From Pseudanabaena sp. BC1403 (lineage in GTDB: Bacteria > Cyanobacteriota > Cyanobacteriia > Pseudanabaenales > Pseudanabaenaceae), in the NCBI RefSeq assembly GCF_002914585.1, contig NZ_PDDM01000035.1, forward strand, positions 1 to 39,002: 39,002 nt of DNA, written 5' to 3'. Below the pieces are notes generated by a model. The model made no database searches and was not told the origin of the DNA. It worked only from the letters and a program-made list of their open reading frames with translations. Shown in pieces: positions 1-39,002 of this stretch. The position numbers and the translations under genes are program-made. Position 1 is the stretch's first letter, and every line of letters begins with the position of its first letter.

Positions 1-188
1 GTCATTTGCCGTCGCGTCAATTATTTTTTCTTCTCTCAACCAGCCAAGTTAATTGTCGTCATCGGACAAGTTAGTTGACATTTAACAGGTTGGATTTTGC
101 CTCACTCACGACTTGTGTGTACACAGTAGCTTTTTTAGGGGGGCTGGGGGGATCTAGACAATTCTTAAATGGTTTCTTAGGACAAATC

Positions 189-243
189 AAAACCCAAGAA
201 TTGATTGGCGGCGCTTCGCGCCGCCAATCAATTCTTGGGTTTT
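189..243. repeat. Perfect 26-bp-stem palindrome
   Basis: The arms are 26 bp and perfectly complementary, with a 3-nt TTC loop. The inner core is GGCGGCGC/GCGCCGCC and the outer arms are locus-specific (AAAACCCAAGAATTGATT on the left). No gene clearly ends into it, so a terminator role is not evident. Confidence 0.9.
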
Positions 244-274
244 ATGTCCTAGTACACTAGGCGACAGCTATAAG

Positions 275-337
275 ATATAAACCCCAAGAAGATAAGGATA
301 GCGCGAAGCGCTATCCTTATCTTCTTGGGGTTTATAT
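275..337. repeat. Perfect 30-bp-stem palindrome, possible terminator
   Basis: Stem of 30 bp with a 3-nt GAA loop and core AGCGC/GCGCT. It lies just beyond the stop codon of the minus-strand 76-residue gene at 341-571 and could end its transcript. The outer arms do not resemble those of the neighbouring palindrome 30 bp away. Confidence 0.9.
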
Positions 338-340
338 ATA

Positions 341-571
341 CTAAAAATAATAGTGCCTTTCAATCCAGCTCATCACTTCTTCTTCTGAGCCTAAGTGAGC
401 AGAATGTCCTGACTTGGGATCGTAAGCACACCAGTAGGAATTTCCACGACGATCTGTTTTTTGCCAAACTTTGACTTCTTCGTTGTGATTAAAAGTTGCC
501 TGAGCTAGATTTTGAAGGAACTCGACAAGAATATCCCAAAGATTAGTGGGAATAAATGAGACTCGCATCAT
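341..571 (-). CDS. Small conserved-looking hypothetical protein (76 aa)
   Basis: I do not recognise a named family. The protein is soluble and rich in aromatic residues, with a motif WQKTDRRGNSYWCAYDP in the middle and a C-terminal SWIERHYY. The start is supported by AGAGG a few bases upstream of ATG ATG; either Met could be first. It is divergent from the MocR-type regulator at 776-2221 and shares a 200-bp intergenic region containing three operator-like repeats, so it may be controlled by that regulator. This is inference. A strong palindrome lies directly after its stop codon. Confidence 0.65.
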   Translation of the reverse strand: MMRVSFIPTNLWDILVEFLQNLAQATFNHNEEVKVWQKTDRRGNSYWCAYDPKSGHSAHLGSEEEVMSWIERHYYF

Positions 572-660
572 TTCACCTCTCAGTAATTGCGAATAGTTAA
601 TCCTTAATACTTTTAGCTGGTTGCAAACAATTTATGAAGGTACAAATCTGACAATGTTTA

Positions 661-718
661 CTAGTACAGTTGTAATAATTTCAAACTGTTCTAGCGAGAT
701 TTGTAAAAACTGTACTAG
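661..718. promoter_or_regulatory. Operator-like triple repeat upstream of the MocR gene
   Basis: Three 11-bp sites share one consensus: CTAGTACAGTT at 661-671 (inverted), AACTGTTCTAG at 684-694 and AACTGTACTAG at 708-718. Centres are about 23-24 bp apart, close to two helical turns. MocR/GntR-type regulators are known to bind spaced repeats near their own gene, so autoregulation is the likely role; binding itself is inferred. Confidence 0.6.
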
Positions 719-775
719 GTAAGTTGAGTGATGATCGCTATATACTGCTTTCAACATCTCAGTGGTACTTACCCG

Positions 776-2221
776 ATGAGAATTCCCTTAAATCGCTCTG
801 CTCAAGAGCCAATCTATCTACAAATCCGCGATCGCATCAGCCACCTGATTACGTCGGGATCGTTGCAAGCAGGAGAGCAGCTACCATCAATTCGTGCTCT
901 CGCCGAAAGTGTACAGGTAAATAAGTTAACTGTAATTGAGGCATATAGTGTTTTAGAAGCAGATGGTCTAGTCTCAGCTAGGCAAGGGGCAGGCTACTTT
1001 GTTACGAATATTGTTAATTTCTCTGAGCGCAGTTCTACCCTTGAGCCTGAGCAGGAAGTCGTTATTCCTAGTAAATGGGGTGAGTCATTTATTGATCAAT
1101 ACATGAGTTCTATCCAAGCTCAGTTAGATCCAGATGTAATTGATTTTACTTCTGGATTTCCTCGCCCATCAGGGCTTGAAGATCTAGCGAGAATTGCGCG
1201 GAGAGCCATGAGTCAAGTGGCTGATGTGTTGTTTAGCTATGAAGCACCTCAAGGTCAAGTTACACTTCGCAAACAACTAGCCCAAATGTTGGCTTGGAAG
1301 TTGGGATTGGAAGTTTCTGCTGATAATTTAATTATTACTAATGGTTCAAAACAAGCATTATCCCTAGCGTTTCAGTATTACCTCCAAGCGGGCGATTGGG
1401 TGATTGTGGAGAGTCCTACCTATCATGGTGCGATCGCTATCTTAGAAAAAATGGGCATCAAAGTAATTGGTATTCCCATGCAAAAGGATGGGATGAATCT
1501 AGAACTCTTAAACCAATACCTCCGTAGTCATCAGCCCAAGTTAATCTATACGGTCAGCACACTACACAATCCCACAGGCATCACTACGTCTCAAGCGCAT
1601 CGACGTGAATTGATGTCGTTGTCTGAGAAATACAACTGTCCAATTTTGGAAGATAATGCCTATGAGGGGTTGAGCTTTGAACCAGCTCCACCACCTCTCA
1701 AAGTATTGGATCGTAGCGATTTAGTGACTTATATTGGTACGTTTTCCAAAACGCTTATGCCTGGGTTGCGGATTGGTTACATGGTGTCTACGGGCAAGCA
1801 CTATCAATCATTGGTTGAAATGAAACTTCTGCATGATTTACATGTGTCCACAGTGACTCAAGCGATCACAAGCGAGTATATTGCCTCTGGACATTATCGC
1901 CGCCATCTCAATCATCTTCGTTCTATCAATCACCAAAGACATGATCTCATGTTGCAATTAATGGAGCAACATTTCCCCACCTCTATTCGATGGACAGTTC
2001 CCAATGGAGGTCTGTTTATCTGGGTGCAGCTGCCAAATCATACGCCGATGCAATCTGTTGGTCAGCAAGCGGCAGCACAAAAGATTTTAATTGGTCGTGG
2101 CAAGCCATTTTTCCCTGATGGGCAAGGCTATCCAGCCTTTCGCCTCAATTTCTCTCAGTCCCTAGAAAATATTGAGCGCGGTATTGTCATATTAGGAGAT
2201 ATTCTCAAACAAAACCTCTGA
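776..2221 (+). CDS. MocR-family regulator (GntR helix-turn-helix fused to PLP aminotransferase fold)
   Basis: The N-terminal 75 residues form a GntR-type winged helix, seen in LPSIRALAESVQVNKLTV and the RQGAGYFVT end of the wing. The rest is a class I/II aminotransferase fold with the pyridoxal-phosphate lysine in GTFSKTLMPGLRIGY. Known MocR proteins sense PLP or an amino compound and control vitamin B6, GABA, taurine or related genes; the ligand here cannot be read from sequence. I prefer the ATG at 776 (MRIPLNRSAQEPIY) over one 48 bases upstream because family alignment begins there. Three repeated sites upstream suggest autoregulation and possible control of the divergent small gene. A catalytic aminotransferase cannot be excluded but the HTH makes regulation more likely. 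Confidence 0.9.
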   Translation: MRIPLNRSAQEPIYLQIRDRISHLITSGSLQAGEQLPSIRALAESVQVNKLTVIEAYSVLEADGLVSARQGAGYFVTNIVNFSERSSTLEPEQEVVIPSKWGESFIDQYMSSIQAQLDPDVIDFTSGFPRPSGLEDLARIARRAMSQVADVLFSYEAPQGQVTLRKQLAQMLAWKLGLEVSADNLIITNGSKQALSLAFQYYLQAGDWVIVESPTYHGAIAILEKMGIKVIGIPMQKDGMNLELLNQYLRSHQPKLIYTVSTLHNPTGITTSQAHRRELMSLSEKYNCPILEDNAYEGLSFEPAPPPLKVLDRSDLVTYIGTFSKTLMPGLRIGYMVSTGKHYQSLVEMKLLHDLHVSTVTQAITSEYIASGHYRRHLNHLRSINHQRHDLMLQLMEQHFPTSIRWTVPNGGLFIWVQLPNHTPMQSVGQQAAAQKILIGRGKPFFPDGQGYPAFRLNFSQSLENIERGIVILGDILKQNL

Positions 2222-2233
2222 ATAAATAAGCAA

Positions 2234-2288
2234 AAAACCAAAAAGATGAGTGGCGGCAGTTCGTGCCGCCACTCATCTTTTTAGTTTT
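2234..2288. terminator. Terminator-like palindrome after the MocR gene
   Basis: The stem has 19 perfect inner pairs around a 5-nt GTTCG loop, core GGCGGCA/TGCCGCC, and extends outward with one mismatch. It lies 13 bases after the stop of the MocR gene and before the convergent SDR gene, so it can serve both as a bidirectional terminator. Confidence 0.8.
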
Positions 2289-2337
2289 GATTTGTCTTAT
2301 CTCTCTTTTGCATTCCATCCTATGTATAGTTTGCAAA

Positions 2338-3165
2338 TTATACGTTTGTGCTTCGGCGCACAATTTTTGTGAAGAGAAAATCAGGTAAAAGTTTGCGAAT
2401 AAATAATAATTGCTTAGCAAGTGGATCAGCGGGATAACGCAATTTCCATGATTTATCGGTGCTAGCAGTATAGATAGTTTTAGCTACAACTTCAGGCAAT
2501 GCTCCCGCTGTGCCTACTTCATTTAGTTTCGTCAATACGCGATCGCTAAATTCATCATATTCTGGAAAATCAGGATTGCTGGTGCGGTCTGCCGATCGCT
2601 CATAAAAGTCAGTTTTAATTGGACCTGGCTCTACAATTTTGACGCGAATATTGAAAGCAAGAAGTTCATGTTGCAAGGATTCCGAAAATCCTTCCACAGC
2701 CCATTTCGTGGCGTGATAAAGGCTATAGAGAGGGAAGGCGACGCGCCCGCCAATAGAGGCAACGTTCACAATTACACCCTGCTTGCGATCGCGAAAATGA
2801 GGCAGCACTGCGCGAGTGGTTTCCATCAGTCCAAATACATTAGTATCAAATTGACGCTGAATTTGCTCAGCGGTGGAAGTCTCAAATGCGCCTAACATGC
2901 TATAGCCCGCGTTATTTACCAGCACATCGATCGCCCCAAATTTGGCAATACTTTCTGCAACTGCATCGGTGATTGTATGGCGATTAGTAACGTCGAGTTT
3001 TAGACAAACTACGCGATCAAGATTTGCCAAACTATTGGCTCTGCTTATTTCTTGATCAGGCGATCGCATTGTGGCGGCGACATTCCAACCTTGTTTTTGG
3101 AAATAGAGAGCCGTTGATCTGCCAATTCCTGATGAAGCTCCAGTAATGAATACAGTTTTAGGCAT
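2338..3165 (-). CDS. Short-chain dehydrogenase/reductase
   Basis: A classical SDR of 275 residues. Visible motifs are the dinucleotide-binding TGASSGIG (8-15), NNAG (84-87), catalytic Ser near 137, and Tyr150-x3-Lys154 in YHATK. The lack of an acidic residue after strand 2 with basic residues around ATMRS suggests NADP(H), by family rule. Length and the C-terminal tail resemble oxidoreductases acting on ketones or retinal-like substrates, but the substrate is unknown. It lies in the same direction as the atypical SDR upstream at 3259-3918, with an imperfect hairpin between them. Confidence 0.9.
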   Translation of the reverse strand: MPKTVFITGASSGIGRSTALYFQKQGWNVAATMRSPDQEISRANSLANLDRVVCLKLDVTNRHTITDAVAESIAKFGAIDVLVNNAGYSMLGAFETSTAEQIQRQFDTNVFGLMETTRAVLPHFRDRKQGVIVNVASIGGRVAFPLYSLYHATKWAVEGFSESLQHELLAFNIRVKIVEPGPIKTDFYERSADRTSNPDFPEYDEFSDRVLTKLNEVGTAGALPEVVAKTIYTASTDKSWKLRYPADPLAKQLLFIRKLLPDFLFTKIVRRSTNV

Positions 3166-3205
3166 ATTTGTTTATTTGTAGAAATTTATAATCAAAAGAA
3201 CCATC

Positions 3206-3248
3206 AAATTTATTAAAAGCGCTGCTTTGCAGCAATTTTAAATAAATT
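3206..3248. repeat. Imperfect palindrome between two reductase genes
   Basis: Core GCTGC-TTT-GCAGC with A/T-rich arms AAATTTATTAAAA and its approximate complement, interrupted by bulges. It lies after the stop of the minus-strand gene at 3259-3918 and may weaken read-through into the next SDR gene. Confidence 0.6.
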
Positions 3249-3258
3249 TTGGTTTTGG

Positions 3259-3918
3259 TTAAGCAACCTTAGCAAACAATCCAGCGATCGGGCTGTCGGG
3301 GCTATCTGCTCCAACTACAATCTCCACCAACTTATTTTTTGCAGCATCTTCAAATAAAGCCTCGACCGTTACTTGGGCAACTTTAGTACGAGGGATACTC
3401 CCTTCAAACAAAGTATCGGCGCTAGACATTACCAAGCCACCAATTTTTTCATAATTCAGCAATCCGCCAGGGCGAACGATCGTATAGGTCAAACCACTAT
3501 TTTGCAAATATTTTTCTGCTTGTTTTTTCCAGAAAAGTACTAGCCAGAATAGATTTAAAGGATGGAATAGCTTTGATACACAAAGAGAAGAGACGATCGC
3601 AAAATGTTTGATGTTTTTTGCCTTCGCAGCATTCACTAAGTTCTTTGTGCCAATATAGTCCACCAAATATGGCTCCATGGCATTTAGGCTTGGCTTTGCA
3701 CCTGTTGCACATACCAGTACATCACAATCTGCGATCGCCTCTGCTAATGTGTCAGCAAAAAGTACATTTCCTCGAACCAATTCCACTTCGGGCGGTAGGA
3801 TTTTTTTAGCGAGTTCTAGGTCACGGACTAAGGCTCTTACGGAAATATTTCGCTTAACTAATTCGGTGACAATATGTCGTCCTGTTTGCCCTGTGGCTCC
3901 TGCTACAAATGCTTTCAT
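3259..3918 (-). CDS. Atypical SDR, NAD(P)H-binding protein
   Basis: The 219-residue protein begins with a Rossmann motif GATGQTGRH (residues 8-16) and has VRALVRD after strand 2, typical of NADP-binding atypical SDRs. Later parts match the family: CDVLVCATG, the SSLCVSKLF stretch and TIVRPGGLLN. Relatives in cyanobacteria and plastids are often listed as sugar epimerases or Tic62-like NAD(P)-binding proteins with no proven reaction. The catalytic YxxxK of classical SDRs is not obvious, so a redox-sensing or binding role is possible. The start codon ATG agrees with the Rossmann motif being near the N terminus. Confidence 0.85.
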   Translation of the reverse strand: MKAFVAGATGQTGRHIVTELVKRNISVRALVRDLELAKKILPPEVELVRGNVLFADTLAEAIADCDVLVCATGAKPSLNAMEPYLVDYIGTKNLVNAAKAKNIKHFAIVSSLCVSKLFHPLNLFWLVLFWKKQAEKYLQNSGLTYTIVRPGGLLNYEKIGGLVMSSADTLFEGSIPRTKVAQVTVEALFEDAAKNKLVEIVVGADSPDSPIAGLFAKVA

Positions 3919-3970
3919 AGGTTAGTGCTTAAAAATTACCAAGTTATGATTCTGCGATTTAATCAAGAAG

Positions 3971-4011
3971 CAATTTTTAGTGACGTAGCTTTGCCACGCC
4001 ACTAAAAATTG
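3971..4011. repeat. Palindrome with mismatches
   Basis: Arms CAATTTTTAGTG/CACTAAAAATTG enclose a GC-rich core around a TTT loop; a few core mismatches (A opposite C). It lies upstream of the minus-strand gene ending at 3259, where no gene ends from the other side. Confidence 0.8.
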
Positions 4012-4052
4012 GTTTCCTACATTACTGCGCTCTTATAACTCATTGTAATCTG

Positions 4053-4105
4053 AAACCAATTTGGGATTTTCAGCGCCTTCGGCGCTGAAAATCCCAAATT
4101 GGTTT
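4053..4105. repeat. Perfect 25-bp-stem palindrome
   Basis: The stem is 25 bp with a TTC loop and core CAGCGCC/GGCGCTG. It is the second of four consecutive palindromic units between the reductase gene and the gene ending at 4307. Confidence 0.9.
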
Positions 4106-4121
4106 TGAATAAAAAAGCAAA

Positions 4122-4181
4122 TCAGAGTATAAAACCCAAAAGAGTAGCGCCGCCACTACTCTTTTGGGTTTTATACTCTGA
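4122..4181. repeat. Palindrome with 26-bp stem and 8-nt loop
   Basis: Outer arms of 26 bp are perfectly complementary (left arm begins TCAGAGTATAAAACCC). The 8-nt centre CGCCGCCA looks like half of the GGCGGCG core seen in sibling hairpins, as if part of the core was lost. Confidence 0.9.
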
Positions 4182-4198
4182 GCAAAGCTTACTCCGAT

Positions 4199-4301
4199 GT
4201 ACCATTTCACCAAAGTTCCGCCACACTTTTGTGAATTGAGGATCAAACCCATCAAGGGTTTTAGAAACATCAAATGGCTCAGCCATTTGATGTTTTTGTA
4301 T
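4199..4301 (+). repeat. 103-bp three-hairpin repeat, diverged copy
   Basis: This is a decayed copy of the element seen best at 34336-34438, in the same orientation. It keeps the ACCATTTCAC start, CACACTTTTGTGAATT arm, the AAACCC...AGGGTTT central hairpin and the right hairpin CATCAAATGG/CCATTTGATG, ending in TTTGTAT. Length is the same 103 bp. It abuts the 3' end of the minus-strand gene at 4307. Confidence 0.75.
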
Positions 4302-4306
4302 TACTT

Positions 4307-4744
4307 CTATTTGCGATTGAAAACTTCTAAGGTTTGGCGACTAAACTGGCGTAGATTTACGACTCCATCTTCCATCGGCATCTTATCGCCAAAGAACTGC
4401 CAATTGTCCACCGTCGAAAATCGCCAACATTCGCCTTTATGATCATGTCCACTTGCCTCAACGCCGATCGCCCTCAAGTCGCCATCAACTGGATCTTCAT
4501 ATAGTCGAATTTGAAAGAGAATACTGCGAACCTTGAGCCGCCAGCTTACCCCTGGGAAATGAAAGCCAATATCAATCGAATCTGGATCAAGTAATCTGCG
4601 AGTATCAGAATTATTCAGCCAAGGTTTTAAGTCAGATCTTGCAGCAGGGTAAATAGCTTTAAACAAATTGACAATCGTAGCGATTTTTGTTGCCACTTCG
4701 ACATTTCTAGCTTGTTCAGCAGCATTCACGGGCAATACCCTCAC
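4307..4744 (-). CDS. Hypothetical protein (145 aa)
   Basis: I do not recognise a named family. The protein is soluble, without signal peptide or membrane segment, and has a WRLKVRSILFQIRLYEDP beta-rich centre followed by GVEASGHDHKGECWRFSTVDNW (split here by a short turn). The start is a GTG preceded by TAGG; an ATG lies out of frame. The sequence reads as a real coding region with normal codon usage for the window. It is divergent from the Uma2 gene at 4995. A diverged 103-bp repeat follows its stop. Confidence 0.65.
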   Translation of the reverse strand: MRVLPVNAAEQARNVEVATKIATIVNLFKAIYPAARSDLKPWLNNSDTRRLLDPDSIDIGFHFPGVSWRLKVRSILFQIRLYEDPVDGDLRAIGVEASGHDHKGECWRFSTVDNWQFFGDKMPMEDGVVNLRQFSRQTLEVFNRK

Positions 4745-4864
4745 ATAAAACCTACAAAATAAAGATTTATCAGCTTTTAATCGCTGATTTTAGCACTCGG
4801 CAACAATAAACCATATTTTATGTCACGGTCGCTGTAGCAACTGTTATCAAAAATCTCTAAATAT

Positions 4865-4901
4865 TTAAGGATGGGAGGCACGAATCGCCTCCCATCCTTA
4901 A
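4865..4901. repeat. Palindrome between divergent genes
   Basis: The 15-bp perfect stem TTAAGGATGGGAGGC and its complement enclose a 7-nt loop. Both neighbouring genes start here and read away, so it does not terminate either of them. Confidence 0.85.
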
Positions 4902-4994
4902 CATATAAACACTTAACCCGAAAAAATACCGATTGTTATCAGTCGAAATCGTAAATATGATAGGCTGAATCTTGATATGACTTAGAGTGCCGTT

Positions 4995-5771
4995 ATGACT
5001 ATTTCTGGCGATCGCAAGCTAATAAAAACACTTGACTCTCCTTTAGAGGACTTTGAGCCGATGCCCGAAGGTGATAAACAACGCCGTAATTTGAGTTATG
5101 CGACTGAGGCTCTGAAACTGTGGTTTGAGCAATTACCAGATGTGTATGTTTCTGGGAATCTATTTATTCGCTATGAAGAGGATGGCGCAGAAAAGAGAAT
5201 TGCGCCTGATATCTTTGTTGTGTTTGGAACTAGTAAAGAAGATCGGGTAAGTTATACGGTTTGGGAAGAAGATGGGAAGGTTCCAGATTTTGTGTTGGAA
5301 ATAACTTCTAAGGGAACCGTGACGAAAGACCGTAAGGAAAATCCATTAATTTATCGGGATTTGGGTGTGAAGGAATATTTTCAATATGATCCTTCGGGGA
5401 TTTCTCTGAAGCCTGATTCTTTGCAGGGAGTGCGGCTAGAAAATGACAAGTATGTGCCGATCTCTGTTTCAACTTTAGCTGATGGTACTTTGTCTTTGCA
5501 TAGTCAAACGTTGGGTTTAGATTTATATCTTTTTGTTGATAAGACTTTCCGTTTTTACGATCCGATTTCTAAGCAAATTTTAAGGTCTCATGCTGAGGCG
5601 GAACATGCTAGGTATCAGGCGGAGTTGGAACGTTCTTATGAGCAGCAGGCTCGGCGCGAGGCGGAGGTAGCTCAACAACAGGCTGAGGCGATCGCGGAGC
5701 AAGAGCGTCATAAAAACGAAAAACTTGCTGCATACCTTAGAGCTCTGGGGATTAATCCTGATGAAATTTAA
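4995..5771 (+). CDS. Uma2-family (DUF820) putative endonuclease with coiled-coil tail
   Basis: Uma2 proteins carry a PD-(D/E)xK nuclease fold and are strongly expanded in cyanobacteria; their biological role is unknown. Here the core is APDIFVVFG (PD at 71-72), VLEITSKGT (Glu102, Lys106) and the LGVKEYFQYDP signature near 124-133. Residues about 190-250 are rich in Glu, Ala, Gln and Arg and form a predicted coiled coil, ending in YLRALGINPDEI. The coding end and its 3' flank are partly repeated just downstream (5864-6031), pointing to a local duplication. Start ATG is the only good candidate. Confidence 0.88.
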   Translation: MTISGDRKLIKTLDSPLEDFEPMPEGDKQRRNLSYATEALKLWFEQLPDVYVSGNLFIRYEEDGAEKRIAPDIFVVFGTSKEDRVSYTVWEEDGKVPDFVLEITSKGTVTKDRKENPLIYRDLGVKEYFQYDPSGISLKPDSLQGVRLENDKYVPISVSTLADGTLSLHSQTLGLDLYLFVDKTFRFYDPISKQILRSHAEAEHARYQAELERSYEQQARREAEVAQQQAEAIAEQERHKNEKLAAYLRALGINPDEI

Positions 5772-5863
5772 GTGAGTCGTCTCACATATTTTCTAAAAAT
5801 ACTGATCGCAAATAATAAGTTTCAACCTTAAGCGATCGCTTTTACAATAACAAAATCCAAAAA

Positions 5864-6031
5864 GTGATCGCTACTCAAGAACGTCTTGCTAAACAAAAAG
5901 ATGAGGCGATCGCTATCCAAGAACGCAATGAAAAACTTCAAGAACGTCTTGCTAAACAAAAAGATGAGCAAAAAGCCCAACGTCTTGCTGAAATGCTCAA
6001 AGCGATGGGGATTGATACTGATGAAATGTAA
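5864..6031 (+). pseudogene. Remnant of a second Uma2 coiled-coil C terminus
   Basis: An open frame from 5819 to the stop at 6029-6031 encodes only a Uma2-type tail: repeated QERLAKQKDE blocks then LAEMLKAMGIDTDEM, closely like the LRALGINPDEI end of the intact gene just upstream. The nuclease domain is missing. After each stop codon a similar flank follows (AAGTGA.TCG...GCAAATAATAAGTT), which shows that gene end plus flank were duplicated. It could still be translated from a GTG at 5864, but a function is doubtful. Confidence 0.75.
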
Positions 6032-6192
6032 GTGAATCGCAAATAATAAGTTCCATACTTATGGGCTCGCTTTTAAAGTGACAAAAACTAACATGCGATC
6101 TCCATCAAACGAGACATTCTCAATCGCTTAAAGTATCATCTCAAAATCTGCGATCGCCTTAACTAAGCAACGGAATAGGTAGATTCAACTGT

Positions 6193-6552
6193 TCAGTTCA
6201 TTGCTTTAATTACAATTTGATCTAAGTTTGGCCATTTAGACATATGAGAATAATCGACCTTCCAAATATCAAGCTCAAACAGTTGATTGTGATTATCTAA
6301 ATTTAATTGAACATATACAGGAACTTGATCTTCATCCAAAAACGAAGCTTCAGCCAATGTTTTGCCAAGCTTTCTATTTGAATCATCAGTACAGGATGCG
6401 AAGAGAAGACTCCCCATCCCACCATCGTCCATATTTTCAACAAATGTGGTATCTAGTGTTGGCACGATTATTTCAGCAATCTTTGAGTTTGTCATAAGTA
6501 GAGCTTTTACCAATGACACTTCTTCAGCTTTTAGTAGTCTCGTATTTATCAC
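6193..6552 (-). CDS. Possible immunity-type protein next to an Rhs remnant (119 aa)
   Basis: The protein contains NMDDGGMGSLLF and LFELDIWKVDYSHM, which resemble a small DUF6984-like family as I remember it; that assignment needs a profile search. It lies immediately downstream of a broken Rhs-repeat fragment on the same strand. Small proteins in this position are commonly immunity proteins for Rhs or other polymorphic toxins. No toxin domain remains here, so it would be an orphan. No signal peptide or membrane segment is visible. The start ATG gives MINTRLLKAEEVSLVKALL, consistent with the family N terminus. Confidence 0.65.
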   Translation of the reverse strand: MINTRLLKAEEVSLVKALLMTNSKIAEIIVPTLDTTFVENMDDGGMGSLLFASCTDDSNRKLGKTLAEASFLDEDQVPVYVQLNLDNHNQLFELDIWKVDYSHMSKWPNLDQIVIKAMN

Positions 6553-6571
6553 TCTTTTATTTCAATGAATC

Positions 6572-6905
6572 TTAAATCCAATAAGTTGATGCTGTATCTG
6601 ATGTTGAAACTCTGAACCAGCTTCTTTGAGGATAAAACGACTTAGAATTATTTCTATCCTGAGCAATCAGATCGCTACCAAATAGATAGCTAATCTGCAC
6701 AGTACTACTAAGTGCATACTTCTCCAACACCTGAGCATAATTGCGATTCTTATCCACCAAGAACCTCGTCTCCACACCATTCACCATCTGCGATAAGCGG
6801 ATACCAGAATAGTCATAATCATAAACGATACTTGTAGACCTTTGGTCGCTTACCCGCATTATCCAAAGTATAAGCAGCAGTGAATATTACTGTTGTACTA
6901 TCATC
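6572..6905 (-). pseudogene. Rhs/YD-repeat protein fragment, frameshifted
   Basis: Residues such as YDYDYSGIRLSQMVNG, FLVDKNRNYAQVLE and YLFGSDLIAQDRNN are typical of the end of an Rhs repeat region. Upstream, in a different frame (about 6842-6905), TAAYTLDNAGKR matches the preceding YD repeat, so a frameshift separates the halves. After FY the expected DGLGSxR core signature is missing and the frame runs out within 20 residues. Only about 110 codons remain of a protein usually over 1000 residues. It is bounded on the upstream side by the terminator hairpin of the 6929-7804 gene. Confidence 0.8.
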
Positions 6906-6938
6906 AAAAATATAGATTGTCTGGCAATCTATATTTTT
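6906..6938 (-). terminator. Hairpin at the end of the 291-aa membrane protein gene
   Basis: A 14-bp perfect stem AAAAATATAGATTG with loop TCTGG. The right arm contains the stop codon of the minus-strand gene at 6929, and the transcript continues into a T-rich arm, as in an intrinsic terminator. Confidence 0.7.
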
Positions 6939-7804
6939 ACTGGAACTAAATCAGAAATAGACTCAAAGTTTGCTAGGACAGAAGTATCTAGACTTAAGCG
7001 ATCAAGTAATTTGGCAAACTCTTTACAGCACTGGGCTGAGCTTTGTAAAATTTGTTTTTGCGAGAATTTGATCATAATCCATCCTGAATCTACTAAAAAG
7101 CGATCGCTAAGATCCTTTTGCATGAGATTTGCCGCACTTTCTGAATCTCCAATAATCTCGATCGCAATATGAACATTTAGAGCAGGATCGATATAGGTCA
7201 GTGTCGGCAACCAATCCTGATTGACACTGGGAATGTAAAGCTTCACGCCTTGATAGAGGGTTCCTGACAGATGTTGCTGAAGGGTGATTCCGAAATCATC
7301 AATAGCTGATTGATCACGATCTGGAGACTTTATTTTAGTTATGGTGATCGCATTTTCAATGGGAGGAATCTTTGCAAAAAACTTCTGAAATTGCTGATGC
7401 CGAAACTCAAGGATACGCTCTGGAGAATGGGCGATCGCTAGTTTTTGCTCATGACCAACTTCCTCGCGGGAATAAGTCTCAAGCTTTTTGAAATAGTTTT
7501 GGAGAGTGTTTTGATAACTTTGGTAGCGTTTTTTGTAGGTAAGAAACTGATATCTGATCCGCAGCACAAGTGCCACCGTTCCCACGATCAGCAGCATGAT
7601 TCCTAACTCTTTGGCAAAGGTAGTTACTAACGCTACTACTACTATTAGCCCCAAGCTCAATGCGATCGCTTCTTGAATATTAATAGGCTGTGGCTGCTCA
7701 GAGGAAGTTAGTCTTGGCGGTGGACTAAGCTTAGGTGTAGCGGGCTTGGACAGAGCGATGCGCTGCACTTCTGGGGGAATAAGGATAACAGGAAACTGAC
7801 GCAT
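6929..7804 (-). CDS. Membrane-anchored protein with possible nuclease-like C-terminal fold (291 aa)
   Basis: Residues about 45-85 form two closely spaced membrane segments (AIALSLGLIVVVALV and GIMLLIVGTVALVLRI). A helical linker follows. The C-terminal part has LTYIDPALNVHIAIEI, then GWIMIKFSQKQI, an arrangement similar to the D...ExE...GW.vlRf order of DUF559/Vsr-like PD-(D/E)xK folds; this is a pattern impression, not an assignment. The short N terminus is proline rich. Relatives that I recall are unannotated cyanobacterial proteins. Divergent or co-directional partners give no clue; glgA lies upstream behind a repeat. Confidence 0.65.
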   Translation of the reverse strand: MRQFPVILIPPEVQRIALSKPATPKLSPPPRLTSSEQPQPINIQEAIALSLGLIVVVALVTTFAKELGIMLLIVGTVALVLRIRYQFLTYKKRYQSYQNTLQNYFKKLETYSREEVGHEQKLAIAHSPERILEFRHQQFQKFFAKIPPIENAITITKIKSPDRDQSAIDDFGITLQQHLSGTLYQGVKLYIPSVNQDWLPTLTYIDPALNVHIAIEIIGDSESAANLMQKDLSDRFLVDSGWIMIKFSQKQILQSSAQCCKEFAKLLDRLSLDTSVLANFESISDLVPVKI

Positions 7805-7878
7805 CGATTTGTAGTTCTTTTGGTCGAAATGCTGTAAATGTAATTCTCACAGTGCTTTGAATGATTTGCAAGCAAATT

Positions 7879-7980
7879 AAACCAATTAACAAAAGTGTGA
7901 AAATACTTTTGTTAATTAAACCCCACACCCAGTAAGGGTTTGAAAGCACTAAATGGCTATGCCATTTTGTGCTTTGGTAT
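7879..7980 (+). repeat. 103-bp three-hairpin repeat, copy B
   Basis: Starts AAACCAATTAACAAAAGTG and ends GCTTTGGTAT. It has the left hairpin (ACAAAAGTG/ACTTTTGT), a weakened central hairpin around CCCAGTAAGGG and the right hairpin AAATGGC/GCCATTT. It lies between glgA and the 291-aa gene, both on the minus strand, and abuts another palindrome at 7981. Confidence 0.8.
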
Positions 7981-8017
7981 TAAAGAAATACGGCGCGATT
8001 CGCGCCGTATTTCTTTA
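7981..8017 (-). terminator. Terminator-like perfect palindrome after glgA
   Basis: A 17-bp perfect stem (TAAAGAAATACGGCGCG) with a 3-nt ATT loop, 8 bases beyond the glgA stop, followed on the minus strand by the repeat copy B. Confidence 0.8.
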
Positions 8018-8024
8018 TGAGGAT

Positions 8025-9401
8025 TTAAGCATTGTCTAAGCCAGGTATCGAGCGATAGAGCTGCACATACTTTTCGGCGGAGGCTTGCCAACTGAAGTTA
8101 TTGCTCATGCCGCGTTGTTGCAACAAGCGCCATGCATCAGTATAGCGATAACTTTCCCATGCGCGTACCATACAGGTGTACATATCCAGCGGCTCGTAAC
8201 GATCAAAACTAAAGCCTGTACCTGTTTGACCAATAGGATCATGAAATGACACTGTATCCACTAATCCACCAGTACGGCGGACAATAGGTACACAACCATA
8301 GCGCAGCGAAATTAGTTGACTCAGTCCACATGGCTCAAAACGACTTGGCATCAAAAAGGCATCTGAGCCAGCATAAACACGATGAGAAAGCGCTGAGTTA
8401 AACAAAATTTGCGCTGACATGCGGCCGGGGTAGCGGGCAGCAATTTGCCATAGTTGCGATTCGTAATAACGATCGCCTGTACCTAAGACCACAAACTGAG
8501 CATCTGTATATGCTAAAAAACGTTCTAGGGTTTGCAGTAACAAATCAATGCCCTTCTGCTCCACCAAACGACCGACCATGCCGATCAAGAAAGTTGCAGG
8601 ATTTACGGTTAGTCCTAACTCTTTTTGCAAAGCAATTTTATTTGCCATGCGATCGTCAAGGGTTTCGACAGAGTAGTTTTGCACCAAGGCAGAATCAGTA
8701 GCAGGATTTTCTAATTCCGTATCGATACCATTTAAAATCCCCCAAGGTTTCAAGAAAGAAAGAATACTTTCTAAACCTTCCCCATAGGTGGGTGTACAAA
8801 TTTGCTGAGCATAGGTAGGAGATACTGTGTTCACGCGATCGGCATATTTGATCCCTGCTGCCATCGTGTTATGAGCATCCATGTACCAAGGAGTCCAAGT
8901 GATTTTGTCCAAAAACCATTTCCAAGGCCCCTGATAAGCAAGATTATGAATCGTGAATACAGTTCCAATATCCGAGACTTGATGCATCCACACAGGAATC
9001 ATGCCTGTATGCCAATCATGGCAATGAATAATGTTCGGTTTCCAATAGTTCCATGCAAATTCCGCAACGGCATTGGCAAACATCGTGAACCGCCAATCTT
9101 CATCTTCACCGCCATAAACGCGAGCAGGAATAAATGATCCATGCCCTACCAAGTACAAGGGAACATCTGTACCTGGTAGTACTGTCTCAAAAATATCAAA
9201 TTCCTGAAACATGGCATAGCCTTTCCATTTCCATTCAGGCTTTTCCTTGAGCTTGTCAGGAATTACGCCGTAGTAAGGCATGATGATTCGTACATCATGC
9301 CCCATCTTCTTAAGAATCGGAGGAAGTGCGCCCACTACATCTCCCATGCCGCCAACTTTGGCAAGAGGAGCAACTTCAGCCGCCGCAAATAAAATTTTCA
9401 T
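8025..9401 (-). CDS. glgA: Glycogen synthase (ADP-glucose type)
   Basis: Transfers glucose from ADP-glucose to the non-reducing end of an alpha-1,4-glucan, the chain-extending step of glycogen storage in the cytosol. The GT5 signature KVGGMGDV lies at residues 15-22, and the C-terminal GT-B half has GRLVEQKG and the RFEPCGLSQLISLRYG retaining-transferase motif with TGGLVDTV after it. The 458-residue length is normal. Cyanobacteria usually have two paralogues; the sequence alone does not let me say which this is. Its upstream region is the unusual tandem hairpin array at 9452-9771, so its promoter must lie in or before that array. Confidence 0.95.
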   Translation of the reverse strand: MKILFAAAEVAPLAKVGGMGDVVGALPPILKKMGHDVRIIMPYYGVIPDKLKEKPEWKWKGYAMFQEFDIFETVLPGTDVPLYLVGHGSFIPARVYGGEDEDWRFTMFANAVAEFAWNYWKPNIIHCHDWHTGMIPVWMHQVSDIGTVFTIHNLAYQGPWKWFLDKITWTPWYMDAHNTMAAGIKYADRVNTVSPTYAQQICTPTYGEGLESILSFLKPWGILNGIDTELENPATDSALVQNYSVETLDDRMANKIALQKELGLTVNPATFLIGMVGRLVEQKGIDLLLQTLERFLAYTDAQFVVLGTGDRYYESQLWQIAARYPGRMSAQILFNSALSHRVYAGSDAFLMPSRFEPCGLSQLISLRYGCVPIVRRTGGLVDTVSFHDPIGQTGTGFSFDRYEPLDMYTCMVRAWESYRYTDAWRLLQQRGMSNNFSWQASAEKYVQLYRSIPGLDNA

Positions 9402-9451
9402 TCGTTGATTCAGTACTCGTATTTCAGGCTCTCACTATTTTCATGCATAGA

Positions 9452-9771
9452 GCGATCGCTAAAGCAGCAATTTTTTTCAAGCTACGCTTTGTATAAAAAG
9501 AAACCCGCTTTGCGGGTTTCTTTTTTGTTATTGGCGAGATCGCTAAAGCAGCAATTTTTGCAAGAGGTTCTTGAGAGATCAAAAAGAAACCCCACTATGT
9601 GTGTGTTTTTTTTGATGATGAGCGCGATCGCTAAAGCAGCAAATTTTTACAAGCAATGCTTTCTAGGTCAGCAAGAAAAATACTGTGTGAGTTTCTTGCT
9701 GATTGTTAGCGCGATCGCTAAAGATCAAGAAGAAACCCGCAAAGCTGGTCTCTTCTTGATCTTTAAGGAAA
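9452..9771. repeat. Tandem array of four ~87-bp hairpin units upstream of glgA
   Basis: The four units begin GATCGCTAAAG at 9454, 9538, 9626 and 9713 (spacing 84, 88 and 87 bp); the first three continue CAGCAA and a T-run. Each then carries a hairpin: 9495-9525 (perfect, core AAACCCGC/GCGGGTTT), 9578-9616 (decayed), 9668-9702 (11 bp) and 9719-9765 (15 bp plus inner pairs). The outer arms differ among units yet stay self-complementary. The last arm contains the stop codon of the surface-protein gene. The array fills the 361-bp gap between that gene and glgA; no gene is seen in it. Confidence 0.85.
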
Positions 9772-12117
9772 TGTACAAGCCGTAGTGGGAACTTGCACAG
9801 TACTATTTTGAACTCTAAATCGAGCACCTGTATTTCCCCTTGCTTCAAGTTCAAGACGCAGAGGGTTATTGAGCGCAGCAATAGTTGTTGCATTACTTGG
9901 AGCCAACACAGCGATCGCCGTGGTCAGCCCTGCTAGTTGCAATCCTGATGCTGATGTACTTTGTCTACGGAATAGATAATCAAGACTAGAGGTGGGATTG
10001 TTTAAGGTATTTCCTTCAAACCTGACGCAGAGCGAAGCAGCATTTTGCGATCGCATAATTATAGCTGCATCATCGGCTGTTCCTGTCTCTGTGTTTGTAA
10101 GTGTGTTATTCAGCACGGCTGCTCGCACTGAAGCCTCTCCACCCACATTCGTTTCGCCAACCCGCACTTGAATTCCTGCCCCGCCGACATTGCTAATCTT
10201 GTTATTGGAGATCGTTGTTGTACCAATAGAACCATCAACAGCGCCAAAGCTAATGCCTTTGTTCACGATGTTATCGATGGTATTGTTGCTAATCGTCAAC
10301 GTGGCATTAGCATTATTACCTAAGTTAATGTCAATACCATCGGCTCCATCGGGTGCGCCTGTAATATTGCGAATCGTGTTGCCTGTGATGTTGACAGTCG
10401 CAGTGGTCGTAGTAGCGCAACCTGCTAAGTCTGGATAGACACGACAGAGACTAAACTCAATCCCGTCAATTTCGACAACGCCTGCGGTGGTGGTATTGTC
10501 TCTGACGATGTTGTTGGCGATCGTGAGATTGACATTCCCTGTATTGTTTCTGACCAGAATGCCTGCTTCTACCTGTGTTTGGACATTGGGCTGAATGGTA
10601 TTAATCACAGTGTTGCCAGTAATCGCAGCAGTACCACTGACATTGTCGAGACGAATTCCTTCAGCGATCGCATTGTTAACTTGGTTGTCCGAAACATTGG
10701 TATTGCCACTAGCACCTATCAAGACAATACCTCGCCCCGAATTACCCACTGGTGTGCTGCTTGGAGCCGTAATGTTGACCATGTTATTGGCAATCAAGGC
10801 ATTCACGTTATTGTTGCCAATAATGCCAGCATTTGCACCAGTAGCCACATTTTTATTGATGCTAAAGCCAGATAGAGCTTGATTAGACCCTGATGCTAAA
10901 GTGACTGTATCACTGACGATGGGATAAACACCCGTGTTAGCAGGCAAAGGAATATTCGGTAAATTCGCACCTTCAGAGCCAGCTAAATATGACATAGGCA
11001 CTACAGATGGCGCACTAGAGAAGACTTTTACACCATCAGGAATTGTAAATCCAGCTAAAGTTGGTGCTGTAGAGCCTGTTGGGGTATAAGCATACACAAT
11101 TCCATTTGCCCCAGCAGCACTTGCATTAGCAATAGCCGTTGAAAAGTTAGAAAAAGACACCACAGTAGGGTTGCCAGATAAGCCTGTAGCGTTATCGGCA
11201 ACAATAAAGAAACTGTAAGGCTGACCAGTTAGAGGATTAATTGCGACGAGTTGATCGCGCACCGTTTGATTTTCGACTAGGACAGAACTATTACGCGAAA
11301 GTGGTTCGTTCATGCGTTCCAGAAGCGTTGGCGGATTTACTCCTCGCGCTGGACGGTTGGAGAAATTAATACCAATATTAAAAAGAATACTCGTACCGAA
11401 AATGCGATCGTTCTGAATCGATAAACCAGCATTGATGAGATCGCCATAGTATCCTAAACCACCTTTAATCCCCAAAGCTCCAATGCTATTAGTAGCAGTG
11501 TAATAGTAAGTTCCTACATATGGACGCAAATAGCCAGCATCGCCTGTGGTGATGATCGTGCCAGCTTCTAACTCCACGCCACTCATAGCTGCATCAAAAC
11601 GCCGATCGCGATCGATCAAAAACTGATTGCCCTGAAAACTGCCAGAGTTCAGGATAGTTTCGCTTAGTTGTGTATTAGTCTTACCCACTGGAAGATAGGT
11701 ATTGAGGCGCATATCCCAAGATTCTGCAAAAAACTCTAAACCTGCGGAAATTTGCTGAAAAAATTGCGATCCCGTATCACGATTGTCGTAGGCAAAGTAA
11801 CCTCCTAATACATATTTGGCAACGTCATTTAGCGATCGATAGCCAACTGCAAGATTAGAGCCAATGCGCCCATTATTAAAGACTCGGATTTGAGGATTGA
11901 GATAGAAAAAATTCTCTGGTGTTTGATTAAGCGGAATACGCAACTCAACACTAGTATTCCCATCTATTCCTGCACCACTGCCGTTATAGCGAAGTTGAGC
12001 ATCAAATGGAAATGGATTAGTTTGACTAAACGCTTCTGTAACAATTATTCCGTTTACACATACTATTGAAAACAAGCAAAAAGCTTTGAGACCACTAGAC
12101 ACTGATTTTTTCTGCAT
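9763..12117 (-). CDS. Inverse-autotransporter-like surface protein: N-terminal barrel, C-terminal beta-helix
   Basis: I choose the ATG at 12117 because it gives a good signal peptide (MQKKSVSSGLKAFCLFSIVCV..AFSQ) missing from the longer frame. About 260 residues follow with alternating aromatic strands such as NLAVGYRS, YVLGGYFAYDNRDTGS, QQISAGLEFF and LRPYVGTYYY, resembling the beta domain of intimin/invasin-type inverse autotransporters. After a linker, about 450 residues are Asn/Ile/Thr-rich repeats (NNTI, ITGNTVINT, ANNIVRDN), typical of a right-handed parallel beta-helix. The barrel-first order implies an outer-membrane anchor exporting the C-terminal helix to the surface. Ligand or target is unknown. 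A few cysteines lie near the C terminus. Confidence 0.8.
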   Translation of the reverse strand: MQKKSVSSGLKAFCLFSIVCVNGIIVTEAFSQTNPFPFDAQLRYNGSGAGIDGNTSVELRIPLNQTPENFFYLNPQIRVFNNGRIGSNLAVGYRSLNDVAKYVLGGYFAYDNRDTGSQFFQQISAGLEFFAESWDMRLNTYLPVGKTNTQLSETILNSGSFQGNQFLIDRDRRFDAAMSGVELEAGTIITTGDAGYLRPYVGTYYYTATNSIGALGIKGGLGYYGDLINAGLSIQNDRIFGTSILFNIGINFSNRPARGVNPPTLLERMNEPLSRNSSVLVENQTVRDQLVAINPLTGQPYSFFIVADNATGLSGNPTVVSFSNFSTAIANASAAGANGIVYAYTPTGSTAPTLAGFTIPDGVKVFSSAPSVVPMSYLAGSEGANLPNIPLPANTGVYPIVSDTVTLASGSNQALSGFSINKNVATGANAGIIGNNNVNALIANNMVNITAPSSTPVGNSGRGIVLIGASGNTNVSDNQVNNAIAEGIRLDNVSGTAAITGNTVINTIQPNVQTQVEAGILVRNNTGNVNLTIANNIVRDNTTTAGVVEIDGIEFSLCRVYPDLAGCATTTTATVNITGNTIRNITGAPDGADGIDINLGNNANATLTISNNTIDNIVNKGISFGAVDGSIGTTTISNNKISNVGGAGIQVRVGETNVGGEASVRAAVLNNTLTNTETGTADDAAIIMRSQNAASLCVRFEGNTLNNPTSSLDYLFRRQSTSASGLQLAGLTTAIAVLAPSNATTIAALNNPLRLELEARGNTGARFRVQNSTVQVPTTACTFP

Positions 12118-12256
12118 AGCCCTTAATAATCTATCTTTCCAAAGAAAATCCTCACTTTTCCATTTTGGAAGGTAAAGTCTCACAAGCAATGTGTTGCCTA
12201 ACACTTGAGCCTATAGAATTTAAAAATTTTTCTAGAAATTGCCAATTTCGTCACAA

Positions 12257-12293
12257 AAAAACAGGGAAGATATTTTATGCCTTTCCTGTTTTT
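12257..12293 (-). terminator. Likely rpaA terminator
   Basis: A 9-bp stem AAAAACAGG/CCTGTTTTT with a 19-nt loop lies about 50 bases past the rpaA stop on the minus strand and ends in a T-run. Confidence 0.5.
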
Positions 12294-12343
12294 CCTTTTT
12301 TAATCACAAATAACGAGCAAAGCAATTTCTTGGGCGATGGTTA

Positions 12344-13084
12344 TTAAGCGATCGCGTCTTCAACTTGATTAGTATCGTTATCATGGGGAAGCTCTAAGCA
12401 ATAACCTGCACCATATACCGTCTTAATATATTTAGGATGGCGTGGATCTGGCTCTAGCTTGGTTCGCAAGTGGCGGATATGCACACGAATAGTTTCGATA
12501 TCATCATCAGGCTCATAGCCCCAAACTTCTTTGAGGATTTCGCTTGGTGATACCGTTTGACCATGACGCTGCAACAGACAATGCAACAGCTCAAATTCAA
12601 GATGAGTTAACTTGACAGTTTTATTAAACCAAATCGCCTCAAAGCGCTCAGGTACAAGCGTTAATGAGCCAAATATTAATATTTCGCCATGCTTTGCTGT
12701 GTCAATAATCCGATTAGTCCGACGCAATAAAGCCCGCACTCGTGCCAGCATCTCTTCCAGTTCAAAGGGCTTAGTCAGATAGTCATCCGCACCTGCGTTA
12801 AAACCTTCGACCTTATCTTGAGTTTGTCCCATCGCCGTGAGCATCATTACTGGAATCTCTTTAGTCCGCTCATCCCGACGCAATCTTTGACAAACCGTAA
12901 AACCATCAACCCTTGGCAGCATCAAGTCAAGGATGATCATATCTGGCATTAACTGAATGGCAAGTGCTTGTCCTTTGATGCCATCACTTGCTTGACTGAC
13001 TTGATAGCCAGCATGTTCGAGGTTCAGCGTGACCATTTCAGAGATTATTGGATCATCATCGATCAGGAGAAGCCTAGGCATCAT
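12344..13084 (-). CDS. rpaA: Two-component response regulator RpaA
   Basis: An OmpR/PhoB-type regulator of 246 residues. The receiver domain has Asp9-11, the phospho-acceptor Asp53 (ILDLMLP), Thr83 and Lys105 (LTKPF). The linker and winged helix match RpaA very closely from memory, including [31 protein letters not shown] and [15 protein letters not shown]. In model cyanobacteria RpaA receives phosphate from SasA and is the main output regulator of the circadian clock; it was first named for phycobilisome association. The closest alternative, RpaB, has a different receiver N terminus. It is divergent from the prenyl diphosphate synthase gene. Confidence 0.92.
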
Positions 13085-13366
13085 TAGTCAAATTTCCATC
13101 TATGTGATTGGATTACGATTTGTTAAACAATATATATCATCATGATACATATTCAGGGAGAGCGGCAGGGGGCATAAACTCTTGTTGTTGGTATTTATAG
13201 GGATTGCAAAAAATTTCTGGCTAAAGGAGTAGTAGGTATAGAGTAGCAGCTATTTGCAGCCTTCCATACCATGTTGACAACTAAAACAGGCTAAGTCATT
13301 TTTCAACTCTTGCAACATTCTCATACAATATATGAAGATATGTAAAAATTGATTTAAAACTGGTTT

Positions 13367-14356
13367 ATGCGCATGAGCCTTCCAACTACTTCTGTCACCG
13401 AACTTTTTGCACCAGTCAAAGATGACTTGCGTATGCTCACGGATAATTTGAAGCAGTTGGTAGGAGCAAGACATCCGATTTTGTATGCAGCGGCAGAGCA
13501 TTTATTTGAAGCGAAGGGTAAGAGTATGCGCCCTGCACTAGTGTTGCTGGTTTCACGCGCAACGATGAGCGATCGCGATATCACCTCACGTCATCGCCGT
13601 CTCGCTGAAATCACTGAGATGATTCACACAGCGAGTCTAGTGCATGACGATGTGATCGACTCTGCCGATCTACGACGCGGAATGCCCACAGTAAACAATA
13701 GCTTTGGCAATCGTATTGCTGTACTTGCAGGTGATTTCCTGTTTGCACAAGCATCTTGGTATCTTGCCAATTTAGACGATCTTGAAGTTGTCAAGCTCTT
13801 ATCAAAAGTAATCACTGATTTTGCAGAAGGTGAAATTCGTCAGAGTCTTACTGCATTTGATGGGGATTTGACGTTAGAAGATTACCTCGAAAAGAGTTTT
13901 TATAAAACGGCATCATTAATGGCGGGTAGTGCTAAGGCAGCGGGCGTACTTAGTGGTGTAAGTCAAGTACAAGCTGAACAGTTATTTAATTTCGGCAAGC
14001 ATTTTGGCATTGCATTTCAAGTTGTCGATGACATACTCGATTTCACTAGTTCGACGGAAACTCTTGGCAAACCTGCTGGTTCTGATCTTAAGCAGGGTAA
14101 TTTGACTGCGCCTGTATTGTTTGCACTAGAGGAGCATCCGCAGTTACGCGGTCTAATTGATCGCGAGTTTAGCGAGGCGGGCGATTTGGAAAAAGCTCTC
14201 GAACTAGTTCATAACAGCGAGGGTATTTCACGTTCTCGTGAATTAGCCAAGAGTCATGTTAAGTCAGCACTAGTAGCGATCGAGTGGCTACCATCTTCTG
14301 CACCCAAACAGTCTTTGATTGGCTTAACCAACTACGTTTTAGATCGGTTGTATTAA
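13367..14356 (+). CDS. sds: Long-chain polyprenyl (solanesyl) diphosphate synthase
   Basis: A trans-prenyltransferase that extends allylic diphosphates with isopentenyl diphosphate, most likely making the C45 side chain of plastoquinone. The first aspartate-rich motif DDVID is at 94-98 and the second DDILD at 221-225. The N-terminal LTDNLKQLVGARHPILYAAAEHLFEAKGK is typical of the cyanobacterial/plastid PreA/Sds group. Length (329) is normal. The true start may be the second ATG, two codons in. No clear Shine-Dalgarno is present. Chain length cannot be proven from sequence; nonaprenyl is the family expectation. Confidence 0.9.
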   Translation: MRMSLPTTSVTELFAPVKDDLRMLTDNLKQLVGARHPILYAAAEHLFEAKGKSMRPALVLLVSRATMSDRDITSRHRRLAEITEMIHTASLVHDDVIDSADLRRGMPTVNNSFGNRIAVLAGDFLFAQASWYLANLDDLEVVKLLSKVITDFAEGEIRQSLTAFDGDLTLEDYLEKSFYKTASLMAGSAKAAGVLSGVSQVQAEQLFNFGKHFGIAFQVVDDILDFTSSTETLGKPAGSDLKQGNLTAPVLFALEEHPQLRGLIDREFSEAGDLEKALELVHNSEGISRSRELAKSHVKSALVAIEWLPSSAPKQSLIGLTNYVLDRLY

Positions 14357-14416
14357 GATAAGTAGTATCGTGTAAAGCTCGACAATCCTAAATATTCGGC
14401 TAATGGAGGTGTAGAT

Positions 14417-15112
14417 ATGGTTGCTGTGTTAAGCATCGATAAAACTGCTGATCATCCATCTGACAACATAATTGAGCAGAACCTAAATACTTGGGTAAAG
14501 TTTTCTTGGGAGCAATTTATCCAAGTTGCTGACGATCCAAAATATCAAAAATACAAGTTTTATTACTGCAATGGAGAAGCGAGATTTGAACCTATGTCCA
14601 CTGGCTCAGACCATTCTGACGACCATGCGCTAATTGTAATTGCAATAGGCTTGTTTGTTGCTGTTAACGGTTTAGATATCAGAAGTAAAGACAACTGTTC
14701 TTATCGCAAAGTTGGCATTAGAGAATTCCAGCCTGATATTTCCTATTATGTTGGCGATCGCGCTCAGTTGATTCCTTGGGGGACTGGTGTTGTTGACTTA
14801 GATATTTATCCCGCACCTGATTTAGCGATCGAGATTGCCAATAGTTCTTGGTCTGATGATATTGGTAAAAAACGCTTGATGTATGAAGATTTGGGCGTAA
14901 AAGAATATTGGGTAATCAATGTAAAAAGTGCTGAGATTTTAGCCTTTGCGATCACTGATTCAGAGAGTGCTAGAGGTAGTTACAGGATTACGCGATCGCA
15001 AATAATTACAGGTTTAGAAATTGCACTTTTAGAAGAAGCCCTACGCTTGTCAAGAGAAAACAATCATGGTCAAGTAACTTCATGGATATTAACTCAATTA
15101 CAGAAAGTCTGA
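14417..15112 (+). CDS. Uma2-family (DUF820) putative endonuclease
   Basis: A 231-residue Uma2 protein with the PD-(D/E)xK-like core: EFQPDISYY, PDLAIEIANSSW and the conserved KRLMYEDLGVKEYWVIN. No coiled-coil tail is present, unlike the gene at 4995. A strong GGAGG lies 9 bases before the ATG. It starts 60 bp after the prenyl synthase gene and may be read from the same promoter. Its 3' end converges on clpX, and the two stop codons lie in the arms of one shared palindrome. Uma2 function in cyanobacteria is unknown. Confidence 0.88.
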   Translation: MVAVLSIDKTADHPSDNIIEQNLNTWVKFSWEQFIQVADDPKYQKYKFYYCNGEARFEPMSTGSDHSDDHALIVIAIGLFVAVNGLDIRSKDNCSYRKVGIREFQPDISYYVGDRAQLIPWGTGVVDLDIYPAPDLAIEIANSSWSDDIGKKRLMYEDLGVKEYWVINVKSAEILAFAITDSESARGSYRITRSQIITGLEIALLEEALRLSRENNHGQVTSWILTQLQKV

Positions 15113-15165
15113 ATCAGCATAAAAAAAAGACTCGCTTTGCGAGTCTTTTTTTTATGCTGATTCAG
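15109..15165. terminator. Bidirectional terminator palindrome spanning two stop codons
   Basis: A 27-bp perfect stem with a TTT loop and core GACTCGC/GCGAGTC flanked by A-run/T-run. The left arm begins with the end of the Uma2 gene (stop at 15110-15112) and the right arm contains the end of clpX (stop at 15152-15154), so the last codons of the two convergent genes are mirror copies. Confidence 0.9.
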
Positions 15166-16489
15166 GTTTTGGCATTGATGCAGGATGCTGCAAAATCTCT
15201 GCCGTGGATAATTTCTCGACCATATCGAGAGTGATCAAACACTTAGTTACATCCTTGCGCGAAGGCAACTCGTACATCATATCCAGCATCAACTGCTCGA
15301 CAATACCGCGCAAAGCTCTCGCCCCTGTTTTGCGTCGATAGGCTTCTTTTGCGATCGCCTGAACTGCATCAGGCTGAAACTCAAGCTGGACATTATCCAT
15401 TTTCAAGAGCTTTTGGTACTGCTTGATTAAGGCGCTACGAGGCTCAGTCAAAATTGCCATCAGTGCTTTTTCATCTAAAGGATCGAGTACGGCTGTAACT
15501 GGCACACGACCAATAAACTCAGGAATCATCCCAAACTTGACAAGATCATCGGGCTGCACATTCTTGAGGATTTCAGCAGTGCGCTTTTCGCGGGGAATCG
15601 ACTCACCTTGCTGCACAAATCCCATTGATTTTTTGCCAATGCGTTGCTCGATCAGTTTCTCCATGCCACCGAAAGCACCACCACAGATAAACAAGATGTT
15701 TTTGGTGTCAATCTGGATGCAATCTTGGTAAGGATGCTTGCGACCACCTTGAGGAGGTACGTTGGCGATCGTCCCTTCTAGCATTTTCAGTAAGGCTTGC
15801 TGGACACCTTCGCCTGAAACATCACGGGTAATCGAGGTGTTTTCACCCTTACGAGCAATTTTATCGATTTCATCGATGTAAATAATGCCACGCTGAGCCT
15901 CTTCGACATCAAGATCGGCGACCTGTAACAGCCTCAGTAAAATATTCTCTACATCTTCACCGACATAGCCAGCTTCGGTAAGTGTCGTTGCATCGGCAAC
16001 CGCAAAAGGCACATCTAGCATTTCTGCTAAAGTTTGTGCCAGAAGGGTCTTACCACAACCCGTAGGGCCAATCAGCAAAATATTTGACTTCTGAAGTTCG
16101 ATTCCGTCTTCATTCTGACCTTTTGCCGTCGATTCGATAAAACTCAGGCGTTTGTAGTGGTTATAAACCGCAACCGACAAAACTTTTTTAGCTTCGTCCT
16201 GACCAACTACATTTTCATCGAGATAGCGCTTGATATCACGAGGCTTAGGGATTTGACTGAGATTAAGATTCGCCGCAGTTTTGGTTTTCCGCTTTTCATT
16301 GGTAGGGTCTTTGCGCTGGGTAGCTTGAGGCGGAGCACTATTAAACAGCTCCTCATCGAGGATTTCGTTACATAAATCCACGCACTCATCGCAAATGTAT
16401 ACCCCTGGTCCAGCAATTAGCTTGCGTACCTGCTCCTGTGACTTACCGCAGAAGGAACATTTAAGATGAGAGTCATATTTACTGGGCAT
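15152..16489 (-). CDS. clpX: ATP-dependent Clp protease ATP-binding subunit ClpX
   Basis: AAA+ unfoldase that recognises substrates and feeds them to ClpP. The N-terminal zinc-binding domain has Cys11, Cys14, Cys33 and Cys36. Walker A GPTGCGKT is at 141-148 and Walker B IIYIDEID near 202-209. The ClpP-docking IGF-type loop appears as SMGF. Length 445 is usual. It lies 31 bp after clpP and was presumably co-transcribed, with tig further upstream. Its last residues PESA are encoded inside the palindrome shared with the convergent Uma2 gene. Confidence 0.97.
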
Positions 16490-16520
16490 AAGCTATCTCA
16501 ATGTGAGGTTGTCGCAATGG

Positions 16521-17204
16521 CTAGACTAGGGATAGGGCAGATGGCTGGAGGCTTTTAGTATTAGTTAAAACTTGATCGATTAAACCATATTGTTGAGCTT
16601 CCGCAGGTGACATAAAGAAATCGCGCTCGGTATCTTGCTCGATCTGTTCGAGAGGCTTGCCTGTGTTGGCAGCTAACATCTCGTTAAGCGATCGCTTAAT
16701 GTACAAGATTTCACGCGCTTGGATCTCGATATCAACTGCCTGACCTTGAGCGCCACCAAGAGGTTGGTGAATCATGATCCGCGCGTTTGGCAAAGACATC
16801 CGCTTGCCTTTAGCGCCAGCCGCTAGCAAAAACGCACCCATACTTGCCGCCAGCCCCATGCAGATCGTACAAACATCGGGGCGGACGTGGTTCATGGTGT
16901 CGAGGATTGCCATGCCTGCGTAGACTGAGCCACCAGGAGAGTTGATATAGAGGTAAATATCCTTTTCAGGATCCTCAGCTTCTAAAAACAAAAGCTGGGA
17001 CATGATTAAGTTCGATGTGGTGTCATCTACTTGCGAACCCAAGAACACAATCCGCTCACGGAGTAAGCGTGAGAAAATATCAAATGCTCTTTCGCCTTTA
17101 CCTGATTGCTCGACTACCATCGGCACAACCTGATTTTGGGTCGCGATCGCAAAGTTGTTTGATGCTAATTGACTAGATAAAGGGTACATGCGTTTTGAAT
17201 TCAC
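16521..17204 (-). CDS. clpP: ATP-dependent Clp protease proteolytic subunit (ClpX partner)
   Basis: A serine peptidase subunit with the catalytic triad in place: Ser121 (GLAASMGAF), His146 (MIHQPLGG) and Asp195 (ERDFFMS). Fifteen to twenty extra N-terminal residues could be a propeptide. Start GTG at 17204 or ATG five codons later (MYPLSSQL) are both possible. In cyanobacteria the clpP next to clpX is usually called clpP2. Gene order tig-clpP-clpX is conserved widely and couples a ribosome-bound chaperone with a protease. Confidence 0.95.
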
Positions 17205-17327
17205 CGTAATTTTTGATGAGTTATCTTAAGCAAAGCTTGAGTGGCAAAGCTTAAGTTTTACCATACCAACTTAAAAGCTATTATGCCTCAAAAATAGTAT
17301 TGGTATAGCTATACTATCTTACGCAAT

Positions 17328-17368
17328 TTAAAAGAGAGAGGTGTGCTTTGCACTCCTCTCTCTTTTAA
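17328..17368 (-). terminator. Hairpin directly after tig
   Basis: Stem AAAAGAGAGAGG... around a TTT loop with core GTGC/GCAC and one mismatch, ending one base before the tig stop. It may reduce read-through from tig to clpP, which is 165 bp downstream. Confidence 0.75.
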
Positions 17369-18778
17369 TTAAGCTTCCTCAGATGTTGCATCAACAGTTA
17401 CAACGTCTGCATCAGCTTCTGGTGAGATGCTTTCGAGGGTCTCTGGCTCTGGCTGGAGCGAGCCTTGCTCGACTAATTCGATTTCAGAATGCTCAATCAA
17501 CCATGCCACTGCGATTTCAGTCAGCATTTCCTCACGAATCAAGCCAGCTAATCTAGCAGGATCGATATTGGGATCTTTGAGCATTTCCAAGGTGTTGGCG
17601 ACTCTCTCCTTGAGTTCGGCATCATCGACAGAAAGTTTTTCTTCCGCAGCGATTTTATCAAGGGCAACTTTGCGTCTGAGACGGTTAACCGCCTCTGGCT
17701 GATTGAGACGGCGCATTTCTTCGACCAATTCCTTGGTAAATAGTTGCTTTGCCATCGCAGGATCAATGCGCTCTTGCAGGTAATTAGCTTGTTGTCTTAC
17801 CAAGAAGTCCAGCTCCTGCTGCAAAAGAGTTACAGGTAAATCAACTTCAAGCTCGGCAGTTAACGCCTCAAGGATGGCGCGTTCTTTGTTGGCTTGAGTT
17901 TTCGACTCAGCGTCGTCGATTACCCGCTTTTCTAGAAGTTCGCGTAATTCGGCGATCGTTTCTTTGTCGCTGATCGATTTTGCAAACTCGTCATCAAGGG
18001 CAGGAAGCTCACGACCTTTAATAGATTTGATTGTGACTACATACTTGATTTCTTTACCGACATATTCTTCAGGGTAATATTCTTCGGGGAAAATTGACTC
18101 AACTTCAACGACATCATCGATCGCAGCACCGATGATTGCTTTAACGACTTCAGGGATAAATGCCTTCTCATCAACATCTAACTGAAAATCCTCTTCACCA
18201 GCATCTGGCAATTCCTCGCCAGTGGCGCGATCGAGGACTTTGAGATCGACGGTGACAACATCGTTTAGTTCGATTCCACGATCTTCGATGGGTACGATAG
18301 TCGCTTTGCGGACTTGAAATTCGTTTAAGGTGCGATCGACTTCGGTGAGATCAGGCTTAATTTCTTCAGCTTTGACTGTAAAGCCTTGATATTTAGCAAG
18401 AGCCACTTCTGGCTCCACGTCGATCGCTGCCTTAAAGGATACTTCTTGCCCTGGGGTGAAGGTTTGGACAAGAGTTTCAATATCAGTAATTAGTTGAAAG
18501 CCGCCCAGAGCTTTATCTTTAACTTCTTTATTCTCAGCAAGGGCTTCGTTTAATGTTTTTTCTAGCAACTCTTCAAGGACGTTGGCTTTGAGTCGCTGAC
18601 TACCAACTTGTCTCAATACAAGCTGAGTGGGCGCTTTGCCTTTGCGAAACCCTGGGACTTGCATCGTGCGTGTCAAGTCTTTGACGATGCGATCGTATAT
18701 TGCTTGAGACTTTGCTCCTTCTACTTGAATGTCAAAACCAATTTGACTAGCGGGAAGCTTCTCTAGAGTGACCTTCAT
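17369..18778 (-). CDS. tig: Trigger factor
   Basis: Ribosome-associated chaperone and peptidyl-prolyl isomerase acting on nascent chains. The ribosome-binding signature GFRKGKAP is at 43-50. The middle FKBP-like domain carries DVVTVDLKVLD and FQLDVDEKAFIPEV, and the C-terminal helical chaperone domain follows, with an acidic tail to residue 469. Length and domain order are normal for cyanobacterial trigger factor. It is first in the tig-clpP-clpX cluster. Its 5' region carries two copies of a 12-bp repeat and TGCCAA-type sites. Confidence 0.95.
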   Translation of the reverse strand: MKVTLEKLPASQIGFDIQVEGAKSQAIYDRIVKDLTRTMQVPGFRKGKAPTQLVLRQVGSQRLKANVLEELLEKTLNEALAENKEVKDKALGGFQLITDIETLVQTFTPGQEVSFKAAIDVEPEVALAKYQGFTVKAEEIKPDLTEVDRTLNEFQVRKATIVPIEDRGIELNDVVTVDLKVLDRATGEELPDAGEEDFQLDVDEKAFIPEVVKAIIGAAIDDVVEVESIFPEEYYPEEYVGKEIKYVVTIKSIKGRELPALDDEFAKSISDKETIAELRELLEKRVIDDAESKTQANKERAILEALTAELEVDLPVTLLQQELDFLVRQQANYLQERIDPAMAKQLFTKELVEEMRRLNQPEAVNRLRRKVALDKIAAEEKLSVDDAELKERVANTLEMLKDPNIDPARLAGLIREEMLTEIAVAWLIEHSEIELVEQGSLQPEPETLESISPEADADVVTVDATSEEA

Positions 18779-18785
18779 TATTAAA

Positions 18786-18868
18786 TATGCCTAGATTAAG
18801 TATGCCTAGATTGAATATATCTAGAAATCAAAAAACATTTTTTGGACTTTTGCCAACTTTTGGCAAAA
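18786..18868 (-). promoter_or_regulatory. Repeated motifs in the tig 5' region
   Basis: TATGCCTAGATT occurs twice (18786-18797 and 18801-18812), 8 bp above the tig start. Further up is an inverted repeat TTTTGCCAA-CTT-TTGGCAAAA (18848-18868), followed by two more TGCCAA copies near 18880-18896. These could bind a regulator; no known consensus is matched. Confidence 0.4.
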
Positions 18869-18982
18869 CTGTCAGCGAGTGCCAAATTATGCCAAGTCTA
18901 TGATAATACGATATTGGCGATCGCATATTTCAAAAAGCTATAAATTAAATGAAAGTAAATAAGAACTGCTGCTCTTACTAGG

Positions 18983-19036
18983 TTTGATTTTTAATTTACA
19001 AAAGTGTGACAACACTTTTGTAAATTAAAAATCAAA
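18983..19036 (-). repeat. Half copy of the three-hairpin repeat used as hairpin after the FHA gene
   Basis: A 25-bp perfect stem around loop GACA. The inner part ACAAAAGTGT-GACA-ACACTTTTGT matches the left hairpin of the 103-bp repeat, but the outer arm TTTGATTTTTAATTT is unique and complementary. It ends one base before the FHA stop, so it may also act as terminator. Confidence 0.8.
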
Positions 19037-19474
19037 TTACTTCCGTGACATGATGGTAGGACGATCATCGATTGGTGCAGTTGGTGATGTCGGAGCAGTT
19101 GATGCTGCGGGATTATTTAGTGATGTGGGTTTAGCGGTAGTAATGTCACGAAGCGAAGGAGTGATCGCTTCAGACCCATCTAGTAAAATTTGTAATTTGG
19201 GGCCAGCTGTGGCTAAGCGAATAATTACCCCATTCTGCACGCGCTCACTATCAATTTGCTGATCTTGAATGTATGTACCGTTTGCGCCAATATTGACAAT
19301 TTCCCAATACTGGGAGTGATGATGAAGCTCGACATGGTAGCGAGAAACAACAGAACTATAGAGAATCACGTCATTATCTCCCGATCGCCCAATCCGAATA
19401 ACAGGCTCGGAATTAAATTTCCATGTTTGGATTGGTATCGATTCGATGGGATGCAGCAGATTTAGCGTAATCAC
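19037..19474 (-). CDS. FHA-domain protein (145 aa)
   Basis: Forkhead-associated domains bind phosphothreonine peptides. The core is visible: VIRIGRSGDNDV (residues about 25-36), SSVVSRYHVELH with the conserved Ser-Arg-x-His, and NIGANGTYIQ. The C-terminal 40 residues are rich in Pro, Ala, Ser and Thr and look disordered. Start is GTG. There is no kinase gene beside it in the window, so its partner is unknown. Cyanobacteria use such proteins in Ser/Thr kinase signalling, carbon-concentration and gas-vesicle or competence contexts; nothing here decides among them. Confidence 0.9.
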   Translation of the reverse strand: MITLNLLHPIESIPIQTWKFNSEPVIRIGRSGDNDVILYSSVVSRYHVELHHHSQYWEIVNIGANGTYIQDQQIDSERVQNGVIIRLATAGPKLQILLDGSEAITPSLRDITTAKPTSLNNPAASTAPTSPTAPIDDRPTIMSRK

Positions 19475-19570
19475 AGGTTTAATGTAGGAATTTTGCAGAA
19501 TTAGGAGCTTTTTGACTGCCCATGCTACAGGATTTGCTCTTATTCCAAAAGTTTAGCATTGACTTTAATC

Positions 19571-19631
19571 ATTAAAGAATCAGTTTTTTGTGGCGCGGCG
19601 GAGCCGCGCCACAAAAAACTGATTCTTTAAT
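19571..19631. repeat. Perfect 29-bp-stem palindrome in a divergent promoter region
   Basis: The stem is 29 bp with loop GGA and core GGCGCGGC/GCCGCGCC. The left gene (FHA) and right gene (oxidase) both start here and read outward, so it is not a terminator for either one. Confidence 0.9.
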
Positions 19632-19657
19632 TTACCGTTAGTCCCCAATCAGATCTT

Positions 19658-19694
19658 AGAGTAGAAAAGGGTGCGAAGCATTCTTTTCTACTCT
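19658..19694 (+). promoter_or_regulatory. Leader hairpin before the oxidase gene
   Basis: Stem AGAGTAGAAAAGGGTGC with loop GAA; 17 pairs of which two are G-T. It ends 13 bases before the ATG at 19708 and, in RNA, would occupy the ribosome-loading region. Confidence 0.65.
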
Positions 19695-19707
19695 ATTGAA
19701 AATATTT

Positions 19708-20790
19708 ATGAAAACTGTCACTATCATTGGCTGCGGTGTAATTGGGGCAATGCTTGCCTATGAATTAAGTAAAACTGAGCTAAAGGTGACGGTACTTGAA
19801 TCAAATCCTTTGCCTGCTATGGTGGCAACTGGTTCGGCGCTAGGGGTGTTGATGGCGGCTTCTAGCTCCAAGGCTAAAGGGCCATTGGTTAAGTTACGTT
19901 TAGCGAGCTTAAGCCTGTACGATCACGTGATCGATGAGTTAACTGCTCAAACGAACCACAATATTCTCTACAACCGCAACGGGATTTTAAGTTTATTGCG
20001 ATCGCCTGAGGAAAAAAACAAAGCGCGATCGCTAATCGAAATTCGCAAAGAACAGGGCTTTGAGTTGCAGTGGCTTGAACGCGATGTAATTTCTCAGCAA
20101 TACTCGCAATGGCTAACTGACGATGGCTTACTAAGTCCATGCGATCGGGCGGTGCATCCAACACAGTTAGTTGAAGCACTAGTTGCTGCGGCAACTCAAA
20201 ATGGGGTGAAATTTTACTGGAACGCAACCGTTAACAGCTTAGATGATATCAAGAGCGATCGCATCGTAGTTACATCAGGCTTAGGCAGCAATGCCCTACT
20301 TGCGTCACTTTTAAAAAACTGTTCAAAAAATAGAGAACAAGATCTTTTGCTACCAGTTGGCGGTCAAGCTTTGCTTCTAAATATCCCCAACCTAAATTTG
20401 CAAACCGTCATTAATGCTGAAAATGAGGATCATTCCGACATTAATATCGTGCCGTTAGGTAATGATCAATATTGGCTCGGCGCAACCCTAGAATTTGAGC
20501 CAGATGAATTACCCCGCGAAGCTAATATCTCGTTATTGCTAGAACAGGCGATCGCATGGTGTCCCACTTTTAAGCAAGCTGAAGTTTTAAAAACATGGGC
20601 AGGCGATCGACCTAGACCCGATGGATTTCAGTCCCCTATTTTAGGTTTCGCCCCAGACCATCCGCATATTTTGATCGCGACAGGGCATTATCGCAATGGC
20701 GTAATGATGGCTCCTGTGACTGCTCAAATTACCAGAGATTTACTACTTACTGGCTCAAGTGATTTACCTTGGAAACCTTTTTCTCTCTAG
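19708..20790 (+). CDS. FAD-dependent amino-acid oxidase family protein (ThiO/DadA-like)
   Basis: The N terminus MKTVTIIGCGVIGAMLAYEL is a Rossmann FAD-binding motif followed by VTVLES. The C-terminal GHYRNGVMMAPVTA closely resembles the glycine oxidase ThiO end. Members of this DAO family oxidise glycine, D-amino acids or sarcosine; ThiO makes the imine needed for the thiazole of thiamine. Cyanobacterial ThiO is often fused to ThiG, and no ThiG is present here, so the substrate is open. I prefer ATG 19708 to the in-frame TTG four codons upstream. Two strong hairpins precede it. Confidence 0.85.
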   Translation: MKTVTIIGCGVIGAMLAYELSKTELKVTVLESNPLPAMVATGSALGVLMAASSSKAKGPLVKLRLASLSLYDHVIDELTAQTNHNILYNRNGILSLLRSPEEKNKARSLIEIRKEQGFELQWLERDVISQQYSQWLTDDGLLSPCDRAVHPTQLVEALVAAATQNGVKFYWNATVNSLDDIKSDRIVVTSGLGSNALLASLLKNCSKNREQDLLLPVGGQALLLNIPNLNLQTVINAENEDHSDINIVPLGNDQYWLGATLEFEPDELPREANISLLLEQAIAWCPTFKQAEVLKTWAGDRPRPDGFQSPILGFAPDHPHILIATGHYRNGVMMAPVTAQITRDLLLTGSSDLPWKPFSL

Positions 20791-20796
20791 CTATTT

Positions 20797-21174
20797 CTAA
20801 GCCGCAATATCTAACTCTTCTAACGTGCGATCGGGATTTTCAGACTGAGCTTCAGCAGCATCAACTGTCACCGTCAGTTTAAGCCCTAACCCCTTGAGCC
20901 AGTTTGCTAAACCATAGATCGCTTCTGCACCTTGCTGTTGCATGATCGATTCTATGGTTGCGTTATAGGCTGCTAATTGTTCAGGAGCAAGAGCTTCGGC
21001 AACATTACCAAGAGCTAGTTTGAGTAGATTAGCTTCAATATCCGATGGCTCATGATCTTCAAGATGAACGTCAAGATATACTGCGGCATACTCAGGATCT
21101 TGTAATCGGACAATATGGGATGAGTGATAATCTACGCTTGCCTTATAGGTTGATTGACTCGCCGTTTTACTCAT
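20797..21174 (-). CDS. Putative HigA-like antitoxin
   Basis: The ATG at 21174 is chosen because AGGAGG (21182-21187) sits 7 bases before it and because it gives MSKTASQSTYKAS. LQDPEYAAVYLDVHLED and NVAEAL resemble the N-terminal part of HigA-type antitoxins encoded after HigB toxins. The region expected to hold the helix-turn-helix is diverged, ending in the family-like LKGLGLKLTV. It overlaps the toxin gene by 8 nt (ATGAGTAA), so translation is coupled. The longer frame to 21252 lies inside the toxin gene and is less likely. Confidence 0.75.
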   Translation of the reverse strand: MSKTASQSTYKASVDYHSSHIVRLQDPEYAAVYLDVHLEDHEPSDIEANLLKLALGNVAEALAPEQLAAYNATIESIMQQQGAEAIYGLANWLKGLGLKLTVTVDAAEAQSENPDRTLEELDIAA

Positions 21175-21505
21175 TGTTCTGCCTCCTAAAATCTTGCCAA
21201 TATTCTTTAGCCTTGCGGATATCACGATTTTGGGTGCTTTTGTCGCCGCCACATAGTAGCAATATTACAACTAATCCAATTTGCCCAAAATAAATGCGAT
21301 AGCCATTACCATAGTCAATTCGCAGTTCGTATATACCGTCACCTATAGGCTTATAATCACCTAAATTACCTAATAGTAAACGATCAAGACGTTGTTCAAT
21401 TCTTGCTTTTGCCCGAATATCTCGCAATGAGTTAATCCACTCATCAAAAGGAATTTTGCCTTCGGCTGTGATGTATTGCCTAATTTCTCTTGGTTGTGCT
21501 GACAT
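21167..21505 (-). CDS. RelE/HigB-type toxin
   Basis: A 112-residue member of the RelE superfamily (HigB-like killer protein group, Gp49 type): IPFDEWINSLRD, RIEQRLDRLLLGNLGD, GIYELRIDYGNGYRIYF and the signature LLCGGDKSTQNRDIRKAKEYW. Known relatives cleave mRNA on the ribosome. It is first in a two-gene operon with the antitoxin following, the order typical for higBA and opposite to relBE. The antitoxin ribosome-binding site lies within its last codons. Confidence 0.88.
   Translation of the reverse strand: MSAQPREIRQYITAEGKIPFDEWINSLRDIRAKARIEQRLDRLLLGNLGDYKPIGDGIYELRIDYGNGYRIYFGQIGLVVILLLCGGDKSTQNRDIRKAKEYWQDFRRQNNE
21182..21187 (-). promoter_or_regulatory. Strong Shine-Dalgarno inside the toxin gene
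   Basis: AGGAGG read on the minus strand, 7 bases before the antitoxin ATG. It decides the antitoxin start and implies high antitoxin translation relative to the toxin, whose own start lacks such a site. Confidence 0.75.
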
Positions 21506-21557
21506 CAGCTTGACTTAGTTTTGTGTAGTTGCTTCGTGATGTAATGATTTAACGCTA

Positions 21558-23057
21558 TTAAATCAGTTTACGTGATGCTTGCTCTATTTGCCTTACTACT
21601 GTTAGCGCTGAATAACTAACCCCTGCGGTTCCTTCGCCTGGGTGGGTAGAGTCGCCGACTAGCCAGATATTTTTGATTGGAGTGCGATTGGCAAATCCAA
21701 AGGGGCCAAAGGTAGAGACGCGCATTCCTACGCCACCAACGATGCCGCGATCTCGACCTGTATAGCGTGCAAAAGTTTGGGGTGTAGCCGCCTCTACATG
21801 AATGATTGTTTGCTCATTGAGATGAAAATATTCACTTAACTGTGCGATCGCCCTTTCTGTAAATCTCTTTTTAAGTTCCTGATAATCTTCATCGCCATAC
21901 CAAACAGCCGCATCAGTAAACTCTGACGCAATAATCGTTGCTTTTCCTGCTGGAGCGCGTCCATCACCTTCTTTACTAACAGAAATAAATAGAGAATGAG
22001 GTTTATCACCCGCTTCCAAAAACTGTAAATGCGGCGGACAGTTATCAGGAATCGCAGCGCGATCGACTCCTAAATAGACAACAAATGCAACCGAAGCAGG
22101 CTTGAGATTTGCAACTCGATTAGCATATCCCTTGGGCGCTCCATCTCCCAAAAGCTTCACAAAATTATTCACCGTCACATTCGCTACAACATGAGCCGCC
22201 TCATCCCACGAAGTTGCACCCGTCCTCAGATTTTTTACTTTTACCTTTTTAATTTTTCCTTGATCTTCTATCGCAGTTACTTCATGCTGCATCAAGATCT
22301 GTCCTCCATCACGTTCAATACTTTCGATCAGGCGATCGCTTAAAACTTGCATACTTCCCTTGAGATGAAACAGACCTAAAGGAGATTGCGAAACTGCTAA
22401 AGCTGTCGCGGCGTAGAGCAACGCTGTCTCTTCAGCATTCACCTGTGAATAGAGCTTCAATTGCAAATCGAGAAATGTTCGCAATCTTTTGTCACTTGCT
22501 AATCCAAAGCCTCGTAAAGCATCGCCTACTGTTGAAAATGTATAGGGAACTGTCGCCAAGGTATCGATTCGCAAAGCTTTAACTAATTGCCATATATCCC
22601 AAATATTACGTGGTGGCAAAATCGGATTGCGTCCTTGGAAGCGCCAACTTCGCCAAAACAGATCTTCCAGAAATTGCCAAAATGGTTCGCTATTGGGAAA
22701 TTGTTTTTGGCGTTCTAGTTTCCATTGTTGACGATCGCGCCAGACATTAATCGGTTCTTGTTCATTTGGTAAAAATACTGCACAAGCTGGATCGCAATAG
22801 GTCGCTTCAGGAAGTTCTATTTCTAATTCTTTAAAAATGCGATCGTGAATTCCACCAGATTCTAATCCTGCTACCTGTGTCGCACCGACATCAAAAGTAA
22901 ATCCGCGCCGCTTAAATGTGGATGCACAACCACCCGCAACAAGAGCCAGATCATAAACAATGACTTCATAACCACGCTTTGCTAACAATGCTGCTGTAGT
23001 CAAACCACCAATTCCCGCCCCAACCACAATAATTTTCTGTGTCACTTTTATCAACAT
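21558..23057 (-). CDS. crtD: Carotenoid C-3',4' desaturase CrtD
   Basis: A phytoene-desaturase-like FAD enzyme of 499 residues with GAGIGG at 13-18, FTFDVGATQVAGLE after the first sheet and the C-terminal FAD signature NIWLVGDSTHPGEGTAGVSYSA. FWQFLEDLFWRSWRFQGR and LPPRNIWDIWQL are features I associate with cyanobacterial CrtD rather than the carotene isomerase CrtH, which has a different N-terminal signature. CrtD desaturates the 3',4' position on the way to myxol glycosides (myxoxanthophyll). It stands alone, upstream of the toxin-antitoxin pair. Confidence 0.85.
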   Translation of the reverse strand: MLIKVTQKIIVVGAGIGGLTTAALLAKRGYEVIVYDLALVAGGCASTFKRRGFTFDVGATQVAGLESGGIHDRIFKELEIELPEATYCDPACAVFLPNEQEPINVWRDRQQWKLERQKQFPNSEPFWQFLEDLFWRSWRFQGRNPILPPRNIWDIWQLVKALRIDTLATVPYTFSTVGDALRGFGLASDKRLRTFLDLQLKLYSQVNAEETALLYAATALAVSQSPLGLFHLKGSMQVLSDRLIESIERDGGQILMQHEVTAIEDQGKIKKVKVKNLRTGATSWDEAAHVVANVTVNNFVKLLGDGAPKGYANRVANLKPASVAFVVYLGVDRAAIPDNCPPHLQFLEAGDKPHSLFISVSKEGDGRAPAGKATIIASEFTDAAVWYGDEDYQELKKRFTERAIAQLSEYFHLNEQTIIHVEAATPQTFARYTGRDRGIVGGVGMRVSTFGPFGFANRTPIKNIWLVGDSTHPGEGTAGVSYSALTVVRQIEQASRKLI

Positions 23058-23072
23058 TTAGAGATTTTTTGT

Positions 23073-23121
23073 TTTTGCGAATTAAAATAAAGTGATTACT
23101 TCTTAATTCTAATTCGCAAAA
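23073..23121. repeat. Inverted repeat in the crtD promoter region
   Basis: Arms TTTTGCGAATTA and TAATTCGCAAAA, 12 bp perfect, separated by 25 nt. Placed 16 bp before the crtD start, it could be an operator or a leader hairpin. Confidence 0.6.
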
Positions 23122-23128
23122 GAAAGCT

Positions 23129-23185
23129 TAAAACTCCAAAAGGAAAATCGCCAGCTATGCTGGCGATTTTCCTTTTGGAGTTTTA
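23129..23185 (-). terminator. Perfect palindrome containing the regulator gene's stop codon
   Basis: A 27-bp perfect stem around loop TAT with core CGCCAGC/GCTGGCG. Its right arm includes the TAA (23183-23185) of the response-regulator gene; a T-run follows the minus-strand stem, as in an intrinsic terminator. Confidence 0.85.
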
Positions 23186-24025
23186 GTATTTGGCGAAAGA
23201 CCGACTAGGTGGAGCGGTGAATTGTGGTGGGCGATCGCTATTTGAGTTATTTGAAATTTGAGAATTAGGACGTAAAGGCGGTCGCATTAACGCTTCAGGA
23301 TTAAAGCGATAGCCAATATTTCGTACTGTTTGAATCAAATTTGGTTGTTGCGGATCAACCTCTAGTTTTTTGCGTAACGATAGAACATGCGTATCAACTG
23401 TACGCGGATTATTAATCTCATCTGGCCAAGCACGTTGCAGAAGCTCAGCGCGACTCAAGGCAAGACCCTCTGACTGAGCGAGAACATAGAGCAGACTAAA
23501 TTCTTGAGGCGTTAGATCGATCGCATTACCCTTTAGCCTCACCTGTCGTTGCACCAAATCGATCTTCAGCACACCATAATCCAAGCAAGCGGGAGGTGCA
23601 GACGTGCGTAGTCTGCGAGTCAATGCCTCCACCCTTGCCAAAAATTCTTGCATCCCAAAGGGCTTCGTCAAATAGTCATCTGCACCCGCTTTTAAACCCT
23701 CTACGATGTCAGATTCATTAGTGCGCGACGAAATCACGAATATTAACGAACTTCTTTGTTTATGAAGCCAGCGACATAACTCGATACCATCCCCATCAGG
23801 CAAATCGGTACTCAAGATCACCAAACTGGGCTGCTGCTTTTGAAACACGAGCTTTGCTTGCTGACAACTAACAGCCTGAAATACCGAATAGCCAATCTGC
23901 TGCAAATGCCAACCCAAGAGAGAGGCAAGATTCGGATTACCTTCTACAATTTCTATGCTGATTGGGATCAAAGAAATACTCTCCTGCCGAGTAATGCTTA
24001 TAGCTCTCGGATTATGAATCTGCAT
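23183..24025 (-). CDS. Atypical OmpR-type response regulator without phospho-acceptor Asp
   Basis: Receiver plus winged-helix regulator of 280 residues. In the receiver the position of the phosphorylated aspartate is Ser72 (VILSTDLPDGDG) and the usual N-terminal acidic pair is EGN (28-30), whereas Lys121 (LTKPF) and GADDY are kept. The DNA-binding half is intact: LTPQEFSLLYVLAQSEG, NPRTVDTHVLSLRKKLE and IQTVRNIGYRFN. Known phosphorylation-independent cyanobacterial regulators such as NblR suggest a comparable mode, but I cannot assign the name. A 60-residue C-terminal tail is rich in Pro, Ser and Asn. It is divergent from the NUDIX gene. Confidence 0.85.
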   Translation of the reverse strand: MQIHNPRAISITRQESISLIPISIEIVEGNPNLASLLGWHLQQIGYSVFQAVSCQQAKLVFQKQQPSLVILSTDLPDGDGIELCRWLHKQRSSLIFVISSRTNESDIVEGLKAGADDYLTKPFGMQEFLARVEALTRRLRTSAPPACLDYGVLKIDLVQRQVRLKGNAIDLTPQEFSLLYVLAQSEGLALSRAELLQRAWPDEINNPRTVDTHVLSLRKKLEVDPQQPNLIQTVRNIGYRFNPEALMRPPLRPNSQISNNSNSDRPPQFTAPPSRSFAKY

Positions 24026-24099
24026 GATAACTTAGTGTGAAGCCGCATTTTGTAGCTGTAATTACCCTCTAGAGTGCGAAAAGCGCTGTCTTACAGCTC

Positions 24100-24140
24100 A
24101 TAAAGAGAGTGGCAGTGCTTCGCACCGCCACTCTCTTTAT
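24100..24140. repeat. Palindrome between divergent regulator and NUDIX genes
   Basis: A 19-bp stem with one mismatch, loop TTC and core GTGC/GCAC. It ends 21 bases before the NUDIX start codon, between two genes that diverge, so it is no terminator of a complete gene. Confidence 0.85.
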
Positions 24141-24161
24141 TTTAATAAATCCGTAAATCAA

Positions 24162-24593
24162 GTGAAATATCGAAATCCAGTTCCTACGGTTGATATCATC
24201 ATTGCCCTCCGCGATCGCCCGAATCAACCAATTGTGTTAATTGAGCGCCTAAATCCACCCCACGGCTGGGCGATCGTTGGTGGATTTGTCGATTATGGCG
24301 AAACACTAGAAGATGCGGCAAGGCGAGAAGCGCAGGAAGAAACGGGGCTACAGGTGGAGTTAATCGGTTTGTTAGGCATCTATTCTGATCCTAGCCGTGA
24401 TGAGCGTCTACATACGATTAGTGCCGTGTACATGGCTGAAGCAGTCGGTGAACCAAAAGCCGATGATGATGCCAAGTCTGTCGGCATGTTCGCGGCTTGG
24501 GAAATACCTAATCAGCTATGTTTCGATCATGCACAAATCTTGAAAGATTATTGGCGCTATCGCAACTATGGCATTCGACCTGCCATCAATTAG
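24162..24593 (+). CDS. NUDIX hydrolase, ADP-ribose pyrophosphatase-like
   Basis: The 23-residue Nudix box GX5EX7REUXEEXGU spans residues 41-63 with Glu47, Glu56, Glu59 and Glu60 present. These enzymes cleave nucleoside diphosphates linked to another group. The [13 protein letters not shown] context and 143-residue length fit ADP-ribose or related sugar-nucleotide pyrophosphatases; the substrate is not proven. Start is GTG with no Shine-Dalgarno, and a strong hairpin lies just upstream. A terminator palindrome follows. Confidence 0.9.
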
Positions 24594-24617
24594 AACAATT
24601 CACGATCCAAATAATCA

Positions 24618-24668
24618 CAATAAATGGGTTGAGAGTGTTGCTTTACAACACTCTCAACCCATTTATTG
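24618..24668 (+). terminator. Palindromic terminator after the NUDIX gene
   Basis: A 23-bp perfect stem (CAATAAATGGGTTGAGAGTG... truncated here) around loop CTTTA, 25 bases past the stop. Confidence 0.8.
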
Positions 24669-24722
24669 GTTCGAGCTTGAGCAAAAAATGCTGTAAGTCA
24701 TAAAAAAAGTTTGCTTTAGGTG

Positions 24723-24752
24723 TTGACAAAGTTTCAGTCTGGTATGTATCTT
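24723..24752 (+). promoter_or_regulatory. Promoter of tRNA-Glu
   Basis: TTGACA at 24723-24728 and TATCTT at 24747-24752 with 18-bp spacing, about 19 bp before the mature tRNA. This is the clearest sigma70-type promoter in the window. Confidence 0.65.
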
Positions 24753-24770
24753 AATAAAGGTCAAGAACAC

Positions 24771-24843
24771 GCCCCCATCGTCTAGAGGCCTAGGACACAT
24801 CCCTTTCACGGATGCGACGGGGATTCGAATTCCCCTGGGGGTA
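24771..24843 (+). tRNA. tRNA-Glu (anticodon UUC)
   Basis: A complete 73-nt cloverleaf. The acceptor stem is GCCCCCA with TGGGGGT (G1-U72 at the end), the anticodon loop is CTTTCAC within stem CATCC/GGATG, and the T arm contains GGGGATTCGAATTCCCC. CCA is not encoded. In cyanobacteria this tRNA also supplies glutamate for 5-aminolevulinate and so feeds chlorophyll and bilin synthesis. It is flanked by a promoter and a strong terminator and stands alone. Confidence 0.96.
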
Positions 24844-24852
24844 TTCTTCACT

Positions 24853-24889
24853 AATAAAAAAGCACTCGCAACGCGAGTGCTTTTTTATT
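24853..24889 (+). terminator. Terminator of tRNA-Glu
   Basis: A 17-bp stem around loop AAC, core GCACTCGC/GCGAGTGC, followed by a T-run on the plus strand. Confidence 0.85.
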
Positions 24890-24890
24890 G

Positions 24891-24927
24891 CTGAAATTCA
24901 AGTGCGCTTCGCGCACTTGAATTTCAG
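24891..24927 (-). terminator. Perfect palindrome covering the dapB stop codon
   Basis: A 17-bp perfect stem CTGAAATTCAAGTGCGC with loop TTC. Its right arm includes the TGA (complement at 24924-24926) of dapB. One base separates it from the tRNA terminator, so two palindromes with unrelated arms sit back to back. Confidence 0.85.
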
Positions 24928-25742
24928 AGTAATTTTTCTAAGCCATAAATCAGTGACTTGAGCGCAAGTACTTTGCGGACACAAAGCAATACACCTGCCA
25001 TATAACAGGTGCGATCGCTAGCATTATGCTCAATTTTTAAAGTTTCTCCCATTGCCCCAAAAATCACTTCTTGCCGTGCAACTATTCCAGGCATACGGAC
25101 ACTGTGAATGCGAATGTTTTCGCCATAGGTTGCGCCCCTTGCACCTGTGAGATGTTCTTTTTCATTAACGCTAGGCGGATTAAAAGATTGACCTAGTTCT
25201 GAGAGCATTTGTGCAGTTTTGATTGCAGTACCGCTAGGAGCATCAGCTTTTTGATTGTGGTGCAGTTCGATAATTTCCACATGCTGGAAATATTTGGCGG
25301 CAGCGATCGCGGCTTGCTGCATCAAAATTACACCGACGGAGAAATTTGGGGCAATAATGCAGCCTGTACTGGCTTTGTCCGCAAAAATGGCAAGATCGGC
25401 AATTTGCTGTTCACTTAAGCCTGTTGTCCCAACGACAGGACGCACACCATATGCGATCGCGGAACGAATATTGTCATAAATGATGCTGGGGTGGGTGACA
25501 TCGACCATCACTGGTAGTTGTGATTCTTGCGCAGCTTGGGCAAGGACAACTTCGAGATTATCGGTCACAGGTATTTCTAATTCGCCAATACCAATAACTT
25601 CGCCGATATCTTCGCCAATGTGCGATCTGCCGATCGCACCTGCGAGCATCATGTCTGGTGATTGGGCGATCGCTTTAATAATTTCGCGCCCCATTTTGCC
25701 TGTCGCCCCAGAAACAACGACAGGAATTTTGTTATTAGTCAT
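24924..25742 (-). CDS. dapB: 4-hydroxy-tetrahydrodipicolinate reductase
   Basis: NAD(P)H-dependent reductase of the lysine/diaminopimelate pathway. The nucleotide-binding GATGKMG is at 12-18 and the family signature [15 protein letters not shown] holds the catalytic His and Lys. [10 protein letters not shown] and [10 protein letters not shown] also match. The 272-residue length is normal. It converges on tRNA-Glu. Its upstream 340 bp hold no clear gene. Confidence 0.95.
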
Positions 25743-26084
25743 AAATAATTTTCAAGGTTTACTCTGGCTAAATATTAAGACAAACAATGTCACTTGCAGT
25801 GTGCCTGCGCTTTTTGAGCAGAACAGGATGTCGTAAGCGGATCTAATGAATCCATCAAGGATTTGTTAGGTGTTAAATATACATCCGTTGCCATTTTTTG
25901 CAACTCGCCTATGGTTTACAGGTTATTTGAAGATTCATTAATTACTTCTAGAGCTTGACTAATTGCACTGAATATTTCATCTAGTTCAAAGTTTGTTGAT
26001 GTGTCGGGTTGTGATAAATTTCTCGGAAGTTTTTACTTTAGTAACTTACGGTACGGCGCAAACTTGCCGAAATGTAAGTTTTGC
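25743..26084. other. Intergenic stretch with a possible gene remnant
   Basis: No intact gene is seen. On the minus strand, 25916-26032 has 38 sense codons (including LPRNLSQPDTSTNFELDE) without a start, preceded by a stop, with coding-like composition; it may be the end of a decayed gene downstream of the 26085-26441 gene. Around 26041-26080 there is a weak hairpin with arms AACTTAC and GTAAGTT. Confidence 0.4.
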
Positions 26085-26441
26085 TCATTGGTCTTGTTGG
26101 ATTCTGAGCATGGCTTTGGCTTTGGCTAGACGGACTAGATGCTCAATAAATTCATAATGCTGCCATAGACGTTGATCGCTTTCATTTAATCCGTCTGTAC
26201 GATTTTTATCTAAGAGGTTTTCTATCTCTGTTTGTACAGATGGAGATAGGTGTAGTGCGAGAATTTCTTGAGGAGATGGTAGTTTAGCGAAAAATTCTAA
26301 AATTTCAGTCAGTCCAGTAAATTCTGTGGAAGGGTTGGCAGTAATTTCTTGTAAACCTAAAGCTAAAATTTGCGGAAGACTGTCTTTGCGAGATTCTAAC
26401 CGTAGGGCAATGTCATCAGGTATTTCTAGGGTGATTTGCAT
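26085..26441 (-). CDS. Hypothetical, antitoxin-like small protein
   Basis: From the ATG at 26441 the protein begins MQITLEIPDDIALRLESR, a pattern common to short cyanobacterial proteins often found beside PIN or RelE-type toxins. The rest is helical with ILALHLSPSVQTEIENLLDKN and HYEFIEHLVRLAKAKA. No toxin gene is adjacent, though a possible remnant lies downstream, so it may be an orphan antitoxin. The assignment is based on general resemblance only. Five extra codons upstream (MGFKN) are possible. Confidence 0.6.
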   Translation of the reverse strand: MQITLEIPDDIALRLESRKDSLPQILALGLQEITANPSTEFTGLTEILEFFAKLPSPQEILALHLSPSVQTEIENLLDKNRTDGLNESDQRLWQHYEFIEHLVRLAKAKAMLRIQQDQ

Positions 26442-26462
26442 GTTTTTGAATCCCAATTTTAT

Positions 26463-26882
26463 CTATACGTTACCTTCTAAATTAGTTGACTGCCAAGCTA
26501 ATTTTTTGTTGATTAATTTGATGGTAAAGACGATCGCTAAAAATAGAACGCAACAAGAGATGGCAACTAATGTTTCTGTGATTTTCGGAGAAACAAATAC
26601 AATAAAACCTCGATCTTTGATCAGTGCTGAAAAACTAGAAACGCAAAATGGCATGAGATAAAGTCGGAATGTTTGCCAGTAATCTACACTATCGCTCTTG
26701 TTAGAAGAGATGCTTAATACAAGCCCTGTGCCAATCACAGCACTTATCCCCAGAGCATTAATCCAAGTCTTAGGCAATGGATCAAAATAGAAATAAACAA
26801 TAACGACATACCAAATCAAGTAGCACCAAAGCACAACTTTACCGATCTTAATGTCGCGTAAATATTGAATTAACCACTTCAT
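26463..26882 (-). CDS. Small integral membrane protein, unknown function
   Basis: The 139 residues include about four hydrophobic segments: around 15-34 (VVLWCYLIWYVVIVYFYF), 42-58, 73-90 and 103-125. I recognise no family. The start codon overlaps the last codons of the cupin gene by 4 nt, so the two are likely translated together; the meaning of this pairing is unclear. There are no obvious catalytic or transporter motifs. Confidence 0.7.
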   Translation of the reverse strand: MKWLIQYLRDIKIGKVVLWCYLIWYVVIVYFYFDPLPKTWINALGISAVIGTGLVLSISSNKSDSVDYWQTFRLYLMPFCVSSFSALIKDRGFIVFVSPKITETLVAISCCVLFLAIVFTIKLINKKLAWQSTNLEGNV

Positions 26883-27250
26883 GAATTTGTACCTTCGATC
26901 TCAACAAGTTGATATCCCGCAGTAGCAGGACTAACCACTGAAATAAAAACTAGAGGCTCGCTCCCATTATTTAATACTCCATGCACTGAGCCAGTATGAG
27001 CAACCACAACATCCCCTGCGGCGATTGGTTGCGTAGCGCCAGTTTTATCCAAATAATATTCTCCCTTGCCACTTATGATCGTCCAAGTGTCTTGTCCGTT
27101 GGGATGCAAGTGAGGCGGAATTTTTTGGTTTGGGTTGATATACCAAGCGACAACAACTGCATCTGGGGATTCAGTAACTACTGAACGAATTGGCTCTCCA
27201 TCAGTTGCTTGAAAAAATTGAGAGCTATCGAATATTCGAGCTTTACTCAT
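26879..27250 (-). CDS. Small cupin-domain protein
   Basis: The single cupin barrel has the metal-binding motif PPHLHPNGQDTW (two His plus a downstream acidic residue) and the second motif AHTGSVHGVLNNG. I choose the internal ATG at 27250 (MSKARIFDSSQFF) because the earlier 12 residues (MYIKQSLKNKII) precede the conserved start. Cupins of this size include isomerases, dioxygenases and sensors; no substrate can be read. It overlaps the membrane-protein gene. Confidence 0.85.
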   Translation of the reverse strand: MSKARIFDSSQFFQATDGEPIRSVVTESPDAVVVAWYINPNQKIPPHLHPNGQDTWTIISGKGEYYLDKTGATQPIAAGDVVVAHTGSVHGVLNNGSEPLVFISVVSPATAGYQLVEIEGTNS

Positions 27251-27379
27251 GATTATTTTGTTTTTTAGGCTTTGCTTTATATACAAGTAAGAGAGATAAG
27301 TAGGAGTCTAACTACATTTACAATTTTTGATTGTCTGATCTCGCACCTTTCAAGGCTAACTAACCAAATAATTTTCATA

Positions 27380-27417
27380 CCCATTCTTGAAAATGTAGGT
27401 ACACTTTCAAGAATGGG
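27380..27417. repeat. Hairpin in the cupin upstream region
   Basis: A 13-bp perfect outer stem CCCATTCTTGAAA plus three inner pairs around loop AGGT. No gene ends here. Confidence 0.75.
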
Positions 27418-27504
27418 AAATCAAACCAAGTAAGATTTTGAGAGCCAAGATTATTGCAAAAATAATAGTAATTCTCGTTTTAAGAATTATTTTTTTTGAG
27501 TTTT

Positions 27505-27607
27505 ATCCCAAAACACAAAGTGGCTTAGCCACTTTGTGTTTTTAAACCCCTTACAGGGTTTGCTTTTTAATTCACAGAAGTGTGACAACACTTTTGTGAA
27601 TTGGTAT
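27505..27607 (-). repeat. 103-bp three-hairpin repeat, copy D (inverted)
   Basis: Reverse orientation relative to 34336-34438. Right hairpin AAACACAAAGTGGC/GCCACTTTGTGTTT, central AAACCCCTTACAGGGTTT and left hairpin AATTCACAGAAGTGTGACAA... ending TTGGTAT. The loop of the long hairpin (TGACA) is flipped relative to its stem mismatch compared with copies E and F. Confidence 0.88.
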
Positions 27608-27679
27608 TACTGCGTTATAGGCAAAGGAAAACTCGAAATTGGTTTCATAATGAGAATTTCTGCAAAAATTGTTTCTGGA

Positions 27680-27709
27680 TTGCAAAAGTATGCTTTAAGG
27701 CTGTAGTAT
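27680..27709 (+). promoter_or_regulatory. Likely rpmB promoter
   Basis: TTGCAA (27680-27685) and TAGTAT (27704-27709) with 18-bp spacing, 35 bp before the rpmB ATG; GGAG follows near 27732 as ribosome-binding site. Confidence 0.5.
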
Positions 27710-27744
27710 GGTTAGCTGGACTGAAAAAATAGGAGACTAGTACT

Positions 27745-27981
27745 ATGGGTCGTGTATGCCAACTAACAGGCAAAAAAGCCAATAATTCCGTATCGATTTC
27801 TTTCTCACACAAGCGTCATAAGCACTTACAACACGTAAACTTACAAGACAAAAGAATTTGGTGGGAAGAAGGAAAGCGTTTTGTAAAATTACAAATTTCC
27901 ACCAAAGCCATTAAGACTTTGCAAAAGAAAGGACTCTCCGCATTTGCGAAAGAAGCAGGTATTGACCTTCGCAAATTCTAA
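27745..27981 (+). CDS. rpmB: Ribosomal protein bL28
   Basis: A 78-residue L28 with the typical [13 protein letters not shown] start, [16 protein letters not shown] and [14 protein letters not shown]. It is a component of the large ribosomal subunit. A good Shine-Dalgarno (GGAG) precedes the ATG. tyrA follows after 46 bp and a hairpin. Confidence 0.97.
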
Positions 27982-27987
27982 ATAATA

Positions 27988-28010
27988 AGAGGGGTGCTTT
28001 GCGCCCCTCT
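27988..28010 (+). terminator. Hairpin between rpmB and tyrA
   Basis: AGAGGGG/CCCCTCT with core TGC-TTT-GCG. It probably limits read-through of the strongly expressed rpmB into tyrA; no long T-run, so termination may be partial. Confidence 0.65.
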
Positions 28011-28027
28011 ATTATGTTGGAGACTTT

Positions 28028-28897
28028 ATGAATATTGGTATAGTTGGTTTAGGTTTAATTGGTGGCTCGCTAGGGTTAGATCTGCTCGCTTCATCGCAAG
28101 ATCATCACTATGTGTGGGGCATCAGTCGCAACTCTGAAACCTGCAAACAAGCAGCAGCGATCGCTGCCGTAAGTATCGCTAGTACAAATATTGCAGATAT
28201 TCCCGATCGCATTCTCAGTCAAACTGATATCGTTGTCATCTGTACGCCGATCGCAGCAATTTTGCCGACGATTTCCGCACTCGCGCCAAAATTAGCTTCT
28301 AACGTCATTTTTACGGATGTTGGCTCGGTCAAATCAGCGATCGTTGAGCCAGCATTGAAGATTTGCCAGCAATTTAATCAGCGATTTGTGGGCAGTCATC
28401 CGATGGCGGGAACTGCATTTCAAGGAATTTTAGCTGCCGAACGCAATCTATTTCAAAATCGTCCCTGTGTAGTTACGCCCAGTCATGATCTTGAGGCTGT
28501 TGAGAAAGTGCGATCGCTATGGCAGTTAGTGGGCATGAATGTCTATGAATGTAGCCCTGAAGAACATGATCGCGCCGTCGCCATGATTAGCCATGCCCCT
28601 GTAATGATTAGTGCTAGTTTGATTGCGGCTTGTCAGGGGGAAAGTGATCGGACGGTTTTAAAATTAGCGCAAAATTTAGCGAGTTCGGGGTTCCGTGATA
28701 CTAGTCGCGTTGGCGGTGGTAATCCTGAACTAGGGAGACTAATGTCGGAATATAATCAATCGGCTGTATTGCGATCGCTGCAAAACTATCAGCAATCTTT
28801 GCAACAAGTGATTAGTTTAATTGAGAACAAACAATGGGAAGAATTAGAGGCTTTTTTAGCTAATACTCAACGCGATCGCGCATTTTACGTTGATTAA
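28028..28897 (+). CDS. tyrA: Prephenate/arogenate dehydrogenase
   Basis: Last steps of tyrosine synthesis; in cyanobacteria the enzyme usually oxidises arogenate with NADP. The Rossmann motif GLGLIGGSLG is at 7-16, TDVGSVK at 96-102 and the catalytic SHPMAG at 123-128. The 289-residue length matches stand-alone TyrA without a chorismate mutase domain. GGAG precedes the ATG. Also feeds tocopherol and plastoquinone head-group synthesis through homogentisate, as known for the pathway. Confidence 0.92.
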   Translation: MNIGIVGLGLIGGSLGLDLLASSQDHHYVWGISRNSETCKQAAAIAAVSIASTNIADIPDRILSQTDIVVICTPIAAILPTISALAPKLASNVIFTDVGSVKSAIVEPALKICQQFNQRFVGSHPMAGTAFQGILAAERNLFQNRPCVVTPSHDLEAVEKVRSLWQLVGMNVYECSPEEHDRAVAMISHAPVMISASLIAACQGESDRTVLKLAQNLASSGFRDTSRVGGGNPELGRLMSEYNQSAVLRSLQNYQQSLQQVISLIENKQWEELEAFLANTQRDRAFYVD

Positions 28898-28934
28898 AAT
28901 GAAGAGAGGGCGCTTTGCGCCCGCTCTTCATTTT
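28896..28934. terminator. Bidirectional terminator between tyrA and the phosphatase gene
   Basis: An 18-bp stem with one mismatch around loop TTT; core GGGCGC/GCGCCC. The left arm contains part of the tyrA stop codon and the right arm the end of the phosphatase gene, so both convergent genes end inside it. Confidence 0.85.
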
Positions 28935-29398
28935 TTGGGAAAAGATTTGAGAAGACCACCACAGGCATCAAATAGCAGATCGATGACATAGTTAAATCCA
29001 TCTGCACCACCGTAATAGGGATCAGGAACTTCTTTATCGGTGTAAGTTTCGCAGAAGTCACACATCATCTTCACCTTGTCCGTAAATTTCCCTTGCGGAT
29101 CGAGAACGAGAATATTGCGATAATTATCTTTGTCCATCGCCAGAATCAAGTCAAATTCGCGCAAATCCATCGCCTGAAATTGTCTAGCTGAGCCAACAAA
29201 ATCTAAGCCACGTTCTTTGGCAGCCGCACGCATACGGCGATCGGGTGGTGCACCCACATGCCAGCCACCAGTACCCGCCGAATCGCAGATAAAGCGATCG
29301 CCTAGTCCTTGCTTCTCAACTAAATGATTCATAATATTTTCTGCCGCAGGTGATCGGCAAATATTTCCGAGGCAAACAAATAGAAGTTTTTTGGTCAT
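28928..29398 (-). CDS. Low-molecular-weight protein-tyrosine phosphatase
   Basis: From the ATG at 29398 the protein begins MTKKLLFVCLGNICRSP with the CX5R loop Cys9-Arg15. The general acid lies in EVPDPYYGG. The earlier frame start (MVLHGLWNIN) precedes the conserved N terminus and is unlikely. These enzymes dephosphorylate tyrosine kinases or stress-linked proteins; the partner is unknown. The downstream neighbour is tyrA (convergent). A 103-bp repeat lies before the gene. Confidence 0.9.
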   Translation of the reverse strand: MTKKLLFVCLGNICRSPAAENIMNHLVEKQGLGDRFICDSAGTGGWHVGAPPDRRMRAAAKERGLDFVGSARQFQAMDLREFDLILAMDKDNYRNILVLDPQGKFTDKVKMMCDFCETYTDKEVPDPYYGGADGFNYVIDLLFDACGGLLKSFPKK

Positions 29399-29421
29399 AT
29401 TTATATTCCATAAACCATGTA

Positions 29422-29524
29422 ATACCAAAACACAAAATGGCTACGCCATTTTGTGTTTTTAAAACCCTTACAGGGTTTGGGTTTTAATTCACAGAAGTGT
29501 TGTCACACTTTTGTGAATTGGTAT
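29422..29524 (-). repeat. 103-bp three-hairpin repeat, copy E (inverted)
   Basis: Begins ATACCAAAACACAAAATGG and ends GTGAATTGGTAT; nearly identical to the reverse complement of the copy at 34336-34438. All three hairpins are intact. It lies between the yqhD-like gene and the phosphatase gene, both on the minus strand. Confidence 0.92.
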
Positions 29525-29560
29525 AAAGGTGCTGTAAAGCAGCACCTTTACAGAAAGAAG

Positions 29561-30715
29561 TTAAGCACAGAGCGCTAAAATTTGTTCGACAACCTTGGGT
29601 GTAACATCTTGATTTTCGCCTAAGGCGACAAAACCACGCTTCTCGAAGCGATCGATAATTTTGGGAATCACATCTAGTCCCACGCCGTAGTCTGATAGAT
29701 GGGTACAAACGCCGACAGTCTCAAAAAAGTCGCGAGTTTTCGCGATCGCCCGATCAATGCGTACCTCTTCTGTGCCATCGACAAGACCCCAAACGCGATC
29801 AGCATATTGCAAGAGCTTTTGCCTTTTGAGATCGCGTCTAATCGTCAGCATATTTGGCAACACGATCGCCAAAGTCTGAGCATGATCGATGCCATGTAGC
29901 GCCGTTAGCTCATGACCGATCATGTGCGTTGCCCAATCTTGAGGTACACCGACACCGATTATTCCATTGAGCGCCATTGTGGCACACCACATTACATTGG
30001 CACGAGCTTCGTAGTTATGGAGATCCGCTAAGATTTTCGGACCTTCTTCGATCAAGGTTTTGAGAATAGACTCAGCCATCCGATCCTGTAATGGCGCATT
30101 AGCAGGATATGTCAAATACTGTTCCATAACATGAACATAGGCATCAACAATTCCATTACTAACCTGACGAATAGGCAACGAGTAAGTTGTTTCAGGGTCT
30201 AAAACTGAGAATTTGGGAAATACAAGCGGGCTAGAGAAAAACAACTTTTCTTGGGTTTCCCATTTGGTAACCACAGAGCTAGTGTTCATCTCAGAACCAG
30301 TAGCTGGCAAAGTCAACACTGAACCCAAGGGAATTGCCGCTTTGACAGGGGCTTGTTTGGCACAAATATCCCAAGGATCACCTTCAAAGGGAACTGCGGC
30401 AGCAATAAATTTTGTACCATCAAGGACGGAGCCGCCGCCCACCGCCAGCAAAAAATCAATCCCTTCAGCTCGAATCAATTCAACTGCTTTGAGCAATGTT
30501 TCAAGATGTGGATTTGCCTCAATTCCGCCAAATTCGAGAAAGTTATGCCCTGTGAGGGCTGCTTTTACTTGCTCGTAAACTCCGTTAGTTTTGATGCTAC
30601 CGCCACCATAGATGACTAGGATTTTGGCATCAGCAGGAATTTCTGCACTGATATTCGCAATTTGACCTTTGCCAAATAAAATCTTGACTGGATTGTAAAA
30701 AGCAAAATTTTCCAT
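29561..30715 (-). CDS. yqhD: Iron-containing alcohol dehydrogenase, YqhD type
   Basis: Type III alcohol dehydrogenase of 384 residues, very similar through its length to E. coli YqhD: ILFGKGQIA, LEFGGIEANP, AVGGGSVLDGTKFIAAA (91-107), LTLPATGSEMN, VPQDWATHMIGHELTALHGIDHAQTLAIVLP with the metal-binding His residues, and THLSDYG. YqhD is an NADPH-dependent aldehyde reductase with broad range that detoxifies short aldehydes from lipid peroxidation; the same role is inferred. pyk lies upstream, separated by a terminator. Confidence 0.93.
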   Translation of the reverse strand: MENFAFYNPVKILFGKGQIANISAEIPADAKILVIYGGGSIKTNGVYEQVKAALTGHNFLEFGGIEANPHLETLLKAVELIRAEGIDFLLAVGGGSVLDGTKFIAAAVPFEGDPWDICAKQAPVKAAIPLGSVLTLPATGSEMNTSSVVTKWETQEKLFFSSPLVFPKFSVLDPETTYSLPIRQVSNGIVDAYVHVMEQYLTYPANAPLQDRMAESILKTLIEEGPKILADLHNYEARANVMWCATMALNGIIGVGVPQDWATHMIGHELTALHGIDHAQTLAIVLPNMLTIRRDLKRQKLLQYADRVWGLVDGTEEVRIDRAIAKTRDFFETVGVCTHLSDYGVGLDVIPKIIDRFEKRGFVALGENQDVTPKVVEQILALCA

Positions 30716-30729
30716 GACTAACTCAAAAA

Positions 30730-30764
30730 ATATTAAAGCTGATGCGAAACATCAACTTTAATAT
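30730..30764 (-). terminator. Terminator of pyk
   Basis: A 15-bp stem with one mismatch (ATATTAAAGCTGATG) around loop CGAAA, two bases past the pyk stop and followed on the minus strand by a T-run. Confidence 0.85.
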
Positions 30765-30766
30765 AA

Positions 30767-32539
30767 CTAAAACGTTAGATCGTCCGATCGCGAACCAGAG
30801 TAGATCATGCCTTTGCTGAAGTTAACGCTTAGTGGTTCACCATCACGAATGAATCCTGTAGCATTGTGTACCCCGATCAACACTGGTATACCCAGCCTGC
30901 GACCGATCACCACTGCATGAGAATCAAGACTTGATTCTTCAGTAATTACGGCAGATGCTTTGCGAATTACTTCGATATAGTCGGCATCAGTGCGATCGAT
31001 GACAAGAATTTCACCTTCGTTAAAGTCGCGGACATCAAGGTGATGGAAAGCAACTCTAGCGCGTCCATAAACAATGCCAGAGCCGATGCTTAAGCCTTTG
31101 CCAACTACCGATGAAACAAACTCCACTTTGATTAAATCCGTAGAGCCTGCCACGTCTTGCAGTGTGCCTGCCGACATAACCACCAAATCACCTGCGGAGA
31201 GCAATTTCATCTCTTGAGCAAGGTTGAGGGCGGCTTCAAAATTTTGTCTTGCTGATGGCAAAGATATTAATACCATTGGCTGCACACCCCAGACCATTTG
31301 CAATCGCCGTGCGACTTGGACATTGGGCGTAACTGCCAAAATCGGAATCGGTGGACGGAATTTGCTAACATTGCGAGCTGTTGAGCCTGTTTTGGTAAGA
31401 GTAACGATCGCAGCTGCATTAAGTTGAATGGCAATTCTGCCCACAGCTTGACTGATAGCATTGGGCACAGCCCGTCCCATGCTTTCAAGGGGTTGCATTT
31501 TTAGATCTTGTTCTCTTTCGATGCGAACGGCAATTCTTGCCATCGTTTCCACAGCCAAAATCGGATATTTCCCCACGGCAGTTTCGTTAGAGAGCATCAC
31601 GGCATCAGTGCCATCGATGATCGCATTTGCAACGTCAGAGATTTCGGCGCGGGTGGCACGAGGGCTACTGACCATGCTATCGAGCATTTGTGTCGCGGTA
31701 ATAACTGGAATGCCTAAGCGATTGGCAGTTTTAATCAATTGCTTTTGGGCGATCGGTACATCTTCCGCAGGAATTTCCACACCTAGATCTCCCCTTGCTA
31801 CCATCACGCCATCGCAGACCGAGAGAATCGCTTCCATGTTAGCGATCGCTTCGTGCTTCTCAATTTTGGCAATGACGCTAGCTTTCCGACCTGAAGCAGC
31901 AATCAAGTCTTTTACCTCTAGCACATCTTCAGGATTACAGACAAAGCTAAGTGCTACCCAATCCACGCCTTCAGACAGGCCAAAACGTAGGTCTTCGCGA
32001 TCTTTATCGGTCATCGCACTGACCAATAAGTGCACATTCGGGAAATTTACCCCTTTATTATTAGAAAGTGTGCCGCCAATGACCACGCGACAATAAAGAT
32101 CACCTAATTCCACATTTACATCTTCGACGACCATCTCTACTTTGCCGTCATCGAGCATGATTACTGCGCCGATCGGCACTTCTTCGGCAAGGGTGTCATA
32201 GGTAATGCAACTAATTTCAGAGTTACCATCAACTTTGCGGCTAGTGAGTGTAAATTTGTCACCTTTATTAAGAGTAATTGGGCCTTCTTTAAATACCCCA
32301 AGGCGAATTTTTGGCCCTTGCAAATCCTGCAAAATGCCCACTGGTTGATTGAGTTCGCTAGATACTTGGCGAATATTGCAAATGCTGCGATGGTGGTCAG
32401 CATGAGTGCCGTGGGAAAAGTTGAGGCGAAAGGTGCTTGCGCCTGCTTCAATAAGCTGGCGAATCATATCGGGGCTACTGGTTGCGGGTCCAATAGTAGC
32501 AACAATTTTTGTGCGACGAAAAGTTTCTCTAACGGTCAT
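30767..32539 (-). CDS. pyk: Pyruvate kinase, long form with C-terminal PEP-utiliser-like domain
   Basis: Converts phosphoenolpyruvate and ADP to pyruvate and ATP. The first 470 residues are standard: TKIVATIGPAT, FRLNFSHG, KIEKHEAI, MVARGDLGVEIP and AVMLSNETA. Residues about 480-590 form the extra domain seen in one of two cyanobacterial isoforms and in some Gram-positives, with VITEESSLDSHAVVIGRRLGIP and VLIGV, resembling the swivelling histidine domain. In Synechocystis this longer isoform is usually called Pyk2. It stands as its own unit and is followed by a terminator. Confidence 0.95.
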   Translation of the reverse strand: MTVRETFRRTKIVATIGPATSSPDMIRQLIEAGASTFRLNFSHGTHADHHRSICNIRQVSSELNQPVGILQDLQGPKIRLGVFKEGPITLNKGDKFTLTSRKVDGNSEISCITYDTLAEEVPIGAVIMLDDGKVEMVVEDVNVELGDLYCRVVIGGTLSNNKGVNFPNVHLLVSAMTDKDREDLRFGLSEGVDWVALSFVCNPEDVLEVKDLIAASGRKASVIAKIEKHEAIANMEAILSVCDGVMVARGDLGVEIPAEDVPIAQKQLIKTANRLGIPVITATQMLDSMVSSPRATRAEISDVANAIIDGTDAVMLSNETAVGKYPILAVETMARIAVRIEREQDLKMQPLESMGRAVPNAISQAVGRIAIQLNAAAIVTLTKTGSTARNVSKFRPPIPILAVTPNVQVARRLQMVWGVQPMVLISLPSARQNFEAALNLAQEMKLLSAGDLVVMSAGTLQDVAGSTDLIKVEFVSSVVGKGLSIGSGIVYGRARVAFHHLDVRDFNEGEILVIDRTDADYIEVIRKASAVITEESSLDSHAVVIGRRLGIPVLIGVHNATGFIRDGEPLSVNFSKGMIYSGSRSDDLTF

Positions 32540-32680
32540 GGATTGTCAGCTAACGGCGAACCTCAAACATACCAGAATCTCATGACAATTCTCCAAGTTG
32601 TCATTACTCTTTGGGGCATGAGTTACACCAATACTTCATACAGCTTCAAAAATTCGTATGCCAAGGTCATCTAAAAATCA

Positions 32681-32770
32681 AGCGATCGCAAAAATCTTCA
32701 TTTTAAAAGCAAGCTGAGATTTCTATTTTGAATTGTGTATGCGATCGCTAAAACCTTAACTTTCCAAAGA
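32681..32770. repeat. HIP1-bearing repeat units before the Rpn gene
   Basis: Two units similar to those at 33665-33800: GCGATCGCAAAAATCTTCA at 32682 and GCGATCGCTAAAACCTTAAC at 32741. They bracket the nuclease gene together with the downstream array. Confidence 0.6.
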
Positions 32771-32828
32771 GATGCTGCATTGCGATCACTTGAAAATTTG
32801 GCTTCTTCAAAAATGATAAAATTCCTCG

Positions 32829-33683
32829 ATGTATGACAATACCTGCAAGTTTCTCGCCGAGAACTTCCCCGAAGACTTTGCCTGTTGGCTCTTGGGGAAA
32901 TCCATTCTGCTAACCAAACTCGAACCATCGGAACTCTCTGCCGAGCCAATCCGTGCAGATTCTGTCATATTTCTAGAGTCTTCAGAAATAGTTGTGCATT
33001 TAGAGTTTCAGACCAAAACCGATGAGACAATGGCATATCGGATGGCTAATTATTGGTTGAGACTTTACGGTAAATATCCTAATAAAGAAATTCATCAAAC
33101 TGTTATCTATTTAAAGCCAACAAAATCACCACTTGCATATCAAACTAGCTTTAAATCTAAGCAACTAAACCATGAATTTAATATCGTCCGTCTCTGGGAA
33201 CAACCTACTGATATCTTTCAGCAATATCTAGGACTATTGCCTCTCGCCGTTTTAACCAAAACAAGCGATCCTGAAGAAACTTTAAGAGATGTGGCTAGAC
33301 AAATTGATAATATTGCCGATAAACGAGTACAAAGTAACGTAGCAGCGTCTACCGCTATAATATCGGGTATAGCCTTAGATAAAGCAATCATCCAAAGACT
33401 ACTAAGGAGTGAAATCATGAAAGAATCAGTGATTTATCAGGATATTTTACTGGAAGGCGAAGCAAAAGGCAAGGCTGAAGGCAAGGCTGAAGGCAAAGCT
33501 GAAGGCAAGGCTGAAACTGCTCGTCAAATAGCTCTAAACATGTTGCTTTCCAATGTCTCCACAGATTTAGTTGCCCAATTTACTGGATTAACTCTCAAGC
33601 AAGTCCAGCAATTGCAAAAGCTTTCTACAAAACAGCCCAAGATACCTAAGTCTTCAAAAACAAAGCGATCGCCAAAATCCTAA
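32829..33683 (+). CDS. Rpn-family (recombination-promoting nuclease-like) protein
   Basis: The N-terminal PD-(D/E)xK-like core is visible in IRADSVIFLES (Asp44) and VVHLEFQTK (Glu59, Gln61), with MAYRMANYWLRLYGKYP next. Such proteins were once called putative transposases (PD-(D/E)XK nuclease family) and are very common in cyanobacteria. Residues about 210-232 are four copies of GKAE from a 12-bp DNA repeat, then a helical C-terminal part. The last residues KRSPKS come from a HIP1 repeat unit, so the coding end has been extended into the downstream repeat array. The repeat number is likely to vary among strains. Confidence 0.85.
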   Translation: MYDNTCKFLAENFPEDFACWLLGKSILLTKLEPSELSAEPIRADSVIFLESSEIVVHLEFQTKTDETMAYRMANYWLRLYGKYPNKEIHQTVIYLKPTKSPLAYQTSFKSKQLNHEFNIVRLWEQPTDIFQQYLGLLPLAVLTKTSDPEETLRDVARQIDNIADKRVQSNVAASTAIISGIALDKAIIQRLLRSEIMKESVIYQDILLEGEAKGKAEGKAEGKAEGKAETARQIALNMLLSNVSTDLVAQFTGLTLKQVQQLQKLSTKQPKIPKSSKTKRSPKS

Positions 33684-33800
33684 CTTTCAAAATCAACGTG
33701 CGATCGCCAAAATCCTAGTTTTAAAATTAAGCTGCGATCGCCAAAATCCTAACTTTCAAAAAACAACTTGCGATCGCTATTTTTGAAATATATATGCGAT
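33665..33800. repeat. HIP1-bearing ~35-bp tandem repeats at the 3' end of the Rpn gene
   Basis: Units begin GCGATCGCC at 33665, 33700 and 33734 and GCGATCGCT at 33770 (spacing 35, 34, 36). The first three continue AAAATCCTA and end in A/T-rich linkers. The first unit forms the end of the Rpn coding region. Confidence 0.8.
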
Positions 33801-33839
33801 GCCCAAACCAAAATATCACCACTAGCATCAATCTTGACA

Positions 33840-34322
33840 TTACCAGCGATCGCAGTCGTCATAATTTTCAGAATATCTTTGATTGGCTGTTTTTGTCTCT
33901 GGAGTGATTAATTCTCCAGTTAGAGAGCAAAACCTACATACGTTTTCACCACGACAACCTTTAATACCTGTGATTAATTCATAGCTAGACACAGTCGCAC
34001 TAACTATATTTACAGTTATATTAAACCTACTCCCATCAGAAGTAGGAGGGATAAATGATGGAAAGACAATTGGAACTGAAGTTTTCTTTTTGAGTTCATC
34101 AATCGAACCTCTGAACCTTGGCTCAATGTATATAGCAAGAACTTTTGCTTCTTCAAAATAATGTGGGCTAGATGAATAATCTACATTACCAGCTTCTTGT
34201 TTTTGATAGATGTGTACTGAGGAAAACATTCTATCTATATTCCATAGTTTCAGATGTCTGTAGTCTGTGAAAGGAAGGTATATAGCTACAAGAATGGGAA
34301 GATAAAAAATATTTGGCATCAA
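33840..34322 (-). CDS. Hypothetical protein with cysteine cluster, possibly secreted
   Basis: A hydrophobic N-terminal stretch (IFYLPILVAIYLPFT) could be a signal or anchor, though charged residues follow rather than a clean cleavage site. The C-terminal part has GCRGENVCRFCSLTGELI, a Cys-x5-Cys-x2-Cys cluster, after VPIVFPSFIPPTSDG. Similar proteins, as I recall, are unannotated cyanobacterial ones. Some of the N-terminal sequence may not be coding. A 103-bp repeat lies 14 bp before the start, so the promoter must be inside or beyond it. Confidence 0.6.
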   Translation of the reverse strand: MMPNIFYLPILVAIYLPFTDYRHLKLWNIDRMFSSVHIYQKQEAGNVDYSSSPHYFEEAKVLAIYIEPRFRGSIDELKKKTSVPIVFPSFIPPTSDGSRFNITVNIVSATVSSYELITGIKGCRGENVCRFCSLTGELITPETKTANQRYSENYDDCDRW

Positions 34323-34335
34323 TTTAGTCTTCCTT

Positions 34336-34438
34336 ATACCAATTCACAAAAGTGTGACAACACTTCTGTGAATTAAAAGCCAAATCCCGTAAGAGTTTTA
34401 AAAACACAAAATGGCTGCGCCACTTTGTGTTTTGGTAT
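34336..34438 (+). repeat. 103-bp three-hairpin repeat, copy F (reference copy)
   Basis: Starts ATACCAATTCAC and ends GTGTTTTGGTAT. Left hairpin 34341-34375 (AATTCACAAAAGTG-TGACAA-CACTTCTGTGAATT in two halves), central hairpin around CCCGTAAGAG, right hairpin AAACACAAAATGGC/GCCACTTTGTGTTT. Terminal ATACCAA/TTGGTAT inverted repeats are perfect. Confidence 0.92.
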
Positions 34439-34707
34439 TAAACGTAATTTAGCTTGGTTAGCCTGTTGAAATACTTCACAGCCATGTCTTTAATTTCTGA
34501 TTGAATAAAGAAATTAAAGACGGCAAGTTGGAGAAATCCTTATTTCAACTATGTATCTATAATCTTGAATCTCCTTCGATTGCCAAAAATTTGAAAAACG
34601 AAAAATTCTGGCACTTTTGCAGTCAATTTGAAGGATTTTATTTTCTTTCTAGTACTTTTTTCTGGTTTCAAAATATGCGATCGCAGTTTTTGCGATCGCA
34701 GAAATCA
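34439..34707. other. AT-rich region downstream of the transposase
   Basis: No convincing gene; the 75-codon frame at 34501-34728 is of low complexity and runs into the transposase 3' end. It has a hairpin at 34486-34521 (13-bp stem GTCTTTAATTTCT, 10-nt loop) and two HIP1 sites 14 bp apart at 34678 and 34692. The right end of the insertion element may be here but I see no boundary. Confidence 0.5.
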
Positions 34708-35937
34708 TTACTTGGTTTCCCGACATAGCTCGTAGAAAAGCATACGGGTAACTTTAAATAAAATCCTGATGATTTTCTGTTTTCCAGAAATCTTGCTTTC
34801 TTTCAAACCTTTGAGCGTCCAGCCGTCATCGTGAACTTTACTTAGTTTCTTGCCTAGCCACGATGTTTCTCGCCTCTCTGGTAGAACTGAGGTTAATGTC
34901 CATGCATAGAGGCTAGCTCTCGTGATGTCAGACCCACCAAGGGCTTTGACCTTTTTATCGCCAGATTGTTTTTCGGTATAGCCTAACCCCAGGAACAACT
35001 GAAAACTTCTAAGCGATCGATGTCTTTTCTGGGATGTGGGTATTCCCTGTTTGTTCACGCCGTCATCATATGTGACCCACGGCTTGCCGTCGAGCAGGAA
35101 GCGATCGAACGGGTAGCACTGGCATAGCAGCAGGGCTTGGTTACGAAGTCCGAAACCAAAGTTTTTGAAGACTTTTAGGTATGGTGCGAACTCATCAGAT
35201 TGCATGAGTAAGGCTAGATCGCGCTCTTTCTGATCGAGTTGTTTTTGAAGCTCACAAATCTTCTTGGCATGTTGTTTGGTGTATTCGCTGATCTCAATGC
35301 CGATCGCACGGGCAACGCTTTTAGCGTGTAGATTCTTGATATAGGCATATTCCCTAATTCCTGCAACGTATCCCCACATAGGCGCGTATCCTAATTTCTG
35401 GGATACGTGTGAGTCCTTCTGTGCAATTTCTGGAAACTCCATTGTTAACCGTTGTCGGCATTGATTAATCAATGAGTTAAGCAGTTTATCGAGTTGCTCA
35501 CATTCAAAGAACCAGTCACGAACCAGTGAGACTTTGCCTGTCTCAAAGTCCAAATATCGCTTGTTACCGTGGATGTCAACAAAGCGCTCATCAAAGTAGG
35601 TTAGAGCTAAGCAAAATGCATCTTCAGGGTCAGTTTTATTCTTAAATCCATAAGCCCCGCGTTGTGCTGCAAGGTCTCCATGACCAATCCAGTAGATCGG
35701 AATCTTGTGAAAGTCTGCGAGATGTTTCCAGAAATTGCTATACCAGATTCCTGTTGGTTCCATGACCACGGCATCAGGTTTGAGGTCAAGTAATCTCTGA
35801 ACGCCGATCGCGTCGGCTTGACATTTGATAATGTCTTTTTTGATATTCTGAAAATGCTTAAGCGGCTGTTCGGGATATTCCGACAGCAAACAGGCTGTGA
35901 CGTTGTTACGACCAACGTCTAGACCGATGATATTCAT
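34708..35937 (-). CDS. IS110-family transposase (DEDD type)
   Basis: A 409-residue recombinase. The RuvC-like N-terminal domain has the four acidic residues Asp7 (IIGLDVG), Glu60 (VVMEPTG), Asp103 and Asp106 (KTDPEDA). A long coiled helix (about 145-245) follows, then the Tnp-type C-terminal domain with GLGYTEKQSGDKK, where Ser325 may be the catalytic serine, and LGGSDITRASLYAW. IS110 elements use a bridge RNA from their non-coding end to pick donor and target DNA. The frame is intact and looks active. No terminal inverted repeats are expected for this family. Confidence 0.9.
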   Translation of the reverse strand: MNIIGLDVGRNNVTACLLSEYPEQPLKHFQNIKKDIIKCQADAIGVQRLLDLKPDAVVMEPTGIWYSNFWKHLADFHKIPIYWIGHGDLAAQRGAYGFKNKTDPEDAFCLALTYFDERFVDIHGNKRYLDFETGKVSLVRDWFFECEQLDKLLNSLINQCRQRLTMEFPEIAQKDSHVSQKLGYAPMWGYVAGIREYAYIKNLHAKSVARAIGIEISEYTKQHAKKICELQKQLDQKERDLALLMQSDEFAPYLKVFKNFGFGLRNQALLLCQCYPFDRFLLDGKPWVTYDDGVNKQGIPTSQKRHRSLRSFQLFLGLGYTEKQSGDKKVKALGGSDITRASLYAWTLTSVLPERRETSWLGKKLSKVHDDGWTLKGLKESKISGKQKIIRILFKVTRMLFYELCRETK

Positions 35938-36148
35938 AGTATGCGAGTGATTATGTGGATATAGACCTAGGAATCACCCAGAAGCGCTTCAGGCTTAATT
36001 CTTTCTGTAGGTTGATAGAGAGTCGGTTTGTGAAAATAATAAGCAGCAAGGCTTTCTTCTATCCATAAACCGTCTCTCTATACCGAGTGCTTTGGACACA
36101 CTCAGCAGGCGGCGCGGTGATTAATCGCCGCGTCCATTGCTGAGTTGT
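35938..36148 (-). ncRNA. Candidate bridge RNA region upstream of the IS110 transposase
   Basis: The non-coding stretch holds three stem-loops: 36100-36145 (outer CTCAGCA/TGCTGAG, inner GCGGCG/CGCCGC), 36015-36081 (a 15-bp stem ATAGAGAGTCGGTTT with one mismatch and a 37-nt loop) and a short one around GAAGCGCTTC (35981-35990). IS110-group elements encode a guide RNA with internal loops exactly here, before the transposase. The RNA itself is inferred. Confidence 0.45.
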
Positions 36149-36811
36149 CTAGTCCTCCCAAACTGTTGGTGTTTCAGGCATCACGAAGTCAGGAGCATGA
36201 ATCAAAACATCACTATTCATGAAGTCTTCAACGCTTAGCTCTTCATCATCAGAGTCCATCAGGTCATAGAATTCTTCTGATGTGCAAGTTACTGTCCATC
36301 CAAGCTCTAAAGTTTTGACCAGATCAGGGTATTTGATGCGATAGCGATCGCAAAATGCACCAATAAATTTCCGTCCGAACTTTTCTAGATTTTCTGGGAT
36401 ATCAAGGGAGACGATCGCAGCTTGCACCATACCCAAGAGCATATAAGCTTCAAGTACTTCAACTTCAAACAGCAATTTAGTATCGCTTTTCAAATCATTA
36501 ACCAGCGCTGTTAAAGAGTGGTCAACCTCTTCTTTCGTAGGACGACGATCGCGCATCCAGTCGGCTGTATCTTGGCTGATTGGTGGATTGTTTAGTGTGG
36601 CAACATATTCACGTACAGCCCTTACATCAATTGGTGTAAGCGGTTTCTCGGAATTGTCTGGAGCAAAAGCATTTTTCATGCGATTGAATACGCCGTCATA
36701 GACATCACTCAATTCGCTTTCGGTGAACTGGAAAGCATCAATCAGATGCAGTAATGAGCTGGAGCGATCGTTAATCAGATACGGTGCGTAATCATCGTTA
36801 GGCATGGTCAT
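36149..36811 (-). CDS. Unknown 220-aa protein, last of four overlapping genes
   Basis: I do not recognise the family. It is acidic (C terminus MDSDDEELSVEDFMNSD) and mostly helical, without membrane segments. It begins MTMPNDDYAP with GGTAG just before the ATG and overlaps the end of the 68-aa gene by 14 nt. The tight overlap with three small genes suggests one transcript and a shared role within the mobile region. No catalytic motif is evident; a structural, anti-repressor or replication-associated role cannot be separated. Confidence 0.7.
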   Translation of the reverse strand: MTMPNDDYAPYLINDRSSSLLHLIDAFQFTESELSDVYDGVFNRMKNAFAPDNSEKPLTPIDVRAVREYVATLNNPPISQDTADWMRDRRPTKEEVDHSLTALVNDLKSDTKLLFEVEVLEAYMLLGMVQAAIVSLDIPENLEKFGRKFIGAFCDRYRIKYPDLVKTLELGWTVTCTSEEFYDLMDSDDEELSVEDFMNSDVLIHAPDFVMPETPTVWED

Positions 36812-37004
36812 CTACCTTATATTTGTAAATATCAAACGAAATGTAACCCTCGTAATTCATACCTGAGTCAATGTTGTAAACATTGGCTAGATAGGTGATC
36901 AGCTCAGACAACTCCATGACAGGAATTTCTAAAGCTTGAATAACTGCGATCGCTGCTAAGACTTTGGGCGGCAAAACTCCAACAGAATCAGGGATTTTAA
37001 TCAC
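36798..37004 (-). CDS. Small unknown protein (68 aa)
   Basis: Begins MIKIPDSVGVLPPKVL and ends IYKYKVDDHA. One amphipathic or hydrophobic helix (AAIAVIQALEIPVMEL) is visible. It overlaps the 72-aa gene by 4 nt (ATGA) and the 220-aa gene by 14 nt, the best evidence that it is translated. No family recognised. Confidence 0.65.
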   Translation of the reverse strand: MIKIPDSVGVLPPKVLAAIAVIQALEIPVMELSELITYLANVYNIDSGMNYEGYISFDIYKYKVDDHA

Positions 37005-37219
37005 GATGCGTGATCTCCTTCACGGTCTTTGCGAAACTCAGTAACCCTAGAACTAGTTTGAAAAACGCGATCGCACTGGTTGAGTAAGGCACTAGCCAGC
37101 GAGATTTTTTGTGCCATAGGCAGGCGCTCGATCCAATCTTCAACATTAGCGGGCATAGGATGAGAGCGAGATGAGTAATAACGGGCAATAGGTTGCATGA
37201 TGGGTTGACCTCTTAACAT
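37001..37219 (-). CDS. Small unknown protein (72 aa)
   Basis: Contains RYYSSRSHPMPANVEDWIERL and ISLASALLNQCDRVFQ, a helical, slightly basic protein. Starts at ATG 37219 (overlapping the zinc-ribbon stop, ATGTTAA) or at the ATG seven codons later. It overlaps the next gene by 4 nt. No family recognised; the four-gene overlap supports real coding. Confidence 0.65.
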   Translation of the reverse strand: MLRGQPIMQPIARYYSSRSHPMPANVEDWIERLPMAQKISLASALLNQCDRVFQTSSRVTEFRKDREGDHAS

Positions 37220-37383
37220 TTTGGTTTCCTGAATCTTTTGGACATGGGACAGGTTGTAAAGTGTGGTCTTAGGTCAGTGTCTAAAGGTATCCACTTTCCT
37301 TTTTTAGTCCGTGCCCAAAAGATTCGGGCACGGCAACCAGCACAGAAAGAGCCTTGAGAGTTAGGCGGTATTTCGTAAGGCAT
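37213..37383 (-). CDS. Zinc-ribbon protein of 56 aa, below usual ORF size
   Basis: On the minus strand an ATG at 37383 gives MPYEIPPNSQGSFCAGCRAR, then IFWARTKKGKWIPLD and HFTTCPMSKRFRKPKC. The CxxC motif, WARTKKGK and HFTTCP are typical of small zinc-binding proteins linked to phage and mobile DNA in cyanobacteria. The same frame is open upstream to 37485 and encodes more cysteines (CRTH and FCATCF), but has no start codon there; a longer, broken or unusually started protein is possible. It overlaps the next gene by 7 nt. Confidence 0.7.
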   Translation of the reverse strand: MPYEIPPNSQGSFCAGCRARIFWARTKKGKWIPLDTDLRPHFTTCPMSKRFRKPKC

Positions 37384-37616
37384 ATAGTTTTTAGGTTTGT
37401 GAGCGAAACAAGTCGCACAAAAATCACGACTACCTAATTGATAGGGAATCTCTAGATCGTGATATATATGAGTGCGACAATTGGCTTAATACGAACGGGG
37501 GCGGCGCTTGACTATGTTCATAGTTGAGCGCCGCTTTTCGTTAGTTGGTTCAACTATAAAGCGCTTTATACAAAATAGCAAGCTCTTTATATTCAATATA
37601 AAATGGTTTATAATAA
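37384..37616. promoter_or_regulatory. Divergent control region with palindromes
   Basis: It lies between the minus-strand small-gene cassette and the plus-strand XRE gene. It contains the hairpin 37501-37534 (GCGGCGCT stem, loop GTTC, then TTTT), the perfect 16-bp palindrome TATAAAGCGCTTTATA at 37555-37570 and TTTATATT-C-AATATAAA at 37586-37602. TATAAT occurs at 37609-37614. The two AT-rich palindromes are likely operators for the adjacent XRE protein. Confidence 0.6.
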
Positions 37617-37862
37617 ATGAGTCAAAAATCAGTTTCACCAATAGCAGGACTTATGGCATTAAGGGGCATTACGCAAAAAGATATTGCTGAAGCTCTTGAA
37701 GTATCAGAGCAAACAGTAAGTAATTGGATGACTGGTAGGACTATCGCTAAATTAACTTTCGGAGATTGGAGAAAGCTTGCAAAAGTACTTGATTGTGAAT
37801 TAGAAAATTTACCTGATTCACTTTCCCCAATTGAAATTGAAAAGTCACGAAACCAAAGCTAA
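37617..37862 (+). CDS. XRE-family helix-turn-helix regulator (81 aa)
   Basis: The HTH spans about residues 18-41: ITQKDIAEALEVSEQTVSNW. It resembles phage or integrative-element repressors. A TATAAT box is 2 bp from the ATG, implying that either the promoter is further upstream or the mRNA starts very near the codon. Two palindromes just upstream suggest autoregulation and control of the divergent cassette. Confidence 0.85.
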   Translation: MSQKSVSPIAGLMALRGITQKDIAEALEVSEQTVSNWMTGRTIAKLTFGDWRKLAKVLDCELENLPDSLSPIEIEKSRNQS

Positions 37863-37886
37863 AGCGCAGTGCGATCACAAAAACTA

Positions 37887-37903
37887 GCGGCGCATCGCGC
37901 CGC
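37887..37903. repeat. Short GC palindrome before the 174-aa gene
   Basis: GCGGCGC-ATC-GCGCCGC, the same core as the palindrome at 189-243 but without long arms. Confidence 0.75.
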
Positions 37904-37914
37904 CATGAAAAAGT

Positions 37915-38439
37915 ATGGAAACCTTACAGCTAAGTGTTTTAGACTTACCGCCCCAAAATGTCCTAGAAATATTGCCACGATTTAAAATTGCTATTGGGAC
38001 CAAGGACGAAAAAGCGATCGCCCAACTTGCCGAGGTAATTGGGGAAATTCGGCTTGACCAGTTCTCAGAAGAACTGGCAGGAAATGGCAAAAGCGATCGG
38101 CAGACACAGGCAGTTTTACCCCTAGAAATAGAGATATGCGATCGGGCAGCCGCCCAAGACATCGATGTCAAATTTCTGGAAAACCCTAGCAATCTCGATA
38201 GTTTTCCAGAAATTTCTACCTCGAGGAAAACTCATGGCTATATCGAGCATTACTTTGTCATAGGCAAGAATAAAAGATGTTATTGGTACAAACGTTACGT
38301 GTATCAGGACATTTCTGGAAAACTGCGACACCACCACATACCCAAAAAACAGACCGAGGCGATCGCAGCAATGTGGGCCGGGGGAGCAAGTGCAAAGGAA
38401 ATTTGCACCGCCCTTGGCAAAAAATATCAATCAAAGTAA
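37915..38439 (+). CDS. Unknown 174-aa protein of the mobile region
   Basis: The C-terminal half has GYIEHYFVIGKNKRCYWYKRYVY and GKLRHHHIPKK followed by a helix-turn-helix-like AMWAGGASAKEICTALGK; the middle is acidic. Proteins with a YxxxYVY...GKxRxxHI pattern are found beside recombinases in cyanobacterial accessory regions, by my recollection; the role is unknown. It follows the XRE gene by 52 bp and its stop overlaps the convergent recombinase gene by 9 nt. Confidence 0.65.
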   Translation: METLQLSVLDLPPQNVLEILPRFKIAIGTKDEKAIAQLAEVIGEIRLDQFSEELAGNGKSDRQTQAVLPLEIEICDRAAAQDIDVKFLENPSNLDSFPEISTSRKTHGYIEHYFVIGKNKRCYWYKRYVYQDISGKLRHHHIPKKQTEAIAAMWAGGASAKEICTALGKKYQSK

Positions 38440-39002
38440 AGCGATCGCGGCAACTTTGCGATCATCGGACACCTCAATATATCTCTGCAAACTTTTCAAA
38501 TCAGAGTGGCCGGTAATTGCTTGCAAAGTTTTGATATCGACCCCGCGATCGTAATAAAGCACCGTGATAAATGATCGTCTGGTTGAATGTGAACTAATTC
38601 CCCGATGCCCCAGACCAGCACGAACCACCGCAGCGCGAAGCCATTTATCACATGCCGAAAAAGAGATATGCTTTGCAGCCCCAAACCCCGACGAGAATAA
38701 ATAGCCCGATGGATTTGGCTTGTAAGCGTGTAGCAACCGATCTAACTCAGGATGCACAGGACATTGACGAGTTTCTTGCTTGCCCGACGGCGAAGCCTTA
38801 CGAGTATGTTTCTGGAAAGTAATTTCGGTTCGAGGAACCGAGGCGATCGCATCCTGATAAACATCACTAACTTTCAGTTGGCAAATTGCCCCCCAACGTT
38901 CCCCCGTATATCGGGCAATATCCCAAAGTAACAAGTGATGTTTGGAAATTATCGATCGACGAATGCGATCGCAATCAGACGCGGACAAAATTTCTGCTTG
39001 AC
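38431..39002 (-). CDS. Tyrosine recombinase/integrase, C-terminal catalytic part, cut by window edge
   Basis: The frame stays open to the window end, reading QAEILSASDCDRIRR before the nominal start, so the N terminus lies outside. The catalytic set is visible: Arg in RYTGERWGAI, a Lys near FQKHTRKA, HSTRRS (His-x2-Arg), GHSDLKSL (His) and Tyr in LQRYIEV. Phage and integrative-element integrases have this form. It is convergent with the 174-aa gene. An attachment site was not found in the window. Confidence 0.88.
   Translation of the reverse strand, partial: QAEILSASDCDRIRRSIISKHHLLLWDIARYTGERWGAICQLKVSDVYQDAIASVPRTEITFQKHTRKASPSGKQETRQCPVHPELDRLLHAYKPNPSGYLFSSGFGAAKHISFSACDKWLRAAVVRAGLGHRGISSHSTRRSFITVLYYDRGVDIKTLQAITGHSDLKSLQRYIEVSDDRKVAAIALL

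Follow-up and report, generated by a model that had tools for sequence, protein, structure and literature searches.

Near the right-hand end of the window, as we call the whole 39,002-nucleotide stretch of Pseudanabaena sp. BC1403 DNA analysed here, a phage-like integrative element appears to have its early or integration end; it would be joined to chromosomal N5-TTC-N5(-A) sites by an IS110-family recombinase and a bridge RNA. We give this reading a probability of about 0.88; it draws on sequence evidence of several kinds, namely the element ends, a TTC core, empty sites, matches of guide to target and of guide to donor, two junction predictions, and gene order. A minus-strand operon encoding proteins of 56, 72, 68 and 220 aa, placed under a divergent XRE regulator, would read into the bridge RNA and then into the recombinase gene. 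The donor loop of this RNA would pair with the element's own ends and its target loop with the chromosomal N5-TTC-N5(-A) site, whereupon the recombinase would join element and chromosome at the paired site.

The left limit of the element is at 34643, outside the interval first singled out, and the C10 copy has the same boundary. Because the initial annotation placed the start at 36149, it omitted both the integrase and the guide RNA. To the right, the contig stops at 39002. Just outside the element, host DNA provides the left target half TTATT (34638-34642), which is identical to the RNA guide half TTATT and belongs to a site that is empty in the relatives G022 and G027. The recombinase-side element end, TTCTTTCTAGTAC (34643-34655), opens with the three bases of the TTC core, is matched by the donor guide at 5/5 bases, and is comparable with the ends TTCATTCTAG of G032. 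That genome carries four elements of 8.3-8.9 kb and two filamentous-phage-like proviruses with the same module (IS110 gene, RNA, operon of the 220- and 72-aa proteins, XRE), which recurs in relatives. Six G032 copies are bounded by TTC on both sides, and a single TTC is found in the empty site of a sister genome for L025 to L029, as it is in the relatives' empty site for the window's copy (G022, G027). Precise insertion of the IS110 type, at a short core and without a long target duplication, was observed in this way for five of the six G032 copies and for that of the window. Both candidate empty sites of L030 were too diverged to read, the L028 site is altered in two of three relatives, and for the C10 copy the core reads ATC or CTC, not TTC, in three aligned relatives.

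The recombinase, P0008 (409 aa; 34708-35937, minus strand), matches NCBIfam NF051857 (IS110_2) at E 4e-119, over the cut-off, while NF033542 (E 1.3e-15, 57 bits, cut-off 140) and Pfam DEDD_Tnp_IS110 (26 bits, cut-off 29) score under theirs. D7, E60, D103, D106 and S325 are invariant in all eight aligned recombinases; together with the NF051857 match, they point to a DEDD RuvC-like domain and a Tnp domain with a catalytic Ser, which are the marks of the IS110 family. DEDD plus Ser are the residue types known for IS621 (PMC11208158). Sequence searches returned no solved relative of the NF051857 group, and single-sequence structure models of P0008 and of the 220-aa protein reached a pLDDT of only 36-37. 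L026, L027 and L030 have interrupted or shortened recombinase frames. The best reading is that P0008, acting with the bridge RNA, serves as integrase for the window's element.

The putative bridge RNA, whose limits are approximate, spans 35938-36150 on the minus strand. Its fold has a z-score of -5.2, the same layout is found in 12 aligned copies, and no Rfam family matches the region at the gathering score. The RNA is probably produced out of the operon transcript, and by analogy it may guide P0008 as in IS621. The sequence holds what would be expected of a bridge RNA: a structured RNA beside the gene, with matches to both target halves and both donor ends. In the target loop, the 5' guide half GGATA-GAA (36057-36064, minus strand) can pair at 5/5 bases with the target TTC-TATCC of a predicted junction at C33:78-91, and the 3' half TTATT-TTC (36032-36039, minus strand) equals the left flank TTATT-TTC, again at 5/5. 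In the donor loop, AGAAA-GAA (35999-36006, minus strand) corresponds to the end TTC-TTTCT at 5/5 bases and GGTGA-TTC (35971-35978, minus strand) to the far end GGGGA-TTC at 4/5. When the donor loop was scored by the best match adjoining GAA or TTC within the 3' half of the RNA, ten of the 13 copies scored 5/5 in the first half and the other three 4/5, over four end variants, with the guide half covarying with the variants ATTCT, ACTCT and ACTGT; the second half was 4/5 in each of the nine copies with a known far end.

Target-loop guides fit the sites in which their own elements reside. The left halves are perfect (5/5 bases) against their own flank in 12 of 13 copies and the right halves in 9/9; L036, from the fragmented assembly of G015, is mismatched, with 2/5. 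Guides paired with the flanks of other copies were perfect in 0/156 left and 0/72 right comparisons (0/228 in total). Altogether, 107/110 guide bases match, compared with a mean of 36.4 and a maximum of 72 in 200,000 permutations. The 13 copies exclude L185 and L186, whose guide runs off the contig, and L126, for which no element end was found; the copies sampled come from two genera only. An A occupies target position +6 at 9/9 sites. The G032 guides were located by their match to the flanks, and only two junctions, both in BC1403 itself, were predicted beforehand. For these, the sequences expected after TGGGGATTC from the guides of the window's and C10 copies were TTC-TATCC and TTC-TATAT. 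The pattern TGGGGATTCTATMY occurs at exactly two places in the genome, C33:78 (TATCC) and C16:78 (TATAT), so that both predicted right junctions were found, near contig starts; a reversed-pattern control gave one match. C33 and C16 start with an identical 86 bases.

Comparison of four G032 copies shows differences at 49/60 guide bases and at 46/1194 bases of the remaining RNA; in an inovirus-like pair, the corresponding figures are 9/10 and 7/239. Copy-specific guides in such close kin imply that the guide has been replaced far faster than the remaining sequence. As a control, an ordinary IS110 element of G012 was compared over its whole non-coding region, within which the guide position was not assigned: this region is identical in seven of eight copies and differs at 17/260 columns in the eighth. 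The control copies do not all occupy a single target: four right flanks share one sequence, two share another, and two differ. We favour the view that the guides are variable while the element is mobile, each guide then picking its site. A plausible but tentative further step is that proviruses and related elements of this type have an active means of diversifying or rewriting the bridge RNA's target guide, so that each mobilization may reach a new address; the data give hints of elements able to alter their own insertion address. Bridge RNAs and the IS110 integration of filamentous phages are already known; no description of close copies that each have their own guide was found in the literature searched.

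The guide differences might instead date from the separate arrival of numerous old virus lineages, each with a fixed guide and without special turnover, a possibility to be taken seriously even though we lean against it. Divergence among the G032 copies is 3-7% over the ungapped length, so a single recent founder is not required, and PMC11187229 describes related IS elements that have different targets. However, the guides are near saturation relative to the rest of the RNA, the right halves of the elements are 99.1-99.7% identical, and the ordinary IS110 of the genus lacks such variation in seven of its eight copies. We think it improbable that, once the element is inserted, the flanking target is copied into the RNA gene and so rewrites the guide. 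Such copying would account for perfect matches where one-mismatch sites are 30 times commoner (three alternatives at 10 positions) and where a random guide is expected to meet a perfect site with A at +6 only 0.04 times per 5.6-Mb genome. Against it, about 8 kb of inserted element separates the two flanks, which have little sequence in common with the surroundings of the guide, and strict pairing with many trials would also be expected to give perfect matches. We know of no mechanism for copying a flanking target into an RNA gene. A preference of IS621 for perfect matches is described in PMC11208160.

The initial annotation had likened the region to the end of a phage-like satellite or integrative element where control and integration genes lie, and had noted a tyrosine recombinase there. 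For an integrative element this is supported, and the genes do co-occur elsewhere; a role of the tyrosine recombinase as integrase is not supported. The short tyrosine recombinase P0007 (38431-39002, minus strand; ORF 38431-39000) consists of a catalytic domain only (Phage_integrase, E 5.7e-16) and, because the window stops with the contig at 39002, it lacks about eight N-terminal residues relative to its relatives. Its family profile matches the XerA structure 5hxy at E 3.3e-13. Were P0007 the integrase, the IS110 gene would be an insertion sequence of separate origin that had inserted next to the element. The short recombinase does have conserved catalytic residues and a conserved position in the element. 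Yet the IS110 gene and its RNA sit at the same element end in 13/13 copies scored for guides, in versions as divergent as about 33% identity between groups, and the element ends are the TTC ends matched by the RNA. Moreover, L029 and L030 have ends of this kind and no blastp match to the short recombinase, and the two ends of the element have only TTC in common, with no long direct repeat seen that could serve as an attachment repeat. The IS110 gene as a chance neighbour is therefore very unlikely. In L033 (G021), the short recombinase occurs alongside a separate 375-aa integrase-like ORF (Phage_integrase E 0.0018, under the Pfam cut-off). The tRNA search, which covered the window, found a single tRNA at 24771-24843, 10 kb away. 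That the guide matches arose by chance or assembly error has next to no chance of being right: some genomes are fragmented and L036 is mismatched, but no off-diagonal pairing was perfect, the observed score was unreached by permutation, two junctions were predicted in advance, and the flanks are uninterrupted in relatives. The explanation, which would need misassembly at all sites, is already contradicted.

With respect to the bridge RNA of IS621 and the seekRNAs of ISEc11 and ISEc21, the present system is alike in its DEDD recombinase with a catalytic Ser, its structured RNA upstream of the gene, its two loops matching the target and its own ends, and its short core without long duplication. 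It differs in that the element is 8-10 kb long, with recombinase and RNA at one end and cargo beyond the RNA, in that the core is TTC, and in that 12 of the 13 scored copies carry a guide for their own distinct site. An IS110-family gene at one provirus end is a likeness to the Neisseria Nf and Thermus phiOH16/Zuza proviruses, and Zot plus Rep in L029 and L030 a likeness to the filamentous phages Nf, phiOH16/Zuza and Acinetobacter Af1. L029 encodes Zot (E 2.5e-8) and Rep_trans (E 1.1e-30), the L030 proteins are 99.7-100% identical to these, and both proviruses (10.3-10.4 kb) combine the Zot/pI-like ATPase, rolling-circle Rep and small genome of an inovirus. The L029 Rep protein has three distant phage matches, at 24-27% identity. 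In contrast to the IS110-bearing filamentous phages, the window-type element has no detectable Zot and Rep: no Zot/pI-like ATPase was recognized among six right-half proteins of L025, whose Pfam and PHROG matches are weak at best, and no Zot in the readable part of the BC1403 genome, which excludes the middle of the window's element. Neither the 260-aa right-half protein nor the L025 right-half DNA was found in BC1403, where some contigs were masked, and the profile of the 119-aa protein matched no solved structure. In their accessible portions, the accounts of IS110-bearing filamentous phages name no bridge RNA and no per-copy guide (PMC11437467, PMC11209303). The upstream stretch of Thermus phage phiOH16, inspected for a similar RNA, folds barely better than its shuffles (z -1.2).

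An early operon under an XRE regulator is shared with tyrosine-integrase phage satellites and integrative elements, which are also approached by the relatives L033 and L035, with a 375- or 369-aa integrase-like ORF (weak in Pfam) and no IS110 match. The element of the window differs from such satellites in its IS110 end, and no helper and no packaging-hijack gene was recognized in the window-type element. The element may be viral or a virus satellite. Natural bridge-RNA guides are, in the literature consulted, tied to one element or element group, and bridge RNAs are under development as programmable tools. In the present case, the guides of close copies from a single genome are unrelated to one another and each fits its own site, in phage-like elements and filamentous-phage-like proviruses alike. 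If guide change has a mechanism, then these elements have solved reprogramming themselves, as a natural form of self-reprogramming RNA-guided integration; even without one, they offer a clean natural guide-target series (the N5-TTC-N5-A rule) for NF051857 recombinases and would explain IS110-based integration by a cargo-carrying virus.

Four minus-strand ORFs overlapping by 7, 4 and 14 nt, with an XRE regulator and a 174-aa protein on the plus strand followed by the tyrosine recombinase, had been described at the outset, and this layout is correct in all its coordinates. The proposal was to fall if the genes never co-occurred elsewhere; the small genes do co-occur in other genomes, so that test fails, and the sequence comparisons indicate that the block is not a product of chance. 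The order IS110/220/72/56/XRE/174/Y-recombinase is kept in L025-L028, where the 220- and 72-aa genes overlap directly. For the 220-, 72-, 68- and 174-aa proteins, it is correct that no named family matches: they had no Pfam or NCBIfam match over the cut-offs and none in PHROGs or PADLOC (PADLOC had no match for six of eight proteins). A divergent control region (37384-37616), with promoter-like sites on both strands, separates the operon from the XRE/Cro-type regulator P0005 (37617-37862, plus strand; Pfam HTH_3, E 2.3e-10), which may control the operon. The nine promoter-like sites in 34600-39002 are inside the shuffle range (mean 6.9, sd 2.5).

The 174-aa protein P0006 (37915-38439, plus strand) has a C-terminal domain conserved in the alignment of its relatives. 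Two of seven aligned family members show a weak SH3-like Pfam match, P0006 itself does not, and the genome contigs yielded two weak Trichodesmium matches; profiles of the 174- and 220-aa proteins matched no solved structure. The 68-aa ORF P0002 (36798-37004, minus strand), which starts with GTG, is not conserved: a blastp comparison with the ORFs of the window and 16 loci (17 sources) gave it no relative at E<=1e-3. Searches of viral contigs found no relatives of the 72-aa protein (single sequence and profile), Zot, IS110, the short recombinase or the 119-aa protein, and no match for the 56-aa protein. This last, P0004 (37213-37383, minus strand), is the first product of the operon, a zinc-ribbon-like protein with Cys pairs that matches PHROG 5984 (function unknown) at E 8.8e-11 and is 80-87% identical in five further element copies. 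The 220-aa protein P0001 (36149-36811, minus strand), encoded last before the RNA, is represented by relatives in 5 of the 38 family genomes, the same five in which the 72-aa protein P0003 (37001-37219, minus strand) is found at E<1e-10. At E<=0.01, the latter extends to 7/38 genomes, the extra two having E 0.008-0.009 and internal stops; matches of E 0.008-0.0097 in G018, G022 and G015 were left unused. P0003 is a conserved member of the module, with 15 invariant columns in 10 aligned sequences.

The initial annotation had described, at the right end of the window, four small minus-strand genes, an XRE regulator gene, a gene for a 174-aa protein and a tyrosine recombinase gene, all of which are present. 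Because the window is the entire contig C35 of the genome (G000), its right edge is the end of the assembly, reached within the tyrosine recombinase. The element starts at 34643, is cut by that end and includes an IS110-family recombinase gene (34708-35937, minus strand), separated from the gene for the 220-aa protein by 211 bases that hold the putative bridge RNA (about 35938-36150, minus strand). Contig C10 begins with a second copy of the element's left part, 93% identical across window positions 34643-36493.

The layout of the RNA region is kept from copy to copy, including copies whose recombinases share ~33% identity, and its fold beat all 200 of 200 shuffles (z -5.2); no Rfam family matched it at gathering score. 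One loop carries two five-base stretches adjoining the core, TTC. On the RNA strand of window-type copies, one stretch, set in GGTTT-N2-[5]-GAA, forms with its GAA the reverse complement of the core and the five right-flank bases behind it; the other, in [5]-TTC, repeats the final five left-flank bases together with the core. This arrangement follows the logic described for IS621 (PMC11208160). A second loop, the donor loop, corresponds to the element's own ends and was scored as the best match beside GAA or TTC within the RNA's 3' half. The first half of this loop covaries with the end variants TTTCT, ATTCT, ACTCT and ACTGT (5/5 bases in ten of 13 copies, 4/5 in three), and its second half matches the element's own end at 4/5 bases in 9/9 copies.

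With one exception, each scored guide matches the site of its own copy. Thirteen copies had a readable guide and left flank, and nine had a known right flank. Left halves matched their own flank at 5/5 bases in 12 of the 13 and right halves in 9/9, while perfect matches to the flanks of other copies numbered 0/156 (left) and 0/72 (right). Altogether, 107/110 bases matched, whereas 200,000 permutations averaged 36.4 (sd 6.6) and never exceeded 72. An A stood at position +6 in 9/9 right flanks. The sole scored copy with a mismatch, L036 (G015:C510), has the guide half ATAAA beside the flank CTGAG (2/5 bases); either its contig is chimeric or its guide was altered in place. Since guides were first spotted by comparing the RNA with known flanks, prediction of junctions is a fair test. 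The window's guide predicts TATCC after the core, and that of the C10 copy predicts TATAT. In the 5.5 Mb of G000, TGGGGATTCTATMY had exactly two matches, C33:78-91 (TATCC) and C16:78-91 (TATAT), and a reversed control pattern had one. Both contigs, C33 and C16, start with an identical 86 bases of the element end.

In all six copies of the element in a relative, G032 (a genome of 9 contigs), TTC opens the left end and GGGGATTC closes the right end. Host flanks fused with a single TTC were queried against 26 genomes of the genus. Empty sites with a single TTC and continuing flanks were found for L025 in G014 (right flank aligned over 34 bases only), L026 in G029, L027 in G029 and G021, L028 in G029 (G021 and G012 are altered there) and L029 in G014; for L030, two candidate sites aligned, both too diverged to read. 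In G022 and G027 the window's left flank runs directly into the C33 sequence as a single locus, and the flanks on C10 and C16 are contiguous in six relatives (G027, G026, G012, G017, G025 and G023). Three aligned loci of the latter site (G027, G026, and G022, which carries an additional insert) have ATC or CTC in place of the core.

Guides appear, from comparison of these copies, to turn over fast. Among the four window-type copies of G032 (L025-L028), guide bases differ at 49/60 positions and the rest of the RNA at 46/1194; in the inovirus-like pair, L029 and L030, the figures are 9/10 and 7/239. Whole-copy identity over ungapped columns is 92.6-94.5% and 96.8%, respectively, and the right halves of the four are 99.1-99.7% identical. 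The control was an ordinary IS110 from another subgroup, present eight times in G012. Its non-coding region is identical in 7/8 copies, the eighth differing at 17/260 columns. Its guide was not located; GGGGTTnAGCATTTGCGCC is found in four of the eight right flanks, a second sequence is common to two more, and the remaining two differ, so its single RNA tolerates or covers more than one site. A random guide is expected to have 0.17 perfect N5-TTC-N5 sites per 5.6 Mb genome, or 0.04 with A at +6. Because perfect sites are so rarely expected, either many guides were tried under strict pairing, or the insertion site was copied into the guide, or the differences reflect deep standing variation among infecting lineages. 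We put the chance of an active mechanism behind the guide differences at roughly two in five.

Guide-target covariation among IS110 orthologues and redirection between relatives of ~72% identity are reported (PMC11208160, PMC11187229), and IS110-family genes are given as likely filamentous-phage integrases (PMC11437467, PMC11209303). According to PMC11187229, the 920 locations occupied by IS621 show no clear consensus, and the logo stays the same at 100% stringency, so similar behaviour may exist elsewhere. In the parts of the open-access literature that were searched, with preprints and subscription papers mostly outside it, neither a phage with a bridge RNA nor a set of close copies that each have their own guide was described.

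Relatives of the 220-aa protein occur in 5/38 genomes of the family, all from one genus, and the 72-aa protein (E<1e-10) in the same five. L025-L028 carry the IS110 recombinase, the 220-, 72- and 56-aa proteins, XRE, the 174-aa protein and the short tyrosine recombinase, followed by ~4 kb more, with ORFs in L025 of 124, 119, 152, 121, 260 and 509 aa; their ends correspond with single-base precision, and the elements measure 8,322-8,873 bp. The 509-aa protein (L025:15516-17045), at the far end, has proline-rich stretches and GCTDPxAxNYNPxAxxDDGSC-type repeats, adhesin-like by eye. L029 (10,414 bp) and L030 (10,281 bp) have in common with the window type IS110 (~33% identity), the 72-aa protein, XRE and the N-terminal portion of the 220-aa protein, and then continue with genes for Rep_trans (E 1.1e-30) and Zot (E 2.5e-8) proteins. 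Their predicted genes mark them as filamentous-phage-like proviruses. The 220-aa relative in L029 (9504-10139) has CxxCxGxG-type repeats, DnaJ zinc finger-like by eye, which suggests that its N-terminal part is shared with the window's protein and its C-terminal part has been exchanged. In another genus, L184 of G005 carries IS110, an XRE protein (HTH_3 E 5e-10), a short recombinase and homologues of the 124-, 119- and 152-aa proteins. This element splits a gene (L184:6338-7321 and 14158 onward) at PQ-V, with reading resumed on the element's opposite side; the gene is presumably chlorophyll-binding (IsiA/Pcb-like). L033 (G021) and L035 (G015) have no IS110 match and carry an integrase-like ORF of 375 or 369 aa, respectively (Pfam Phage_integrase, E 0.0018 and 0.00023, under cut-off). 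L033 with L037 (G021) makes a related element of ~11.7 kb with a short 200-aa tyrosine recombinase; L035 has the same kinds of genes in permuted order, as expected of a tandem or circular form.

A covariance model built on the target and donor loops matched 5/38 family genomes and 5/388 class genomes, the same five both times (G000, G015, G017, G032 and, more weakly, G005 at L126). These counts cover one RNA version only, since the model recovered neither inovirus-like nor L184-type RNAs.

XRE and the divergent region probably control one minus-strand transcript, 56-72-68-220-RNA-recombinase. The RNA would more likely come from this operon than from a junction promoter, because it lies far from the end junction; for IS621, a junction promoter is described (PMC11208160). 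The recombinase would circularise the element or insert it at TTC. Two further components, the short tyrosine recombinase and the C-terminal domain of the 174-aa protein, co-occur in the L184 and L033/L035 versions as well as the window type and probably serve, at a guess, another step such as resolution.

A dispersed repeat of ~100 bp, REP/MITE-like by eye and with numerous copies in the genus, lies at window positions 4207-4307, 7877-7982, 27508-27607, 29419-29527 and 34334-34440. A similar extra stretch is present within the G022 locus (L155) of the C10 element.
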